DNA of 63,685 nucleotides from Bacteroidetes bacterium CG12_big_fil_rev_8_21_14_0_65_60_17 (GCA_002787815.1 PCUY01000038.1:1-63685); one strand, 5' to 3'; shown: positions 1 through 63,685, numbered from the stretch's first letter. Translations and numbers: made by a program. Notes: generated by a model not told the origin, from the letters alone.

Positions 1-140
1 CTCCCGACAGGGGGTGGCCCTCTTTTCACTGTACTCGACCGCACAGGGAGTTGAACCCGTAGGGTTCATACGAGCGGGCTGTGTTGCTGGGAGGTTGGCG
101 TACCGCAGTCGAGCGAGACGCGCACGATGGCACTGATCAA

Positions 141-581
141 ATGATGTACAGAAATCCGTTCACACCCATCTTCATCGTGGCCCTTCTTTCGGGGGGATGC
201 GCCCGTTCCGATGCACCGGACGTCGCGCCCCCGACATTGTCCATCCTGCTTGGCCAGACCGGTGCGCAGGGCGGTCAGATGCAGGGCCTACGCATAGGAG
301 CCGACGGCGCGGTAACCGCATGGCGGGGGCGCTCGGCCGGTCAGAATCCGACCGACCGGGGCTTCATATCCGAGAGCGAGGGCGACTCCCTCTGGGCGTG
401 GATCCAGGAGGCGGATTTTTTTGCGAGGGCCCGCCAGTATCCAGGAAACCTGACCCGTTTTCTGGCCGTGACCGTCGCCGATTCCACGCGCCGCGCCACA
501 TGGCCCATCGGGCCGGGTATCGGGGCGGGAGACGATCCCATTGCGCGGCTCTACGAGCGCATCATGACACTCGTGGAGTAG
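141..581 (+). CDS. Small predicted lipoprotein, function unknown
   Basis: About 146 residues. The frame stays open upstream to 81, but the double ATG at 141/144 puts a short charged segment, a hydrophobic stretch and a lipobox-like LSGGC at the N-terminus, so 141 is preferred. The mature part (SILLGQTG... LYERIMTLVE) has a beta-rich look. Its pattern of a flexible strand, a charged pair, an aromatic ADFF element and a C-terminal helix is vaguely like emfourin-type small inhibitor folds; that is a guess only. The gene stands alone: the window edge lies upstream and a decayed gene pair downstream. Surface location is inferred from the lipobox. Confidence 0.55.
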   Translation: MMYRNPFTPIFIVALLSGGCARSDAPDVAPPTLSILLGQTGAQGGQMQGLRIGADGAVTAWRGRSAGQNPTDRGFISESEGDSLWAWIQEADFFARARQYPGNLTRFLAVTVADSTRRATWPIGPGIGAGDDPIARLYERIMTLVE

Positions 582-734
582 TCGTTGCCACGGTGCGGTA
601 ATGAGATCCTTACGGAACGACAGGGTTCTCGCGTCGTCACCTCGCGTATGCGCATTGAAATGGTCAAGACTGTAGGGCCTGTTCACACTACGCCAGAACC
701 CGCTGACGGAGGCTGCGTCGGTCATGAGACAGGC

Positions 735-875
735 ACGTTCGATTCCGTTCGGTGGTGGCGGTCACGGCCTGCTGCGGAACGCTTGATGGCCGTGGAAGAA
801 CAGCACGGCTGGACCGACCCGTATGAAGCTCGACCCGAACTTCTCTGCATTTGCCAGGTGTTTGAACTCAAGTAA
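735..875 (+). pseudogene. Remnant of the small partner gene of a DUF6036-type nucleotidyltransferase
   Basis: The C-terminal part of an open frame here reads VRWWRSRPAAERLMAVEEQHG followed by a DPYEARP segment and ending QVFELK. From memory, small proteins encoded just upstream of DUF6036-type nucleotidyltransferases share a pattern of YWRSR-x-PEERL, then AVE, and end in a V-x-x-V-x-EL motif. The part upstream of 735 shows no such similarity, so the original N-terminus seems lost. The end overlaps the downstream nucleotidyltransferase remnant, as expected for an originally coupled pair. Family recognition is from memory and needs a profile search. The frame could still be translated as a short peptide. 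Confidence 0.45.
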
Positions 876-1083
876 AGTCGAGTGGCTGGTCGTATGGATA
901 GGACGGGATAAAAGAAATGCGATCGCCATGGTTCATGCGGTCGAGTCGTTCGGATTCGGGGCGCTGGGTCTGCAGATAGAAGATTTTCTGGGCAGAGCAG
1001 CCCTGGTGGCCAACAAGGAGGCCACGGGGTGGTTGCAGGACCTGGCAGATGCTGAACGATTGCGACAGGGAGAAACAGGATAA
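823..1083 (+). pseudogene. Internally deleted nucleotidyltransferase (DUF6036/AbiEii-like)
   Basis: The frame encodes 86 residues and keeps three separated family segments. The first is an N-terminal MKLDPNFSAFARCLNSSKVE with a hydrophobic WLVV strand. The second is a middle stretch ESFGFGALGLQIEDFL. The third is a C-terminal ANKEATGWLQDLADAERL. In intact members, the VV strand is followed by GGYAVxxHGxPRxTxDxD, the nucleotidyltransferase active site, and the EDFL segment by about 50 residues before the LxANKxATGRxQDLAD tail. Both intervening blocks are missing here, without a frameshift. The catalytic residues are therefore absent and the product should be inactive. Two in-frame deletions in one gene is the odd feature. 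The segment order makes the assignment fairly convincing despite lack of a search. Confidence 0.6.
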
Positions 1084-1097
1084 TGAACCTGCGCCGC

Positions 1098-1129
1098 TGA
1101 TATATTACAGATATATTTATAACATATCA
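1098..1129. promoter_or_regulatory. AT-rich inverted repeat, candidate operator
   Basis: Arms TGATATATTA (1098-1107) and TAACATATCA (1120-1129) are inverted copies with one mismatch, separated by 12 bases. The block is an AT island in a GC-rich region, 35 bases before the start of the trans-sulfuration gene. A TATATTTA at 1112-1119 resembles the Bacteroidota -7 element TAnnTTTG at 7 of 8 positions. Symmetry, composition and position suggest a dimeric regulator site overlapping the promoter. The regulator is unknown. Confidence 0.4.
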
Positions 1130-1163
1130 CAGCACGGCACTTTACATCACCACACGGCAAGGT

Positions 1164-2345
1164 ATGAATCTCGACAAAAACAAAGCCGGCACCAGGTCGG
1201 TATGGGCAGGCGAAACAACGCCCTTTGCCGACGGCAGCGCCGTCGTTCCCGTCTACAACACGGTCACATTTGCCTACGATGACCTGGCGGAGTGGACCGA
1301 TGTGGCGCTCGGCCGCCGCGATGGTCATATCTACAGTCGCAATACCAATCCGACCGTCGCTGTCCTTGAGGAGAAAATCCGGATTCTGGAAGGCGCCGAA
1401 GCAGCCACCAGCTTTGCGACGGGCATGGCGGCCATCAGCAATACGCTCTTTGCTTTGCTTGCGCCCGGCGACCGCGTGGTCAGCATCAACGACTCCTATG
1501 GCGGAACGAGTCGCCTCCTGCTGGAGCATTTGCCGCGCCTCGGGGTCGATGCCGTGCTCTGCGACACGGCCGACCACGACGCGCTGGAGCGGGCCATGGA
1601 GGGCGGGTGCCAGCTGGTGTACCTCGAAACCCCGACCAACCCCACGCTCAAGATCCTGGACATCGAGCGGCTCGCCGCGGCCGCCCACCGCGCAGGAGCC
1701 ATCGTGGTGTGTGACAATACGTTTGCCACTCCCATCAATCAGAATCCGCTCGCTCTTGGTGCCGACCTGGTCGTGCACAGCGCCACGAAATACCTGGGGG
1801 GCCACTCGGACGTGATGTGCGGACTCCTGTGCGGGCGGAAGGATCTGATAGAGACGGTCTTCCGCTTCCGCGAAATCACTGGGGCATCGCTCCATGCCGA
1901 TGCCGCGTACCGCACCATCCGCGGCATGAAAACCCTGGAACTGCGCGTTGACAGGCAAAACGAGAGCGCGCTCGGGATTGCCCGGTGGCTCGGCGGTCAA
2001 TCCGGCGTGGCGCGCGTATTCCATCCGGGCCTTGAGGACCACGAGGGCCATGCCATTGCCCGCCGGCAGATGCGGGGCTTTGGCGGCATGCTCTCCTTCG
2101 AACTCCAGGGAGACATGGACACCGTCCAGCGGTTTACGGGCGCACTGCACCTGGCGCACCGCGCGGCGAGCCTGGGGTCGGTCGGAACGCTTGTCGGGCC
2201 ACCCAGCGTAACGAGCCACGTCGAAATGACGCGGCAGCAGCGGGCTGCACTCGGCATACCGGAGACCCTCATCCGGTACTCTGTCGGCATTGAGAACATG
2301 GAGGATCTGATTGCTGATCTGGAACAGGCCCTGAAAACCATCTGA
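1164..2345 (+). CDS. Trans-sulfuration family PLP enzyme (cystathionine gamma-synthase/lyase-like)
   Basis: A 393-residue Cys/Met-metabolism PLP enzyme of normal length for the family. Visible motifs are YSRNTNPT (phosphate contact, about 57-64), ATGMAAI (about 85-91), LETPTNPT (about 154-161), CDNTFATP with the ring-nitrogen Asp184, and SATKYLGGHSD with the PLP-binding Lys209. The family includes cystathionine gamma-synthase, cystathionine gamma-lyase, methionine gamma-lyase and O-acyl-homoserine sulfhydrylases; motifs alone do not separate these. Three bases separate it from the following M20 peptidase, so the two are probably co-transcribed. An AT-rich palindrome sits in the upstream region. 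Assignment to sulfur amino acid metabolism is secure, the exact reaction is not. Confidence 0.9.
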   Translation: MNLDKNKAGTRSVWAGETTPFADGSAVVPVYNTVTFAYDDLAEWTDVALGRRDGHIYSRNTNPTVAVLEEKIRILEGAEAATSFATGMAAISNTLFALLAPGDRVVSINDSYGGTSRLLLEHLPRLGVDAVLCDTADHDALERAMEGGCQLVYLETPTNPTLKILDIERLAAAAHRAGAIVVCDNTFATPINQNPLALGADLVVHSATKYLGGHSDVMCGLLCGRKDLIETVFRFREITGASLHADAAYRTIRGMKTLELRVDRQNESALGIARWLGGQSGVARVFHPGLEDHEGHAIARRQMRGFGGMLSFELQGDMDTVQRFTGALHLAHRAASLGSVGTLVGPPSVTSHVEMTRQQRAALGIPETLIRYSVGIENMEDLIADLEQALKTI

Positions 2346-2348
2346 CGC

Positions 2349-3560
2349 ATGAAGTACACGACGCGCATTCTCGCCCGCCTCGTTTCCATCAACTCGGTCA
2401 ACCCCCAGTTGGAAACCGGCGGCGCCGGTGAAGCGGAAATCGGGGCGCTGATTGCCGACGAACTCAGGGGCCTCGGCCTGGAGGTCGAACTTGACGAAAT
2501 AGCGCCCGGACGCGTGAACGTGACCGGTATTGTCCGCGGGAGCGGCCCTGGCTCCGGTCCCGGCCGCGGCCGGAATCTCATGATCAACGGCCACATGGAT
2601 ACGGTCGGTATTTCCGGGATGGATGCGCCGCTCGCCGCCCGCATGGAGGACGGAAAGCTGTATGGGAGGGGTGCCTACGATATGAAAAGCGGTCTGGCAG
2701 GGATGCTCGGCGCAGCGCATCGGCTGGTTGAATCGGGAGATAAGCTCGAGGGTGACCTGGTGCTCACGTTCGTGGCCGACGAGGAGTATGCGAGTATCGG
2801 GGCGGAAGCCGTGGCGAAGGCGTGGGGAGCGAAAGGTGGGGCGGCGAGGCGAGGCCGCGTGGACGCCGCTATCGTAACCGAGCCGACCGACATGCATATC
2901 TGTCCGGCGCATCGGGGGTTTGCCGTGTACAGCATTACCACGAAGGGAAAGACGGCGCACGGTGGGCGGCACGAGGACGGGCGGGATGCCAACGCCATGA
3001 TGGGACTGTTGCTCGCCGAACTGCATGCGCACGCACAGGTGCTGCCGCGTCGCCTGCAGCATGAGCTGTGCGGCTCCGCATCGATCCATGTGCCGATTGT
3101 GGAAGGGGGGCGCAGTCTTTTCATCTATTCACATGCGTGTCGGATCAAGGTGGAGCGCCGAACGCTTCCCGGCGAAACGGAGGCGTCCGTGCGCAGCGAA
3201 ATCGAAGCGCTCATGGAGAGCGCGTCCATGCGGGCGGCAGCGTCAGGCGCGGCGTTCGAGGCCGACCTGGAACTCGAACTCTGGCGAGACCCGTGGGAAA
3301 TCAACATTTCGCATGACATCGTAAAGGCCCTCGAGCGCGCCGGGAGCGGTGTGGAAGCCTTTCGACCGGGCTTCATAGGTCATGGATGGTGGGAAGATTC
3401 GGCCATCCTGGGCGCGGCCGGCATTCCATCTGTCGTGATGGGGGCCGCCGGTGGGGGCATCCATCAGGATGTGGAGTGGGCCGACTTGGACTCGGTCGCG
3501 GGTCTGGCGGAGCTGCTCTACCGGACGGCCCGCCAATTCTGTGGTGTGGTCGGCGGCTGA
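2349..3560 (+). CDS. M20/ArgE-DapE family metallo-deacylase or peptidase
   Basis: A 403-residue M20 family hydrolase. Zinc ligands and catalytic residues are visible in MINGHMDTVG (His82, Asp84), RGAYDMKSG (Asp111) and VADEEY (Glu145/Glu146), with a C-terminal GGGIHQD supplying the last His. A dimerisation-type insert follows AHRGFAVYSITTKGKTAHGG. Members remove acyl or amino groups from amino-acid derivatives (acetylornithine deacetylase, succinyl-diaminopimelate desuccinylase, carboxypeptidase G2); the substrate cannot be told here. A Gly/Pro-rich loop (GSGPGSGPGRG, about 64-74) precedes the first zinc motif and is unusual. The start lies 3 bases after the preceding stop, suggesting a shared amino-acid salvage or biosynthesis role. 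Confidence 0.85.
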   Translation: MKYTTRILARLVSINSVNPQLETGGAGEAEIGALIADELRGLGLEVELDEIAPGRVNVTGIVRGSGPGSGPGRGRNLMINGHMDTVGISGMDAPLAARMEDGKLYGRGAYDMKSGLAGMLGAAHRLVESGDKLEGDLVLTFVADEEYASIGAEAVAKAWGAKGGAARRGRVDAAIVTEPTDMHICPAHRGFAVYSITTKGKTAHGGRHEDGRDANAMMGLLLAELHAHAQVLPRRLQHELCGSASIHVPIVEGGRSLFIYSHACRIKVERRTLPGETEASVRSEIEALMESASMRAAASGAAFEADLELELWRDPWEINISHDIVKALERAGSGVEAFRPGFIGHGWWEDSAILGAAGIPSVVMGAAGGGIHQDVEWADLDSVAGLAELLYRTARQFCGVVGG

Positions 3561-3595
3561 GTTTCCAGGTTTATCTGTGTCAGGTGTTTACACGG

Positions 3596-4924
3596 TCAGG
3601 GGAATTTCCGGATGCATCGCCGGGCGTGAAGCGCCCCGAGGAGCAGCGTGAAGGGCCAAACGGCCGGGGGAACGGACTGGATGGGGAGCGCCGGCGAGAG
3701 CGCGGCCAGGACGCAGCCGATGGCAGCCACGACCGAAAGCGTCCTTGCGGCGCGGAGGCGCAGCAGCAGGAAATTGAGTGGAAACGCCCACAGGAGGTTC
3801 GAATTCCAGGAGGTTACCGTATGCTGTGTTCCAAGCCACATGACCAGCAGGAAAAGCCCGAGGAGGCCTGTGGTCCAGAGCAGCGTGCGGTCCAGGCGAT
3901 CGGCGCGGCGGGACGAACCCGGGCGCGGCGAACCGCGGCGGCCCGGGACGAATGCAACGAGCGCCAGGAGGAGGGCCGTAAGGTAAAAGGGCCAGACGAA
4001 GGGCGCCCGCGACGGCGCCACGCCGGTTCGGGTGGCTCCGTGGAGGGCTGGACCCTGAATGCGGCCCGAAAAGAGGGTATCCGTGCGAATGACGGCGGGA
4101 AGGCGGGTTGGGTCTTTGGCAGTGGGGAGCGTGGAATCGGCATCCGGTGTGGCGTCGGGCGCGCCTGGAACGGTAGCCTCCTCGAGCGCTGCCATGAGTT
4201 CGAACGGCAAAAAAGTGCGCTCGCGCGGGGAGGGCACGCGCTCCATGGGGGCGCCGAGGACCAGATCAATACCCAGGTCGAGCCAGGGGTGGGGTTCCAG
4301 GTAGCTGCGGATCAGCTCCCGGAACGTGGCTTCCGGCGTCCTGGCCTCGTGCGCGTTTTGCCGCGCGCCGGTTGTGTCCGGAGCCGGCCACTGCAGGCCT
4401 GCGTAGAGGGAGAGCAGGTCGATGAGGCGCGTAGAGCAGTTGTCGCGCACGAAGTCGTATAGGTAGGTCCGGTTCTCCGGCTCCAGATTGGTGCGGAGCG
4501 CGGCGTAGAGGGCGGCCACGCCATCGGGAGAGAGGCGCATGGTCTGGGCATAGACGCTTCGTCCCTCGGCGGCATAGGCGTCCATCACCGCCCGGCCCGG
4601 AGCGGCCGATACGAAGTACTGCATGTCGCCGTAGGCGAACCTGGGAATGAAGAGTGGATCGTCGGGATTGAACGTACCGTAGTTGAATACCGCGTCCAGT
4701 CCAAGACCGGGATCGACCACACGCAGCGCGCTGTGACCGAAGACCGCGTGTACGGCCGTGCCGGGCGCCATGGTCAGGATTTCCACCCGCGCAGACGGTG
4801 ACAACCGCTCGGGAAGTTGGGCGTAGGAAGGGCGCGGGCTCAGCGCGCCACCGACAAAGCCCGCAAGAAGACAAACAAAAAACAGCACGCGATGAATGCG
4901 ACCCGCAGGAGCATGATGCAGCAT
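3596..4924 (-). CDS. DUF4105/Lnb-type membrane protein, probable lipoprotein N-acyltransferase
   Basis: 442 residues from the start at 4924, chosen because it gives a clean signal/anchor segment (VLFFVCLLAGFVGGAL) ending near SYAQ; in-frame ATGs at 4954 and 5023 are alternatives. The periplasmic N-terminal domain carries VFGHSALRV, NYGTFNPDDP, YVxAAPGR-type and VRDNCSTRLIDLL motifs, the His and Cys landmarks of DUF4105. The C-terminal third holds three or four membrane helices, including HTVTSWNSNLLWAFPLN. In Bacteroides this architecture has been linked to lipoprotein N-acylation (Lnb), completing triacylation where no Lnt exists. The window encodes many lipoproteins, consistent with need for it. 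It is divergent from nth, with start regions close together. Confidence 0.78.
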   Translation of the reverse strand: MLHHAPAGRIHRVLFFVCLLAGFVGGALSPRPSYAQLPERLSPSARVEILTMAPGTAVHAVFGHSALRVVDPGLGLDAVFNYGTFNPDDPLFIPRFAYGDMQYFVSAAPGRAVMDAYAAEGRSVYAQTMRLSPDGVAALYAALRTNLEPENRTYLYDFVRDNCSTRLIDLLSLYAGLQWPAPDTTGARQNAHEARTPEATFRELIRSYLEPHPWLDLGIDLVLGAPMERVPSPRERTFLPFELMAALEEATVPGAPDATPDADSTLPTAKDPTRLPAVIRTDTLFSGRIQGPALHGATRTGVAPSRAPFVWPFYLTALLLALVAFVPGRRGSPRPGSSRRADRLDRTLLWTTGLLGLFLLVMWLGTQHTVTSWNSNLLWAFPLNFLLLRLRAARTLSVVAAIGCVLAALSPALPIQSVPPAVWPFTLLLGALHARRCIRKFP

Positions 4925-4994
4925 GGATGACACGAGTGCGGATGGAACGGACATGCAGGTGAATACAGATGGGCGGAAGAAAACCGGCGGGCGC

Positions 4995-5837
4995 ATGTCC
5001 CGCAGTGAGCGGGCCGAGTGCATGTTGGCCCGCCTCCGAAAGGTAATACCTGCGCCCGAAACAGAACTGGTTCATGGCAATCCATTTGAGTTGCTCGTGG
5101 CCGTGGTGCTCTCGGCGCAGTGCACCGACGAGCGCGTCAACAAGGTGACGCCGGCACTTTTTGACCACTTCCCGACGATTGAGGCCATGGCCGAGGCCGA
5201 GCCGGAGGACATATTTCCGCTCATCCGGTCCATTTCCTACCCGAACAACAAAGCGAAACACCTGGCGAAGGCGGCGCGCATGCTCCGCGACGAGTTTGGT
5301 GGCCGTGTGCCCGAGACAAGCGCCGAGCTCAAGCGGCTGCCCGGCGTGGGTCAGAAAACCGCCGAAGTCATGATCAGCGCGGCCTTTGGAGGCGCAGCGC
5401 TGGCTGTCGATACCCACGTATTCCGCGTCGCCAACCGGATTGGTCTGGTGACGGAGCGCGCCACGACGGTCGACAGGGTGGAACGTGAACTCAAGCGCGT
5501 ATTGCCGGAGCATACCTGGGGAGATGCGCACCATCTGCTCATTCTGCACGGCCGCTATACATGCACGGCGCGCGCTCCCCGGTGCGAAGCGTGTGTACTA
5601 CCGGGCGTGTGCAAGACCTGGGACCGGATGCAAACCCTGCCACCGGCGCGCAGCGGTCTGGATGCGAGCCGTGGTAACTATTATTGCGCCACGCGCCGGC
5701 ACTATTTCGACGCGCCGGATCGGGTCACGGACCGGCATGGTACCGAACAGGTTTCGTGTCCGCGTTGTGGCAGCATGAACGTATTCGACGCCCGCACTGG
5801 TGTCACCACAAAAAAAGTAAAGGATTACCGCATATGA
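4995..5837 (+). CDS. nth: Endonuclease III, with an extra C-terminal Cys-containing tail
   Basis: A DNA glycosylase/AP lyase of base excision repair. The start at 4995 (MSRSERAEC) matches the usual N-terminus; the frame is open to 4923, with ATGs at 4923 and 4953. Motifs are LLVAVVLSAQCTDERVN, the helix-hairpin-helix LPGVGQKTAE with catalytic Lys, AVDTHVFR with catalytic Asp, and an iron-sulfur loop C190-X6-C197-X2-C200-X5-C206. The core should end near 210, yet about 70 residues follow. These contain C231 and a CPRCG pair (C255, C258), then KVKDYRI, which looks like a small zinc-ribbon-like add-on. The stop overlaps the gpmI start (ATGA), so the two are translationally coupled. Confidence 0.93.
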   Translation: MSRSERAECMLARLRKVIPAPETELVHGNPFELLVAVVLSAQCTDERVNKVTPALFDHFPTIEAMAEAEPEDIFPLIRSISYPNNKAKHLAKAARMLRDEFGGRVPETSAELKRLPGVGQKTAEVMISAAFGGAALAVDTHVFRVANRIGLVTERATTVDRVERELKRVLPEHTWGDAHHLLILHGRYTCTARAPRCEACVLPGVCKTWDRMQTLPPARSGLDASRGNYYCATRRHYFDAPDRVTDRHGTEQVSCPRCGSMNVFDARTGVTTKKVKDYRI

Positions 5838-7369
5838 AAAAGCACCTGTTGGTCATTCTGGATGGCTATGGAATAGCCGAAGACCCGTCGGTGAGCGCCA
5901 TTGAGGCGGCCGATCAGCCGTTCCTGGACAAGATGTTCGCAACGGGCCCCACGGGGCGGCTCGAGGCGAGCGGTCGCGCCGTTGGGCTGCCCGACGGGCA
6001 GATGGGAAATTCCGAGGTGGGCCACATGAACCTTGGCGCTGGACGCGTTGTGTACCAGGATATTACGCGGATTGACCTCGCAATTGAGGATGGCTCATTC
6101 TATGGAAACGAGGTGCTGCGTGGGGCGGCTCGGGAGGCGCAGCGCCGGGGAGTACGTTTGCATCTGATGGGGCTCCTGTCCGACGGCGGCGTTCATGCAC
6201 ACCGACATCATGTGGCCGCCCTCGTTGAGTTGGCAGACCGGGTCGGCGTACCGGCTGGCCACGTGCTGCTGCACGCGTTTACGGACGGCCGGGATACCGA
6301 TCCGGAGAGTGGTGCAGGGCACGTGGCCTGGATCCAGGAAGCCATGAAGGACCGTGATGGCAAACCGAGAGGGCATGTAGCCAGCGTCGTGGGACGCTAC
6401 TGGGCTATGGACCGGGACAACCGCTGGGAGCGTACAGAGAAAGCGTGTGACCTGTTGGTGGAAGGCCGTGGTGAGCACGTCGCGGATGCGGTGGCCGGAA
6501 TTCGGGCGCAGTACGAAAACGGGACCACCGATGAGTTCCTGGAGCCCATGTTGGTAGAGATTGCAGACGGGGGCGACGGAGATGAACCATCAATGACACG
6601 TGTGACCGATGGCGATGTGGTGATTTTCTTCAATTTCCGCTCGGACCGTGCGCGGCAGCTGACGCGGGTGCTGAACGAACGCCTGAACAACCTGACCTAC
6701 GTCACGTTTGCCCGCTATGACAACACGTTTCCATACGAGGTGGCCTTTCCCAAGGTCAACCTGAGAGACACAATCGGTGAGGTCATCTCGCGCGCGGGCC
6801 TGAGGCAGCTCCGGGCGGCTGAAACCGAAAAGTACCCGCACGTAACCTACTTCTTCAGTGGGGGCAGGGAAGACGCCTTTGAGCAGGAGGATCGGATACT
6901 GGTGGCTTCGCCCAAAGTCGCCACCTATGACCTGCAGCCGGAAATGAGCGCGCCCGAACTGGCCCGTCGCGTGGCGGCGGCCGTGCGGGAAAACGAGTAC
7001 GCCCTGGTGGTGATCAACTTTGCCAATCCCGACATGGTCGGGCACACGGGCGTGTTCGAGGCCGCCGTAAAAGCCGTCGAGGCGGTAGATCGGGGCGCCA
7101 AAGAGGTGATTACAGCGGCTCGTGAGGCTGGCTACTCGGTCAGTGTCATCGCCGATCACGGCAACTGTGATCGCATGAAGAACCCGGATGGTACGCCGCA
7201 TACAGCACATACGACGGTACCCGTACCCCACGCTGTTCTTGTGGATGGTTTCGAAGGGCCCGTCCGGGATGGAAAGCTCGGTGATGTGGCGCCGACCATT
7301 CTTCACATCCTGGGAATCGAACAGCCGGCTGCCATGACCGGAGAATCCCTGGTTTCGCTCCGGGACTGA
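5834..7369 (+). CDS. gpmI: Phosphoglycerate mutase, 2,3-bisphosphoglycerate-independent
   Basis: A glycolytic and gluconeogenic enzyme interconverting 3- and 2-phosphoglycerate through a Mn-dependent phosphoserine. 511 residues, the family length. The N-terminus MKKHLLVILDGYG carries metal ligand Asp10; QMGNSEVGH carries the phosphorylated Ser60. DGRDTDP, FFNFRSDRARQL, FFSGGRE, NFANPDMVGHTG and ADHGNCD are further metal and substrate motifs in the expected order. The start at 5834 overlaps the nth stop by 4 bases. It ends 21 bases before the convergent sppA stop, and no obvious terminator was seen between them. Confidence 0.97.
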   Translation: MKKHLLVILDGYGIAEDPSVSAIEAADQPFLDKMFATGPTGRLEASGRAVGLPDGQMGNSEVGHMNLGAGRVVYQDITRIDLAIEDGSFYGNEVLRGAAREAQRRGVRLHLMGLLSDGGVHAHRHHVAALVELADRVGVPAGHVLLHAFTDGRDTDPESGAGHVAWIQEAMKDRDGKPRGHVASVVGRYWAMDRDNRWERTEKACDLLVEGRGEHVADAVAGIRAQYENGTTDEFLEPMLVEIADGGDGDEPSMTRVTDGDVVIFFNFRSDRARQLTRVLNERLNNLTYVTFARYDNTFPYEVAFPKVNLRDTIGEVISRAGLRQLRAAETEKYPHVTYFFSGGREDAFEQEDRILVASPKVATYDLQPEMSAPELARRVAAAVRENEYALVVINFANPDMVGHTGVFEAAVKAVEAVDRGAKEVITAAREAGYSVSVIADHGNCDRMKNPDGTPHTAHTTVPVPHAVLVDGFEGPVRDGKLGDVAPTILHILGIEQPAAMTGESLVSLRD

Positions 7370-7390
7370 GGGGTTCGGGCAGGTCGGGGC

Positions 7391-9175
7391 TCAGCGGACG
7401 TCCAACGTGAATGGCATCACGGCCTGTGGCACGCGCGGCGCGTTCCCGAACAGCTGCAGCACGCGCAGCTGCGAGGCAAAGGGTTCGGGCAGGTCGCGGG
7501 CCGAGACGCTCTTTGCCCGGATGCCGCCCATGGAAGCGAGCAGCTCCTCGGTGAACGTTCTGGGCTTGGGATAGTGCGCGACGCTCAGCTCCGAGGGATC
7601 GATCCCGGCGCGCGAGGCGGCCTCGTCAATGGCCTCCTCCAGGCCACCGAGCGCGTCGACCAGACCGTTCTCTACGGCATCGCGGCCGAGCCAGATCCGG
7701 CCCTGTGCCAGCGCATCGACCTCGTCGATGGACATGTCGCGGCTCTGGGCCACACGGCCCAGGAACCGGGCATAGGTGTCGTCGGCAAACGACTGCAGGG
7801 CTCTGCGCTGGGCGTCGGACAGCGACGTCACGCCGGTGATCATGTCGGCGTGGGGCGCGGAGGTCACACCATCCGTGTGGATACCGATTTTTTCACTCAG
7901 GAACGGATCCAGGTTGAAAAGCATCATGAACACGCCGATCGAACCCGTGATGGTCGATGCCTCGGCCATGATCATGTCGCCCCCGGTTGCCAGCCAGTAG
8001 CCGCCGCTTGCCGCCACATCACCCATCGATACGACAATCGGGATATCTGAATCCACGTCATTGAGCGCCGCAAGCATGGCATCGGCCGCGGGCGCGAGGC
8101 CGCCCGGCGAGTCAATGCGAAGCACAATCGCCCGCGTAGACGAGGCGCGGGTGGCCGCGCGGATGGCGTCAACGACCGCGCCGGCGCTTGCCACCTGCCC
8201 CTGCCCAATCGGCAGCGTGTGTTCCGGAGGCTCGGCAATCATGTTGCCCGACACGTGGACAACAGCCACGGATCCGGAGGCGGCGGCCACCAAGGGGGCG
8301 GCACGCGCATAATTGCGGATACTGACCGTGGGCAGCCGCTCATCGGCCTCGTTGCCGAGCGCACGATTGAAGGCGGCGCGAACGTCGGCGTCATATGCGA
8401 GCGTATCGACGAGTCCGGCGGCAAGCGCCTGATCCGCGCCAAAGACGATATCATTGTCCATGATGGCCGACAGATCTTTTACCGGTATACCGCGCCCCAC
8501 CGATACGCCGTCCAGGAAGACGGCCTCAATGCCGTCGACCAGCGTCTGCAGCTGCAGTTCGTTCTCGGGCGAGAGATCGTCGCGCAGGAAGGGCTCGACC
8601 GCCCCCTTGAACGTCCCGGAGCGGATAATGATGGGCTCCACGTTCCAGCGCTCAAGCAGATCGCGGTAGAAGGTGACCTGCATGTCGAACCCGTTGTATT
8701 CGAAAACAGCCTCCGGATCCAGGAAAATCCGATCGGCGGCAGACAGAAGATAGAATTCGTTTTCACGGGTGTAATAGGACCGGCTGGAGCCGTAAACAGG
8801 TTTACCACTCGCCTTGAAGGCGTCGAGCGAGCGCCGAATGCGCTCGAGCGATGCCCATGATGAGGTCACCATACCCGGCTTGATCCAGAGCCCGGCAATC
8901 CTGTCGTCGGTTGCAGCCTCCTCGATGGCATGGGTCAGGTCATGCAGACCATAGGCTGCTTCACCCGAAACGAGTTGCGAGAGGGGATCGCCCGAAACCC
9001 GTTCGGGCACCGAGCCCTCCAGATCCACCACAAGGACACTGCCCGACCGAATGGCCGGTGTCTGGTCGCCCGACGCCACCAGCGCAATCACGAACAGAAA
9101 GCCGATGAACAGCAGAATGGCGAAGGCAATGAACGTGCCGAGGATGTTCGCAACGAGCGTGGAAAGGAATTTCAT
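7391..9175 (-). CDS. sppA: Signal peptide peptidase SppA, long (67 kDa) type
   Basis: 594 residues, matching the two-domain long form. An N-terminal membrane anchor (about 8-35, NILGTFIAFAILLFIGFLFVIALV) places the rest outside the cytoplasmic membrane. The N-terminal domain carries SGTFKGAVEPF with the probable general-base Lys; the C-terminal domain carries IVVSMGDVAASGGYW with nucleophile Ser about 390, the long-SppA Ser-Lys arrangement. It degrades cleaved signal peptides and other membrane-associated peptides. Divergent from a DUF2231 gene, with 58 bases between starts. There is no sign of truncation. Confidence 0.95.
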   Translation of the reverse strand: MKFLSTLVANILGTFIAFAILLFIGFLFVIALVASGDQTPAIRSGSVLVVDLEGSVPERVSGDPLSQLVSGEAAYGLHDLTHAIEEAATDDRIAGLWIKPGMVTSSWASLERIRRSLDAFKASGKPVYGSSRSYYTRENEFYLLSAADRIFLDPEAVFEYNGFDMQVTFYRDLLERWNVEPIIIRSGTFKGAVEPFLRDDLSPENELQLQTLVDGIEAVFLDGVSVGRGIPVKDLSAIMDNDIVFGADQALAAGLVDTLAYDADVRAAFNRALGNEADERLPTVSIRNYARAAPLVAAASGSVAVVHVSGNMIAEPPEHTLPIGQGQVASAGAVVDAIRAATRASSTRAIVLRIDSPGGLAPAADAMLAALNDVDSDIPIVVSMGDVAASGGYWLATGGDMIMAEASTITGSIGVFMMLFNLDPFLSEKIGIHTDGVTSAPHADMITGVTSLSDAQRRALQSFADDTYARFLGRVAQSRDMSIDEVDALAQGRIWLGRDAVENGLVDALGGLEEAIDEAASRAGIDPSELSVAHYPKPRTFTEELLASMGGIRAKSVSARDLPEPFASQLRVLQLFGNAPRVPQAVMPFTLDVR

Positions 9176-9233
9176 GCAGGGACCCGTGGGTAAGTAAAGC
9201 GCGTTCTACGTCGAAACGCACCACGGGGGTTTC

Positions 9234-9695
9234 ATGCAGGACATATTCTCGTACAGGATACCGGCGCTGCACCCGCTCGTGGTGCATTTCCCGATTGCCC
9301 TCAGCGCCGTTGTCCTGCTCGTGGCCGGGCTCTGGCTCCTTCGCAACCGTGACTCCCTGCTTGTCTGGGCTATCTGGCTCCAGGTACTGGTGGCCCTCTC
9401 GACGTGGGCGGCCGTGTCGACGGGCGACATCCTCGAGGAGCAGAGCGAAGGCGTGCCCATCGTGGACCGGTTTGTCGACCTGCACGAGGAGCTTGGCGAA
9501 TATGCGTGGTACGTCTCCATGGCGCTTGTCCTGCTGCTCCTGGCCGCCCGCCATGTGTCCCGCCGCGACACCGGGCGGGCAGGCGCTGCCGTCTGGATGC
9601 GTCTACTTGTGTTCCTGGTGCTGCTGGCCGCGTTCGCGCTCATTGCCTGGGTGAGCCACATCGGGGGTATCATGGTGTGGGGCGTACCCGTCTGA
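9234..9695 (+). CDS. DUF2231 family integral membrane protein
   Basis: 153 residues with four predicted membrane helices: about 12-35 (HPLVVHFPIALSAVVLLVAG), 42-62, 91-107 and 120-141. The opening HPLVVHFPIAL element with two conserved histidines is the DUF2231 signature. A charged loop (DILEEQSEGVPIVDRFVDLHEELG) lies between helices 2 and 3 and contains another His. Some relatives are proposed to bind heme or act in electron transfer because of the paired His; that is inference. Divergent from sppA. Confidence 0.75.
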   Translation: MQDIFSYRIPALHPLVVHFPIALSAVVLLVAGLWLLRNRDSLLVWAIWLQVLVALSTWAAVSTGDILEEQSEGVPIVDRFVDLHEELGEYAWYVSMALVLLLLAARHVSRRDTGRAGAAVWMRLLVFLVLLAAFALIAWVSHIGGIMVWGVPV

Positions 9696-9845
9696 CGCCC
9701 GCTCGCATCTGACCACGACGTCCACCTCCTGGTGTCCAGAATAGTGTGCATTTTTGTGGGAGATACGGCGCACAGCGGGCGGAACGGCCACCTCTGTCGG
9801 TTGGCACGCCTTTTACAGGAGATATGGGAAAACCACGGAGGCGTC

Positions 9846-10583
9846 ATGAAACGATTATCGAACGCATCATATCTGGCTGTCATCATCAGTTTCATTCTGT
9901 TGGCCCTTTCCGGTCCGCAGGGAGCGTTCGCCCAGCGCGGTGGTGAGCGGAACAAGGGCGATGAGCGGACGCGTGAGCGCGAAACCCGCGTTGAGCGCTC
10001 TCAAAACGCCCGGAAGAGCCGAAAACCAAATGTCCGCAATGAGCGCACGCGCCGCGGTGAACCGGGGCGCATCCGGGTTGAACGATCGCGGAAGGCGCAT
10101 CATCGCCCGGTGCGACGTCATTACACGAAGGTGCACGTATCGTGGCCGGTTTTCGTGCATGTCGATGCACGCTGGAGTCGGTCGCGCGGATATCGGAACG
10201 AGCGTCTGGCCGTCAATGTGGACTATCGGCATCGGGTAGTGTATTCAGACGCCCATATGACGGTCGTGAGGATTGAGCTCGACGACATCGCCTTCCATGA
10301 CCGCGGCCGGTATGTGGGCGCCGTGCGCCGTATCCCCCGGGACATGCGAACAATTGAAGCGACGGTATACCGTAACGGGGATGTGGAATTCGACCGGGAT
10401 ATATATGTGACGGGCGATCGCCGTCGCGGATACCGGCTCGTGGTCGACGATGGCTACGGATTCCGGATTGGCTATGTGGATCTGCGGCGCTCCCGCGTGT
10501 CGAAGGTGTACCATTCGGATATAGCGCCCCGACTCGGCCGGAGGATATCCCTCTTGCCGGATGACGTAGACTGGATGTACTGA
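9846..10583 (+). CDS. Basic Arg-rich secreted protein, function unknown
   Basis: 245 residues from ATG 9846, chosen for a clear signal peptide (KRLSNASYLAVIISFILLALSG ending QGAFA-Q) and a GGAGG-like ribosome site at 9837-9841. The mature N-terminal 70 residues are extremely rich in Arg, Glu and Asn (RGGERNKGDERTRERETR), probably disordered. The C-terminal part alternates aromatic and charged residues in short beta-like strands (YRHRVVYSDAHMTVVRIELDD, GYGFRIGYVDLRRSR). No catalytic motif is visible. CATTTTTG at 9749-9756 matches the Bacteroidota -7 element at 7 of 8 positions, but no convincing -33 element precedes it. Nucleic-acid or polysaccharide binding is possible from the charge alone; I do not assign a function. 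Confidence 0.7.
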   Translation: MKRLSNASYLAVIISFILLALSGPQGAFAQRGGERNKGDERTRERETRVERSQNARKSRKPNVRNERTRRGEPGRIRVERSRKAHHRPVRRHYTKVHVSWPVFVHVDARWSRSRGYRNERLAVNVDYRHRVVYSDAHMTVVRIELDDIAFHDRGRYVGAVRRIPRDMRTIEATVYRNGDVEFDRDIYVTGDRRRGYRLVVDDGYGFRIGYVDLRRSRVSKVYHSDIAPRLGRRISLLPDDVDWMY

Positions 10584-10632
10584 CGAAACCCTTGGACGAC
10601 TCACGGGGTTTACGCGCCAGATACCAAACGCC

Positions 10633-11700
10633 ATGACGATACACATCAGGGACATACGCGCGGCAAAGTTGACCCCGAGGCAGCGGAATGTGCTGCGTCT
10701 CGTGGTGAAACGCTTCGTGGAGACGGCCGGGCCGGTCGGCTCGAAGTCGCTGGTTGAGGAATACAACCTGGGCCTGAGCCCGGCCAGTGTGCGCAGTACG
10801 CTTTCTCAGCTGGAGAAAGCCGGCTTCCTGACGCATCCACATACGTCGTCGGGCCGCGTGCCGACCGAACTGGGGTATCGTGCGTTCGTGGATGAGCTGA
10901 TGGATGCGGCGGTGTTGCCGGATGAGGAACGCACGCTCATGGAGCGGCAGATCATGGCGCTCATGAACGATACGGATGAGTTGATACGAGAATCGTCACG
11001 ACTGCTCGCAAAGCTGGCCCGTCTGCTGGGCGTTGTGCTTTCGCCACGGCTGACGACGGGCGTGCTCGAACGACTCGATGTGGTCCCCGTATCGAGCGAC
11101 CGGATCATGTTCGTGCTCTCCATCCGGGGCGGACTCGTTCGCACGATCATGTTCCAGGTGCCGGTGGAAATTCGCCGCAGTCGGCTCGATCGGCTCGTCG
11201 TACTGCTCAACGAACGGCTGGTGGGGTTGACGCTCGAGGAAATCCGGCGGACATGTGTACCGCGCATCCAGGACCTGTCGGACGAGGACACGGGTATTGT
11301 GCGACTCATTCTGGACCGTTCGGCGGACCTGTTTTCCGACAGGGCATCGTCGCGGAGCCTCGAGCTCGACGGCACGCCGTTCATGCTGTCACAGCCTGAG
11401 TTCAGCGATTCTCCGGCCGTGAGGCAACTCATTGAACTGATTGATGACGAACCCGGCATGGTTGAACTGCTGGAGGGAACGCCGGCCGAGCCGGGTCGTG
11501 CCCAGGTCAGGATTGGGCACCACCTGGAGGGACAGGTTGAGGGATGCCGGCTGTCCATCGTCACAGCTTCATATTTGAGAAGCAACATGCAGGGGCGGAT
11601 TGGCGTAATCGGCCCCACAAGGATGAATTATGGACGGGCCGTTGCGCTTGTTGAAGGCATGGCCATGCTCATGAGCCGACCGGATGTGCCGGATGCCTGA
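10633..11700 (+). CDS. hrcA: Heat-inducible transcription repressor HrcA
   Basis: 355 residues. An N-terminal winged helix (about 10-75) reads KLTPRQRNVLRLVVKRFVETAGPVGSKSL, then SPASVRSTLSQLEKAGFL, then HPHTSSGRVPTELGYRAFVD, the diagnostic HrcA segment. The C-terminal GAF-like domain ends RIGVIGPTRMNYGRAVALVE. HrcA normally represses chaperone operons through the CIRCE element. No copy of the CIRCE consensus (TTAGCACTC with its inverted copy) was seen upstream. Only a short AAACCC/GGGTTT inverted repeat (10586-10591 and 10606-10611) precedes the gene. First gene of hrcA-grpE-dnaJ; 32 bases separate it from grpE. Confidence 0.95.
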   Translation: MTIHIRDIRAAKLTPRQRNVLRLVVKRFVETAGPVGSKSLVEEYNLGLSPASVRSTLSQLEKAGFLTHPHTSSGRVPTELGYRAFVDELMDAAVLPDEERTLMERQIMALMNDTDELIRESSRLLAKLARLLGVVLSPRLTTGVLERLDVVPVSSDRIMFVLSIRGGLVRTIMFQVPVEIRRSRLDRLVVLLNERLVGLTLEEIRRTCVPRIQDLSDEDTGIVRLILDRSADLFSDRASSRSLELDGTPFMLSQPEFSDSPAVRQLIELIDDEPGMVELLEGTPAEPGRAQVRIGHHLEGQVEGCRLSIVTASYLRSNMQGRIGVIGPTRMNYGRAVALVEGMAMLMSRPDVPDA

Positions 11701-11732
11701 GCGCGTCCCCGTGCCCACGAACCAGTTGGAAC

Positions 11733-12332
11733 ATGTCAAAAAGGAAAGAGGCAGCCGAGCCGACGGACGAGGATCTGGTATTGCAGGCCATTGATGAGCT
11801 TGCCCAGAAGAATACCGAGTTGGCCGAAGCCCAGGTTGAAGTCGAACAGCTGCAGGAGGAGATTGAAAAACTGCGAGAGGAAGCCGAGCAGGCCAATGAC
11901 CAGTGGCGCCGCTCGGCAGCCGAATTCCAGAATTACCGCCGCCGGACCGAGAGTGAAAAGGCACAGATGGTCGCCTTCGGTAAAAGCCTGGTGGTATCGG
12001 GCCTGCTTGACGTGGTCGATGATTTCGAGCGCTCGCTCGAGGCGACCCGGGAGGCCGAAGCCGAGTTCGAAGGGGAACTGTCACCCATCTACGAATCGCT
12101 CAAAAGCGGCGTGGAGCTTATCTACAGAAAGCTGTCCAGCGAGCTTGAGCGCCTGGAGGTGGTGCCCATCGATGCCAAGGGCCAACCGTTCAATGAGAAT
12201 GAGCATGAAGCGCTCATGCAGCAGGAGGCTCCCGAGGGTGTGGAGCCGGGCACGGTACTGGACATTGTGCAGCCTGGATACAAGATGGGCGATCGCGTCC
12301 TTCGTCACGCAAAAGTGGTAGTTGCTTCCTGA
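11733..12332 (+). CDS. grpE: Nucleotide exchange factor GrpE
   Basis: 199 residues. A long Glu/Gln-rich coiled coil (about 20-75, [23 protein letters not shown]) leads into [19 protein letters not shown] and then the C-terminal beta domain with [51 protein letters not shown]. These are classic GrpE features. It releases ADP from DnaK; dnaK itself is not in the window. The stop shares a base with the dnaJ start (TGATG), indicating coupled translation. Confidence 0.97.
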
Positions 12333-13489
12333 TGAGAGATTATTACGACATTCTCGGTGTTTCGCGCGATGCGGGTGCAGACGAGATCAAGAAGGCATAC
12401 CGCAAGCAGGCGCTCAAATTCCATCCGGACCGGAATCCGGGAGATACGGAGGCCGAGACGAAGTTCAAGGAGGCGGCCGAAGCCTACGAAGTGTTGTCCA
12501 ATCCAGAGAAGCGCCAGCGTTACAATCAGTTCGGTCATGCCGGCGTGAAGGGCAATGGCCAGGGAGCGCAGGGTTTCCAGGATATCAACGACATTTTCAG
12601 CCACTTCAGTGACATTTTCGGCAGTGGTGGAAGCATTTTCGATGATATGTTCGGTGGCGGCGGCCAGCGCCGCGGCCGTGGCCAGGGGCGGCCGGGCAGT
12701 GATCTCCGGATAAAGCTGCCCCTCACGTTCGAGGAAATTGCCGAGGGGTCCGAAAAGCGGATCAAGGTCAAGAAGCACGTCGTCTGCGAAACGTGCGACG
12801 GGCGCGGTGCAGAAGATCCTGAAAAGGGTTTTGCCACGTGCACGACGTGTCAGGGAGCGGGTGAGGTGCGCCAGGTGACGCGCAGTGTTTTTGGTCAGTT
12901 CGTCAACGTACAGCCGTGTCCGCAGTGTCGCGGAGAGGGTCGTCTGCTGGTACACCCATGCTCCGTGTGTGGCGGAGAAGGTCGCACGAAGGGAGATGAG
13001 ACCATTACGTTGACGGTACCGGGTGGCGTCCTGGAAGGGCACTATCTGACCGTCCGTGGAGCCGGAAATGCCGGGCAGCGCGGGGGACCTGCCGGTGATC
13101 TGCGTGTCGAGATCGTGGAAAAGAAGCACGAACACTTTGCGCGGGAAGGTCTGGACATCTATCACGAGCTGTATCTGTCTTTTCCCGAAGCCGCGCTCGG
13201 CACCGAACGGGACGTGCCCACACTTCGTGGGCGTGCCCGGTTGCAGATCGATGCCGGCGTCCAGTCGGGAAAAATCCTTCGCATGCGGGAGCGGGGATTG
13301 CCCGACATTGAGCAGGGTCGCCGGGGGGATCAGATGGTCCGCATCCATGTGTGGACCCCGACATCGCTCACGGACGAGGAGCGGGAGCTGCTGGAAGGAC
13401 TCACCGATTCGCCATCGTTCGAGCCGCGCCCCGAAACGCTTGACGAGCGCAGATCATTTTTTTCCCGCGTCAAGGACGTGTTCTCATGA
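12332..13489 (+). CDS. dnaJ: Chaperone DnaJ (type I Hsp40)
   Basis: 385 residues. J domain at 1-70 with [25 protein letters not shown] and the HPD triad (HPDRNPGD). A Gly/Phe-rich linker holds repeated GxIF-type elements (about 85-115). Four zinc repeats follow: [24 protein letters not shown] and CSVCGGEG (about 150-215). The C-terminal client-binding domain follows with [16 protein letters not shown]. It stimulates DnaK ATPase and delivers clients. The final 4 bases overlap the flavin reductase start, so the chaperone operon seems to extend into that gene. Confidence 0.97.
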
Positions 13490-14046
13490 GCCGAATTCCC
13501 GGGACCGGGACCGATGCCCGGACGGGTGTGTCACCGGAGCTTTTTCGACGAGGGTTTCGCCACGTGCCGACGGTCGTGACGGTCGTGATGTTTCAGCAGC
13601 CCGATCCGTCCCTTCCGACAGGTATTACAATCGGGTCATTCGTGAGCCTGAGCCTGGAGCCGCCGCTGGTCTGTTTCAATGTGATGAAGTCGGCACGGAT
13701 GCACGACACCGCTGTTTCGGCGCGTAATTTTGTGGTGCACGTGCTGCGCGAAGACCAGAACGACCTGTCGGACCGCTTTGCCATGCCGCATTATTCGCGT
13801 GCCGAGCAGCTTGAAGGGCTGACGACCGTACCGGGCCCGTTCGGGTACGATATCCTGGACAATGCCCTCGTCCGGTTCGATTGTTCGCTCGACGAGGTGC
13901 ACGATGCGGGTGACCATTCCATTCTGGTCGGCTGCGTGCTGGACGTGGTGGAAGGAGAGTCGGGACGTCCGGTTGTTTACCACCAGCGGGCGTACCACGC
14001 GATCGGAGACCGTGTCGCCGATACCTCGCTCGAAGGCGACAACTGA
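13486..14046 (+). CDS. Flavin reductase-like flavoprotein
   Basis: 186 residues of the split-barrel flavin reductase family. Motifs visible are [12 protein letters not shown] near the N-terminus, [29 protein letters not shown] (FMN binding and dimer interface), [18 protein letters not shown] and the late His/Tyr region [13 protein letters not shown]. Family members reduce FMN or FAD with NAD(P)H or supply reduced flavin to monooxygenases; the partner is unknown. The ATGA overlap with dnaJ suggests co-expression under heat or oxidative stress. Normal length for the family. Confidence 0.85.
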
Positions 14047-14127
14047 GCCACTGGAAGGCTGGCTGGCCGCGAAGCGAGCTGCTCTTCCCCTCAAAGCCGT
14101 CTGCGCTTTCTCCCGAGCAATTCTCGC

Positions 14128-14949
14128 CTACCGGGCAGCGCCCAGCTCTTCTCCTGCGCTTCCGGTGCCAAAAAAAGCGAAGTCATAGAAGGCGGGGTCA
14201 TGGGGCCGGAGCGCGCGGCACATGCGTGTGAGTTCCATGACGGCCTTCCAGTCGTTGGTCTGGCGGGTGAGAAGGTGTGCGGCGCGGGCCTGTCGGCCCG
14301 AGTGCACGTCGAGCGGCAGCGCCAGATGCTCGGGCCCAATGCTGCTGCGCCACAGTCCGAGATCGACAGGCCCGCGCCGCACCATCCACCGAAGGAACAT
14401 CACGAGCCGCTTGCAGGCGCTTCCGGTCGACGGGCGGGCGACATGTTTTCGCATGCGCGTGGGCTGACCGGGTACGTGGGCGAGGAGTGTGTTGGAAAAC
14501 CCGGTGAGGGCTGTCGCCAACGAGTGGTTCCAGTGCTGCGCAAACAGGCCTTCCAGTGAGCCATATTCGCGAAAAACCTGCTGCAACGAGAGCGAGAGCC
14601 CCAGGGCGTCGATGCTGGAAAAGGTCCGGTGCCGGAATCCTTCAAGTGCATGTGACGTGGGTTTCAGGTCGAGGATGAACCGGGCCGGGCGGTATTCCAT
14701 GCGCTCCATGAGTTCATGAAGCTTTCTGAGCAGCGTGTCGCGTCGTCCCCAGGCCAGCAGCGCAGCGAACAGGCCCGCTATTTCCTGATCGATCGGATCA
14801 TCGAATGCGTGCGGGACGGAAACCGGGTCGTTGGCAATGAACTGCTCAGTCTCGTATCGGGCGGCAATGGGATCGAGCCACGCTCGCACGGTCCGAAGAT
14901 CGCTGACCTCCGGGGCCGTAATCGGCACCGGTCTGGGTCCCGCCTTCAC
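14128..14949 (-). CDS. TIGR02757 family protein (DUF2400), function unknown
   Basis: 273 residues. Recognisable family landmarks are an N-terminal helix region with YETEQFIANDPVSVPH, then DQEIAGLFAALLAWGRRDTLLRKLHELM, the late CKRLVMFLRWMVRRGPVDLGLW, ALPLDVHSGRQAR, and a terminal DPAFYDFAFFGTG. This conserved family is common in Bacteroidota and has a distant helix-hairpin-helix/DNA-glycosylase flavour in its CKRLxMFLRWMVR and DVH pattern; that function is inferred, not shown. Its first codons overlap the stop of the threonine-dehydratase-like gene by 4 bases. It is last in a three-gene minus-strand operon. Confidence 0.88.
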   Translation of the reverse strand: MKAGPRPVPITAPEVSDLRTVRAWLDPIAARYETEQFIANDPVSVPHAFDDPIDQEIAGLFAALLAWGRRDTLLRKLHELMERMEYRPARFILDLKPTSHALEGFRHRTFSSIDALGLSLSLQQVFREYGSLEGLFAQHWNHSLATALTGFSNTLLAHVPGQPTRMRKHVARPSTGSACKRLVMFLRWMVRRGPVDLGLWRSSIGPEHLALPLDVHSGRQARAAHLLTRQTNDWKAVMELTRMCRALRPHDPAFYDFAFFGTGSAGEELGAAR

Positions 14950-15932
14950 AGCGTGGCGAAGAGCTCGGCGGCAAAGGCCAGATCCACGTTACCTCCACTT
15001 ACCAGGATTCCAGCACGCTTGCCGCCAATATCAATCTGTCCGGAGAGGGCGCCGGCGAGCGCCAGCGCCCCTGTGGGCTCAACGACCAGTTTCATGCGCT
15101 CCCAGACGAAATGCATGGCGCGGATGAGATCCGTGTCCGGGACGGTGATCATGTCGTCCACACAGGCTTTCACGAGCGGGAATGTAATCTCACCCAGGTA
15201 CGGCGTACGGGCCCCGTCAGCAATCGTGTCAGGATTTTGCACCGTCTGTAGCGTACCGCTGTAGAAAGAGCGCGTGGCATCGTCTCCGGCTTCGGGTTCC
15301 ACCCCGACGACATGACACCGCGGGGCAAGCCGACGGGCGGCCAGGGCACAGCCGGAGAGCAGGCCACCCCCGCCGCAGCATACGAACAGCATGTCGAGTG
15401 CGCCCACCTCCTCAAACAGTTCCAGGCCGGCTGTGCCCTGGCCTGCCACGATGTGCGGATGGTCGTAGGGGGGGATGATGGTCTCGCCGGTTTCTGCGGC
15501 GCGCTCGCGCGCGAGATCCTCGCGGCTGTAAGCGCTTGGGTCGTAGGCAATGACGTGCGCGCCGTAGCCTTCCGTAGCGCGGCGTTTGATGACGGGCGCC
15601 ACGTCGGGCATAATGACCGTCGTCTTTGTATGCGTCAGTTGCCCTGCGAGGGCGACGGCCTGTGCGTGGTTTCCCGAGGAGTAGGTTAGAACGCCCCGCG
15701 CGCGCTCCTCTTCAGAGAGGCGGGAGAGGGCATTCAGGGCGCCCCGGATCTTGAAAGCGCCCGTGCGCTGCAGATTCTCACACTTGAGATAGAGCGACGC
15801 GCCGGCCCGCTCATTGAGCTGGCGCGATGTCGCTACCGGCGTTCGGTGCACCTGTCCGGCCAGGAGAGAGGCCGCTGCCTGTACGTCCTCGAACCGGACG
15901 GGAAGATCAGGAGTCCTTGGCGTCTTCGTCAC
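14946..15932 (-). CDS. Threonine/serine dehydratase-like PLP enzyme (no ACT domain)
   Basis: 328 residues, fold-type II PLP enzyme. SLYLKCENLQRTGAFKIRGALNAL holds the Schiff-base Lys; SSGNHAQAVAL binds the substrate carboxylate; a Gly-rich CCGGGGLLSGCALAAR loop grips the PLP phosphate; ILVSGGNVDL is near the C-terminus. The length matches catabolic-type threonine dehydratase or serine racemase; there is no regulatory ACT domain as in IlvA. Products would be 2-oxobutyrate or pyruvate plus ammonia. The only ATG that fits lies inside the preceding DUF4342 gene (26-base overlap), so these two are tightly coupled or the true start is a downstream non-ATG codon. Confidence 0.9.
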   Translation of the reverse strand: MTKTPRTPDLPVRFEDVQAAASLLAGQVHRTPVATSRQLNERAGASLYLKCENLQRTGAFKIRGALNALSRLSEEERARGVLTYSSGNHAQAVALAGQLTHTKTTVIMPDVAPVIKRRATEGYGAHVIAYDPSAYSREDLARERAAETGETIIPPYDHPHIVAGQGTAGLELFEEVGALDMLFVCCGGGGLLSGCALAARRLAPRCHVVGVEPEAGDDATRSFYSGTLQTVQNPDTIADGARTPYLGEITFPLVKACVDDMITVPDTDLIRAMHFVWERMKLVVEPTGALALAGALSGQIDIGGKRAGILVSGGNVDLAFAAELFATL

Positions 15933-16224
15933 GCTCCTCCACGATCTCAGCTGGCGTCACGGCGCGTTCCACAACTACGTCCACGTCGGTTACCAGGGCC
16001 GCGAGTGCTCCGACTGCGGCAATCACGGGCGTGAACATGATAGCGGCCGTCGCACCTCCCACACCCACCGAAAGGGGGACTTCCAGCAGCGTACGGCCAT
16101 CCTTGCGGATACTCACGCGCCGGGTATTGCCCTCCTCAATGAGTTCCTTGACTTTGGAGACGAGGTTGTTGCCTTTGACCTTCATCTCGTCAATGGTTGT
16201 TTTCATGCGTTCCTTGTCTGTCAT
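15907..16224 (-). CDS. DUF4342 domain protein
   Basis: 105 residues. The pattern is a charged helical start (MTDKERMKTTIDEMKVKGNNLVSKVKELIEEG), a short beta hairpin RRVSIRKDGRTLLEVPLSVGV, then a hydrophobic segment (GGATAAIMFTPVIAAVGALAALV) and VDVVVERA. This is the DUF4342 layout. The hydrophobic stretch may insert in the membrane. Function is unknown. First gene of the minus-strand trio; its upstream region is shared divergently with the pilin promoter region. Confidence 0.8.
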   Translation of the reverse strand: MTDKERMKTTIDEMKVKGNNLVSKVKELIEEGNTRRVSIRKDGRTLLEVPLSVGVGGATAAIMFTPVIAAVGALAALVTDVDVVVERAVTPAEIVEERDEDAKDS

Positions 16225-16465
16225 GGCAGGCCTCCAAAAAAAGTGTCTGTGGGATTTAAGCTTTCCGGGTTGAACGCGATACCGCAGTCAGTGTTGCGCA
16301 CAGGGCGCAGCACAGACACGGCGACTGAAGTATTCTCTCCGAAAGATGGCAAACATCTTCACAACATCTTCACGAAGGAATTCCTTTAGACGCTGAAAAC
16401 GACGTCGATACCATGCGGGAAGACGTCAACAACGTGCAACAACCTAATACAAAGGAGGTCCTACA
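16225..16465 (+). promoter_or_regulatory. Divergent leader region of the pilin cassette, with an unusually strong Shine-Dalgarno site
   Basis: 241 bases without a gene. AAAGGAGGT at 16451-16459 is a near-perfect complement of the 16S rRNA 3' end, 6 bases before the pilin ATG. Strong sites of this kind are uncommon in Bacteroidota and imply very high translation. Further upstream are a perfect 9-base inverted repeat (GTGTCTGTG at 16243-16251, CACAGACAC at 16311-16319) and a tandem ACATCTTCAC repeat near 16350-16371. The repeats' role is unknown. No confident -33/-7 promoter was found. Confidence 0.6.
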
Positions 16466-16918
16466 ATGGGTCAGCAGCAACTTCTTCTCCTCGTGCTCGG
16501 AATCGTGATCGTCGGCCTGGCCGTCGTTGTCGGTATCCAGGCATTCTCCGAAAACATGAAAAAGGCCAACGCCGATGCGCTCGTGAACGACGCCGTCCGT
16601 GTTGCATCTGAAATTCAGGCATGGAAGCTCAAGCCAGCCGCATTCGGTGGTGGCGCCGACGAGACAGGCTTCGCGAATTTAACGCTGGCGAAGCTTGGCT
16701 ATGACACAGCTGACGCCAACAACGGTGCTTGCGCAGCTGGCGAAATCAAAAACGTGAATGGCTGCATTGGAATCAGCGGTACGCCAGGTGCAACCGTTGT
16801 ACTACTGGCCAAGAGCACTCCTGACAGTGACTTGGACAACCAGGTACAGCTAACGATTTCAAACACATCCTCGTCTGGTATCGCAACAGTTGTCTCCACG
16901 GTGGATGACGCATCGTAA
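16466..16918 (+). CDS. Major type IV pilin-like protein (MGQQQ class)
   Basis: 150 residues. The N-terminus is MGQQQLLLLVLGIVIVGLAVVVGI: a two-residue leader ending in Gly, then three Gln and a long hydrophobic helix. This is a minimal prepilin layout, but the usual Glu at mature position 5 is Leu. A helical AFSENMKKANADALVNDAVRVASEIQAW follows, then a GGGADETGF loop and a Ser/Thr/Asn-rich beta domain with Cys89 and Cys100 that could form a disulfide. Sec export, cleavage by a prepilin peptidase and polymerisation are inferred. It has its own strong ribosome site and its own terminator, unlike the downstream assembly genes, which fits the most abundant subunit. Confidence 0.72.
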   Translation: MGQQQLLLLVLGIVIVGLAVVVGIQAFSENMKKANADALVNDAVRVASEIQAWKLKPAAFGGGADETGFANLTLAKLGYDTADANNGACAAGEIKNVNGCIGISGTPGATVVLLAKSTPDSDLDNQVQLTISNTSSSGIATVVSTVDDAS

Positions 16919-16955
16919 TCAGGATGATCGACTGGCGGACTAACAGTTCGTTATG

Positions 16956-16991
16956 AAAAAAGGGGCGGCGCGGAAGCGCCGCCCCTTTTTT
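16956..16991 (+). terminator. Strong Rho-independent terminator after the first pilin
   Basis: A perfect 10-base-pair stem of GGGGCGGCGC (16962-16971) and GCGCCGCCCC (16976-16985) with a GGAA tetraloop, flanked by six A and six T. The symmetric A and T runs could let it work in both directions. It separates the first pilin from the second pilin and assembly genes, so downstream genes rely on read-through or a second promoter. Confidence 0.9.
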
Positions 16992-17083
16992 CATGTTTGC
17001 GTTTTCGGGTCGGGAAACGGTTAAGCAGCGGCGGCTACTGCCGATACATGAAGTGTCGACAACCCCTCCAACGGTAATTATCC

Positions 17084-17494
17084 ATGGGTCAGCAACAACT
17101 GCTTCTGCTTGTCTTCGGCGTCATCATCGTCGGCATCGCGATCATCGCTGGCATCAATGTATATGTGGTCAACTTTGACCAGGCGCTCGTGGACAACATC
17201 GTGAACCGCAATCTTGAGATTGCCAACTCGGCTGTGTTCTACAAGACCAAAATGGATCCGTACAACGGCGGAAACATGTCCTATGAATTGCTCGGCGACA
17301 GTGGACTGGAGACGCTCAGCATGAGCAGCACGACCAACTTCGGCACGTTTGCCATCACGAACGCCACGGAAACCACGCTGGAAATTACCGGCATCGGCCT
17401 GCGCAATCCGGACATCGGTGTGCGGACCTACATCAGCGGATACGGGATAGACTCGAGCCGCGTCAGCTACGTGGGCGACATCACGATTGAATAG
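17084..17494 (+). CDS. Second type IV pilin-like protein (MGQQQ class)
   Basis: 136 residues. The first 24 residues, MGQQQLLLLVFGVIIVGIAI and onwards, are nearly the same as in the upstream pilin, again with no Glu at position 5. The rest differs: FDQALVDNIVNRNLEIANSAVFYKTKM, then a Thr/Asn-rich beta-strand region (FGTFAITNATETTLEITGIG) and no Cys. The ribosome site is weak compared with the first pilin. It is followed after 18 bases by the GspF-like gene. A minor or initiating pilin is plausible. It seems to be an old duplication in which only the assembly helix stayed conserved. Confidence 0.7.
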   Translation: MGQQQLLLLVFGVIIVGIAIIAGINVYVVNFDQALVDNIVNRNLEIANSAVFYKTKMDPYNGGNMSYELLGDSGLETLSMSSTTNFGTFAITNATETTLEITGIGLRNPDIGVRTYISGYGIDSSRVSYVGDITIE

Positions 17495-17512
17495 AGGCAG
17501 GGAGAGACCACC

Positions 17513-18871
17513 ATGGCCGTAAAGGAATTCAGATTCACGGGAGTCAATGGAGCCGGGCAGCCGGTGCAGGGGACCGTGTTTGCCGGCAGCTCGAAATCGG
17601 CGCGCAAGCGGGTCGATTCGCTCGGTGAGCGCCATGGATTCAGGCCGCAACGGATGGAGCAGCGGCAGACCTTCATGTACAAGGTCCGCCACGTGAACGG
17701 CAACGTAATCAAAGGAGAGCAGAAGGCATTCTCGGAAGAAGAGCTGCGGGCGGCGCTGTCCAAAATGGGCCTGCAGGTAATAAAAATCCAAAAAAAGCTG
17801 CTGGATTTCCAGAAGAAACCTCCGCAGCAGGATCTGATCATGTTTGTCCGGTTGTCGGCCAATCTGCTCAAGGAAAAACTTCCCTTCGATGAAGTGCTCA
17901 ACCTGCTTGTCAACGACATCAGTTCAAACAGTCTCAAACAGGTGGTCCGTGACCTGAACGGCGACCTGAAGGGCGGCATGGAAGCGCAGCAGGCCTTCAT
18001 GAAGCAGCAGCACATGCTGGGCAAGTTCACGGCATACATGCTGGGTATTGCCTCGCAGACGGGCAACATGTCCGAGATCTACGAGGCGACAGCGCGCTTC
18101 CTGGAGCGGCAGAACGAGTTCAAGAAGAGCGTAAGGAGCGCCATGATCACGCCGGCCATCACGATGATCGTGCTTATTGCGGCGTTCGTCTGGTACATCT
18201 GGGTCATTTTTCCGGAGACGGCCGGGCTTTTCGAGTCATTCAATATGACGCTACCGCCCATGACGACCGCAACGCTCGCTTTTTCCAAGTGGATGGATGC
18301 GAACTATATCTGGCTGATTGGCCTATCCATGCTTTCTGTTGGCTCGGTCGTGGCCTTTGCCAAATCCACCCGCGGAACGTTCCTGATTCACCGCTTCATG
18401 ATCCGAATACCGGTCATTGGATCACTCCTGCACAAGTTGAACATAGAAATCTTCTGCCGCGTGTTCGCCGTGTTGTACTCGGGCAGCGGCGACAACATCT
18501 CTGTTATCCGGATTGCTGCCGAGGCATCGGGCAACAAATACATGGAGCACCGGATCAAGAACATCACCATACCCATGATGATGGCCCAGGGTGTGGACCT
18601 GGTCAAGGCCATGGAAGCCAGCAACGTTTTCACGTCCATGGCGCTCGCCCGCTTCCGCAGTGGATCCGAAACGGGAAATGTTCGTGGAGCCGCCCGGCAG
18701 ATGGCCGACTACTATGAAAATGAGACGTCACTCAAGTTGACGTCGACGGTCGAGATGATTCAGACGGGCGTAGCCATGGTGATTACCGTGGCCATTCTCG
18801 CACTGACTGTCATCTCGTCCGAGCTTGCCCTGGTCTCACCCTCGAGCGTAGATATGATGGGAGGAAACTGA
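17513..18871 (+). CDS. GspF/PilC-like inner-membrane platform protein with duplicated N-terminal module
   Basis: 452 residues. The two T2SSF domains are seen at about 115-240 (LIMFVRLSANLLKEKLPFDEVLNLL) and 300-430 (EIFCRVFAVLYSGSGDNISVIRIAAEASGNKYMEHRI). Membrane helices lie near 213-238 (AMITPAITMIVLIAAFVWYIWVIF), 263-285 and 422-442. The small leader module (F-x-Y/F ... G-x-x-x-x-G ... A-x-S/L) occurs twice, at about 4-44 (EFRFTGVNGAGQPVQGTV) and 50-90 (FMYKVRHVNGNVIKGEQKAF); ordinary PilC has one. It should organise the pilin assembly site with the ATPase encoded 1 base downstream. No retraction ATPase gene is nearby. Confidence 0.85.
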   Translation: MAVKEFRFTGVNGAGQPVQGTVFAGSSKSARKRVDSLGERHGFRPQRMEQRQTFMYKVRHVNGNVIKGEQKAFSEEELRAALSKMGLQVIKIQKKLLDFQKKPPQQDLIMFVRLSANLLKEKLPFDEVLNLLVNDISSNSLKQVVRDLNGDLKGGMEAQQAFMKQQHMLGKFTAYMLGIASQTGNMSEIYEATARFLERQNEFKKSVRSAMITPAITMIVLIAAFVWYIWVIFPETAGLFESFNMTLPPMTTATLAFSKWMDANYIWLIGLSMLSVGSVVAFAKSTRGTFLIHRFMIRIPVIGSLLHKLNIEIFCRVFAVLYSGSGDNISVIRIAAEASGNKYMEHRIKNITIPMMMAQGVDLVKAMEASNVFTSMALARFRSGSETGNVRGAARQMADYYENETSLKLTSTVEMIQTGVAMVITVAILALTVISSELALVSPSSVDMMGGN

Positions 18872-18872
18872 T

Positions 18873-21548
18873 ATGAAAGCACTTTTCGGAGACAAAGGCA
18901 GCAGCAGACGTTCAGGCGACAGGCGGCCACAGGCGCGGCACGAAATGCCGCCGCAGGTCGACGCATCCATCCTGGGTGATATCCTGAATGACCTGACCGA
19001 TTTGACGGTCGACGAATGGAACCAGGTGCTGGAGGATACTGAGGGCCCGGCCGGTCATGAAGCCCCGGTCTATACCATTCGTGACATCTACGGAAGTGTG
19101 CCGGATGACGATGAGCCCCTCATGCCAGGGCCCGAAGCCGATATGGAGCCCGATGCTGTTTCTGATCCTGATGTACAGATCGATTCGCCCATTTCCGGGG
19201 TTATCAGGGACGAGCTTTCGCTGAAGCTGCTGCAGGCCGAGATCGTGAACACGACACAGCTGTTCGATGCCATACGGCTGCGGGAGGAGGGTGAAGAGCT
19301 CTGGCGGGCGCTCTGCCGCCTCGAATCGACGCCGTCGGAACGTATTGCCGAAGAAGCAGCCCTTTTCCATGGGTATCGGTTGGAAGCCGTGCTTGGCGAC
19401 AGACCGCAGCGGGCGTTTATCGATGATCTTTTTTCGCGGGTAGATGCAGCGGATGCCGCCCGCCTCATCGATGCCGGCCTGTTGCCGCTCGAAATGAGGG
19501 AGGGCAACCTGATTGTCGGATCGTCCGATCCGACGGCACCCGGGGCAGAGGCAGCGCTCATGGCGTTTCCGGTATCTGCGGAGTGTGTTTATGTGTCGCC
19601 AGAACAGCTCTCGGAGCCACTTGACCGCGTGCGGCTCCGCCTGTCGTTTGAATCGGAGGCTACCAGCGGGCATGACGTGGAATTGGATACCGTAGAGGAA
19701 GCCGACGTATCGCCTTCGCCACCCCCGCGTCCGGTATCCTCGTCGGAAGTTGAAAAAACCATTGCGCGTGACCGCGTCGTGAAACGTCTCCTTGCCGATG
19801 GCATGGTAGACGAAGCATCGGTCAGCCAGGCTGTGGCCGTGCACAAGTCCGAAGGCGAACGGGATGCGCTGTGGCGCGTCCTGGCCGAACTGAAATCCGT
19901 ATCCCGCGAAATGGTCTACGGCAAGGCGGCGTCTGTGTACGCGTTCAAGGAAGAAGAACTGACCGAGGGCCGGCCCGATGCCGACTTCGTGAAGTTGACC
20001 ATGGAGACGCTGGCCGAGGAGCATCGGGAGGAAATGCTCGAAATGCTGCTCGTTCCTTTTGAACACGAGCTGGACATGGAGACGGGGGCCGGACGCATTA
20101 TTTTCGTGACGCCCGACCCGACGCGCCCCGAGGTCAACAAGTTGCTTCATACACTCGACGTGGGCCGATTCGAGCTCCGGTATGTGCCAGAATCGCAGAT
20201 CATCCGGCTGCTCGACGAACTTTTCCCGCGCAAGAACGAGTTCCTCGAGCGCATTACGAAGGAGACCGAGGCATTCGACCTCGGCATGACGTACGAGGAA
20301 GAGGGCGAAAGCGGTCTCGACGAGGATGCGTTGGAGGCGGAAATGAGCCGTTCGAAGCTCATCAACCTGTTCGAGGCATCGCTCGTGGAAGCCGTCCGTG
20401 CGGGCGCATCGGATATCCACATGTATCCGAACCAGAACCGGCAGGTGGAAATCCATTTCCGCACCGACGGGCGCCTGAAGAAGTGGCATACGGAAGACAA
20501 GGTGCATCCGGAAGCCTTTCTGGCGGTCGTGAAGGACAATGCCACGAACGTGGATCGCTTTGAGCGCGATATGGCCCAGGATGGCTTCATCCAGCGCGAT
20601 ATCGACGGCGCGCTCATCCGCTTCCGCGTGAGTATCCTACCCATTGCCACGGCCAACCAGGAGGTGCGCGCCGAAAGCATTGTCATCCGTATTCTCGACG
20701 ATCGCAAGGTGCTCACCGACATCCGCAAGCTCGGCATGCTTGACGTGGCTCTGGAGCGTTTCAACAAGGCCATTCGTCAGCCACACGGAATGGTCATTCT
20801 GACGGGTCCAACCGGATCCGGCAAGTCAACAACGCTGGTCGCGGCGCTTCACCAGGTGGTGACGCCTGAGGTCAACGTCCTGACGGTCGAAGATCCGGTC
20901 GAGTATATCATCAAAGGCGTGCGCCAGATCAAGCTCAGCCACAAACTGGATCTGGAGGGGGCACTCCGCGCCATACTCCGGCACGACCCGGACGTTGTCA
21001 TGGTGGGTGAGATGCGCGACCGCGCCACAGCCGAACTGGCCATCAAACTGGCCAACACGGGACACCTCACCTTCTCGACGCTGCATACGAACGATGCCCC
21101 GGCCGCTGTATCGCGTCTCTACAAAATGGGTATTGAGCCTTTCCTGATTGCGTACGCCATCAATCTGGTCGTGGCGCAGCGCCTCATCCGCGAAGTCTGC
21201 AGCGAGTGCCGGATTGAAGACACGAATCCGGACCGGGTGCTGCTCCGCAACCTCGGCTTCACGGAGGATGAACTGGACACAACTACGTTCTACAAGGCGG
21301 GATGCAACACGTCCTGCAGCCGCTGCGGCGGAAGCGGGTACAAGGGCCGCCGGGCCGTCTGTGAGACGCTGTACTTCTCGCAGGGCATCCGGCACATCAT
21401 CGCGGAATCCGGGAATTCCATTGATGAGGATGCCATCCGGAAGCTGGCGATCGAAGAAGGCATGCTGACGCTCGGCGATTCGGCCCGCGAACTCATGAAA
21501 CTGGGCCTGACGACCGCCGAGGAAATGATCCGCATGACGGCGACCTGA
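18873..21548 (+). CDS. GspE/PilB-like assembly ATPase with two MshEN-type N-domains
   Basis: 891 residues, clearly longer than usual PilB (about 570). A low-complexity acidic N-terminus (1-105) precedes two MshEN-like domains at about 110-255 (LLQAEIVNTTQLFDAIRLREEG) and 300-450 (RVVKRLLADGMVDEASVSQAV). The catalytic core starts at about 490 (INLFEASLVEAVRAGASDIHMYP). Walker A is GPTGSGKS at 645-652, the Asp box is EDPVEY, Walker B is DPDVVMVGEMRD at 705-716, and the His box is STLHTND. A zinc-binding set C776-x2-C779, C811, C815, C818 follows. It should power pilin polymerisation. The gene ends 12 bases before the convergent aminotransferase stop. No secretin, PilM-PilP or prepilin peptidase genes accompany it. 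Confidence 0.9.
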   Translation: MKALFGDKGSSRRSGDRRPQARHEMPPQVDASILGDILNDLTDLTVDEWNQVLEDTEGPAGHEAPVYTIRDIYGSVPDDDEPLMPGPEADMEPDAVSDPDVQIDSPISGVIRDELSLKLLQAEIVNTTQLFDAIRLREEGEELWRALCRLESTPSERIAEEAALFHGYRLEAVLGDRPQRAFIDDLFSRVDAADAARLIDAGLLPLEMREGNLIVGSSDPTAPGAEAALMAFPVSAECVYVSPEQLSEPLDRVRLRLSFESEATSGHDVELDTVEEADVSPSPPPRPVSSSEVEKTIARDRVVKRLLADGMVDEASVSQAVAVHKSEGERDALWRVLAELKSVSREMVYGKAASVYAFKEEELTEGRPDADFVKLTMETLAEEHREEMLEMLLVPFEHELDMETGAGRIIFVTPDPTRPEVNKLLHTLDVGRFELRYVPESQIIRLLDELFPRKNEFLERITKETEAFDLGMTYEEEGESGLDEDALEAEMSRSKLINLFEASLVEAVRAGASDIHMYPNQNRQVEIHFRTDGRLKKWHTEDKVHPEAFLAVVKDNATNVDRFERDMAQDGFIQRDIDGALIRFRVSILPIATANQEVRAESIVIRILDDRKVLTDIRKLGMLDVALERFNKAIRQPHGMVILTGPTGSGKSTTLVAALHQVVTPEVNVLTVEDPVEYIIKGVRQIKLSHKLDLEGALRAILRHDPDVVMVGEMRDRATAELAIKLANTGHLTFSTLHTNDAPAAVSRLYKMGIEPFLIAYAINLVVAQRLIREVCSECRIEDTNPDRVLLRNLGFTEDELDTTTFYKAGCNTSCSRCGGSGYKGRRAVCETLYFSQGIRHIIAESGNSIDEDAIRKLAIEEGMLTLGDSARELMKLGLTTAEEMIRMTAT

Positions 21549-21560
21549 CGGAGGGTGCCC

Positions 21561-22679
21561 TCACGCGGACAGGATGACGTGGGCAATCCGCTGCTGCTGC
21601 TCTTCTGTGAGTTCGGTATGCATGGGAAGCGACAGCACTTCCCGCGCTGCGCGCCCGGTTTCAGGCAGTGGAACCCGGACATGAGCGTCTGGACTGCTGG
21701 CATAGATGGGCAGTTCGTGCAGCGGAACCGGATAGTAAACAGCGCTCGGAATGCCGGCCTCCGAGAGCGCGTCGTGTATACGGTCGCGATGCCGGTGGAT
21801 GCGGAGCGTATACTGATGGAAGACGTGGTGCGAGTGGGCAGACCGGTGGGGCGTGGTAATGCCCGGGATGTCCGCGAAATGTGCGTCGTAGTGGTCGGCT
21901 GCTTCGCGCCTGCGCCGCGTGAAATCGTCCAGGTGAGGTAACTTGGCCTGCAGAATGGCGGCCTGCAGCGTATCGAGGCGGCTGTTGATCCCCACGACCT
22001 CGTTGTGGTACTTCTTCCTGGAGCCGTGGTTGGCAATGAGGCGTGCACGCTCGGCAAGCTCGGCGGAGCGCGACATGACCGCTCCACCGTCGCCGTAACA
22101 CCCGAGGTTCTTGGACGGAAAGAAAGATAATGTTCCGAAGGCGCCCCGCGTGCCAGCCGCCTGGTCTTTCCAGGTCGACCCGATGGCCTGGGCGGTATCT
22201 TCGACAACGGGAATGGCATGCCGGTTGGCGATGTCCATGATGGCATCCATGTCGGCGCTCTGCCCGAAGAGGTGGACCGGCACAATGGCGCGCGTTCGTC
22301 CCGTAATGAGCGTTTCAAGACTCGCCGGATCCATGGTGAATGTCCGGGGATCGATGTCCGCAAACACCGGTACGGCGCCGAGCAACGACGCCGCTTCCGC
22401 TGTGGCTACGAATGTGAATGAGGGCGTAATGACTTCATCTCCGGGGCCGACTCCCAGTGCCATGAGGGCAATCTGCAGGGCATCGGTGCCGTTGGCGACC
22501 GCGACGACGTGTGCGTCAAGGGCCGCCCCGAGTGCTTCTTCGAACCGGTTGACTTCGGGTCCCTTGATGAAGGCAGTGCTGTCGAGTACCGATTGTATAC
22601 GGCGATCGATGTCCGGGCGCAGGCGCTCGTACTGCGTCTTGAGGTCCACCATCTGTATGGGCTCGGTCGCGCTCGTCAT
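21561..22679 (-). CDS. DegT/DnrJ/EryC1/StrS sugar aminotransferase
   Basis: 372 residues from the start at 22679 (MTSATEPIQMVDLKTQY), which sits 4 bases after the preceding stop; open frame extends to 22805 over that neighbour. Motifs are VANGTDALQIAL (PLP phosphate), EDTAQAIGSTW (Asp contact), FFPSKNLGCYGDGGAV (PLP Lys), and a C-terminal VYYPVPLHELP. It transfers an amino group to a nucleotide-linked keto-sugar. Pairing with a left-handed beta-helix acyltransferase resembles WbpE/WbpD or FdtB/FdtC pairs that make N-acylated amino sugars for surface glycans or glycoproteins. The specific sugar is not determinable. Confidence 0.9.
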   Translation of the reverse strand: MTSATEPIQMVDLKTQYERLRPDIDRRIQSVLDSTAFIKGPEVNRFEEALGAALDAHVVAVANGTDALQIALMALGVGPGDEVITPSFTFVATAEAASLLGAVPVFADIDPRTFTMDPASLETLITGRTRAIVPVHLFGQSADMDAIMDIANRHAIPVVEDTAQAIGSTWKDQAAGTRGAFGTLSFFPSKNLGCYGDGGAVMSRSAELAERARLIANHGSRKKYHNEVVGINSRLDTLQAAILQAKLPHLDDFTRRRREAADHYDAHFADIPGITTPHRSAHSHHVFHQYTLRIHRHRDRIHDALSEAGIPSAVYYPVPLHELPIYASSPDAHVRVPLPETGRAAREVLSLPMHTELTEEQQQRIAHVILSA

Positions 22680-22683
22680 GTGC

Positions 22684-23436
22684 TTACTGCCAGTTCTGTG
22701 CATCGAGAAGTTGTTCGGGGGGCACGCGGCGGATGGGTCGGGCCGGGCTCCCCATGTAGACCATGCCCGGCTCGGCGTCGCGCGTAAGCAGGGCGCCGGC
22801 AGCAATCATGGCATCGGCACCGATTTCAAGGCCTGGCAGAATGATCGATCCGACGCCGAGCCGCGCGCCACGACGGACAGTGACTCCCTTGAAATGCTTG
22901 AACCGCTCCTCGGTACGACCGGCAAAGGCGTCGTTGGACGTCAGCACACCGGGAGCCACGAAAACAAAGTCTTCGAGTTCGGAGTGGGCCGTGATGTATG
23001 CTTCCGTCTCAATTTTGCAGCGGCGCCCGATGGTGCAGAAGTTTTCCACCGCCACACCGCGCCCGACAATGGTCTGTTCACCGATGGATACGTTTTCCCG
23101 GATGGTCGCCAGGTCTGCCACGAGCACGCGTTCTGCCAGCGTGGATCCGGCGTAGATGACGGCGTGCGTCCCAACGATGGCACCATCACCAATCCGGCAG
23201 GGTGCAGCCTTCTGATCCGAGGTCACGGCCGACGCGGCGGCGCGCATGGGCTGCTTTCCAATCGTTGCACCGTCATCGATCCGCACGTTGTCGCCGATGA
23301 TGCTTCCCTCGCGGATGACCACATGATGGCCGATCTGGCATTTCCGGCCCACGGTGACGCCAGCCTCGACTACACAGCCGTGGCCACAGGTGGTTCCATT
23401 GCCGATCTGCGCCGAAGGGTGAATGTCTGAAGTCAT
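22684..23436 (-). CDS. Hexapeptide-repeat acyltransferase (nucleotide-amino-sugar N-acetyltransferase-like)
   Basis: 250 residues from ATG 23436 (MTSDIHPSAQIGNGTTCG); an upstream ATG at 23472 is less likely. Long runs of hexapeptide repeats ([LIV]-G-x-x-x-x) form a left-handed beta helix, for example HVVIREGSIIGDNVRIDDGATIG and LATIRENVSIGEQTIVGRG, with loop histidines that could be catalytic. The end VYMGSPARPIRRVPPEQL is typical of WbpD/FdtC-like transferases. It would acylate the product of the adjacent aminotransferase. It is larger than the usual 190-residue WbpD, with additional coils. Confidence 0.83.
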   Translation of the reverse strand: MTSDIHPSAQIGNGTTCGHGCVVEAGVTVGRKCQIGHHVVIREGSIIGDNVRIDDGATIGKQPMRAAASAVTSDQKAAPCRIGDGAIVGTHAVIYAGSTLAERVLVADLATIRENVSIGEQTIVGRGVAVENFCTIGRRCKIETEAYITAHSELEDFVFVAPGVLTSNDAFAGRTEERFKHFKGVTVRRGARLGVGSIILPGLEIGADAMIAAGALLTRDAEPGMVYMGSPARPIRRVPPEQLLDAQNWQ

Positions 23437-23496
23437 GCAGGGAGTGGGTTGATGACTTTGACGAAAATACACGTGGCACGGCGAAGCTGCATCATG

Positions 23497-23529
23497 AAAA
23501 AGGGGCGCACCGATCAGGTGCGCCCCTTT
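23497..23529 (-). terminator. Rho-independent terminator for the TPR gene
   Basis: Stem arms GGGGCGCACC (23502-23511) and GGTGCGCCCC (23517-23526) with a 5-base loop. On the minus strand it is followed by five T, so it ends the TPR gene that stops at 23572. A shorter T run on the plus strand gives weak bidirectional potential. Confidence 0.85.
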
Positions 23530-23571
23530 CCAGGATCACATTCCGGACATCAGGTCAATAACAACCCGTCC

Positions 23572-24423
23572 TCAGTTGGTGCCGAGCGTCTCCAGGAAGT
23601 GCTGGGCCGATGCCCGGTAGCTTCCGTAGGAGGCATTTTCAAACGCCGAGCGCGCCTCGGAAGCCTTGCCCGTGCTCATGAGCGCTTCGCCCTTGACGAA
23701 GTAGATTTTTGCCTTGTCCGTGCGGCTTCCACGGTGGATTTCAAGGGCCTCGTCGGCGAGTCTGATCGCCTCACCGTAGTTTCCAAGCACCTTGTTGGCT
23801 TCTGCCATGTAGTAGAGGGCATCGGCGTCAGGCTCGACCAGTGTCTGGAGCGTATCGAGGTATTCGAGCGCCTGTTGGGCCTGGGCGCGGGAGGCATTTC
23901 CACTTCCGTTGCTGAGCGTGCTCGATGCCAGGTAAACATACTGGTCACGCAGCGCCTGCTGGGCCGTTCGGGCTGTCTGCGTGTCTGCCGTGGCATTACC
24001 GACCTCGATGGCTTTCTGGTAGACAGGTACGGCGTCGTCCCAGCGATCCAGCTTTTTCAGCGTGGCCGCCTTGGCCAGATAGTTCTTGGCAAAGTTGGGG
24101 TCCTGCTCTATACCGGTATCCAGGTGCGCAATGGCCTGCTCGAAACTTTCGTTCTGGATGAGGGCACGCGCCACGTTGTATTCAATTTTGGCGATCAGGC
24201 CCCGGGCCTGAGCCTCGACGCGGTCGTCGCCTTCAGCGGCTGCACCGTCCGCAGCCTCGACGAATTTTTCCACAGCCTGCGCGTAATTTTTTGCTTTAGC
24301 AGCTTCAGCACCGGCATTGAACGCCTCCTTGTAGGCCTGTGCCGATGAGCTGCCGACGCCAAATATCGCGATCATGAGGGCGGCCAGCGCCCCGGCGCGG
24401 ATGATCGTGTTGAGCTTACTCAT
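23572..24423 (-). CDS. Secreted TPR-repeat protein
   Basis: 283 residues with a signal peptide (AGALAALMIAIFGVGSSSAQA). The mature protein is built of tetratricopeptide repeats: YKEAFNAGAEAAKAKNYAQAVEKF, ALIQNESFEQAIAHLDTGIEQDP, NYLAKAATLKKLDRWDDAVPVYQKA, YYMAEANKVLGNYGEAIRLADEALE and AKIYFVKGEALMSTGKASEARSAFENA. It probably acts as a periplasmic protein-binding scaffold. It is a single gene with its own terminator; the next minus-strand gene (LOG) lies 97 bases upstream. No enzymatic domain is seen. Confidence 0.85.
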   Translation of the reverse strand: MSKLNTIIRAGALAALMIAIFGVGSSSAQAYKEAFNAGAEAAKAKNYAQAVEKFVEAADGAAAEGDDRVEAQARGLIAKIEYNVARALIQNESFEQAIAHLDTGIEQDPNFAKNYLAKAATLKKLDRWDDAVPVYQKAIEVGNATADTQTARTAQQALRDQYVYLASSTLSNGSGNASRAQAQQALEYLDTLQTLVEPDADALYYMAEANKVLGNYGEAIRLADEALEIHRGSRTDKAKIYFVKGEALMSTGKASEARSAFENASYGSYRASAQHFLETLGTN

Positions 24424-24520
24424 TTCGATTATGTTCTTGTTATTGTTGACTGAGAGAACGGGTCTGGTAGTCGAGCGGTGTAAACAACGCGACGTAAAAA
24501 CGCTAAGTTTCCTGAAAAAA

Positions 24521-25234
24521 TCAAAAATTGGGTTTCATGGTTCGGTGATCGTAAAAATGATGAATGACCTCGGCGGCTTCCTGCGGACTGTCTGTCAAAT
24601 GGAACAGATCCAGGTCTTTTTCGCTGATTTTCCCTTCCTTCAACATGGTATCGCGCACCCATTCAAAGAGGCCGCACCAGTAGTCCGTACCCATGAGCAC
24701 GACGGGGAACCGATTCGACTTTTCGGTCTGGATGAGTGTGAGCGCCTCAAACAGTTCATCCATCGTGCCGAAGCCACCGGGAAGTACAACAAATCCCTGG
24801 GCGTACTTGACGAACATGACCTTGCGCACGAAGAAGAAATCGAAGTTGATGACCTTGTCCTGGTCGATGTAGGGGTTGGTGTGCTGTTCATGGGGGATGT
24901 TGATGTTCAGGCCCACCGAAATGCCTGCTTCCTCGCGCGCACCCTTGTTGGCAGCCTCCATGATGCCCGGGCCACCGCCGGAAATTACTCCGAAACCGTG
25001 CCTTACCAGTTCCCGGGCCACGGTCGTGCCGAGTTCGTATTCCGGTGAGCCCGGCTGCGTACGGGCCGAGCCGAACACCGACACGCACGGTCCCAGTTCG
25101 GAAAGCGTTTCGAATCCGTCCACGAACTCGCCCATGATCCGGAAAATGCGCCAGAGGTCTTTGATGCGCGTGTCCTGCCAGGCGTCGTATGGCTTGCGCG
25201 TATCCTCGGGGCGAATCTGATTGTTAATTGACAT
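24521..25234 (-). CDS. LOG family protein (TIGR00730-like, possible nucleotide 5'-monophosphate phosphoribohydrolase)
   Basis: 237 residues. A Rossmann-like fold with VSVFGSARTQPG, VISGGGPGIMEAANKGA and VVLPGGFGTMDELFEAL, the defining PGGxGTxxE motif. Family enzymes release the base from AMP-like nucleotides (cytokinin-activating LOG) or act in nucleotide salvage. There is an N-terminal extension of about 40 residues with RIFRIMGEFVDGFETLSELG, common in bacterial long LOG proteins. Divergent from the nucleotidyltransferase gene with 53 bases between starts. Confidence 0.9.
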   Translation of the reverse strand: MSINNQIRPEDTRKPYDAWQDTRIKDLWRIFRIMGEFVDGFETLSELGPCVSVFGSARTQPGSPEYELGTTVARELVRHGFGVISGGGPGIMEAANKGAREEAGISVGLNINIPHEQHTNPYIDQDKVINFDFFFVRKVMFVKYAQGFVVLPGGFGTMDELFEALTLIQTEKSNRFPVVLMGTDYWCGLFEWVRDTMLKEGKISEKDLDLFHLTDSPQEAAEVIHHFYDHRTMKPNF

Positions 25235-25287
25235 GATGATTGCAGAGTGGCTTGTATCTTGATAATTCTATTCCCCAAAGGTGCTGT

Positions 25288-26301
25288 ATGAAACTGATTA
25301 TTCCAATGGCTGGCCGCGGAACACGCGTCCGGCCTCACTCTCATGTTACCCCCAAACCCCTGCTTCCGGTCTGCGGGAAGAGCATGGTGGAACGGATTGT
25401 CTCCACCTTCAGTGACGTTTTGCCGCGTCCCATTACAGAGGCCGTTTTCGTGCTGGGTCCCGATTTTGGTCAGGAAGTTCGGGATGAACTGACCGCCGTG
25501 TGCCGCAGACACGGCGCGACGGCCCATTTTGCTGTGCAGGATGTTGCCCGTGGAACCGCCCATGCCGTCGCATGCGCCGGCGACCATATGGACGGCGAAG
25601 GCATTGTGGTGTTTGCCGACACGCTGTTTTTCATGAAGCCGGACCTGGATCTGGAAGGGGCTGATGTAGTGGCCTGGGTCAAGCACGTTGACGATCCCAG
25701 CCGGTTCGGCGTCGCCGTTCGCGAGGGGGACCGTGTGGTCCGTCTTGTCGAGAAGCCTGCCGAACTCATTTCGACCGAGGCCCTCATCGGTATTTACTGG
25801 TGCCGGGATCTGGGCATGCTGCAGCAGGCCATCCAGTACCTGTTCGACGAAAACCTGACGGGCCACGGAGACGAGTATCAGTTGACCGATGCATTTGACC
25901 GCATGCTCAAGCAGGACCGCGTGTTCAAGACAGCGACTGTGACCGAATGGCTCGACTGCGGTACCATCCCGGCGCTCCTCGATACCACGCGGGTAATTCT
26001 TCGCCATGAAAACCATGCGCCAGACCCCGCGCGGGTTTCGGACAATGCGATAATCCATGAGCCTGTATTTCTGGGTGAAGGAGCGACCATATCGGGCGGC
26101 GTTGTCGGGCCCCATGCATCGGTGGAAGCGGGTGCCCGGATTACCAACAGCCATGTTTCCGACAGTATTGTTTTTGGAGATGCGACCGTGGTGCAATCCC
26201 GGCTGTCCAAGTCCCTTGTAGGTCGGAGCGCTGAGGTCACCGGGTTTGACGGTGCACTCAATATTGGGGATCACAGCAGCGTAAGCGCCCACCTGCCGTG
26301 A
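25288..26301 (+). CDS. Sugar-1-phosphate nucleotidyltransferase
   Basis: 337 residues from ATG 25288, fixed by the family N-terminus MKLIIPMAGRGTRVRPHSHVTPKPLLPV; a frame opening at 25240 adds 16 unlikely residues. Other motifs are VQDVARGTAHAVACA, VVFADTLFF (metal Asp) and LVEKPAELISTEALIGIYW. The C-terminal 90 residues hold left-handed beta-helix repeats (NAIIHEPVFLGEGATISGGVVGPHASVEAGARI), as in RmlA-like long or GlmU-like enzymes. It likely makes an NDP-sugar for surface polymers; the base and sugar are unresolved. Its stop overlaps the GTG start of mutS2. Confidence 0.9.
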   Translation: MKLIIPMAGRGTRVRPHSHVTPKPLLPVCGKSMVERIVSTFSDVLPRPITEAVFVLGPDFGQEVRDELTAVCRRHGATAHFAVQDVARGTAHAVACAGDHMDGEGIVVFADTLFFMKPDLDLEGADVVAWVKHVDDPSRFGVAVREGDRVVRLVEKPAELISTEALIGIYWCRDLGMLQQAIQYLFDENLTGHGDEYQLTDAFDRMLKQDRVFKTATVTEWLDCGTIPALLDTTRVILRHENHAPDPARVSDNAIIHEPVFLGEGATISGGVVGPHASVEAGARITNSHVSDSIVFGDATVVQSRLSKSLVGRSAEVTGFDGALNIGDHSSVSAHLP

Positions 26302-28694
26302 TCCTGTTTCCCGATGACGCAGCCGCCAAAACGGGCTTTGATGTAGTTCGTCGGGCCGTCGGGGGTCTGGTCCGGTCCGACCAGGGACGCGAGCGTATTG
26401 CCCACTGGCAGCCCGTCTCCGACATCGGAGAGCTTCGCAGGCAGTTGGACTGGGTGGAGGAACTGGCCGAGCTGCGTGCGTCGGATGAACTCATTCCCTA
26501 TGAGGCGCCGCCCGATGTGCGGTCGGCCCTCCGGGCAGCTGCGCCGGAGCATGCCATGTTGTCAACCGGGGAGTTACTCGACATAGCACGACTGGACGCT
26601 GTTGCGGTGCGCGTACAGGCGTGGTGCAGAATGCGCAGCCGGCGAATTCCGCATACATGGGAACGGGTCGAAACCTGGGTACCTGGACGTGTGGCGAGGG
26701 AAATTGAGCAGGCAATAGACGATGATGGCAGTGTCCGGGACAGCGCGTCGTCCGGGTTGAGGCGTGTGCGTGGCGCGCTGGGCGAGGCGCGTGCCAGGGT
26801 CAGAACGGCAGCCCAGCGCGCCCTCCGCAGAGCGTCCGCGGCCGGATACGCTACCGAAGACCAGCCGACCATCCGGGGTGGACGGGTCGTTATCCCCGTC
26901 CGGGCCGAAGCCCGGCGCAAGGTCGAGGGGTTCGTGCACGACGAATCGGCCTCCGGGCAGACGGTCTATATCGAACCGGCCGAGGCGCTGGCCTGGAACA
27001 ACGATGTCCGCACGCTGGAATTGGAGGAGCGACGCGAAATGGAGCGTATCCGGCGGATGCTGACCGAGCGCGTACGGGAATCCCGCCGCGACCTTGCATC
27101 CGTGTCGGAGAGCCTGGCCGAACTGGATGAGTTCCTGGCGCGGGCATTGCTGGCGCACCGGTTGGAGTGCACACGCCCGGAAATGGGAACGTCCGGCACG
27201 CTGCGGCTGCGCGGCGCGCGTAATGCCGCGCTCATGCTGCATTTCCAGGAGGACGGCTCAGGGCGGAGCGTGGTCCCGATGGACCTGGACCTGGACAGTC
27301 AGGAGCGGATGGTCGTCATATCAGGGCCGAATGCCGGTGGAAAGTCGGTAGCCATGAAAACAGTCGGTCTGCTTGCTCTGATGATGGCGCACGGACTGCT
27401 TGTTCCTCTCGCTCCGGGTTCCCGGATTGACCTCTTCGAAGCCCTCATGGTGGATATCGGTGACGAACAGTCCATGGAGAACGATCTGTCCACGTTCACG
27501 AGCCACCTGACACACCTGAAACATATCTCCGAGCAGGCCGGTCCGGGTACCCTCGTGCTGATCGACGAAATCGGGACAGGTACGGACCCGGAGGCCGGCG
27601 CAGCCGTGGCACAGGCACTCCTGGAACACCTTCTGGAAAGCGGGGCACGCGTCGTGGCGACCACGCATTTCGGGCTGCTGAAAGTCTTTGCACACGAAGC
27701 GGTCGGCGCGGGAAATGCCTCCATGAAATTCGACGAGGAGGCGCTCGAGCCCACCTACGAACTCCTTTCGGGTACGCCCGGCTCCTCGTTTGCCTCGGAA
27801 ATTGCCCTGCGCGTGGGACTTTTGCCAGGAGTCATTGACCGCGCTCGTGCGCTCATGGGCAGCGGAAAGGTGCGCATCGATGACCTGCTGGCAGATCTTC
27901 TTGCCCGGAACAGGCATCTGGAGTCGCTTGAAGCCGAGGCGGAAGAAATGAAACGGGAGGCGGAGGCGACGCGCCGGGAATGGACCGGACGCATGGACCG
28001 GATGGAGGAGGAGGCGAGCACCATTCGCGAGAAGGCCCTTCGCGAGGCCCAGGATGTGATCAAGGGGGCCAACCGGGCCGTGGAGCGTGCCGTGCGGGAA
28101 ATCAGGGAGTCGCAGGCTGGAAAGGAAACCACCCGGGTGGCGCGCGAGCGGCTGACGCAAGCGCGCGAACAGATCGACTCCCGGTCGCGGTCGCTGGCCC
28201 GGAAGCGGGGAGGCAAATCGACCGCCGCGCGGAAACCGACCCAGGATGCAAAACCGAGTCCGGGGGATCAGGTCCGCATTGACGACGGTGACATGGTCGG
28301 GGAAGTCATGGAAATATCGGAGCGGGAAGCCCTCGTCGCCGCTGGATCGCTGCAACTGAGGGTCCATCCCGATCGGCTCACGCGTGTGGGGGGACCCCGC
28401 CACCAACAGGTTCATGTATCGCAACCCGTGGTTGCAACCTCGGCCGCCGCATCTACCCGGCTCGATATCCGTGGCAAACGAGTGGACGAAGGGGCGTCAG
28501 CACTGGCCTCGTTCCTGGACACGGCGCTGGGAGCCAATCTGGAGCGCGTCGAAATTATCCATGGCAAAGGGACGGGCGCCCTGCGGCAGGTGGTGGCCGA
28601 TGTGCTGGAGAAGACGCCGTTCGTGGCCCATTTCGAGGAGGCCCCGATCGAGGCGGGGGGAGCCGGAGTAACGGTTGTGACGCTGGGTGGGTGA
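26298..28694 (+). CDS. mutS2: MutS2 family ATPase with Smr nuclease domain
   Basis: 798 residues starting with GTG inside the upstream stop (GTGA). Core and clamp helices fill the first 330 residues. The ATPase has Walker A GPNAGGKSVAMKTVG (about 338-352), Walker B TLVLIDEIGTGTDPEAGAA, and the ST/FATHF-equivalent ATTHFGLLKVFA. A long charged coiled coil (about 520-640) leads to an SH3-like DQVRIDDGDMVGEV and a C-terminal Smr domain with LDIRGKRVDEG and EIIHGKGTGALR. MutS2 lacks mismatch repair and is linked to suppression of homologous recombination or rescue of collided ribosomes. All domains look complete. Confidence 0.96.
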   Translation: MILFPDDAAAKTGFDVVRRAVGGLVRSDQGRERIAHWQPVSDIGELRRQLDWVEELAELRASDELIPYEAPPDVRSALRAAAPEHAMLSTGELLDIARLDAVAVRVQAWCRMRSRRIPHTWERVETWVPGRVAREIEQAIDDDGSVRDSASSGLRRVRGALGEARARVRTAAQRALRRASAAGYATEDQPTIRGGRVVIPVRAEARRKVEGFVHDESASGQTVYIEPAEALAWNNDVRTLELEERREMERIRRMLTERVRESRRDLASVSESLAELDEFLARALLAHRLECTRPEMGTSGTLRLRGARNAALMLHFQEDGSGRSVVPMDLDLDSQERMVVISGPNAGGKSVAMKTVGLLALMMAHGLLVPLAPGSRIDLFEALMVDIGDEQSMENDLSTFTSHLTHLKHISEQAGPGTLVLIDEIGTGTDPEAGAAVAQALLEHLLESGARVVATTHFGLLKVFAHEAVGAGNASMKFDEEALEPTYELLSGTPGSSFASEIALRVGLLPGVIDRARALMGSGKVRIDDLLADLLARNRHLESLEAEAEEMKREAEATRREWTGRMDRMEEEASTIREKALREAQDVIKGANRAVERAVREIRESQAGKETTRVARERLTQAREQIDSRSRSLARKRGGKSTAARKPTQDAKPSPGDQVRIDDGDMVGEVMEISEREALVAAGSLQLRVHPDRLTRVGGPRHQQVHVSQPVVATSAAASTRLDIRGKRVDEGASALASFLDTALGANLERVEIIHGKGTGALRQVVADVLEKTPFVAHFEEAPIEAGGAGVTVVTLGG

Positions 28695-28756
28695 ATTGGC
28701 GTCCCACCCCTTGTATGAAGGGCACGTTTCTTGCTCCGATGTCCTACCTTATGGAC

Positions 28757-29182
28757 ATGTATCGACATTCACTCATAGGACTCTGCGTGGGCGTCCTGCT
28801 CTCGTCCATGGTGGTCGACCGGTTCGCATGGGCACAGGACTCGGTGCCGGCAGCGCTCGAGCACGCGTTTGCGGAGGGTGATGCCCGAGCGCTCGGCGGC
28901 ATGATGGCCGCGTCCGTGGACGTCTCGCTCTTTGGTGCCCGCAAGCGGTATTCCCGCAACCAGGCTCGCTTGCTCATGGAATCTTTTTTTTCCTCGTGGC
29001 CGCCGGCCGGATTCGAGATGGTGGACGCCAGCAGATCCGCATCGGGATGGTTCATTGAGGCGCGATACAACTCGACGCGACCTGGGTCGCCGCTGCAGCT
29101 CTTTGTACGTCTGCGACGACAGAATACTGCCTGGTTGGTGAAAGAACTCATTTTGGAAGCGTCTCAGCATGAGGATCCATAA
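28757..29182 (+). CDS. DUF4783 domain secreted protein
   Basis: 141 residues from ATG 28757, chosen for the signal peptide HSLIGLCVGVLLSSMVVDRFAWA-Q; upstream ATGs at 28691, 28739 and 28751 would only lengthen the n-region. The mature part (VPAALEHAFAEGDARALGGMMAASVDVSLFG, RYSRNQARLLMESFFSSWPP, YNSTRPGSPLQLFVRLRRQNTAWLVKELILE) is the NTF2-like DUF4783 of Bacteroidota. Function is unknown. The end overlaps the sensor-kinase start by 14 bases. Confidence 0.8.
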   Translation: MYRHSLIGLCVGVLLSSMVVDRFAWAQDSVPAALEHAFAEGDARALGGMMAASVDVSLFGARKRYSRNQARLLMESFFSSWPPAGFEMVDASRSASGWFIEARYNSTRPGSPLQLFVRLRRQNTAWLVKELILEASQHEDP

Positions 29183-32100
29183 GCCGACGAAGGGCGGCAC
29201 TCGTGCCCATCTGCTGGTCGTCGGCCTTCTGCTCCTTGTCGCAGGCGGGATTTACATTGCCGGCGAGGTGGATCGCTACCGTATCCAGGATCGGATTCCG
29301 GAATTGCAACGTGAGCAGGCGGCCCGCGTCGAAGAGGAAATCGTGGCCTTTTTCGAAGCGGAGCTCGATGTCATGCGGACGCAGGCTCGAGAACTGGCTC
29401 AGCAGAAGCGCCTCGTATCCGGACTTCGCATGCTGCGCTCGGGTAATCGGCGTGGAGCCGATGACGTGGTCCGCTTCGCCGCCGATATCCATGTCGGGGA
29501 CCGGGAAGCGGTGGAAATCTACACGCCGGCACCGGCTCTTCTGGCTTGGCAGGGTCCTCGCCTGCCCATGGACGACGGGCCGTCACAGGTACACTTCCTC
29601 GACGCCCCGGTACACGCCGTGGCCGTAGACGAGGGGCGGCGCACTGCACTGGTGGTATGGGTTCCGGTTCTGGACGGACGGGACGTGGTGGGTGCGGTTC
29701 GATTGCTGCGCCTTGTCGTTCACCGCGTTCCCATCCGTAACGAGTATCTGCGCGATTACAGCTGGGCTGAAGACTTCTCGCAACGTACCGGCCTTCTGGT
29801 CGATTTCGTGTTCGGGCCATCGGAGGGAGAAGGGACATCCGTACTTCTGGTGGCACCGGACGGACGCACGCTCGGACATGCCGACGTGCTGCCCCGGGAT
29901 TCGGAGATGCTCGTTTCGGACCGGACCCGTGTCTGGCGCAACTGGGCCGTGTTGTTCGTCTGGTTGGCCTCGATCTACATGTTGCTGATCGGGGTCATGC
30001 GACCCACGTCGCTGGCGGCGGCGTTTACGCTCATTGTGGTCACACGCGGCCTCTGGATGCTGCTGGAGATTCCCCACCGCTGGCAGGGCGGAAAAGCGCC
30101 ACTGGCCCCGCTTTTTGATGTCCAACACCTCGCAACAAGCGCCGGATTCGGGTTGTTCGCAACGGCCGGAGATCTGGTGATCACAACCCTCCTGTTGATG
30201 CTCTTCACAGGCATGGTGGTGAGGCTCTCGCTTGCTCCCGCCCCACAACGACGCAGCAGGCCCTGGGTCGTCATAGGAGGTCACACGCTCATTTCGTTGA
30301 CTTTCGGCCTCGGGCTGGGGGTGCTCATTCGGAGGATCGTGCTTGACAGCACACTTGAGTATTTCGACAGATCCGGCCTTTTGCCCGATACGCTGGTCGT
30401 GATTGTGTTGGCCAGCCTGTTGGTACTCGTCCTTGCGCTGGGCGTGCTGGCGGCGCGCGGGTTGTGGTTGCTGGCGGGTCAGGGCGGGTGCCGGGCGCTT
30501 CTGGAGCGGCGCGACATGTCCTTCGTGATGTGGTTGATACTGGTTGTTGGATCCACGGCCGTCGCGTTGACGCTGTTCGCAATGGCAAGTGTGGCCCTTT
30601 TCATGGTCGCTGTAACGATATGGGCGCTGCTTGAGCCCATGCGGGCCGGCTACTCCCGGACATCGGTGGCGCTGCGTGTGCTGCTGCCGGCGCTGCTCGC
30701 CGGTGCTCTGGTGCTCTATCCGATGATGGATGATGGCATGAAGGAGCGGCGAACGCTGCGCATGGTCAATGCCGCACAGGGTTTTTCAGAGGAGCGTGAT
30801 GCCCGAACGCTCTTTGCGCTGGAGCGCATTTTGAAGACAGCTCTGGACGAGGCCCGGACAACCTGGCCCGATCGAGGGGCGGACGGCGAATATCTTCGCT
30901 TGCTGGCAGAGAAGGCGCTGGCGCGATCACTGTGGAGCAGCAACGTGGAGTTGGGTATACACGCACCGGGAGGGAAACTCATTGGACGCTATTCTGCCGT
31001 CGGACGCCCGTTCAATCCGCAGTCGGGAGCTACCTGGGAGCTTGATCTCATACAGGCCATGTACGAGGACGCCGGACGCCCGGGGATCATGATTGAGCGA
31101 GTAACGGATCCCGTGCAGCCGCACCGGTTCGACTTTGTGGGGTACGCCGAGCTGCCGGAAAACCGAGGCAGTATTGTCGTACGGGCCGCTTCCGTCCCTG
31201 TTGCTGCCCAAAGGGAGATGGCCTTCCCGCGGGTGCTTTCGCCGCAGGGGTACGTGTCGGGACCGCTGGCCCCCCTGTCGCTGGCGGAGTTTCGCGATGG
31301 GCAACTGGTCAGGACCTGGGGCAATGCGTTCATCCGGTCGGAACTCCCGTCGGGCGTGGACGAGGGGCTTCTGGTGGAGTCGGAGTTGTGGGTGCGCGAA
31401 GAGGTCCGGGACCAGCGGTTCATGACGTATTACCTTCGCGTCGAAGACAGGGGATGGAGACCGGGAGCACGTCACGTAATTGCCGTCCGGGAGCCAGCCA
31501 TCCAGCTTTTTGACCACCTCTTCTTTCTGCTCCGCCTCATTGTGGCCGGTCTGTTCGTGATGATCCCAGCCTACATGATCACGGTGGCCTACCGCGTTTT
31601 CAGGGGACGACGTCCACAGATGCGACCTTTCAGGGACCGTATCCTGAATGCATTCCTGATCGTGGGACTGTTGACGGCGGCCATCATGGGGTATGTGGGA
31701 ATACGCGTCATTACGGCTGAATCCGAACGCGCGCTCGATACCTGGATGAATGGCTATCTGGAGCGCGTGGAAGACATGTTGCTGCTCAATGCCGCGCCCG
31801 GCGAGTTACCCTACCGGGTTCTGCAACGGATGCCTGTCGATTCGCTCGCGGCTCGCGTGGGGTTGGATGTCACTGTCTACAGGGAGACGACTCTTGAACG
31901 GACGTCGCTTCCGGAACTGGTCCAGGATCGCCTCATCGAAACCAGGCTTCCTTCTCAAGCCCATGAAGCGCTGTTCGTGGATGGATTCAGGTCCGTCACG
32001 GTGGCCCAGCGCATGGGGCGGTTTCCCTACCTCGCGGGTTATCGTGTGTTCAACAACGAAGTCGGGATTCCGCGGTATGTAGTGGGTATTCCAACACTGC

Positions 32101-33083
32101 CCGAGCAGGAACGGCTCCGGGAGGAAAGTGCCCGAACACTGGCTTATCTGTTTGGCACGCTGTTCCTCATGGTCCTCGTTGTCGTGCTGACGGCTTCGGT
32201 TCTGGCTCGAGCGCTCACGCGACCCATGGCACAACTGCAGACCGGACTGCGGGCGGTGGCAGAGGGGCATTTCCAGCAGATCCGAGGGGTGGATTCGCAG
32301 GACGAGATCGGGCAACTGGTGGATTCCTTCAATACCATGCAGGAGCAGCTCAAGGAGAGTCAGATGCTGCTGGCCACCCAGGAACGCCAGTTGGCGTGGC
32401 GTGAAATGGCCAGGCAGGTTGCCCACGAAATAAAGAATCCGCTTACACCCATGAAATTGACGCTCCAGCATCTGGAGCGCGCGCTGGACAGGTCCGGGGC
32501 GGACGGTCCTGCCTTCCGGGAACAGTTTTCGAAGGCCATCCGGACATTGATTGAACAGATCGATACGCTGGCCCGTATTGCCGATGAATTTTCCTCATTC
32601 GGACGCATGCCGGTGCACAGGCAGGAAAAACTGGACCTGAACGTTGTTGTTCACGAGGCCATTGACCTGATGCAGGCTGAAATCGGGGCCGAGATCGAAT
32701 TGACCCTTCATGACGGGCCGTTGGCTGTCAACGGGGATCGTCAGGCCGTCCGGCGCATGTTTGTCAATTTCATCAAGAACGCCGTGCAGGCGGTTCCGGA
32801 GGGACGCACGCCTGAAATCCATATCACGACGCGGCATGATGGAACCCATGCGATCGTTGAGGTAGCGGACAATGGCTCGGGCATTCCCAAGGCCGACCGC
32901 GAGCGGATTTTCGAACCCTCTTTCTCCACAAAAACGAGCGGGACCGGCCTGGGCCTCGCCATCGCAAAACGAACGGTAGAGACCATGCAGGGAGACATCG
33001 GATTTTCGTCCGAACCGGGACAGGGAACCATGTTTTTCGTACGGCTGCCGTGCGCTATCTTGGACTCCCATGACACAGATTGA
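29169..33083 (+). CDS. Very large NtrY-like membrane sensor histidine kinase
   Basis: 1304 residues. A first helix (about 15-32) precedes an extracytoplasmic domain, then a block of about seven helices (about 255-525), a second extracytoplasmic domain (about 530-810), two helices (about 815-880), a third sensor domain and a final helix near 1015-1035. HAMP follows (RPMAQLQTGLRAVAEGHFQQI). The H box WREMARQVAHEIKNPLTPMKL has the phospho-His near 1085. The ATPase has FINFIKNAVQ-type N box (FVNFIKNAVQAVPEG), ADNGSGIPKADRERIF and TGLGLAIAKRTVE. HAMP plus EIKNPLTP is the NtrY signature. No response regulator lies nearby. The tail overlaps tenA by 14 bases. Confidence 0.9.
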   Translation: MRIHKPTKGGTRAHLLVVGLLLLVAGGIYIAGEVDRYRIQDRIPELQREQAARVEEEIVAFFEAELDVMRTQARELAQQKRLVSGLRMLRSGNRRGADDVVRFAADIHVGDREAVEIYTPAPALLAWQGPRLPMDDGPSQVHFLDAPVHAVAVDEGRRTALVVWVPVLDGRDVVGAVRLLRLVVHRVPIRNEYLRDYSWAEDFSQRTGLLVDFVFGPSEGEGTSVLLVAPDGRTLGHADVLPRDSEMLVSDRTRVWRNWAVLFVWLASIYMLLIGVMRPTSLAAAFTLIVVTRGLWMLLEIPHRWQGGKAPLAPLFDVQHLATSAGFGLFATAGDLVITTLLLMLFTGMVVRLSLAPAPQRRSRPWVVIGGHTLISLTFGLGLGVLIRRIVLDSTLEYFDRSGLLPDTLVVIVLASLLVLVLALGVLAARGLWLLAGQGGCRALLERRDMSFVMWLILVVGSTAVALTLFAMASVALFMVAVTIWALLEPMRAGYSRTSVALRVLLPALLAGALVLYPMMDDGMKERRTLRMVNAAQGFSEERDARTLFALERILKTALDEARTTWPDRGADGEYLRLLAEKALARSLWSSNVELGIHAPGGKLIGRYSAVGRPFNPQSGATWELDLIQAMYEDAGRPGIMIERVTDPVQPHRFDFVGYAELPENRGSIVVRAASVPVAAQREMAFPRVLSPQGYVSGPLAPLSLAEFRDGQLVRTWGNAFIRSELPSGVDEGLLVESELWVREEVRDQRFMTYYLRVEDRGWRPGARHVIAVREPAIQLFDHLFFLLRLIVAGLFVMIPAYMITVAYRVFRGRRPQMRPFRDRILNAFLIVGLLTAAIMGYVGIRVITAESERALDTWMNGYLERVEDMLLLNAAPGELPYRVLQRMPVDSLAARVGLDVTVYRETTLERTSLPELVQDRLIETRLPSQAHEALFVDGFRSVTVAQRMGRFPYLAGYRVFNNEVGIPRYVVGIPTLPEQERLREESARTLAYLFGTLFLMVLVVVLTASVLARALTRPMAQLQTGLRAVAEGHFQQIRGVDSQDEIGQLVDSFNTMQEQLKESQMLLATQERQLAWREMARQVAHEIKNPLTPMKLTLQHLERALDRSGADGPAFREQFSKAIRTLIEQIDTLARIADEFSSFGRMPVHRQEKLDLNVVVHEAIDLMQAEIGAEIELTLHDGPLAVNGDRQAVRRMFVNFIKNAVQAVPEGRTPEIHITTRHDGTHAIVEVADNGSGIPKADRERIFEPSFSTKTSGTGLGLAIAKRTVETMQGDIGFSSEPGQGTMFFVRLPCAILDSHDTD

Positions 33084-33747
33084 ATATGGCCCATTCGCAG
33101 CGCGATGCAGAGAAGCGGCGGTTTCGGCCTGGAAGGCCAGCCATGAGCATCCCTTTCTTGCCGCACTGCTCGACGGTACACTTGACGATGAGCGCTTCCG
33201 GTTCTACCAGATGCAGGATGCCCGTTACCTCGAGGCGTTCGCCGACGCGTGCAGTCTGATCTCCGTGCGGCACGCGGATCCTGAAGCGAAGCTCTGGTTC
33301 ATCGATGCGGCGCGGCTCTCGATTGTGGTCGAGCGACAGCTGCATGAGGAGTATGGCCGCGAGCTGGATTACACGGCCGCCGACATCCGTAGCCTAACGC
33401 TCACGCCGAACAACCGCGCCTACGCCAACCACATGGTAGCCCTGGCCCAGACCGGTTCACTGGTCGAGGCCCTGGCGGCACTGACGCCCTGCCCCTGGCT
33501 GTATACGGATATCGGCATGCAACTGGGAGATATTGATCCGGATCACCGGTGGGCCAACTGGTTGAGAACGTACGCCGACCCCGGTTTCGTAACCTATACC
33601 GCTGAGCTTCTCCAATATCTGGAGCAGGCGGCTGTGAACGCGGGAGGCCGTGAACTGGACCGTGCCGAAGAAGCGTTCGTAACGAGCGTACGCTACGAAT
33701 TCATGTTCTGGGACCAGGCATGGACCAGGCAGGACTGGCCTGTATAA
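33070..33747 (+). CDS. tenA: TenA family aminopyrimidine aminohydrolase (thiaminase II)
   Basis: 225 residues, all helical family. HPFLAALLDGTLDDERFRFYQMQDARYLEAFADA supplies the substrate-binding Asp and Tyr; LTPCPWLYTDIG carries the nucleophilic Cys; YEFMFWDQAW supplies the late Glu and aromatic ligands. TenA salvages the thiamine pyrimidine by hydrolysing 4-amino-5-aminomethyl-2-methylpyrimidine. No other thiamine genes and no TPP riboswitch were seen here. Its start lies inside the end of the sensor kinase gene, so translation is probably coupled, an odd pairing. Confidence 0.92.
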   Translation: MTQIEYGPFAARCREAAVSAWKASHEHPFLAALLDGTLDDERFRFYQMQDARYLEAFADACSLISVRHADPEAKLWFIDAARLSIVVERQLHEEYGRELDYTAADIRSLTLTPNNRAYANHMVALAQTGSLVEALAALTPCPWLYTDIGMQLGDIDPDHRWANWLRTYADPGFVTYTAELLQYLEQAAVNAGGRELDRAEEAFVTSVRYEFMFWDQAWTRQDWPV

Positions 33748-33775
33748 TGCAGCGGGCTCGGTCGGTCGAGGTGCT

Positions 33776-34297
33776 TCAGCTGTCCGGAGAGCTGAAATCC
33801 CGATGCCCGAAATAGTGCAGCACGTAGCGCATTTTGTCGGCCTTCATTCGGCCGAAACCGGGCAGTTCCATGAGTCTCTTGCGAATGACGGCAAAGTCCG
33901 CACCATCATTCCAGAGACCCGCTGCATTGCCGTCGTACCGGTCGACAAGAATGCGTGCAATGGCCTGCGTACGGTCGGCCATGACATTGGTGAACCGGTG
34001 TACGGCCGGTTTTCGGGCAAACACATCGCGGAGTTCTTCGAGGTCCATGTCGGCAATACGCTTCATGTCAAGATGCCCGAGGCGTTCCCGGAGACGATGG
34101 GGTCCGGTAAATGCGTATTCGGCCCGGACACGCTGATCGTAGAGCATTCCCAGCAACGCGGCGTTCGCATTGTTGCAGATCAGTTCGTCATCCTCGGCAC
34201 TACCCGTGAGTGTGCCCTCCTCACGGAACCGGTCCATCATGCGGGCCAGTCCACCGGAGAGACCGCTGTAGTCGAGCAGTGTTTTCGTGTATCCCAT
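33776..34297 (-). CDS. HhH-GPD family protein (TIGR03252-like)
   Basis: 173 residues. The pattern CNNANAALLGMLYDQRVRAEYAFTGPHRLRERLG, then MDLEELRDVFARKPAVHRFTNVMADRTQAIARILVDRYDGNA, and the hairpin LMELPGFGRMKADKMRYVLHYFG matches the small helix-hairpin-helix TIGR03252 family. A role in DNA repair or nucleic-acid binding is suggested by the fold; no catalytic Lys/Asp pair like that of endonuclease III is obvious. Its start overlaps the cysS stop by one base (TGATG), so it is co-translated with CysRS. Confidence 0.83.
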   Translation of the reverse strand: MGYTKTLLDYSGLSGGLARMMDRFREEGTLTGSAEDDELICNNANAALLGMLYDQRVRAEYAFTGPHRLRERLGHLDMKRIADMDLEELRDVFARKPAVHRFTNVMADRTQAIARILVDRYDGNAAGLWNDGADFAVIRKRLMELPGFGRMKADKMRYVLHYFGHRDFSSPDS

Positions 34298-35865
34298 CAG
34301 AAGGTTGTTTTGCGTTTCCAGCGGACCCCATCGGGACTGTCCATGACTTCGATGTTGAGCGCAGTCAGCTCGCCGCGGATGGCATCGGCGCGCGCAAAGT
34401 CCTTTTCGGCACGTGCCTTCTGGCGCTCTTCGATAAGCTCGTCGATGTGGGTGTCGTCCTGTTGCGTCGCCGACGGCTCCTGCGCGCCCTCGTGTTCGGG
34501 ATAGACAACTCCCAGGAGGCGGTTCATGCCATGCAGCCAGGCGGCGGCCTGGTTCTGCTCGTCCCGGGACAGACCCGGAGACGCAGAAAGTATCCGTTTG
34601 ACACCCTCGAACAGGACAGCCAACGCTTCCGGTGTATTGAGGTCGTCCGACATGGCCGCCAGTGCCCGGTCGTAGAGCGGCTCAAAACTGCCCATGGAAG
34701 CCGGGTCGGAGGTACCGGCGCCCTGCGCCGCATCCATCGGATCCATGTTGACGGCGCGTAGCGCTTCCGTAAGCCGTTCCCGGTGCCTGGTGTGTGCGCG
34801 AATGGTGTCGAATGTGAAGTTGTATGGCTTGCGGTAGTGTCCTGCCAGAAGGGTCATGCGCAACGCAAGTGGATCAACGCCCCGACCTCCTTTTTCCAGG
34901 GAAGCAAGCAGGTCTCGGACGGTGTGGAAATTGCCGGACCTTTTTGACATTTTTTTCCCCTCGACCTGCAGGAACCGGGTGTGCACCCAGTATCGGGCGA
35001 AGGGTTTGCCGCTGAGGGCCTCGGATTGGGCACGTTCGCATTCATGATGCGGGAAAATCAGGTCTTCGCCGCCGGCGTGGATATCGATTTCATCCCCGAG
35101 GTACTGCATGGCCATGACAGAGCACTCGATATGCCATCCCGGAAAGCCCCAGCCCCAGGGACTGTACCATTGCATGAGGTGGGCATCGTCCTTTTTCCAC
35201 AGGGCAAAGTCCCGCGCGTCCTTCTTTTCCGGATCCGAAACCACATCCCGGACGGACTGCTCCAGGGTGGTCGCATCCAGATTACCCGAGAGGGAGCCGT
35301 AACCTGGGAAGGAAGCGACCGAGAAGTAGACGCCCTGCTTCGTCTCGTAGGCGTGCCCACGGTCCAGCAGTTCCTGTACGGCCAGGATCTGTTCGCGCAT
35401 GTGCTCGGTTGCCCGTGGCCGTACACTGGGCTCCCGCAGATTCAGGTGTTTCCAGTCGGAGATGAGCTCGTCGGCGTAGTAGCGGGCCAGGTCCCAGACA
35501 TTGGCGAACTGCTGGCCCTCCCTGCTGCGCAGCGCACGGGCCATGCGGTCTTCCCCCGTGGCGTCGGTCACGTCGTCTTCCGTCAGGTGGCCAACATCGG
35601 TGATGTTCGTTGCATAGCGCACATCGTAGCCAAGCGCAGTGGCCGTCCGTACCAACAGATCGGCTGTCAGGAAGGAGCGGAAGTTGCCGATGTGGGCGAA
35701 CGAGTAAACAGTGGGCCCACAAGAATAGAACGTGAGCTGTCCAGGGACGAGGGGCTCGACATTTTCCACCTTGCGGGTGAGCGTGTTGAACAGTTGAAAC
35801 GGGTGTGCCACAGGAGCGAGTCTTATGTTTGCCCCGTCAACGCACTGCCCAGCCGGTGGGTTCAT
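34297..35865 (-). CDS. cysS: Cysteinyl-tRNA synthetase
   Basis: 522 residues from ATG 35865 (MNPPAGQCVDGANIRLAPV); the frame extends to 35955 but would run across the upstream gene start. Class I aaRS motifs are FYSCGPTVYSFAHIGNFRSF (HIGH-like HIGN, with the zinc Cys), GWHIECSVMAMQYLGDEIDIHAGGEDLIFPHHECE, and KKMSKRSGN (KMSKS). The helical tRNA-binding C-terminal region ends ADAIRGELTALNIEVMDSPDGVRWKRK. It lies divergent from the Spy-like gene with 77 bases between starts. An N-terminal extension of about 25 residues before the core is slightly long. Confidence 0.97.
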   Translation of the reverse strand: MNPPAGQCVDGANIRLAPVAHPFQLFNTLTRKVENVEPLVPGQLTFYSCGPTVYSFAHIGNFRSFLTADLLVRTATALGYDVRYATNITDVGHLTEDDVTDATGEDRMARALRSREGQQFANVWDLARYYADELISDWKHLNLREPSVRPRATEHMREQILAVQELLDRGHAYETKQGVYFSVASFPGYGSLSGNLDATTLEQSVRDVVSDPEKKDARDFALWKKDDAHLMQWYSPWGWGFPGWHIECSVMAMQYLGDEIDIHAGGEDLIFPHHECERAQSEALSGKPFARYWVHTRFLQVEGKKMSKRSGNFHTVRDLLASLEKGGRGVDPLALRMTLLAGHYRKPYNFTFDTIRAHTRHRERLTEALRAVNMDPMDAAQGAGTSDPASMGSFEPLYDRALAAMSDDLNTPEALAVLFEGVKRILSASPGLSRDEQNQAAAWLHGMNRLLGVVYPEHEGAQEPSATQQDDTHIDELIEERQKARAEKDFARADAIRGELTALNIEVMDSPDGVRWKRKTTF

Positions 35866-35942
35866 TGGAATCTCCCGCGTCGAGGTAATGGAATGTTGCA
35901 CCCCGGCTGCGCGTCCAAGAGGCAACAAACGCAGGACATCAC

Positions 35943-36407
35943 ATGACACACTCACAAGCAGGCAGGGTTTTCCCGATTGTGGCAGCTTTACTGTCTATCC
36001 CGGCACTTGCTCTCGTTCTGGCCTCTTCTGTCTCCGTGGCATTTGCGCAGGGGCGGATGTCTCCCGAAGAGCAGAAGGCGCAGTTCGAAAAACATGTCGA
36101 CGCACTCAGTGTAGAGCTGTCGCTCTCCGACGAGCAGCGCGTGGAGGTACGGGCCATTCTGGAGAAGGAACAGGAACAGCGCCGGGATCTCATGCGGCAG
36201 ATGCGCCAGGGTCAGCGCCCCGGTGCTGGACGCGAAGGCATGCGCACCCGCATGCAGGAGTTGAACAGGGAAACGGAGACGGCACTTGCGGCTGTACTCT
36301 CGGCCGGGCAGATGACAAAATATGCAGCTTTCGTGGCGGAGAGGAGACAGACGGAGAGCATGGGTCGGCGCGGCGCCAGGCGCACCAATCCCCAGGACGG
36401 GAACTGA
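35943..36407 (+). CDS. Spy/CpxP-like secreted protein
   Basis: 154 residues with a signal peptide (FPIVAALLSIPALALVLASSVSVAFA-Q). The mature protein is helical and charged: RMSPEEQKAQFEKHVDALSVELSLSDEQRVEVRAILEKEQEQRRDLMRQMRQGQ, then RMQELNRETETALAAVLSAGQMTKY. The two LSDEQ / LSAGQ segments match the LTxxQ repeat of the CpxP/Spy superfamily of periplasmic stress chaperones and metal sensors. It is followed after 3 bases by the ECF sigma gene, so it is likely part of, or controlled by, that stress circuit. Confidence 0.75.
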   Translation: MTHSQAGRVFPIVAALLSIPALALVLASSVSVAFAQGRMSPEEQKAQFEKHVDALSVELSLSDEQRVEVRAILEKEQEQRRDLMRQMRQGQRPGAGREGMRTRMQELNRETETALAAVLSAGQMTKYAAFVAERRQTESMGRRGARRTNPQDGN

Positions 36408-36410
36408 TGC

Positions 36411-37082
36411 ATGACGGGTTCCGTCGCCATAGCTTCTCCTGTATCGAGCGCACTCCGGGCCGCCAGGGTATTGTCTGGAAACGGGGAAGCGGCCCGTAAG
36501 GGAGCTGTGGATGACCGGGTTCTGGTCCAGCAGGTCCTTGAGGGAGATGAACGCGCTTTCAAGCGCATTGTGGAGGAGCACTTCGATGCTGTAGCGCGCA
36601 CGGTGACAGGAATGCTCGGGGCATCGGCCGAGGTGGACGACGCGGTGCAGGATGTGTTTATCAAGCTGCATGCCAACCTGGCCACGTTCCGGGGAGATGC
36701 ATCGCTTCGGACGTTCGTCACGCGGATGGCGATCAACAGGAGCCTGGATGTACTCCGGCAGCGAAAGCGTCGGCGATGGATGCAGACCTGGGGGCTGGCA
36801 TCGGAACTGGACGCGGCTGGCGCCACGACGCCTGCCACGACCGGTCTGGAGCAGCAGGATCTGGATGAACGGCTTCGGGAGGCGCTCGAAACGCTTCCCC
36901 GGAAACAGCGAACGGTCGTCGTGCTGCGTCTCATCGAGGGCCTGTCGACCGAGGAAACGGCGCGGGTTCTTGATATCAAATACGGTACCGTCCTGTCCCG
37001 CTTGAAGCGGGCCACCGACCATTTACGAGAAGTGCTTTCAGCGAATGGAACGCTGGAAATGCTGGAGGAAAATCCCACATGA
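36411..37082 (+). CDS. ECF-type RNA polymerase sigma factor
   Basis: 223 residues. Region 2 at about 55-120 (DERAFKRIVEEHFDAVARTVTGMLGASAEVDDAVQDVFIKLH, then FRGDASLRTFVTRMAINRSLDVLRQRKRR). Region 4 at about 155-210 (DERLREALETLPRKQRTVVVLRLIEGLSTEETARVLDIKYGTVLSRLKRATDHLRE). No region 1.1 or 3, as expected for ECF. The first 35 residues are poorly conserved, so a later start is possible. The next gene overlaps by 4 bases and encodes a small membrane protein suited to be its anti-sigma. The following MacAB-type exporter is the probable target. Confidence 0.93.
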   Translation: MTGSVAIASPVSSALRAARVLSGNGEAARKGAVDDRVLVQQVLEGDERAFKRIVEEHFDAVARTVTGMLGASAEVDDAVQDVFIKLHANLATFRGDASLRTFVTRMAINRSLDVLRQRKRRRWMQTWGLASELDAAGATTPATTGLEQQDLDERLREALETLPRKQRTVVVLRLIEGLSTEETARVLDIKYGTVLSRLKRATDHLREVLSANGTLEMLEENPT

Positions 37083-37420
37083 AGCAAAAACACGAACGTG
37101 ACCTTTCAAATGCGCTCCGCTCCATGGTTGAGCGGGAACGGGACCGCGCTCTGGGGCCCATGGCTGCAGATCGGATTGTGCGTGCGGCGCGCACCCACGG
37201 CCTGATCGGCCACGAGCTGCCGGACCTCCTGGTCCAGGGTATCATCGGGTGGGCGCGGCCGGTTGTAGCCGTCTGCCTGACCATTCTACTGCTGCTTGTT
37301 GCCTACAACGTGCGGCTCTCCACCGAACTGCCGGGCATGGATACGCCCACGGCACGGGTCCTTGGACTGCCGTCTGTGACCGTTGCCCTCGCATTCGATC
37401 CTGATTTCGAAGATCACTGA
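37079..37420 (+). CDS. Small single-pass membrane protein, candidate anti-sigma factor
   Basis: 113 residues. A cytoplasmic charged helix (MKQKHERDLSNALRSMVERERDRALGPMAADRIVRAARTHG) precedes one membrane helix at about 60-80 (WARPVVAVCLTILLLLVAYNV) and a short outer tail. The topology, size and 4-base overlap with the sigma gene fit a membrane anti-sigma that holds the sigma factor through its N-terminal helix. No zinc HxxxCxxC motif is present. Assignment rests on position and topology, not on recognised sequence. Confidence 0.6.
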   Translation: MKQKHERDLSNALRSMVERERDRALGPMAADRIVRAARTHGLIGHELPDLLVQGIIGWARPVVAVCLTILLLLVAYNVRLSTELPGMDTPTARVLGLPSVTVALAFDPDFEDH

Positions 37421-37424
37421 ACCC

Positions 37425-37811
37425 ATGAATACACAAACCAAATCCGCCCTGGTATTGATGGTTACACTTCTGGTGGGTGTTGCCATCGGTGCGGTCGGTT
37501 GGTCGATCGTGCATAACGAGCGCATGGAGCGAATGCGGGAAATGCGCCGAGAGGGGGGGCTGTACGGCGTCATTGACCGCTACATCGACCCTGAGTCCGT
37601 GCATCAGGAAGAACAACTTCGCTCCGTAGCCGATCGCTATCACGCACAACTTGAAGATGTCTACGGACATGCGAGAAACAGGCGGAATGTGATCCTTGAC
37701 TCCATGCGGGTCGAACTCCGGACGCTGTTGACGAAAGCGCAACAGGAAGCCATGGCCGACTGGCTCCGGCCGCGGTCGCAGGTCGCCGATTCCACGCAAA
37801 CATTGAACTGA
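37425..37811 (+). CDS. Membrane-anchored periplasmic protein, CnrX/Spy-like
   Basis: 128 residues from ATG 37425, 4 bases after the upstream stop. A signal anchor (SALVLMVTLLVGVAIGAVGWSIV) is followed by a charged helical domain: RMERMREMRREGG, QEEQLRSVADRYHAQLEDVYGHARNRRNVILDSMRVELRTLLTKAQQEAMADWL. Antiparallel amphipathic helices, an LTKAQQ element and His residues resemble CnrX/ZraP/Spy metal- or stress-sensing proteins. In cnrYXH systems such a protein sits with the anti-sigma and ECF sigma. The analogy is inferred from order and topology. Confidence 0.6.
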   Translation: MNTQTKSALVLMVTLLVGVAIGAVGWSIVHNERMERMREMRREGGLYGVIDRYIDPESVHQEEQLRSVADRYHAQLEDVYGHARNRRNVILDSMRVELRTLLTKAQQEAMADWLRPRSQVADSTQTLN

Positions 37812-37844
37812 ACCATCTCACCCCATTTTCAGAGTACAACCTGA

Positions 37845-39194
37845 ATGAAGCGTGCTATTGTAGTAATTGTTGTTCTGGCCATCGGTGTTGCGGCCGTGTG
37901 GTACTCCACCCGAGCCGAAGCAGAGTCCACCATGGAATACCGGTTCGTTGAAGTGACCCGGGGCAACCTGGAGTCTGTTGTGGCATCTACGGGCTCAATT
38001 GGTGCTGTCAAAACGGTCCAGGTCGGCACGCAGGTCTCTGGTATCATCAATCAGATATATGTGGATTTCAATGACCCGGTTCGCAAGGGACAGATCATTG
38101 CCCGCATCGATACGACCCTTCTGGCTTCATCCGTTCGTGACGCGCAGGCGAACCTGAGGCGCGCGGAAGCTCAATTCGTATTCAACAAGTCGGAATACGA
38201 CCGGATTGCCGAGTTGTATGAGAAGCAGTTCACGACGGAAGTGGCGCTGAATCAGGCCAGGTTCAATCTCGACAATGCACAGGCAGGTCTGGAAACGGCC
38301 CGGATACAACTGGAACGTCAGCAGCGCAACCTCGGATATGCCACCATCTATTCGCCGATAAATGGGGTTGTGGTCGAAAGGAATGTGGACGAGGGGCAGA
38401 CGGTTGCCGCCAGCCTTTCTGCGCCCCAACTGTTTCTGATTGCGAATGATCTCAGCAAACTCGAGATCCTGGTCAATGTGGATGAAGCCGACATTGGCCT
38501 GATTGAGCAGGGTCAGATGGCCCGCTTCACGGTACAGGCCTACAGTGATGATATCTTCCGTGGTGTTGTCCGGCAGGTGCGCCTGCAGTCGACAGTGGAG
38601 AGCAACGTGGTAACCTATACGGTCGTCGTCGATGTCGACAACTCCGATGGGAGACTGCTGCCCGGTATGACGGCGACGGTGGATTTTCTCGTTGACCGTG
38701 CCGAAGACGTATTGATGGTTCCCAATGCGGCGCTCCGGTTTCGCCCGACTGAAAGTATGACGGCTGTGCTTCAGCAGCGCTTCCAGGCGCTTCGGGAGCA
38801 GCGGCAGGCCGCCGGCGATACAACGAGGGCTGCGAATGGACGTAACGGTGGCAGCGCGCCGTCCGGCGGCGGTTTTCCGGGCGGTGCCGCGCCGTCCGGC
38901 GGCGGTTTTCCGGCTGGAGGGGGAGGGTTCCCGGGCGGTGCGGGATCCGGTGGCCGGAATTCGAATTCTGCCATGCTCTGGTATGTCGATGAGAACAACG
39001 AACTCCAGATTGCCCGGGTGCGCACCGGCATCACGGACGGGTCGTCGACGGAAATCACGGGAAGAGGCCTGTCGGATGGCATGAAAATCATTGCCGGAGT
39101 GACAGAGGTCGTTGCAGACGGGGGCTTCCAGAATCCGTTTTCATCGAACGACAACGCGGGTGGAAACCGTTTCTCACGCGGGGGTGGTTTCTGA
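37845..39194 (+). CDS. MacA-like periplasmic adaptor (RND/HlyD family)
   Basis: 449 residues with an N-terminal membrane anchor (AIVVIVVLAIGVAAVWYS). The barrel-sandwich hybrid halves are at about 40-80 (GNLESVVASTGSIGAVKTVQVGTQVSG) and 165-200 (NLGYATIYSPINGVVVERNVDEGQTV). Between them is an alpha-helical hairpin (DAQANLRRAEAQFVFNKSEYDRIAELYEKQ). A membrane-proximal domain is near the end. An extra Gly/Pro/Phe-rich loop (about 325-365) is built of SGGGFPGG-like repeats. It links the ABC exporter encoded next to an outer-membrane channel. The ATPase gene starts one base after its stop. Confidence 0.92.
   Translation: MKRAIVVIVVLAIGVAAVWYSTRAEAESTMEYRFVEVTRGNLESVVASTGSIGAVKTVQVGTQVSGIINQIYVDFNDPVRKGQIIARIDTTLLASSVRDAQANLRRAEAQFVFNKSEYDRIAELYEKQFTTEVALNQARFNLDNAQAGLETARIQLERQQRNLGYATIYSPINGVVVERNVDEGQTVAASLSAPQLFLIANDLSKLEILVNVDEADIGLIEQGQMARFTVQAYSDDIFRGVVRQVRLQSTVESNVVTYTVVVDVDNSDGRLLPGMTATVDFLVDRAEDVLMVPNAALRFRPTESMTAVLQQRFQALREQRQAAGDTTRAANGRNGGSAPSGGGFPGGAAPSGGGFPAGGGGFPGGAGSGGRNSNSAMLWYVDENNELQIARVRTGITDGSSTEITGRGLSDGMKIIAGVTEVVADGGFQNPFSSNDNAGGNRFSRGGGF
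38856..38913 (+). repeat. Tandem 33-nt repeat inside the MacA-like gene
   Basis: Two identical 25-base copies (38856-38880 and 38889-38913), 33 bases apart, code for APSGGGFP followed by GGA or AGG. A third degenerate copy (GGGGFPGGA) follows. They form a flexible Gly-rich loop and are prone to slippage in frame. Confidence 0.8.
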
Positions 39195-39195
39195 C

Positions 39196-39966
39196 ATGGA
39201 TGAATCCGTTGTCATCAGAACGCGTGGTATAACCAAAGTCTATACCATGGGTACGAACCAGGTGCACGCACTTCGCGGTATTGACGTGGACATTCTGAAA
39301 GGAGAAATGGTCGCCATCATGGGGGCGTCCGGATCCGGAAAATCCACGCTCATGAACATTGTTGGTGGACTCGACTATCCCACGGCGGGTACGTATGAAC
39401 TGGACGGAATCGAAGTCAGTGCGCTATCGAAGAACAAATTGGCAGACGTACGCAACCAGAAAATCGGTTTCGTATTCCAGGGGTTCAATCTTCTGGCGCG
39501 TACGACGGCGGTGGAGAATGTGGAGCTGCCCCTGCTCTACGACCGGCTGGGGCGCGTCAGGAACCCGCGTGAGGCGGCGGTGCGTGCGCTGACGCGGGTC
39601 GGATTGGGTGACAGGGTCGACCACCTGCCCAATGAACTTTCCGGCGGTCAACAGCAGCGTGTAGCCATCGCGCGGGCTCTGGTGACCGAGCCGGCCATGT
39701 TGCTGGCGGATGAACCGACCGGCAACCTTGACTCGGTCACGACGGTGGAAGTGATGACTCTCTTCCAGGAACTCAACGACAGTGGTATTACCATTCTGCT
39801 GGTCACGCACGAACACGATGTGGCCAGCTACGCGGGTCGTGTGATCGAACTGCGCGATGGTCGCGTTATACGGGACGAATACCAGGAGCGGGTCTCGGCA
39901 CGGGATGATCTTGAACGCATCCTGGCCGAGCGGCGGATGGATGAAATGGAGGAGGTGCAATCATGA
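39196..39966 (+). CDS. MacB-type ABC transporter ATPase subunit
   Basis: 256 residues. Walker A is MGASGSGKSTLMN, the Q loop VFQGFNLLARTTAVENVELPLLY, the signature LSGGQQQRVAIARAL, Walker B MLLADEPTGNLD, and the switch His LVTHEHDVA. The spacing and NLLARTT segment are typical of the MacB/LolD/FtsE group. ATG 39196 is one base after the preceding stop; an earlier ATG at 39112 lies within the macA-like gene. It overlaps the permease start by 4 bases. It powers export of envelope substrates such as antimicrobial peptides, lipids or lipoproteins; the substrate is unknown. Confidence 0.95.
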   Translation: MDESVVIRTRGITKVYTMGTNQVHALRGIDVDILKGEMVAIMGASGSGKSTLMNIVGGLDYPTAGTYELDGIEVSALSKNKLADVRNQKIGFVFQGFNLLARTTAVENVELPLLYDRLGRVRNPREAAVRALTRVGLGDRVDHLPNELSGGQQQRVAIARALVTEPAMLLADEPTGNLDSVTTVEVMTLFQELNDSGITILLVTHEHDVASYAGRVIELRDGRVIRDEYQERVSARDDLERILAERRMDEMEEVQS

Positions 39967-41180
39967 GACCATTCCGTCTCGTCAAGGTGGCCGGGAAGAG
40001 CATCCTCAAGAACAAGATGCGTACCCTGCTGACCATGTTGGGCATTATCATCGGTGTCGGGGCCGTACTGGTCATGGTCGCCGTGGGCGATGGCGCAAAA
40101 AGCCAGATCGAAAACCAGATCCGGAATCTGGGAAGCAATATGCTGGTGGTCACACCGGGCTCGTCGAGCGCCGGCGGCGTTAGCCGGGGGTCGGGTAGTT
40201 TCAATCGGTTGAGTCTTGAGGACGCTGAGAAAATCAGGAATGAGTCGGTGTTCGTGTCCATGGTGTCTCCTGTCGTCACGACATTCAGCCAGATCATCGG
40301 GGGTAGTGGCAATTGGCGCGCCCGCCTCAATGGCGTCGATGTGGACTACCTGCTCATTCGGGACTGGGACCTGGCATCCGGATCATGGTTCACGCCACAG
40401 GACGTGCGCTCGGGGAAGAAAGTCGCGGTCCTTGGAACGACCGTGGCGGATAAGCTGTTTTCGGGGCAGGATCCGGTCGGGCAGACCATCCAGATCCGGA
40501 ACGTACCGGTCCAGGTCATAGGTGTACTCGAGCCCAAGGGCCAGACCCCGGAAGGATCCGACCAGGATGACGTGGTGCTTGCGCCCTACACCACGGTTCA
40601 GCAGCGTCTCAGCCGGTTTCGGTTTATTTCGCAGATCCTGGTTTCCACGTCGAATCAGAATGACATTCCGGCCGCACAGGAAGAAATAAATCAAATTCTT
40701 CGTGAGTCACACGGCCTGGCTCAGTTTGAAGAAAATGATTTCGAGGTCAAGAATCAGACGCAGTTGGCCGATGCAGCATCGGGTACGACCGAGGTCATGA
40801 CGTTGCTCCTGGCCGCCATTGCGTCCATTTCCCTGCTCGTTGGGGGCATCGGAATCATGAATATCATGCTGGTTTCGGTAACGGAACGCACACGCGAAAT
40901 CGGTATCCGCATGGCCATTGGCGCGCGGGGCAGTGATGTGCTCGTCCAATTTTTGATCGAGGCGATCGTGATGAGCGTTCTGGGCGGTGCCATTGGCGTT
41001 GCCGTGGGTTTCGGTGGAGCCGCCCTGGTAGCCAATATCACGGGTTGGTCCACGGTAGTTGAGCCGAACACCGTCATCGTTGCCCTGGTGTTTTCCGCGG
41101 CCGTCGGAATTTTCTTCGGGTTCTATCCGGCCCGGAAGGCGGCGGCCATGAATCCGATCGATGCTCTCCGATTCGAGTAG
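39963..41180 (+). CDS. MacB-type ABC transporter permease
   Basis: 405 residues. An N-terminal helix (about 20-45, RTLLTMLGIIIGVGAVLVMVAVG) is followed by a periplasmic MacB_PCD domain (about 46-270). Three C-terminal helices lie near 277-300, 325-358 and 367-390, with the FtsX-type segment GIMNIMLVSVTERTREIGIRMAIGARGSDVLVQFLIEAI. The separate ATPase and permease chains give the YknXYZ/MacAB-like tripartite layout with the adaptor. It ends 22 bases before the convergent yidD stop. Confidence 0.95.
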   Translation: MRPFRLVKVAGKSILKNKMRTLLTMLGIIIGVGAVLVMVAVGDGAKSQIENQIRNLGSNMLVVTPGSSSAGGVSRGSGSFNRLSLEDAEKIRNESVFVSMVSPVVTTFSQIIGGSGNWRARLNGVDVDYLLIRDWDLASGSWFTPQDVRSGKKVAVLGTTVADKLFSGQDPVGQTIQIRNVPVQVIGVLEPKGQTPEGSDQDDVVLAPYTTVQQRLSRFRFISQILVSTSNQNDIPAAQEEINQILRESHGLAQFEENDFEVKNQTQLADAASGTTEVMTLLLAAIASISLLVGGIGIMNIMLVSVTERTREIGIRMAIGARGSDVLVQFLIEAIVMSVLGGAIGVAVGFGGAALVANITGWSTVVEPNTVIVALVFSAAVGIFFGFYPARKAAAMNPIDALRFE

Positions 41181-41202
41181 GGCCTGTCTCAGGGTTGACC
41201 GC

Positions 41203-41463
41203 TCACGCTTCATGGGGCGGAATGTCATCGGTATCAGAGCGTTCGCTGTACCAGACAGGCGGATCGTATCCACACGACCCCCATGGGTTGCATCTCCCAA
41301 TACGATGCACCGTCAGGATGATACCGCGCACGGCGCCATACTTGCGCAAGGCTTCGATGGCATACTCGGAGCACGTAGGGGAGAAGTTGCAGCTGCCGGG
41401 GAAGTGGGGGGAAATGACGAGCTGGTAGAGGCGTACGAGTCCTATGAAGAGGCGCGACACCAT
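41203..41463 (-). CDS. yidD: Membrane protein insertion efficiency factor YidD
   Basis: 86 residues. The family core is complete: LYQLVISPHFPGSCNFSPTCSEYAIEALRKYGAVRGIILTVHRIGRCNPWG, with its three conserved Cys, followed by a GYDPP tail. YidD aids YidC-dependent insertion. It usually lies by rnpA and yidC, but here it starts one base after the dnaE stop and is probably co-transcribed with it. Confidence 0.95.
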   Translation of the reverse strand: MVSRLFIGLVRLYQLVISPHFPGSCNFSPTCSEYAIEALRKYGAVRGIILTVHRIGRCNPWGSCGYDPPVWYSERSDTDDIPPHEA

Positions 41464-41464
41464 G

Positions 41465-44400
41465 TCAGGAGTGTGCCTCTCCCTCTACCACGATGGATCG
41501 TTGCCCGAAGAGGGAGGAAAGACCCGACATGACGTCCTGGTTGGGATCAATAACGCATGTTCGGCTCAGAACACGCCTTGGTCGGGGATCCCGGCCACTG
41601 AGGAGGTCAAAATAAAGCTTACACGATCCCCGGTGATCGGCAAGCAGGGACTCGAGGGCCTCGACCTGTTGCAGACGCAGGTCTTCGACCGGAATACGGA
41701 TGACGAGCGACCGGATCATCTGCTCCCGAACCTTCCACATGGGGGTAATGTCATTGGCAATGATTTTTCCCGTCCCGCCGCGGACTTCCACAGCTCCCCG
41801 GACAAGCACGATGGCATCGACCTGGAGATACTGCTGGACCTTGTCGTATGTGTTTGAAAAACAGACGACTTCCGCCTGTCCGGAATAATCTTCAAACTGG
41901 CAGAACGCGAAGGGTTTTCCGTTTCGCGTCACACGGTGTTGTACCTCGGTGATGATTCCACAGAAGGAATGCTGCGTCCGGTTGTTGCGGGCATGCCAGG
42001 TATCGTCCGTCGGGGGTTCTTTGGCCACAAGGTCCGGGATGTCGGAAATGTCTGCCGATGCAAATGCGCGGGCTTCGGGTCCGAATGCTTCCAGCGGGTG
42101 ACCCGTGATGTAGAAACCCATGGTCTCCCGCTCTTCTTTCAGCATGCGCGAGCGGGGCCACGGCTGGACATGTCCCGGCATGGCCGGTTCCATGTGTGCG
42201 CTGCCGTCCCCTCCGGGTTCCCCGAAGAGGCTCATGGCACCGGCCGCGGCATCGGCCTGGGTCTGCTGCCCATAGGCGACGGCCGTTTCCACCGCCTCCA
42301 GAAGTTGCGCGCGATGACCTTCGAGCGCATCCATGGCGCCGGCGCGGACCAGGCTTTCCAGGGCCTTTTTGTTCACGGTCCGAACGTCTACGCGCCGGGC
42401 AAAGTCGAACAGCGATTCGAACGGGCCGTCCTTTTCCCGTTCGGCAACCAGGGCTTCGATGGCGCCCAGACCGAGGCCCTTGATGGCCCCCAGGCCAAAC
42501 CGGATTTTGCCATCATAGACCGAGAATCGGGCCAGACTGTCGTTGACCGATGGCGGCAGGATGTCAAGACCCAGGTGGCGGGCTTCCTCGAGCACCACGG
42601 CAAGCTTTTTGTTGTCGCCCATTTCGTTGGTCATGGCGGAAGCCATGAACTCAGGCGCATAATGAGCCTTGAGGTACGCCGTCTGATATGCTACGACGGA
42701 ATAGGCAGCTGCGTGGCTCTTGTTGAAACCGTACCCGGCGAACTTGGCCATGAGGTCGAATACGTCATTCGCCGTTTTCTCATCCACATCCCGCTCGGCG
42801 GCTCCCGCGACGAACTTTTCACGCTGTGTGACCATTTCAGCGTGCTTCTTCTTACCCATGGCACGCCGCAGAATGTCCGCGCTGCCCAGCGAGTATCCGC
42901 CCATGACCTGGGCCATCTGCATGACCTGTTCCTGGTAGACGGGAATGCCATACGTCGGCTCCAGGATGGGTTCGAGCATCGGGTGTGGGTAGGACACCGG
43001 TTCATCGCCATGCTTGCGGGCAATGTATGTCGGAATGTTGTCCATGGGGCCCGGCCTGTAGAGGGCGTTCATGGCAATGAGGTCGTTGATCGTGGTCGGC
43101 TTCAGTTTGCGGAGCCACTCCCGCATACCTGACGATTCGAATTGGAAAATGGACACCGTGTCGCCACGTTGGAAGAGCTCGAAGGTGACCGCGTCGTCTT
43201 CAGGTATGTCGTCAAGATCGATTTTCACACCGTGATTCTGCTCAATGAGCTCAAGCGTGTCGTTGATCACAGTGAGCGTTTTCAGGCCCAGGAAATCCAT
43301 TTTCAGCAGACCGAACGCCTCCACCCATTTGCCATCATACTGGGTTGTGACAACGTCGTCACTGCCGGACTTTCCCTTGGCTACCGATATGGGGACATAA
43401 TCACTCACCCGTCCAGGGGCTATGATGACTCCGGCCGCATGCACCCCGGTGTGCCGCGCAGACCCTTCGAGTACCTTCGCATAGTGGATCAGCTTGCGAA
43501 GTTGTTCATTGTCCCCGTTCTCAAGCTCCCGGAACTCCTTGACCTCCTCCATGGCCGAGGCCAGCGACGACTTCGGTCCTTCCGGAATGAGTTTGGCAAT
43601 CCGGTCGGCTTCGGGCAGAGGTACCTGCAACACACGGGCCACATCGCGAATGACGCTGCGGGCTCCCATCGTACCGAAGGTCACAATCTGGCAAACGCTC
43701 TCGCGGCCGTACTTTTTTACGACGTAGTCAATGACCTTGCTGCGCCCCCTGTCATCGAAGTCGATATCGATATCGGGCATGGACACGCGTTCCGGGTTCA
43801 GGAAGCGTTCGAACAGCAGATCGAAGGCAAGCGGGTCCACGTTGGTGATGCCCAGGCAGTACGCCACAATGGATCCCGCCGCCGACCCGCGTCCAGGACC
43901 CACGCTTACACCGAGTTCCCGCGCCGCCGTCGTGAAATCCTGTACAATCAGGAAATATCCCGCGTAGCCCATCTCTCTGATAATGCCCAGTTCCTTGTCA
44001 ATGCGCTCGGTCACGCTTGCAGGCATTTCCGGATACCGGCTGCGTGCCCGCTCATACACCATGTGCCGCAAATAGGCATCCATGTCTTTTTCGAACTCGG
44101 CAGGCAGCGGGTAGTGGGGCATGAGGAGTTCTCCCATGGGCAGTTCGAGAGAACACCGGTCGGCGATCGAGACGGTCGAGTCCAGTGCCTGGCGCACGAT
44201 GGCCGGCGCTACATTCCGGAGCGAATGCTCCATTTCGGACGCTGTCTTCAGGTAGAACTGATTGTTCTCGAAGCGCATGCGGTTTGGATCATAGAGATCC
44301 TTGCCCGTCTGCAGGCAGAGCAGGACATCCTGCGCCTCCGAGTCCTCCTGCTCGACATAGTGAACGTCATTGGTTGCCACGACATCCACATCGTATTCCT

Positions 44401-44971
44401 TCGCCCAGCGCAGAAGTACTTCGTTGCACGTGTGCTGGTCCGCAATATTGTGATCCTGGATCTCAATGAAATAGTCGTCTCCGAAAATCTCCAGGTACGA
44501 TTCGAATACGGTGCGGGCTTCCGCCTCTCCTTTCTTCAGTATGGTCTGCAGGACCTGGCCCTGCAGGCAGCATGTGGTCGCAACCAGGCCCTCGGAGTGC
44601 TCCCGGAGCGTGTGCAAGTCAATTCTTGGCTTGTAGTAATAGCCCTCGGTAAAGGACAGCGACGAGAGCTTGATCAAGTTCCTGTATCCCGTCAGGTTCT
44701 TCGCAAGAAGCACCTGGTGGTACCTGGTACGATCCGACCGGTCGGTCATGGGCGAGGCTGTTACATAGAATTCACACCCGATGATGGGTTTGATGTTCTT
44801 TCGCCGGGCGGTGGTGTAGAACTCGGGCACGCCGAACAGATTGCCATGGTCCGTGATGGCCATGGCCGGCATTTCAAGTCGTTCGGCTTTGTCGAGCAGA
44901 TTGGAAATCCGGGCTGCGCCATCGAGCAGGGAATACTGAGTGTGGCAGTGCAGATGGCAGAAAGGGGTCAT
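41465..44971 (-). CDS. dnaE: DNA polymerase III alpha subunit
   Basis: 1168 residues from ATG 44971 (MTPFCHLHCHTQYSLLDGA), the standard N-terminal PHP-domain opening; a longer open frame upstream is only the shadow of the opposite-strand gene. GPGRGSAAGSIVAYCLGITNVDPL and PDIDIDFDDRGR (catalytic Asp residues near 398-402) mark the palm; ALYRPGPMDNIPTYI and YGIPVYQEQVMQMAQ the fingers; KKALESLVRAGAMD is the HhH region. A C-terminal OB fold (KPFAFCQFEDYSGQAEVVCFSNTYDK) and tail follow. It is the replicative polymerase. Divergent from the amino-acid-kinase-like gene, with repeats between. Confidence 0.97.
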   Translation of the reverse strand: MTPFCHLHCHTQYSLLDGAARISNLLDKAERLEMPAMAITDHGNLFGVPEFYTTARRKNIKPIIGCEFYVTASPMTDRSDRTRYHQVLLAKNLTGYRNLIKLSSLSFTEGYYYKPRIDLHTLREHSEGLVATTCCLQGQVLQTILKKGEAEARTVFESYLEIFGDDYFIEIQDHNIADQHTCNEVLLRWAKEYDVDVVATNDVHYVEQEDSEAQDVLLCLQTGKDLYDPNRMRFENNQFYLKTASEMEHSLRNVAPAIVRQALDSTVSIADRCSLELPMGELLMPHYPLPAEFEKDMDAYLRHMVYERARSRYPEMPASVTERIDKELGIIREMGYAGYFLIVQDFTTAARELGVSVGPGRGSAAGSIVAYCLGITNVDPLAFDLLFERFLNPERVSMPDIDIDFDDRGRSKVIDYVVKKYGRESVCQIVTFGTMGARSVIRDVARVLQVPLPEADRIAKLIPEGPKSSLASAMEEVKEFRELENGDNEQLRKLIHYAKVLEGSARHTGVHAAGVIIAPGRVSDYVPISVAKGKSGSDDVVTTQYDGKWVEAFGLLKMDFLGLKTLTVINDTLELIEQNHGVKIDLDDIPEDDAVTFELFQRGDTVSIFQFESSGMREWLRKLKPTTINDLIAMNALYRPGPMDNIPTYIARKHGDEPVSYPHPMLEPILEPTYGIPVYQEQVMQMAQVMGGYSLGSADILRRAMGKKKHAEMVTQREKFVAGAAERDVDEKTANDVFDLMAKFAGYGFNKSHAAAYSVVAYQTAYLKAHYAPEFMASAMTNEMGDNKKLAVVLEEARHLGLDILPPSVNDSLARFSVYDGKIRFGLGAIKGLGLGAIEALVAEREKDGPFESLFDFARRVDVRTVNKKALESLVRAGAMDALEGHRAQLLEAVETAVAYGQQTQADAAAGAMSLFGEPGGDGSAHMEPAMPGHVQPWPRSRMLKEERETMGFYITGHPLEAFGPEARAFASADISDIPDLVAKEPPTDDTWHARNNRTQHSFCGIITEVQHRVTRNGKPFAFCQFEDYSGQAEVVCFSNTYDKVQQYLQVDAIVLVRGAVEVRGGTGKIIANDITPMWKVREQMIRSLVIRIPVEDLRLQQVEALESLLADHRGSCKLYFDLLSGRDPRPRRVLSRTCVIDPNQDVMSGLSSLFGQRSIVVEGEAHS

Positions 44972-44983
44972 GGTGCGCGGTGC

Positions 44984-45038
44984 TCGCAGGTCACGGGTGG
45001 ATGGATCATTCGCAGGTCCCGGAAATAAACCATCCACC
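44984..45038. promoter_or_regulatory. Repeat-rich divergent control region between dnaE and the next gene
   Basis: The 90 bases between the divergent starts hold a perfect 9-base inverted repeat (GGTGGATGG at 44996-45004, CCATCCACC at 45030-45038) and a perfect 9-base direct repeat (TCGCAGGTC at 44984-44992 and 45010-45018), interleaved. They look like binding sites for a regulator acting on one or both promoters. A hairpin in the dnaE leader is the alternative. Confidence 0.35.
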
Positions 45039-45061
45039 GCCATGCAATCAACCTTGTTCCC

Positions 45062-45739
45062 ATGAATTCCGAGCCGTCCATCGTGTGCATTGACCATGCC
45101 GCACTCAGCGATCTCATGTTCTGGGAACAGGTCTCTCGAGCCATGCACCAGGCGGGCGTATTGCGTCCGGCACCCATCATGCTGCTCGGGAGCGGGGAAG
45201 AGGCCGAAGCGGCGACCGGCGGCATGCTCTCCAGCCAGGAGCGACGCATGGGCGAACTTCCTGTTCCTGTGGATGCGACCGCCGCGTTCGAACGGGTCAC
45301 CCGTGAACAGAACAAGGCCGCCGTGTTCCGTCTTACCGATGCCAGTGTGTCGACCGTTGGTCTTATCGGAGCCGATCGCGGCCTGCTTTCCATGGAGAAT
45401 GGCAATCTGGTGGCAGGGGCGTTCGAGCCGGTTGAGTCGCTCGCCGTCAGCGGTGTAGTATGTGTCGTGTCCTGCGTGGCCGCAGGGCACGGCTGGACAG
45501 ATGTCCATCCGGTTCGGGTAGCGGCGGCCATTCGGAAGACGATGGGGTGGGAGTCTCCATATACTGTTATGTCGCAACGTATTACGAGTTCTTTTCCGGA
45601 GTCCGGCATGACGCTTTCAAGACGAGGTCTGGTTGAGCTTGCAGCCGAAGGGGGGCTACCTGAAGAAGTGGCCTGTCTCGTGGATGAACCGGTCTTCGTC
45701 GAGCATGCATCGCGCTGGAAGCCTGCCCGCAAATCCTGA
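45062..45739 (+). CDS. Amino-acid-kinase-like protein, function unknown
   Basis: 225 residues. The segment REQNKAAVFRLTDASVSTVGLIGADRGLL resembles the VNKxLVxxLNxxGxxAVGLSGKDGxLL part of acetylglutamate kinase. An upstream APIMLLGSGEEAEAATGG could correspond to the nucleotide-side glycine loop. The usual N-terminal KxGG and the later nucleotide-binding motif are not recognisable, and the chain is shorter than ArgB (about 260-300). It may be a divergent, possibly non-catalytic, relative. No arginine genes are nearby. The N-terminus has no signal peptide. The fold assignment is a tentative reading. Confidence 0.55.
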   Translation: MNSEPSIVCIDHAALSDLMFWEQVSRAMHQAGVLRPAPIMLLGSGEEAEAATGGMLSSQERRMGELPVPVDATAAFERVTREQNKAAVFRLTDASVSTVGLIGADRGLLSMENGNLVAGAFEPVESLAVSGVVCVVSCVAAGHGWTDVHPVRVAAAIRKTMGWESPYTVMSQRITSSFPESGMTLSRRGLVELAAEGGLPEEVACLVDEPVFVEHASRWKPARKS

Positions 45740-45775
45740 AAAGTGGCCTGATTATACTTGAAACGCACTCTTTTC

Positions 45776-45805
45776 TTGACTCATGCATCTGTTCGGCTTA
45801 CTTTG
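45776..45805 (+). promoter_or_regulatory. Bacteroidota-type promoter for the histone H1-like gene
   Basis: TTG (start of TTGAC at 45776) acts as the -33 element and TTACTTTG (45798-45805) as the -7 element, matching TAnnTTTG at 7 of 8 positions. The 19-base gap is the typical spacing. The predicted start of transcription near 45812 gives a leader of about 60 bases before the gene. Confidence 0.5.
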
Positions 45806-45871
45806 GACGCCATCAATCACGAGGTAGTGCACACCTCGTTGAGCCATCGTATCACCCAAAGAGGAAAAGAA

Positions 45872-46048
45872 ATGAGCAGATTTGCCGACTTGAAAAGCTT
45901 TGTAGACGCACTTGAAGATGACTTTTCGAAGTTCTACGACAAAGGCAACAAGGCAGCTGGAACGCGCGTTCGCAAGGCCATGCAGGATATCAAGAAAATG
46001 GCCCAGGACATCCGGATCGAGGTTCAGGACAGGAAAAACGCTGAGTAA
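45872..46048 (+). CDS. Histone H1-like (Hc1-type) small protein
   Basis: 58 residues from ATG 45872, preceded by GAGGAAAAG. The sequence SRFADLKSFVDALEDDFSKFYDKGNKAAGTRVRKAMQDIKKMAQDIRIEVQDRKN matches the short histone H1-like proteins found across Bacteroidota, in particular the FYxKGNKAAGTRxRKAMQDxK block. It lacks the long Lys/Ala tail of chlamydial Hc1. Likely an abundant nucleoid or helical binding protein. The ATG at 45758 lies upstream of the predicted transcript start, so it is rejected. It has its own promoter and terminator, and is therefore monocistronic. Confidence 0.85.
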   Translation: MSRFADLKSFVDALEDDFSKFYDKGNKAAGTRVRKAMQDIKKMAQDIRIEVQDRKNAE

Positions 46049-46076
46049 TACCGTCAGGGCGATTTTCCTGCTTTTC

Positions 46077-46117
46077 ACAACGGGGCGGCGCCGCATGGCG
46101 CCGCCCCGTTGTATTTT
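46077..46117 (+). terminator. Rho-independent terminator after the histone H1-like gene
   Basis: A perfect 16-base-pair stem (ACAACGGGGCGGCGCC at 46077-46092; GGCGCCGCCCCGTTGT at 46097-46112) with a GCAT loop, then ATTTT. One of the strongest hairpins in the window, 28 bases after the stop. Confidence 0.88.
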
Positions 46118-46177
46118 CCCGTAATAGCCAAGGCCTGGTCTTCGTATGTCCATCTACCCATTCATGTCTGCCGACCC

Positions 46178-47095
46178 ATGTCGACTATTTCAGCCCACAC
46201 CCCCGTCGGAACGCTTCGTTTTCTGTACGCGGTTACCGTACTCCTCACTCTGAACCCAGCTCTGCAGGTACTTGCTCAGGATGCGGTTTCTGCCGATGAC
46301 GCCCCGCCATGGGTGCGATCCGCGATTGGGACGGCCTCGGGTTCGCAGGCGGGGTTCCAGAACTGGGCCGAGGGCGGTGTGAATACACTTGCACTGTCGC
46401 TTGGACTCAACGGGACAGCCAGCCGCAGCGAGGGAGTCTGGTCACAGAAGCATACGCTGCGCCTGACTTACGGTATTGTCAAGCAGGATACACTCGACTT
46501 CAGGAAGGCGGAAGACCTGATCCGGTTCACGTCCTCGCTCACATACGATGGCGATGGCACGGCGCGCATTTTCAAGCCGACCGTGGCTTTCGGCGTGCGC
46601 ACCCAGTTTGCTCCGGGTTTCAACTTTGACAAGGATCCGCTCGACTCGGGTGCCACGCCACCGGTCAAAGTGTCAGACTTGCTTTCGCCGGGGTCTTTCA
46701 CGGAGTCGGTAGGTCTTTCCTGGGAGCCTGCTACCTGGTTCAGCCAGCGCCTGGGTGTAGGTGCGAAGCAGACGGTCGTACTGATCGATCGTCTGCGACC
46801 GCTCTACGGCGTGGACCCGCAAGACCCGGTCCGCTACGAGGTGGGTATCGAAGCGTTCACGGACGTTGACCGGGAGGTGTTTGAAAACGTCCGGTACAAG
46901 TCGACGCTGGGGCTTTTTGCTGCGTTCAATTCCGAGGACAAGCCCGACATGGTGTGGGAAAACCTTGTCACGATGAAAGTCAACTCATGGCTGCAGGTCA
47001 ACTTCGAGTGGGTCTTTCTGTTTGACGAGGACATCAGCAGCCAAGTACAGATCAAGGAGGTGTTCTCTGTTGGCGTATCGTACAATCTGCTTTAG
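46178..47095 (+). CDS. DUF3078 family secreted beta-barrel-like protein
   Basis: 305 residues from ATG 46178, which gives the signal peptide LRFLYAVTVLLTLNPALQVLA-Q; the earlier ATG at 46109 lies in the terminator hairpin. The mature part is strongly amphipathic beta: SQAGFQNWAEGGVNTLALSLGLNGTAS, QKHTLRLTYGIVKQDT, RKAEDLIRFTSSLTYDG, and ends VKEVFSVGVSYNLL-like (IKEVFSVGVSYNLL). The W-x-x-GG-x-N motif and the KxxD repeats are those of DUF3078, an outer-membrane family of Bacteroidota. Function is unknown. Terminal Leu-Leu instead of aromatic is slightly unusual for a barrel. Confidence 0.8.
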   Translation: MSTISAHTPVGTLRFLYAVTVLLTLNPALQVLAQDAVSADDAPPWVRSAIGTASGSQAGFQNWAEGGVNTLALSLGLNGTASRSEGVWSQKHTLRLTYGIVKQDTLDFRKAEDLIRFTSSLTYDGDGTARIFKPTVAFGVRTQFAPGFNFDKDPLDSGATPPVKVSDLLSPGSFTESVGLSWEPATWFSQRLGVGAKQTVVLIDRLRPLYGVDPQDPVRYEVGIEAFTDVDREVFENVRYKSTLGLFAAFNSEDKPDMVWENLVTMKVNSWLQVNFEWVFLFDEDISSQVQIKEVFSVGVSYNLL

Positions 47096-47276
47096 AAGTC
47101 CGTTGAAAAACCATTGCACACCCCTACGCGGCGGCGAAACGCCATCTGCTGCGTTGTCCCTCCTTCGAATAGCGCTGCTATTCGGCGTCGGGACGCCTTG
47201 CATCTGTCATTCCGGCGCTCGCGTCCAGGCGCACACTGGTTCTTCAACGCACACGTAAAAGTCCGTTGAAAAACCA
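47096..47276. repeat. Small inverted-repeat element (MITE/REP-like)
   Basis: CGTTGAAAAACCA at 47101-47113 and its near-perfect inverse TGGTTCTTCAACG at 47237-47249 (one mismatch) bound a 149-base unit without a gene. An 18-base direct copy of the left end (47096-47113) recurs at 47259-47276. Inside is a small hairpin, CGAATAG / CTATTCG (about 47166-47184). The layout suggests a non-autonomous mobile or REP-like element that has landed between the DUF3078 gene and the next gene, directly abutting its GTG start. Confidence 0.55.
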
Positions 47277-47279
47277 GTT

Positions 47280-49310
47280 GTGAAATTTATTCGCTACCAC
47301 CCGGAAGTCCTTTTTTACTCGGTTCTGGCCTGGGGGCTGTGGATGATACCGGTTTTTGACCGGCTTCACGTGGAAAGCGGTGCGGTTGTAGCGACAGCAG
47401 CCTTCTTTACGGCGGGCCTCGGCATGCTCCGGAGGATGCGCTCCTCAGGGGGGAGATCAAACACGTCGGCGTACCCGGGGTGGGCCCGGGACCAGGTTGC
47501 CTACCCGCTGGCAGCTGGCGTTTGGTTGGCAACGTCCATGCTCTGGGCACCGAATTGTGACTGGCTCCGGGGGGCGGGTCTTTTTGCCACATTTGTTTTT
47601 CCGAGTGCTGTCCTCGGTGTGGCCGTTGCGGTCTTCGTGCAGGCAAAGCTTCGCGGACAGCGCTGGGTGTTTCTGGCCGCCGGCGTTGCGATCATTGTCG
47701 TCGGGCCAGTTTATGATCTGGGCTTTCATCCTCAGTTCTATACCTATAACCACGTCTTTGGAGGGGTATTGGGACCTATCTACGATGCCGAGCTTGTGAT
47801 CCGGCCCGGTGTTTTTCTGTTCCGTCTGCTTACCCTGCTGTGGGCCGGCCTGCTGGTGGCCCTGGCGACGGGGCGAAAGCGCGTGGCGGGTGCCTGTCTG
47901 CTGCTGCTTGCAGTGGGCTATATGCAGGCCGGCCCCCTGGGTATCAATACCTCCCGTACCTACCTTGAAAATCAGTTCAGTGGCAGGGTCTCGGGCGACG
48001 GGTACGCCCTGTTTTATAACCGGGCGCAGGTATCGGACTCACTCCTGTGGGTCATGACGGACGAACTGGATTGGCAGATGCACCGGCTGGAATCCGTTCT
48101 GGACGTTCGGCCCTCTGACGAGGTTCATGTATATGCATGGCCGTCGCCAGATGAACGCGCCCGGCTGACTGGCGCACGTCATACAAGCGTCGCACCCGTG
48201 TGGTTGGATACCCCCCAGATCCACGTCATCGATACGCAATTCCCGCGGTTTGTCTCGCATGAACTGGTGCACGTGTTCTCACGCGAATTCGGCTTGCCGA
48301 TAGTGCATGCGTCACGTCTGGCGGGGCTTGTGGAGGGTCTCGCCGTGGCATTCGAGTCGCCACGGGGCTCGGCCGCTGCAGACCATCTGATCGCGGCGGC
48401 GTCCACGGGCAATCCGTACCTGGTGCAGCGCACGGAACAGAGCCTCACGGCGTCTGGATTCTGGACGGGCAGAGGAAGTGTGTCATACACGACGACGGGT
48501 TCATTCGTCTCGTGGCTGGGCCGGACATACGGGATGGAGCGACTGAAGAGGGTCTATGCGAACGGGGAGTTTGAGAACGTCTATGGAAAGCGGGTTGCCG
48601 AGCTGATCACAGAGTGGCAGGATTATCTCGGGAAACTGCCAGTCCTTGCCCGCACGGCGGGAGAAGACGCCGACCACAGTTTTTCCCGGTTGTCACTGTT
48701 TGAAGTTTCGTGTCCCCACTGGGTAGAACCGCATGTGCAGGCGCTTCGCCGGGCCATCGAATCCGCAGACCACGATGCGCTGGAGGACGTGGTAGCACGG
48801 TGGCCCGAATATGGAGCCGCCCGGTATGTCCTCGCCGGGTCCCACGCAGAGTCACTGATGGATCCATCGCAGTCTGGTCGGTCGCATGAACACGCGGCTA
48901 CCGCGATTGAACAGGTTCTCGCACATATTCCCGAGACAGAGCGAAGTGCCCTCTGGTTCGAACTGTCAGCGCGCGCGGCGCGGTTCACGGCGCCGGAACG
49001 TGCTGCTACACTTGCACGGGAGTCCATCCGGAGGACCCGCGTCGACTTCCGGCAGCAGAGGGCGGCGCGTGGTCTGCTTCTCGAGGATGTGGGTGGAAGG
49101 CTTCCGAGCGGAATCACGTCAGAAATAAATGCCTACAAAATGTGGACTGAGACCCGTATGTTGCATGCATCGGGTGACCACGAAGCGGCACTCGCCATGG
49201 CACGTGAAGCCCGACTCCTGTATGCGGAAATGGGAGATGTTGCCATGATTCCGGTACTTCATGAATGGATGCAGCGAATGAGGTGGCAACTCATTGCCGG
49301 TAACCGGTGA
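47280..49310 (+). CDS. Multi-pass membrane protein with peptidase-MA-like metalloprotease domain
   Basis: 676 residues starting GTG at 47280. About six helices cover residues 8-215 (VLFYSVLAWGLWMIPVF to VAGACLLLLAVGYMQAG). An outer domain then carries HELVHVF (HExxH at 327-331) and, downstream, RLAGLVEGLAVAFES, giving the third ligand Glu: a gluzincin of the peptidase MA-like group. The C-terminal region (about 470-670) is helical and repeat-like, possibly TPR. It is likely a membrane-tethered protease. The next gene begins 7 bases after the stop, suggesting an operon with the T9SS plug protein. No ribosome site independent of the repeat element is seen. Confidence 0.8.
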   Translation: MKFIRYHPEVLFYSVLAWGLWMIPVFDRLHVESGAVVATAAFFTAGLGMLRRMRSSGGRSNTSAYPGWARDQVAYPLAAGVWLATSMLWAPNCDWLRGAGLFATFVFPSAVLGVAVAVFVQAKLRGQRWVFLAAGVAIIVVGPVYDLGFHPQFYTYNHVFGGVLGPIYDAELVIRPGVFLFRLLTLLWAGLLVALATGRKRVAGACLLLLAVGYMQAGPLGINTSRTYLENQFSGRVSGDGYALFYNRAQVSDSLLWVMTDELDWQMHRLESVLDVRPSDEVHVYAWPSPDERARLTGARHTSVAPVWLDTPQIHVIDTQFPRFVSHELVHVFSREFGLPIVHASRLAGLVEGLAVAFESPRGSAAADHLIAAASTGNPYLVQRTEQSLTASGFWTGRGSVSYTTTGSFVSWLGRTYGMERLKRVYANGEFENVYGKRVAELITEWQDYLGKLPVLARTAGEDADHSFSRLSLFEVSCPHWVEPHVQALRRAIESADHDALEDVVARWPEYGAARYVLAGSHAESLMDPSQSGRSHEHAATAIEQVLAHIPETERSALWFELSARAARFTAPERAATLARESIRRTRVDFRQQRAARGLLLEDVGGRLPSGITSEINAYKMWTETRMLHASGDHEAALAMAREARLLYAEMGDVAMIPVLHEWMQRMRWQLIAGNR

Positions 49311-49317
49311 TGGAAAT

Positions 49318-50616
49318 ATGCCGATGACCAGGATGGATATTTTGAGGAATATGGCGCTGCCCGCAGTGTTGCTTTTTGTGGCGGCTTGTGCCGGTTCGGA
49401 AGGCTCACGAGACGAGTCTGACGGACCCGTCGCGTCCCGGTCGGGCCATGAGGTACGGCTGATGGCAGATCATGCCACGGTAAAGACCGTGCAACTTCAC
49501 CCGCTCGGTTCCGAGACGGACATTCCCATCCTGCAGGAGGGCCAGGGTAGACCGCTGCGGCTCGCCTTTGACGTATTGGAAGCAGAGGGTCGACCGCTCA
49601 GTGTCTATTTCTACCACGCGGATCGTTCCTGGCGCCGGGATCTGGTCCCAGCCGAGTTCCTGGCGCGTTTCCAGCAGGACAATATCATGGAATACAGGCC
49701 TTCGTCGGCCACGCTGCTTCGGTATACCCACTATGAGTATCAATTTCCCAACGATGCCATTGACTTCTCGATCAGTGGCAATTACGTGGTCCGGGTAACG
49801 GAGCAGGGCATGGAAGATGATGTACTGTTTGAGCGGCCATTCTATGTGAGTGAGCAGTCCATGCCGGTCGATGTGCGGCTCGACGAAGTCCTCCTGATCG
49901 GATCGCAGTGGCGGGCGACACAGCCCTTTGTTACGTTCAGGCCCGAAGGGGAGGATGTGAATGCGTTCGACTATACGGTATGCTTTACGCAGAACCGGAA
50001 TTTGAGGACGCCCCGATGTTCCGAAAACCCGTCGATAGCGAACAGTCCGGGTGTTGCCTTCCAACTGGACCAGGACGAAGCCTTCATACCGGATGCGGCG
50101 CCTTTCTATCTGAATCTCGGTCGCGTGCAGCCCGGCGGACGGATTGAGCGGACCGACCAGGCGACGACGCCGTGGCGGGCATGGGTCGAGCCGGACTATG
50201 CCAAGTTCCCGGGGACCCTTCCGGCGCCGTTCCTGAACGGTCAATCTGTCATTCTTGGTGCTGTACCCGGTGTTGGCGATCCGTCCCGGGAAGCGGAATA
50301 TGTGGCCACGACTTTTCGGTTCGTGCCTCTCGGTGAGGCATCCGTTCGCGGGGGCGTATCCATTGTCGGATCGTTTTCCGGATGGCAGTCCGATTCATTG
50401 ATGACGTGGAATGCATCCGACCGGTGGTATGAGCGCACGGAGCTCATCAAGCAGGGAGAGCATGAGTATTCCTACCGGTTTTCGGACCCGGCCCATATCC
50501 GGGCATTTTCAGAAGGCCAGCCTCGATTGCGTAACCAGTACACTTCCTTCATATATCTCAACGATGTTCGGCGCCAGACAGACCGCCTCGTGGCGGTCGT
50601 CGATGTCGTCAGGTGA
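49318..50616 (+). CDS. DUF5103 / type IX secretion plug protein, lipoprotein form
   Basis: 432 residues from ATG 49318. The N-terminus has a lipobox LFVAAC (MALPAVLLFVAACAGSEG). The mature part reads VKTVQLHPLGSETDIPILQEGQGRPLRLAFDVLEAEGRPLSVYFYHADRSWRRDLVPAEFL, then YTHYEYQFPNDAIDFSISGNYVVRVTE, features of the DUF5103 N-domain that binds and plugs the SprA channel in type IX secretion. An IgG-like C-terminal part ends RLVAVVDVVR. No other T9SS gene lies in the window. The metalloprotease gene starts about 20 bases downstream. Confidence 0.82.
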   Translation: MPMTRMDILRNMALPAVLLFVAACAGSEGSRDESDGPVASRSGHEVRLMADHATVKTVQLHPLGSETDIPILQEGQGRPLRLAFDVLEAEGRPLSVYFYHADRSWRRDLVPAEFLARFQQDNIMEYRPSSATLLRYTHYEYQFPNDAIDFSISGNYVVRVTEQGMEDDVLFERPFYVSEQSMPVDVRLDEVLLIGSQWRATQPFVTFRPEGEDVNAFDYTVCFTQNRNLRTPRCSENPSIANSPGVAFQLDQDEAFIPDAAPFYLNLGRVQPGGRIERTDQATTPWRAWVEPDYAKFPGTLPAPFLNGQSVILGAVPGVGDPSREAEYVATTFRFVPLGEASVRGGVSIVGSFSGWQSDSLMTWNASDRWYERTELIKQGEHEYSYRFSDPAHIRAFSEGQPRLRNQYTSFIYLNDVRRQTDRLVAVVDVVR

Positions 50617-50636
50617 CATGTCGTGTTATTACAAGT

Positions 50637-53162
50637 ATGATCAATACAACAAAAAACCACTTTCTTCCGGCTTTCTTTCTTCCGGCTTTCCTGCTTTCTG
50701 CCGGGGTTCTTCTGTCAGGGTGTTTCGTCACCAATCAGGCCGCCGATGATTCAACAGACGCCGACTCCGGTGCCGTACGGTCGGTCTCGGTCGGGAGCTC
50801 CCGGTCCATGGGTCCGAAGGAATTCAAGGACGTTATCAAGGACGATTTCGAAAAAGACGAGGGGGTATTCACAACGTACCGGGACGGGGACACCTGGTAC
50901 TATGAAATTCCCGATTCGCTTCTGGGACGTGAATTTCTTCTGGTGACCCGTATTGCCCGTACCGCCGACAACATCGGATATGGCGGACAGAAGGCCAACA
51001 CGCAGGTCCTGCGATGGGAGCGTCGTGGAGATGACGTTCTGCTGCGCGTAGTGGGATATGAGAACCAGGCCGATGAGGACGATCCCATTTACGAGGCCGT
51101 CCGGAATTCCAATCTGGAGCCTATTCTGAAAACGTTCGACATCGCAGCGCTGAATACCGATTCAACCGGTGTCGTCATTGATGTTACCGACCTCTTCGTA
51201 GACGATATTCCGGCGCTGGGACTCCAGTCCTCGCGCCGTTCATCGTTTGGCGTCCGCCGCCTCGACAAGAGCCGCACATTCATTGAACAGATAAGGAGTT
51301 TTCCCGAAAATGTGGAAGTACGACATGTGTTGACCTACGATGCATCGAAGCCTCCGTCAAACAGCTCGACCAATACGATTACCGTGGAAATGGCGCAATC
51401 CATGCTGCTGCTCCCGGAAGAACCCATGAAGCCCCGCCTCTGCGATGACAGGGTCGGCCTCTTCTCCGTGCAGTTCAGTCGGTACTCGAGTGAGCAGCAG
51501 AAAGTCGAAACCACCTGCTATGTCACCCGCTGGAAGCTGGAACCGTCCGATCCGGACGCCTACGCGCGGGGCGAACTTGTCGAACCCGTCGAGCCCATTG
51601 TCTATTACATTGATCGTACCACTCCTGAAAAATGGCGGGAACCGCTTATGCAGGGCGTGGAAGACTGGCAGTCGGCGTTTGAAGCGGCTGGCTTTCGGAA
51701 CGCCATCGTAGCGCGTATGGCACCAACGCCCGAAGAGGATCCGGAATTCAGCCCGGAAGACGCCCGGTACTCTGTCATACGCTATTTCGCGTCATCCATT
51801 CAGAACGCATCCGGTCCACATGTCCACGATCCGCGCTCCGGCCAGATTCTGGAAAGTGATATTAACTGGTATCACAACATCATGAATCTGCTCAGGAACT
51901 GGTACCTGGTTCAGACGGCGGCGATCAACCCGAATGCCCGCAGTGCAACGTTCGAAGACGACGTAATGGCCGATTTGATTCGATTTGTTTCGGCGCACGA
52001 AGTAGGGCACACCCTGGGCTTTCAGCACAATATGGGTTCGTCGTACGCGTATTCGATTGAACAGCTTCGTGACCCGACCTTCACGTCGGAACACGGCACG
52101 GCACCCTCCATCATGGATTACGCCCGGTTCAATTACGTCGCACAACCTGAAGACGGGGTGACACAGTTTGGACCCATGGTGGGCGAATACGATGACTGGG
52201 CCGCCAAGTGGACGTATTCCTGGTTCGACGGCAATCGGTCTCCGGAGGAGGAACGGACGCTCCTCAATGAGTGGGTCAAGGAGAGGGCGGGAGATTACCG
52301 CTTCTGGTTCGGTCGCAGCGTTATTACGGATCATCGCAGTCAGACCGAAAACATATCCAACGATGAAATGGAAGCGGGTCGTCTGGGTATCCTGAACCTG
52401 CAGCGCATTCTTGACCGCCTGCCGGAGTGGGTTGTTGAGGATGGCGATGACTACGACGAATTGCAGGAACTCTACAACAACGTAATATCGCAGTTCGGGA
52501 GATACATCGGTCACGTCGTTGCCAACGTGGGCAGCGTCCATGAGACTCTGAAGACGGCAGATCAGGAAGGGGTTGTCTACGAGCCGGTTCCAGCGGACCG
52601 TCAGAGGCGTGCGGTAGCGTGGGTCGGAGATCATGTTTTTTCAACGCCCCGGTGGCTCGTGCGGGAGGATATCCTCCCGCGGATTGAAGCGGCAGGGACC
52701 GTAAACCGGATTCGCTCCCTGCAGGTGCAGGGTCTCAATGCACTACTCGATGCGCAGCGCCTGGCCCGGATGATTGAAATTGAACTGCGCGCCGATGCCA
52801 TGGCCGCTCCGAAGCCCTATTCGGTCGCAGAGATGCTTGTGGACATTCGTGGAGCCGTTTTCACTGAGCTTCCAGGCGGCACCCCCATTGACGGCTACCG
52901 TCGGAACCTCCAGAAAGCATGGTTGGTGCGCATGGCTGCCCTTATGGAGACGGGACGGTTTTCTGCCACTGGCTTCTGGAGTCAACGCGGCTATATTTCG
53001 CTCGACCCGGACGTATCCGACCTGAAAACATATGTGCGCATGGAATTGACCACGCTTGAGCCGCAATTGGACCGGGCGGCATCGCGGACACAACATGCAT
53101 TGACCCGCGCCCACCTGGAAGACATGTCAGCGCGTATTGACCAGATACTGCGACCGGAGTAA
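50637..53162 (+). CDS. Zinc-dependent metalloprotease lipoprotein (DUF5117/DUF4953)
   Basis: 841 residues from ATG 50637, with a lipoprotein signal peptide ending LLSGC; a GTG at 50613 is an alternative. The DUF5117 part spans about 55-230 (DEGVFTTYRDGDTWYYEIPDSLLGREFLLVTRIA). The DUF4953 catalytic part carries HEVGHTLGFQH at 454-464, a metzincin HExxHxxGxxH, preceded by DLIRFVSA, and followed by SIMDYARFNYVAQPEDG, the Met turn. The signal peptide contains a short internal duplication (FLPAFFLPAF). An outer-membrane lipoprotease is inferred. It lies in the same run as the plug protein, so type IX export or surface proteolysis may link them. Confidence 0.92.
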   Translation: MINTTKNHFLPAFFLPAFLLSAGVLLSGCFVTNQAADDSTDADSGAVRSVSVGSSRSMGPKEFKDVIKDDFEKDEGVFTTYRDGDTWYYEIPDSLLGREFLLVTRIARTADNIGYGGQKANTQVLRWERRGDDVLLRVVGYENQADEDDPIYEAVRNSNLEPILKTFDIAALNTDSTGVVIDVTDLFVDDIPALGLQSSRRSSFGVRRLDKSRTFIEQIRSFPENVEVRHVLTYDASKPPSNSSTNTITVEMAQSMLLLPEEPMKPRLCDDRVGLFSVQFSRYSSEQQKVETTCYVTRWKLEPSDPDAYARGELVEPVEPIVYYIDRTTPEKWREPLMQGVEDWQSAFEAAGFRNAIVARMAPTPEEDPEFSPEDARYSVIRYFASSIQNASGPHVHDPRSGQILESDINWYHNIMNLLRNWYLVQTAAINPNARSATFEDDVMADLIRFVSAHEVGHTLGFQHNMGSSYAYSIEQLRDPTFTSEHGTAPSIMDYARFNYVAQPEDGVTQFGPMVGEYDDWAAKWTYSWFDGNRSPEEERTLLNEWVKERAGDYRFWFGRSVITDHRSQTENISNDEMEAGRLGILNLQRILDRLPEWVVEDGDDYDELQELYNNVISQFGRYIGHVVANVGSVHETLKTADQEGVVYEPVPADRQRRAVAWVGDHVFSTPRWLVREDILPRIEAAGTVNRIRSLQVQGLNALLDAQRLARMIEIELRADAMAAPKPYSVAEMLVDIRGAVFTELPGGTPIDGYRRNLQKAWLVRMAALMETGRFSATGFWSQRGYISLDPDVSDLKTYVRMELTTLEPQLDRAASRTQHALTRAHLEDMSARIDQILRPE

Positions 53163-54358
53163 TGACGTCATGGCCAGATCGTAAGCTGTTTCAGACAGCG
53201 CTGCTGTCGGGAACGGTGCTTCTGTCCATGTCGGTCTGGTTCAGCGCATCGGCCGTCATTCCTCAACTGACAGAGGAGTGGACGCTGACGGCAGGCCAGC
53301 AGGCATGGATGACGATGGCGGTCCAGCTGGGGTTTGTCGCCGGTGCACTCGTGGGAGCCATATTCAATATTTCCGATCGGATACCGGCTACGCGGCTTGT
53401 CGGAATGAGTACCCTACTGGGAGCCGTGGCTACAGCACTTTTCGCGTACGGCGGGACGGGTACCGAGGGGGCCATTGCGCTCCGGTTCGTGACCGGCATT
53501 GCCATGGCGGGTGTCTATCCTCCCGGTATGCAGATCATGGCCAGTTGGTGTCGCGAGGATCGGGGGCTCTGTATCGGGGTGCTGGTTGGTGCCCTCACAC
53601 TGGGATCAGGATTACCCCACCTGCTCAATGGTCTGGCGGGGGGGGCGGGTGGCATTCCTCCTTGGCAGTGGGTAATGGGAGGTACGGCTGTCCTGGCGGG
53701 GGTGGCTGCACTTCCTGCGTTCACGCTCATGAAAATGGGGCCGCATGTGGTTCGTGCTGCATCGTTCAATTGGCGGCATGCACTCGAAGGGTTTACGCAC
53801 CCCGGCGCACGGGCAGCCAACATCGGTTATTTCGGCCATATGTGGGAACTCTACGCCATGTGGGCATGGGCTCCCATCCTGCTTCTCGCCGCGTACGATG
53901 CGGCAGGCTGGAGTCCCACGAGTGCCCGTCTGGCTGCATTCGGGATTTTTGTAGTGGGTGCCGCAGCGTGCATTCTGGCCGGGTTTTGGGCAGATCGGGT
54001 CGGCCGCGTCCGGGTTACATCCCTGTCGTTGATTGTGTCCGGAGCGTGTTGTCTGGTGGCAGGATTTCTGTTCCACAGTCCGATTGCACTGACCCTCGTC
54101 TGCCTGGTGTGGGGTTTTGCCGTAATTGCCGATAGCGCACAGTTCAGCGCACTGGTGTCCGAAGAAACGAATCCTGCGTGGACGGGGACCGCATTGCAGG
54201 TGCAGACGAGCACGGGTTTCCTTGTTACCATGGTATCGCTCCAGCTGATTCCATTGCTGGTTGACCGGATCGGATTCGAGTGGGCGTTCACGTTTCTGGC
54301 CCTGGGGCCGGTGGTGGCACTGCTTTACCGACGTCATGCCGACACCGTTACACGGTAG
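53162..54358 (+). CDS. Major facilitator superfamily transporter
   Basis: 398 residues, about 12 helices. The N-terminal half starts TALLSGTVLLSMSVWFSASAVIPQL, followed by LVGMSTLLGAVATALF, FVTGIAMAGVYPPGMQIMASW (G-x-x-x-D/P motif C region). The second half has AFGIFVVGAAACILAGFWADRVGRVRVTSL, the loop 8-9 equivalent of the MFS RxGR motif. It starts inside the TAATG of the metalloprotease. The substrate is unknown; the layout resembles nitrate/cyanate or sugar carriers only loosely. It ends with an 11-base convergent overlap with the CHAT gene. Confidence 0.9.
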   Translation: MTSWPDRKLFQTALLSGTVLLSMSVWFSASAVIPQLTEEWTLTAGQQAWMTMAVQLGFVAGALVGAIFNISDRIPATRLVGMSTLLGAVATALFAYGGTGTEGAIALRFVTGIAMAGVYPPGMQIMASWCREDRGLCIGVLVGALTLGSGLPHLLNGLAGGAGGIPPWQWVMGGTAVLAGVAALPAFTLMKMGPHVVRAASFNWRHALEGFTHPGARAANIGYFGHMWELYAMWAWAPILLLAAYDAAGWSPTSARLAAFGIFVVGAAACILAGFWADRVGRVRVTSLSLIVSGACCLVAGFLFHSPIALTLVCLVWGFAVIADSAQFSALVSEETNPAWTGTALQVQTSTGFLVTMVSLQLIPLLVDRIGFEWAFTFLALGPVVALLYRRHADTVTR

Positions 54359-57218
54359 TAAGTACGAAGCCAGCCCACATACGGGGATTGGCCAGCGGTG
54401 ATTCTTCCTGCAGGAACGACACCTTGGCCTGTCTGAGTGCCTCATGAGGTACGAGTCCTGACAGGAGTCCCCGGTAGAAGCGCAACATGAATTCGCTCGT
54501 CGCCATGTCGTCCACCGCCCAATTGGAGACAATGGCATGCTCCACTCCCGAAAGTCCCAGTGCAACACCGAAATCAAAGGCCGCCGAAGAGCCGCCCGTG
54601 CGCAGGGCTGACTCGCATGAACTCAGAACGAGCAGGTGTGCCCGCAGGTCCATGCTGGCCAGCTCAGCAGGGCTGAGCACGGTTATCGCGTTGCCACCCG
54701 ACAACCGTGACAGTGTCGGTGTGGCCATTACTATTCCGGAATTGTGGGGGAGCTCCTGGTCGAAGAAGCTGTGTGTTGCCAGATGTACTATATCCTGTCG
54801 GGTTTGCAGGTGACGTTCAAAGCTTCGTGCCGTGACATTGCCGACGTAGGACACGTTCGACAGCGCGCGGCTGCGCAGAAGCATTCGAAGTGTCTCGGTC
54901 TCGAGGCGGGCACCCGGCAGTGGTACCGACCTCGGAGGGTTGGTGGATCCCGGTCTTACCGGTATCCCCGTTTCAGTGATATCGACATCCATGATGGCAG
55001 CCCGAACGGTTTCACCCGGCGACAGTGGCAGCAGTGGTGCCGCTGTCGCCCACGCCATGCCCGACGTGGCATAGCGAATGGTGACCGACTCAACCAGGTA
55101 CTCAAAGTCGCTGACGCCCATACGGGGCAACAGATCCAGCGGGATATTGAACAGGTTCTCGTCGGCTGATATGACGATGGTGCGTCCGTCAATCCACGGC
55201 AGGATGGGCCGGAAGAGCATGTCCGAGAGGAGCCGTGCTGCCGGCTCGAAGGCATACCTGGAGTCGTCATTGAGCGCCTGGAACAGACTGTCAACGGCCG
55301 GAAAAACGACACCTGCCTCGTGGAGCGGAGCAACGAGTACCGTGTCGGGTTGGACAATAAGGGCATGAAGCAGTTTCGGGTCGCTTCCCCACACGAAATG
55401 AAGGAATGTTTCGTCGTTTTCACGTGCATGCTCCCGGGCCGAAGCCAACTCCAGCCACGGACCACGCATATTTTTCTGCGTGTCGCCCCGGCTGCTCTGT
55501 TCGTATTCCAACTGCAGCCGAACCCGCTCTGCGACCAGCTTCCTCCTGTGCTGGTTGAGACCCCGTCGTTCCGCATTGATCATGGCCGATTCGGCCTCCA
55601 GCAACTCTTCCATCTGCCCAGGCGACCACTCCGTATTGCCTTGGCGCCTACTGACCCGACGGGCAAAAAGATTTTTGATGATCTCGGCGTGCTCCCAGGC
55701 CTTGTCCAGGTCGTCTCGGGCAACAGCGTGCTCGAACAGCACCCGGTGAAGGTCCAGTGCCTGCGTGTACCATTGACGATCGAATTTGAGAGACCATGAA
55801 TCGGACTGGATCTGTTCCGCAATCCGTGCAGCCAGTTCGGCCCGCTCCAGCGTATCGTCTCCACCCACGTCCAGAAGCAACCGGTTGGCCTCGAGCCAAA
55901 GCGTGATGCTTTCCTCAGCGGGTGGGTTGGTCGTGAGGATGGAGTCTGAGACGGGAGACCACGTACACGTCCGGACGCACGTGTCCACCCATTCCAGGTA
56001 CCGCCGTGCCGATTCAGGTTGGTTCGAATCCATGAGGACACGGGCCAGACGATTGGCCAGGCGGAAAGCAACGGGATGCGTGGCCGCCCGGGCAGACCAC
56101 AGGGCATAATCGAGCGCCTCGATTGCTTCGTTCGTCCGGCCCTCCTGCACCAGAAGCCGTGAACGGTCCACTTCGAATGCCCAAAGGCCGGGTGTTGCTT
56201 CGAGTCCGTGGCGCTTGGCAATACTCGACACCAGGTCCGCATGCGCATGCGCGGCATCCCTGTCCCCGTTCCGGATATAGAGTGTTGTCAGGTTCGCCAG
56301 TGTGTTGATGAGGGTAGCTGAACTGTCACCATGTACGGCCCGCTTGATACGCAGGGATCGGTTGAGCGCTTCGATGGCCTCCTCATCCCGTTCGAGGTGA
56401 ATCAGGGCCAGGCCCCCGTTGTTGACCGCATAGGCATATTCCGGATCGAATGCGCCTGCCCTTGATTTCCAGATGTCCGCCGCACGCTCGTGGAAATAAA
56501 GGGCCTTTTCGTACTCGCCGAGGGAGTGGAACACATTCCCGATGTTGCCGATGGTACCTCCGGTTTTCGCATGCTCGGGTCCGAGCAGTTCCACGCGGCG
56601 CCGATACACATCAAAGTGAACGTCGAGGGCCTGTGACGAGCGACCCGTGCGCCAGTACACGTTGCCCATGTTGTTGCGCGTGTTGAGCTCAAAGTACTCG
56701 GCCAGTCGGCTGTTTCCCGGGTTGGCATCGAGCGCTTCGAAGTACCGTGCGAGGCTGTCGTCGTATCGTGATGCCGTTTGATCGGCATAGCCGAGGACGT
56801 GAAGCCCGTACGAGAGTACGAGTCTGGAATCAGAACTGCGTGCACCCTCACGCTGGATGCGTGCGGTGGCATCACGGCACGCGGCCTGGATCTGATTGGA
56901 GCCGACGTACTTCCCGCTCCGGACAAGAATTTCGAACAAACCACAGGTGCGAACCACCTGCACGTCGGCTGACGCGGATTCCGAAACCGGTCGCTCCAGG
57001 AAGAGTCCCGCCTCGGCATAACGCTGTTGGGCGATGTAGGCCAGGGCAACGAGCAGTTCATCTACCGCGTCGAGGGAGTCGGATTGCTGCTGGATGACGT
57101 CGTCGTAACGGGACGCCAGAAAAAGGGAATCCGTAGTGCTTACGGGATTGCATGAGCCGCTCACGAGAAGCCACGTGAAGAAGGCGGAGAGAGCTATTGT
57201 AACGAGGTGTCGAGTCAT
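54348..57218 (-). CDS. TPR-CHAT lipoprotein (caspase-like protease candidate)
   Basis: 956 residues. A lipoprotein signal ends LVSGSC. About 10 TPR-like repeats fill residues 40-480, e.g. GTIGNIGNVFHSLGEYEKALYFHERAADIW and VNNGGLALIHLERDEEAIEALNRSLRI. A helical linker leads to a C-terminal CHAT domain (about 620-956) with catalytic His816 in HLATHSFFDQ and Cys868 in LLVLSSCESAL, then GVEHAIVSNWAVDDMATSEFM and GLVPHEALRQAK. CHAT proteases are caspase relatives that cut partners in defence and signalling systems. The surface or periplasmic lipidation is unusual for defence. A good -7 element precedes it. The dyad is intact. Confidence 0.9.
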   Translation of the reverse strand: MTRHLVTIALSAFFTWLLVSGSCNPVSTTDSLFLASRYDDVIQQQSDSLDAVDELLVALAYIAQQRYAEAGLFLERPVSESASADVQVVRTCGLFEILVRSGKYVGSNQIQAACRDATARIQREGARSSDSRLVLSYGLHVLGYADQTASRYDDSLARYFEALDANPGNSRLAEYFELNTRNNMGNVYWRTGRSSQALDVHFDVYRRRVELLGPEHAKTGGTIGNIGNVFHSLGEYEKALYFHERAADIWKSRAGAFDPEYAYAVNNGGLALIHLERDEEAIEALNRSLRIKRAVHGDSSATLINTLANLTTLYIRNGDRDAAHAHADLVSSIAKRHGLEATPGLWAFEVDRSRLLVQEGRTNEAIEALDYALWSARAATHPVAFRLANRLARVLMDSNQPESARRYLEWVDTCVRTCTWSPVSDSILTTNPPAEESITLWLEANRLLLDVGGDDTLERAELAARIAEQIQSDSWSLKFDRQWYTQALDLHRVLFEHAVARDDLDKAWEHAEIIKNLFARRVSRRQGNTEWSPGQMEELLEAESAMINAERRGLNQHRRKLVAERVRLQLEYEQSSRGDTQKNMRGPWLELASAREHARENDETFLHFVWGSDPKLLHALIVQPDTVLVAPLHEAGVVFPAVDSLFQALNDDSRYAFEPAARLLSDMLFRPILPWIDGRTIVISADENLFNIPLDLLPRMGVSDFEYLVESVTIRYATSGMAWATAAPLLPLSPGETVRAAIMDVDITETGIPVRPGSTNPPRSVPLPGARLETETLRMLLRSRALSNVSYVGNVTARSFERHLQTRQDIVHLATHSFFDQELPHNSGIVMATPTLSRLSGGNAITVLSPAELASMDLRAHLLVLSSCESALRTGGSSAAFDFGVALGLSGVEHAIVSNWAVDDMATSEFMLRFYRGLLSGLVPHEALRQAKVSFLQEESPLANPRMWAGFVLTTV

Positions 57219-57265
57219 ATGTGACCAACAGACACAGACGGACCTCAGGTATAACCTCGCCTCCG

Positions 57266-57273
57266 CAAAAATA
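57266..57273 (-). promoter_or_regulatory. Candidate -7 element for the CHAT gene
   Basis: Read on the minus strand this is TATTTTTG, an exact TAnnTTTG match, about 48 bases upstream of the CHAT start at 57218 and just after the TonB-receptor stop. No TTG is seen at the expected -33 distance, so the call is partial. Confidence 0.35.
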
Positions 57274-57287
57274 TTTCTTCGGGCGGA

Positions 57288-59786
57288 TCAGAAATCTGCT
57301 GTAATCCTCACATTCACCAGCCGGGGCGTCAGTCGTGTGGGTACGCGCTGCCAAATTCCGGCCGAGTCGGGCACCCAGCTGTAGGAGACCGTGTTGGTCA
57401 TGTCAAACAGGTTCAGAATCTCCGCCGTGAGCTGCATGGATAGGCGGGATCCGGTAACCTCCGGCCCGATGGTCTTGCTCGCGCCGATGTCGAACCTGAA
57501 AAAGCGCGGGTAACGGGCCGAGAACCGATCTCCCGGAGCCTGCGTGATCAGATTTCCGATCTGGGGTCCAGGTTTCGGAGGAGTATATGGCAGGCCGGAC
57601 CCATACAGCGTCCGCATGTGCAGTTTCCAGGTCGGGTCGCTTGGAACGTAGTCCTGCAGAAAGAGGGAAATGGTATGACGCTGATCGGTCGGCCGAGCCA
57701 GCAGTCCCCGGCTCTCCGGTGTCACGAATTCGTCGTCGAACCGCTCGCGGGCAACCAGGTAGCTGTAGTTCAGCCAGCTCTCCAGACCGGGCACCAGTTC
57801 ACCCCGGAGCTGAAGGTCCAGCCCGTAGTGCCGACCCGACGCATCGTTCTCGCCCGAGTAGCGCACCCGCACATTCTCCACATCGTAGGAAATCATGTTC
57901 GTGATACGCTTGTAATAGGCCTCGCCACGAACATAGACGCGCCGACCGGGCAGGAAAACCTCACCACCCATGATCACCTGGTCCGAGCGCTGCGATTTCA
58001 GGTCATCGTTGAGCGCGCCGAGGATGGTTTCGCCCACCTCGGGTTTGCCCCGGAGCTCCCGGTAGGTGGGGGCCTGGTAGTAGATACCGGCCGATCCGAA
58101 GAGCGTCGTGTTGACCGACTGGCGCAGCGTAAACGAGGCCCTCGGAGACACGGTCCATTCCCCCGTGAACGAGTAGTAGTCCGTCCTGAGGCCTCCCGTG
58201 ATCATCAATTTGCCCGGATCCGAGCCGATAGCGTCGTACGATTCCTGCACGTGGAATGAACTTTGCCAGGCACCGAAGCTGGCCGTGTCGCGCAGGCTGT
58301 CGGCCACGATCCGGACCACCTCGCCATCGAGTCCCTGCCCCACGACAACGCTTTTTTCATCGATCCGGTCGTCAAAGTCCAGACGGCGTACGCTCCAGCC
58401 AGCCTCGGACACGTGTCGGTTGTTGGAGTACATGTACCGGCCCTGTCCTGTGATGGTTTGCACTTCCACACTGTTGTCGGCAAACTCTTCCTGACGACTC
58501 TGCCCGGTCTGGATGAGGCCGTCGCCGTCCTGCGGATTGTCGGCTCCGGGATCCACATTGAACAACAGCGACGTCCCCGAAAGGTCCAGTTCCTCGGTTT
58601 CCGCGGTATCGAAAAAGCTGATGTCGTGTTCGATGCGGGTATTCGTTGTAAGCCGGTTCGACAGCCTCACGCCCAGGAATGCCGTATCGTAGCCGTCCAA
58701 CTCCTGGTTGTCCGCATCGAAACGGACCCAGAGGGACTGCAGATTGGAGGGAGCGACAGCGGAATTCTGCGACAATGACCCGAAAAACGTTTTGCGCGAG
58801 TTGGGATCCAGTTCAAAATCGTTCGATGCCAGCATGCCCAGGACTTCTATTTCCTGCCCCATGCTGATTTCATATCCGGCATAGACCTGGCCGTCCAGAT
58901 ACTGGGGCTGGTACTCTCCCTGGAGCTCCTGCGTCTGGAAGAAGCGCCTCGCCTGCGCGACGCGGACCGACCCCATGAGTCCGAGGCGTCCTCCCATCGT
59001 GGACCCCGAGCCGGTCACGCCGTAGTCGAGAAGGGATGCATACCCGCTCATTTCAAACGGGTCGTTCGTGCGTTGCGGCCGCTTGTACTGTACATCCACG
59101 GCCGATGACAGCTTGCCGCCGTAGCGGGCCGGGAATCCGCCCGTATAAAGCGTAATGCGCTCGGCCATGTCCGAGTTGACGAGCGAAAGCCCTTCCTGCT
59201 CGCCGGTACGCGGCCGGAAAGGAAGGAAAATCTCGAATCCGTTCACAAAGAACAGGTTCTCATTGAACCCGCCACCACGCACGGAAAACTGGTTGGAGAG
59301 TTCGTTGTTGGCCGATACGCCGGGCAGGATGCGCAGCGCCCGGAGCGCATCGCGCACCGGAACGGGAATGTCGTCGACGGTCTCCGGAGATATCTCAAAC
59401 ACCCCCGCCTCGAGTGGTGCTCGCGCCTCGACGGTCAGTTCATCCATCGAGGCAATGGATTCGCGAAGCACCACATTGCGCGAAATAATGCGCCGCGGCT
59501 CAACGTCGACCGTGTCGAGCTGCGCTTCGAATCCGACCGATGAATACCGGAGCACGAACCGGCCCATCGGCAGCCGGAGTTCGTATCGACCGTCCACATC
59601 TGCGGCCGTGCCGAAATTGGTACCGTTCACCACGACCGATGCCCCCGGAACCGGGAATCCGGAGTCGGATTCGGTGATTGTGCCCACGACCGATCCCCAT
59701 TCCTGCGCCTTCGCGCTGTGCGTGGCAAGAACGAGAAGAAGGGCACTTAGCACGATGGATGTCGCGCTGAAGCGAATACGTCGCAT
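57288..59786 (-). CDS. TonB-dependent receptor with carboxypeptidase-like N-terminal domain
   Basis: 832 residues with a signal peptide (ATSIVLSALLLVLATHSAKA-Q). A carboxypeptidase-regulatory-like domain is at about 30-110 (GSVVGTITESDSGFPVPGASVVVNGTNFG). The plug (RALRILPGVSANNELSNQFSVRGGGFNENLFFVNGFEIF) follows, and the barrel ends with SYSWVPDSAGIWQRVPTRLTPRLVNVRITADF, closing in an aromatic residue. It lacks a SusD partner, so a SusCD glycan system is unlikely. The next gene upstream on this strand is a Fes/IroE-like esterase, which hints at siderophore or ester uptake. Not truncated. Confidence 0.92.
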   Translation of the reverse strand: MRRIRFSATSIVLSALLLVLATHSAKAQEWGSVVGTITESDSGFPVPGASVVVNGTNFGTAADVDGRYELRLPMGRFVLRYSSVGFEAQLDTVDVEPRRIISRNVVLRESIASMDELTVEARAPLEAGVFEISPETVDDIPVPVRDALRALRILPGVSANNELSNQFSVRGGGFNENLFFVNGFEIFLPFRPRTGEQEGLSLVNSDMAERITLYTGGFPARYGGKLSSAVDVQYKRPQRTNDPFEMSGYASLLDYGVTGSGSTMGGRLGLMGSVRVAQARRFFQTQELQGEYQPQYLDGQVYAGYEISMGQEIEVLGMLASNDFELDPNSRKTFFGSLSQNSAVAPSNLQSLWVRFDADNQELDGYDTAFLGVRLSNRLTTNTRIEHDISFFDTAETEELDLSGTSLLFNVDPGADNPQDGDGLIQTGQSRQEEFADNSVEVQTITGQGRYMYSNNRHVSEAGWSVRRLDFDDRIDEKSVVVGQGLDGEVVRIVADSLRDTASFGAWQSSFHVQESYDAIGSDPGKLMITGGLRTDYYSFTGEWTVSPRASFTLRQSVNTTLFGSAGIYYQAPTYRELRGKPEVGETILGALNDDLKSQRSDQVIMGGEVFLPGRRVYVRGEAYYKRITNMISYDVENVRVRYSGENDASGRHYGLDLQLRGELVPGLESWLNYSYLVARERFDDEFVTPESRGLLARPTDQRHTISLFLQDYVPSDPTWKLHMRTLYGSGLPYTPPKPGPQIGNLITQAPGDRFSARYPRFFRFDIGASKTIGPEVTGSRLSMQLTAEILNLFDMTNTVSYSWVPDSAGIWQRVPTRLTPRLVNVRITADF

Positions 59787-59894
59787 ACGATTGGTACGTG
59801 TTGAAAATGGATCGTATCGCTGTTTCAGTAGGCTCCCTGGATTGTTCAGCGGGATGAGACGAGTTTACCCGCCAGTCGTTCCAATGGGTACGTG

Positions 59895-60935
59895 TTATTG
59901 CACTGTACGCAGGGGCGGCGCTCGCCGCTCCGTTCCGAGCAGGAACTGGAGTGGGAGGTGCACCCGGCGCCGCCAGTCGGCTTCCGTATGCGCATGGCCA
60001 GGGAAGACGTGACTGGTCATGTTGGATGCGTCGGCCACGCCAAGGGCCCGGTCCACGTCGTGCTGCCAGGCACCGTACTGGCTGTCCAGGGTTTCCGTGC
60101 CCCGATCCATATAGAGGCGATGCGTGCCCGACAGCGGGCCACGGTCCCTGAGCCAATCCAGCATGTAGTCACCCACGACCGGCCAGTGGGTAGACAGCGC
60201 CGCCGCGCCGCCGAACACGTCCGGACGTTTGTAGAGGGCGTAGATGGATGCCAGGCCCCCCATGCTCGACCCCATGATGAACGTGTTTTCCGGCCCGTCC
60301 TGCACACGGTAGTTCGCCTCAACCCATGGCATGAGGTCCTCCGTGATATACGCCAGATAGGCATTTCCCAGCAGCGGCTGGGACGCAGGGATGTTTACAC
60401 CCGCCTCGAGCTGCCGGCGTGCCTCGGCGAGCGTATCCACAGGAAAATAGTCGGTCAGGACGTCCTGGGGCGCGAGTTCAACAATCCGGAGCGGGCCGCT
60501 TTCAATGGCGACGACAATGGGAGGGCGGATGGCGCCCGAGTCGGCAAGGGCCAGGATGACCTCGTCAACCGCCCAGTCCCGGCCGGAAAACACGGAGCCG
60601 GCCGGATCGAACACGTTCTGGCCATCGTGCATGTACAGCACCGGGAAACGGGAATCGGGCTGTTCGCCATAGGACGGGGGCAACCAGACGTGGACACGCC
60701 GCCCGGGGATGTGGTCCGATTCGATGTCGGTATGCACTTCCAGGTGGCCCGATACGCCGAGCCCCGGCTCCGGAAGGATCTCTATGGCAGCCCACCCGAA
60801 TTCAGCTTCGGCGCTCCCGATGGGCGGGCTCCCCTTGGGCGCGTCCGTGCCGGACCCGCATCCGGCTGCGAGTGCAGCAACGGCAAGCAGGAGCAAGGTG
60901 CCGGTCGCACAGAACCGATACTGGTGCATGATCAT
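59895..60935 (-). CDS. Esterase lipoprotein, Fes/IroE-like (alpha/beta hydrolase)
   Basis: 346 residues from ATG 60935 (or 60929). The lipoprotein signal ends LAAGC. The hydrolase has VWLPPSYGEQPDSRFPVLYMHDGQNVFD, the nucleophile elbow FIMGSSMGGLASIYAL (GSSMG Ser), and a C-terminal VFPGHAHTEADWRRRVHLPLQFLLG with the catalytic His. These are features of the PF00756 esterase family, used for enterobactin-type siderophore hydrolysis, carbohydrate esters or S-formylglutathione. It lies between proS and the TonB receptor on the same strand. A frame opening upstream runs into proS and is rejected. Outer-envelope location follows from the lipobox. Confidence 0.88.
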   Translation of the reverse strand: MIMHQYRFCATGTLLLLAVAALAAGCGSGTDAPKGSPPIGSAEAEFGWAAIEILPEPGLGVSGHLEVHTDIESDHIPGRRVHVWLPPSYGEQPDSRFPVLYMHDGQNVFDPAGSVFSGRDWAVDEVILALADSGAIRPPIVVAIESGPLRIVELAPQDVLTDYFPVDTLAEARRQLEAGVNIPASQPLLGNAYLAYITEDLMPWVEANYRVQDGPENTFIMGSSMGGLASIYALYKRPDVFGGAAALSTHWPVVGDYMLDWLRDRGPLSGTHRLYMDRGTETLDSQYGAWQHDVDRALGVADASNMTSHVFPGHAHTEADWRRRVHLPLQFLLGTERRAPPLRTVQ

Positions 60936-60958
60936 GGCAATGATGGATGATAAGTGGT

Positions 60959-62443
60959 TCAGTATGCCCGCGCGAACAACACCCGCCGCTCGGACGGCGC
61001 GCCCGAGACGGGATCCACACCCGGCACCTCGTCGTCCGGCCACGTTCCCTCGACGGGAATGCACCGGACGGTCGCCTTTGTTTCTTCCTTGATGCGCGCC
61101 TCGGTTTCGGGCGTGCCATCCCAGTGCATGCGGATGAATCCACCTTCTTCGTCGAGTACACGCTTGAACGTATCGTAATCGTCGACAACGCGCGTGTTCG
61201 CCTCCCGGTAAGCCAGCGCCCTGTCGTAGAGTCCACTCTGGATGGCATCGAGCAGCGTCACGATATGCTCGGCCAGGCCCTCGCGGCTGGCGGACGATTT
61301 CTCCCGGGTGTCGCGCCGCGCCAGCTCGACCGTCCCGTTGCTCACATCGCGGGGGCCGAGCGCCAGGCGGATGGGCACACCCTGTACCTCGTACTCATTG
61401 AACTTCCATCCGGGACGGTAGCCCTCACGGTCATCGATCCTGATACGGATACCGGCTGCCTGCAGCTCTTCCCGAATGGCCTGTGCTTCTTCAACGACCG
61501 CTTTCCGGTCTTCCTCGGAGCGATGTATGGGAATCAGGACCACCTGCGTCGGCGCCAGTCGCGGCGGAAGGACAAGTCCCTGGTCATCGGAGTGCACCAT
61601 GATCAGGGCACCAATGAGTCGGGTAGATACGCCCCACGAGGTCGCCCATACGTATTCCAGTTCATTGTCCCTGTTCTGGAACTGGCAGTCGAACGCTTTG
61701 GCAAAGTTCTGGCCCAGGAAGTGTGAGGTGCCGGCTTGGAGCGCCTTGCCGTCCTGCATCAGAGCCTCGATACAGTAGGTGTCCACGGCGCCAGCAAAAC
61801 GTTCGGACGCGGACTTCACACCTTTTATGACCGGCATGGCCATCCATTCTTCGGCGAACGTGGCATAGACGTTCAGCATCTGCAGGGTTTCCGCCACGGC
61901 CTCGTCGCGTGTGGCATGCGCGGTGTGTCCCTCCTGCCACAGGAATTCCATCGTCCTCAGGAAGAGCCGCGTGCGCATTTCCCACCGTACGACGTTGGCC
62001 CACTGGTTGTACTTCAGGGGCAGATCGCGCCAGGACTGGATCCACTTGGCGTACGTATCCCACATGATGGTCTCCGATGTCGGTCTGACGACAAGGTTCT
62101 CATCCAGCTTGGAGTCCGGATCGGCAATGAGGCCCAGCTCAGGGTCGAGTTTCAGACGGGAATGTGTGATGACAGCACACTCCTTGGCGAAGCCCTCGAC
62201 GTGTTCTGCTTCCCGCGCCATGAAAGACTGTGGAATGAAAAGCGGGAAGTACACATTTTCGTGGCCCGTTGCCTTGAACATGTCATCCAGGGCGCGCTGC
62301 ATGTTCTCCCACAGCGCATATCCCGTCGGCCTGATTATCATGCACCCACGAACGGGGGAGTAGTCGGCCAGTTTGGCGTGTCTAACGACATCCAGGTACC
62401 ACTGGGAGTAATCGTTCTGTCTGGGTGTTATTGCGTCAGCCAT
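60959..62443 (-). CDS. proS: Prolyl-tRNA synthetase, archaeal/eukaryote-like short type
   Basis: 494 residues, without the editing (INS) domain of long bacterial ProRS. Class II motifs are visible: motif 1 [16 protein letters not shown], motif 2 [28 protein letters not shown] and motif 3 near [19 protein letters not shown]. The anticodon domain starts [18 protein letters not shown]. The C-terminus ends FARAY, with the terminal Tyr typical of this type. Common in Bacteroidota. 208 bases upstream carry no gene; the region between proS and the divergent lipoprotein likely holds both promoters. Confidence 0.97.
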
Positions 62444-62651
62444 AGTGTACAGCAGGTGGTGTAAATCGCGGACATGCGAGTACTTCGTGCGCCTATATAC
62501 GGCTATTCATGCAGGCAAACAGAAGTTGGTCCGGTATTTGCTCCACTTTTCACGCAGGAAAAGACGGGGCGTCCAATGCCAGGTGACGCGAAACATTGGG
62601 CGGTCTGGATCTTTACCTGTTACATGCAACTGCGCACATCGAGAGGCTGAC

Positions 62652-63685
62652 ATGAGGTCCCTGCTCCACCATTACTTTTCCAGAATCCGATCATTTCCAG
62701 TCTGGCTGATCGTGGCCATGCTTGGGCTTACCGGGTGTTACACCCAACTGGCCACGATGGAACCAGCCTACGACGAGGGGCTTGATTTCGTGGAAGCCGA
62801 TTACGAGCGTGATGGAGACGTGGTCGTTCGCAAATATTACGATGACGGAACGGTCGATGAGGATTTCTACCCAGCCGGGTATGACTGGTACCGGCATGAA
62901 CCGTACGCCTTCAGTCGGTATTTTTCGTCCTTCTATGGTCCGTCATACGGCGGTCACTATTTCGGTGGGTGCGGCTACTTCTCCTATTGTGATCCGTACT
63001 ACGACTCGTTCGTCAGCGTCTCGTTCGGGTACGGCCGTCCCTACAGTGCGTTCGGGTTCGGATTCGGCAGCAGCTACGGGTATGGCGGATACGGCTCCTT
63101 CGGGTACAGTTCGTTCGGTTATGGAGCTTTCGGGTACAGTCCATTCGGATATGCGCATATTCCCACGTATGCCTTCCACAGTCCGTACTATTTCGGACAT
63201 GGTGGAAGCCTCGGCACGGTTCACGTTGTGGACCGCAACTACGGACCTCGGGGGTCGAGCCTGTCACGGAGTGCACTGACATCTACGTCGACGGGTACGC
63301 GGGGCGGTCGTGACAATGGCGGTTCTTCGTTGGAGGGAACCCGCGGTGTACTGACAGGCAGCGGGTCGACGGCCGGATTTGGAGAGCGGGGTGTTGTGTC
63401 TACGCGTTCCGGTTCGTCTTCAGCAGGCAAGCGTTCGGAGACGCGGTCCACGCGTGGTGCGCTGACACCGGGCCGGACTACGAATACGAGCCGGGCGGCC
63501 GGTTCAAGTACGCGCACGCGCAGCAGCGGGACGGCTACGCGGTCCACGACGCGCACGCGCAGCAGCGGGACGGCTACGCGGTCCACGACGCGCACGCGCA
63601 GCAGCGGAACGGCTACGCGGTCCACGACGCGCACGCGCAGCAGCGGAACGGCTACGCGGTCCACGACGCGCTCTTCGAGCAAGGC
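62652..63685 (+). CDS. Tyr/Gly/Phe-rich lipoprotein with tandem repeats (3' end beyond window)
   Basis: At least 344 codons and still open at the edge. The N-terminal signal ends LGLTGC and continues YTQLATMEPAYDEG, the start typical of Bacteroidota proteins sometimes named vitellogenin-like. An acidic stretch (DFVEADYERDGDVVVRKYYDDGTVDEDFYPAGYDWY) gives way to low-complexity GYG/SFGYS repeats (about 100-180), then a Ser/Thr/Arg-rich region ending in a 13-residue repeat TRTRSSGTATRST. A disordered, surface-exposed, possibly adhesive or matrix lipoprotein is plausible. The gene is visible only as an open frame because no stop lies in the window. Confidence 0.75.
   Translation, partial: MRSLLHHYFSRIRSFPVWLIVAMLGLTGCYTQLATMEPAYDEGLDFVEADYERDGDVVVRKYYDDGTVDEDFYPAGYDWYRHEPYAFSRYFSSFYGPSYGGHYFGGCGYFSYCDPYYDSFVSVSFGYGRPYSAFGFGFGSSYGYGGYGSFGYSSFGYGAFGYSPFGYAHIPTYAFHSPYYFGHGGSLGTVHVVDRNYGPRGSSLSRSALTSTSTGTRGGRDNGGSSLEGTRGVLTGSGSTAGFGERGVVSTRSGSSSAGKRSETRSTRGALTPGRTTNTSRAAGSSTRTRSSGTATRSTTRTRSSGTATRSTTRTRSSGTATRSTTRTRSSGTATRSTTRSSSK
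63510..63665 (+). repeat. 39-bp tandem repeat, four copies, in the lipoprotein gene
   Basis: Four near-identical 39-base units (63510-63548, 63549-63587, 63588-63626, 63627-63665) encode TRTRSSGTATRST. Copies 1-2 and 3-4 differ at one synonymous G/A site, suggesting recent expansion by slippage or unequal crossover. A fifth diverging unit begins at 63666. Being a multiple of three, copy-number change would not shift the frame. Confidence 0.9.

Follow-up and report, generated by a model that had tools for sequence, protein, structure and literature searches.

Our analysis indicates that Rhodothermia and related classes probably make a retractile type IV pilus (T4P) from pilins that are produced ready-mature, with no need of a prepilin peptidase. 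The peptidase has hitherto been regarded as indispensable, and most of the many Bacteroidota with genes for a near-complete retractable T4P of leaderless pilins have no recognisable gene for it. The cassette that we describe lies at positions 16466-21548 of a 63,685-nucleotide stretch of DNA (the window) and would be the major-pilin, platform and assembly-motor part of such a pilus, in a distinct lineage of the Bacteroidota as delimited in GTDB. Gene content, linkage, start-codon constraint and pilin folds were computed, and no A24 peptidase is detectable.

Four open reading frames make up the cassette (Table 1): two adjacent proteins starting with MGQQQLLLL, a PilC/GspF-like protein and a PilB-like protein. 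The preliminary description of this DNA had reported that the first two share this start and a hydrophobic stretch and then diverge; they are indeed 42% identical across their first 64 residues and divergent beyond. It had also described tightly spaced GspF/PilC-like and GspE/PilB-like genes behind them, and the gaps are only 18 bases (pilin 2 to the T2SSF gene) and 1 base (T2SSF to the T2SSE gene). A second pilin is kept at the same place in relatives, and neither MGQQQ protein of the window matched any Pfam family at E<=1. The Pfam T2SSF match of the PilC-like protein falls in two domains. The PilB-like protein matches Pfam T2SSE (E 1.4e-96) and, in two stretches, MshEN (E 9e-9), and reaches E 3e-119 with TIGR02538 (type_IV_pilB), under the curated equivalog cut-off. 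The hairpin between pilin 1 and the rest is strong and probably allows separate high expression of pilin 1, a role that is inferred; Rfam gave no match. By eye, the PilC-like protein might contain a duplication at its N-terminus, but the median z in a shuffle test was only 0.8 and we do not claim one. Contamination or an assembly artefact can be ruled out, as the same cassette occurs in many relatives and in single-contig genomes.

Table 1. Features of the pilus cassette, in window coordinates
Feature	Position	Strand	Remarks
Pilin 1, probable major pilin	16466..16918	+	150 aa; MGQQQLLLL; leader at most Met or Met-Gly
Terminator-like hairpin	16952..16995	+	20 pairs, 11 of them G-C; between pilin 1 and the rest
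Pilin 2	17084..17494	+	136 aa; MGQQQLLLL; divergent C-terminal domain
PilC/GspF-like inner-membrane platform	17513..18871	+	452 aa; Pfam T2SSF, E 1.9e-27
PilB-like assembly ATPase	18873..21548	+	891 aa; T2SSE, MshEN; Walker A GPTGSGKS

A secretin, PilM-P, PilT and a prepilin peptidase had all been noted as missing. This is correct at the locus, but genome-wide it is correct only for the peptidase, which remains undetected. In the genome containing the window (G000, a 2.9-Mb assembly of 90 contigs, 95.5% complete), a PilT-family gene, two genes that we call c25 and c24, and the secretin gene lie together on contig C40 (L095). In relatives, the cassette continues into c26, c33 and c27 (variable), the PilT-family ATPase, c25, c24 and a PilQ-like secretin, and outside the class the gene order is pilins-PilC-PilB-PilT-c25-c24-secretin (L209-L212). 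Against TIGR01420 (cut-off 319.1), the PilT-family ATPase scores 314.1 bits in the window's own genome and 323.5 and 327.7 (L209) in relatives. The secretin matches Pfam Secretin at E 8e-26, and its best NCBIfam match is TIGR02515 (PilQ; E 9e-24, below cut-off). Two of the components expected of a type IVa pilus, a PilT retraction ATPase and a PilQ secretin, are thus in place. The c25 profile matches solved PilN with its C-terminal part (E 5e-10) and, ahead of that part, weakly matches PilM (E 0.54), which makes a fusion of PilM and PilN probable for c25. For c24, the profile matches solved PilO (E 2e-4); this protein appears to be a PilO-PilP fusion whose conserved C-terminal domain occupies the place expected of PilP, PilP being assigned by position only. 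Overall, the preliminary description underestimated the system, which comes near to a complete T4P. A search for PilM via PF11104 returned one protein of ~430 aa per genome, matching over the same short segment and present in cassette-free genomes too; it is probably FtsA and was rejected.

Contig C40 breaks off within c27, where the gene encodes a lysine-serine repeat. The genes c33 and c26 adjoin c27 in relatives, and neither these two nor the N-terminal part of c27 was found in the window's assembly. In the window's own genus, c27 carries a long lysine-serine repeat (L095:8621-8966; L200:9104-10648), and a lipoprotein with a subtilase domain (Peptidase_S8) lies directly upstream of the PilT homologue (L095:7084-8472), with a lipoprotein of similar size at the same place in L200 (L200:7560-8897). 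The family also keeps another PilB-like ATPase (L094:7874-10377, on G000 contig C14; L113:4911-7753), which matches MshEN weakly and stands alone, distant from any pilus gene.

By sequence, none of the major pilins significantly matches a known pilin, and for pilin 1 Foldseek alone gave no significant structural match. The AlphaFold model of pilin 1, built from a 54-sequence alignment (pLDDT 91.7), has one helix (residues 3-55) followed by a four-stranded sheet. When Foldseek's 1000 best candidates were realigned with VIA-align, type IV pilins and pseudopilins took places 1 to 18, with Z falling from 8.9 to 5.0 and the next entry at 4.4; the best structural matches are major and minor T4 pilins. 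For the minor pilin c33, the model (pLDDT 80.7) matches PilW/GspJ-type pseudopilins, GspJ/XcpW/EpsJ among them, at Z 13.7 to 9.6, the next unrelated structure being at 4.9. A pilin fold, i.e., a long N-terminal helix plus an antiparallel sheet, is therefore present in pilin 1 and c33, by prediction only. Assignment of c26 and c27 as minor pilins rests on gene order and an N-terminal hydrophobic stretch alone, and on the same grounds they are probably PilV/GspI- and PilX/GspK-like, respectively. Searching the minor-pilin profiles against PDB sequences gave nothing useful.

Known pilin leaders are 6-26 residues long (PMC4471445). In the window, an in-frame stop lies 7 codons (pilin 1) and 3 codons (pilin 2) upstream of the ATG with no start between, so this ATG is the only possible start of either gene, and that of pilin 1 is preceded by a strong Shine-Dalgarno sequence, AAAGGAGGT. 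The same constraint is seen across the family. An in-frame stop precedes any alternative start in 122 of 127 distinct MGQQQ major pilins, and an upstream start is impossible in all 28 minor pilins (c26 8/8, c33 7/7, c27 13/13); in these sequences a normal leader from an alternative upstream start is excluded. A class III signal peptide, with a leader of 6-26 residues ending in Gly, is accordingly not found, as the leader can be at most ~1-3 residues. Since the first five residues of the MGQQQ pilins were set by the search pattern, their invariance is no evidence, but the helix past them is also strongly conserved and hydrophobic. None of the 127 major pilins has a charged residue before position 22, so the lack of the usual Glu at mature position 5 (Glu5), first noted for the two pilins of the window, extends to the major pilins as a group. 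In c33, the structural alignment puts a conserved Asp at the position of Glu5. By the same kind of alignment, the c33 gene begins 1 residue before the mature N-terminus of canonical pilins and the pilin 1 gene ~2-3 residues before it, which leaves an uncertainty of one or two residues in the register of pilin 1. Beside an MGQQQ pilin, one genome (G118; L208:8553-8924) has a leaderless pilin-like protein that starts with MANKEIIIII and has Glu at precursor position 5.

Judging by its named relatives, the window's assembly belongs to the order Rhodothermales. Of 60 relatives, 48 contain a degenerate MGQQQ pattern, whereas the reversed pattern, used as a control, is absent from all of them; this is far beyond chance. 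In a phylum-wide sample of 394 genomes, 128 have an MGQQQ protein, and 126 of these also have a T2SSF protein, compared to 54 of the 266 genomes without MGQQQ (Fisher p 3e-56, in counts that ignore relatedness). The preliminary description had made its reading depend on linkage of MGQQQ proteins to GspE/GspF in other genomes, and this test is passed: an MGQQQ start lies no more than 3 kb upstream on the same strand for 59 of 64 cassette-type GspF genes, as opposed to 0 of 34 other GspF genes, and 4 of the 5 exceptions have truncated flanks. In a tree, the cassette GspFs form one group with other MGQQQ-linked GspFs (SH-aLRT 100), and canonical GspFs lie apart even where one genome has both; because the cassette label was assigned by similarity, this clustering is partly expected.

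Salinibacter ruber DSM 13855 carries the system, and a plasmid of this strain (35,505 bases) encodes two MGQQQ pilins annotated as hypothetical. MGQQQ pilins without assembly genes occur on S. ruber plasmids (L102:4992-6019, NC_007678.1; NC_014030.1; NC_014157.1), and plasmid-borne pilins of this kind are possibly exchangeable alternative pilins. A Wzy_C (O-antigen ligase) protein encoded between pilin and PilC in S. ruber and two other closed genomes (L096:5943-7463, L097:5934-7448 and L100:5243-6799; E 1e-14 to 1e-18) is a candidate pilin O-glycosyltransferase.

No Peptidase_A24 (PF01478) was detected in G000, and only 5 of the 60 relatives have one above cut-off. In the phylum sample, 113 of the 128 MGQQQ genomes had no match to this family, among them single-contig genomes such as G028, G032, G036, G175, G233 and G336. 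All of the remaining 15 carry an additional canonical GspF, mostly on the contig of the peptidase; among GspF-bearing genomes without MGQQQ, the peptidase is present in 36 of 54. We also built a lineage-specific profile from the phylum's own peptidases, including a divergent form of 160 residues found beside the Flavobacterium-type pseudopilin. This profile rescued three genomes missed by Pfam, but where an MGQQQ genome had no Pfam match it gave no peptidase either (best E 0.0046). Five of 10 Flavobacterium-type genomes also yielded nothing with it, and a very divergent A24 therefore remains possible. A prepilin peptidase in the genome, as usual for type IV filaments, is thus lacking as far as can be detected, with the proviso that very divergent forms could be missed, and its absence is a property of the system, not of the window alone. 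Cleavage after Gly2, as assumed previously, would on sequence grounds have no findable peptidase behind it. The only prepilin peptidase of the genus is on an 8291-base contig (L107; G002 contig C1), with canonical T4P/T2SS-type genes; the G002 assembly has 6% contamination, and L107 may be foreign or a second, acquired system.

Ordinarily, the membrane-held prepilin has a charged leader, PilD removes the leader and often methylates the new N-terminus, and Glu5 helps the docking of the pilin after leader removal. In the system described here, the pilins would be translated with a leader of ~1-3 residues (the initiator Met or Met-Gly) and be essentially mature already; since the genes start at the mature end, the sequences themselves require no dedicated peptidase. 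Such pilins may enter the inner membrane in the N-in orientation, without a charged tail in the cytoplasm. Where residue 2 is small, Met1 would probably be trimmed by methionine aminopeptidase; from the specificity of this enzyme, removal is expected before Gly2 in the major pilins and c27, and Met should stay on most c33 proteins, whose second residue is large. PilB and PilC could then assemble the pilins into a filament, with the three leaderless minor pilins as primer. This filament would pass through the complex of PilMN, PilOP and secretin, and PilT would retract it, retraction being inferred from the presence of PilT. We incline, with some reserve, to the view that the whole branch does without prepilin processing, the peptidase having been lost or never used, and that an uncharged Gly-Gln-Gln-Gln cap replaces the processed N-terminus and Glu5; in the major pilins, this QQQ cap may take over from the usual arrangement of N-terminal amine and Glu5. 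There is no experiment, and neither a filament nor the N-terminus has been seen; that the pilins assemble, that the filament retracts, that Met is removed, what QQQ does and where the mature protein truly starts are all inferences. The earlier pilus or pseudopilus reading thus gains from the predicted fold of pilin 1 and the linkage to PilC, but polymerisation is still unproven.

The same pilus could instead have a short Met-Gly (or Met) leader that is cut by an undetected divergent A24 peptidase or by an unrelated enzyme, leaving a Gln N-terminus able to cyclise. All MGQQQ pilins have Gly ahead of the presumed mature residue, as canonical prepilins do, although the pattern selected for this; the A24 proteins of the phylum can be very divergent, with 160-residue forms at Pfam E 1e-5 and some missed; and the structural register of pilin 1 permits 2-3 extra residues. 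We nevertheless consider an undetected enzyme unlikely, given that no A24 candidate appeared in MGQQQ genomes even with the phylum-specific profile, that the compact operons have no unexplained conserved membrane protein, and that the minor pilins c33 and c26 keep no Gly, leaving only Met to cut.

It is less plausible still, and in our assessment very unlikely, that the genes encode a T2SS-like secretion machine with a short periplasmic pseudopilus piston and no surface pilus. The PilM-PilN fusion resembles GspL, the minor pilins are in GspI-J-K-like order with c33 matching GspJ/XcpW/EpsJ, and the secretin also resembles GspD. But a PilT-family retraction ATPase is encoded directly in the operon, the best secretin score is to PilQ, pilin 1 is closest to major and minor T4 pilins, and many genomes have extra MGQQQ pilins elsewhere, including on S. 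ruber plasmids, like alternative pilins. That the MGQQQ proteins are membrane-anchored, non-polymerising neighbours of T4P genes is hardly credible: the missing experimental filament, sequence match to known pilins and Glu5 would all fit such an anchor, but it would have to be reconciled with the predicted pilin fold, the strongly conserved hydrophobic helix, the strict linkage to PilC and operons that hold no other candidate major pilin.

Type IV pilins are defined by a class III signal peptide that prepilin peptidase cleaves, and reviews count the enzyme among the core components of the superfamily (PMC4471445, PMC6668835). In Synechocystis, a pilD mutant shows no photoautotrophic growth and one suppressor alters the PilA1 signal peptide, which indicates that loss of PilD is harmful where leaders exist (PMC8546353). 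If a leaderless, ready-mature pilin is the correct reading, then leader, processing, N-methylation and Glu5 are dispensable in a widespread retractile T4P, and the question of what the leader is for becomes testable, and testable in a named cultured strain, since the system is present in S. ruber DSM 13855. That these pilins are annotated as hypothetical is explained too, as they cannot be found by searching for class III signal peptides. In the open-access literature searched, we found no report of leaderless or peptidase-independent pilins, of MGQQQ, or of pili in these lineages, which is not proof that none exists.

Several known systems share parts of this one. MSHA pilus loci also have no prepilin peptidase gene, but a peptidase belonging to another system is always present in MSHA genomes (PMC6668835), whereas most MGQQQ genomes lack one altogether. 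Glu5 is often absent from archaeal type IV pili, and Nanoarchaeota were the one phylum without a detected prepilin peptidase in a 2014 survey (PMC4471445); unlike archaeal pili and the nanoarchaeotal filament genes, the MGQQQ system is bacterial, has PilT and a secretin, and misses the leader itself. The Flavobacterium/Cytophaga-type T2SS (CHU_3195-3201; PMC5553014) likewise combines GspE, GspF, a secretin and pseudopilins in Bacteroidota, but its leaders are ordinary and Glu5 is present, a small Peptidase_A24 gene of its own adjoins the pseudopilin, and its GspF lies elsewhere in the tree; the same phylum's T2SS thus has an A24 protein of its own (PMC5553014). More generally, type II secretion, with GspO-matured pseudopilins, GspC/GspD and no PilT, is contradicted by the PilT-family gene in the operon and by the lack of an A24 match and of leaders. 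A Tad pilus would have TadA/CpaF with separate TadB and TadC, and here there is one two-domain GspF, with ATPases that score best as PilB and PilT and far below TadA. The closest system is the type IVa pilus (PilA/B/C/D/M/N/O/P/Q/T), like which the MGQQQ system would work and whose core proteins are homologous to its own. The MGQQQ system has in common with it PilB, PilC, the PilT family, a PilQ-like secretin, PilN- and PilO-related proteins, the pilin fold and three minor pilins. It differs in that PilM-PilN and PilO-PilP appear fused, in a PilC of ~450 rather than ~375 residues, and in that the 6-26-residue leader and, in the major pilins, Glu5 are absent and no prepilin peptidase is detectable. 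As leader, Glu5 and genomic peptidase set it apart from an ordinary type IVa pilus, we describe the MGQQQ system as a variant.
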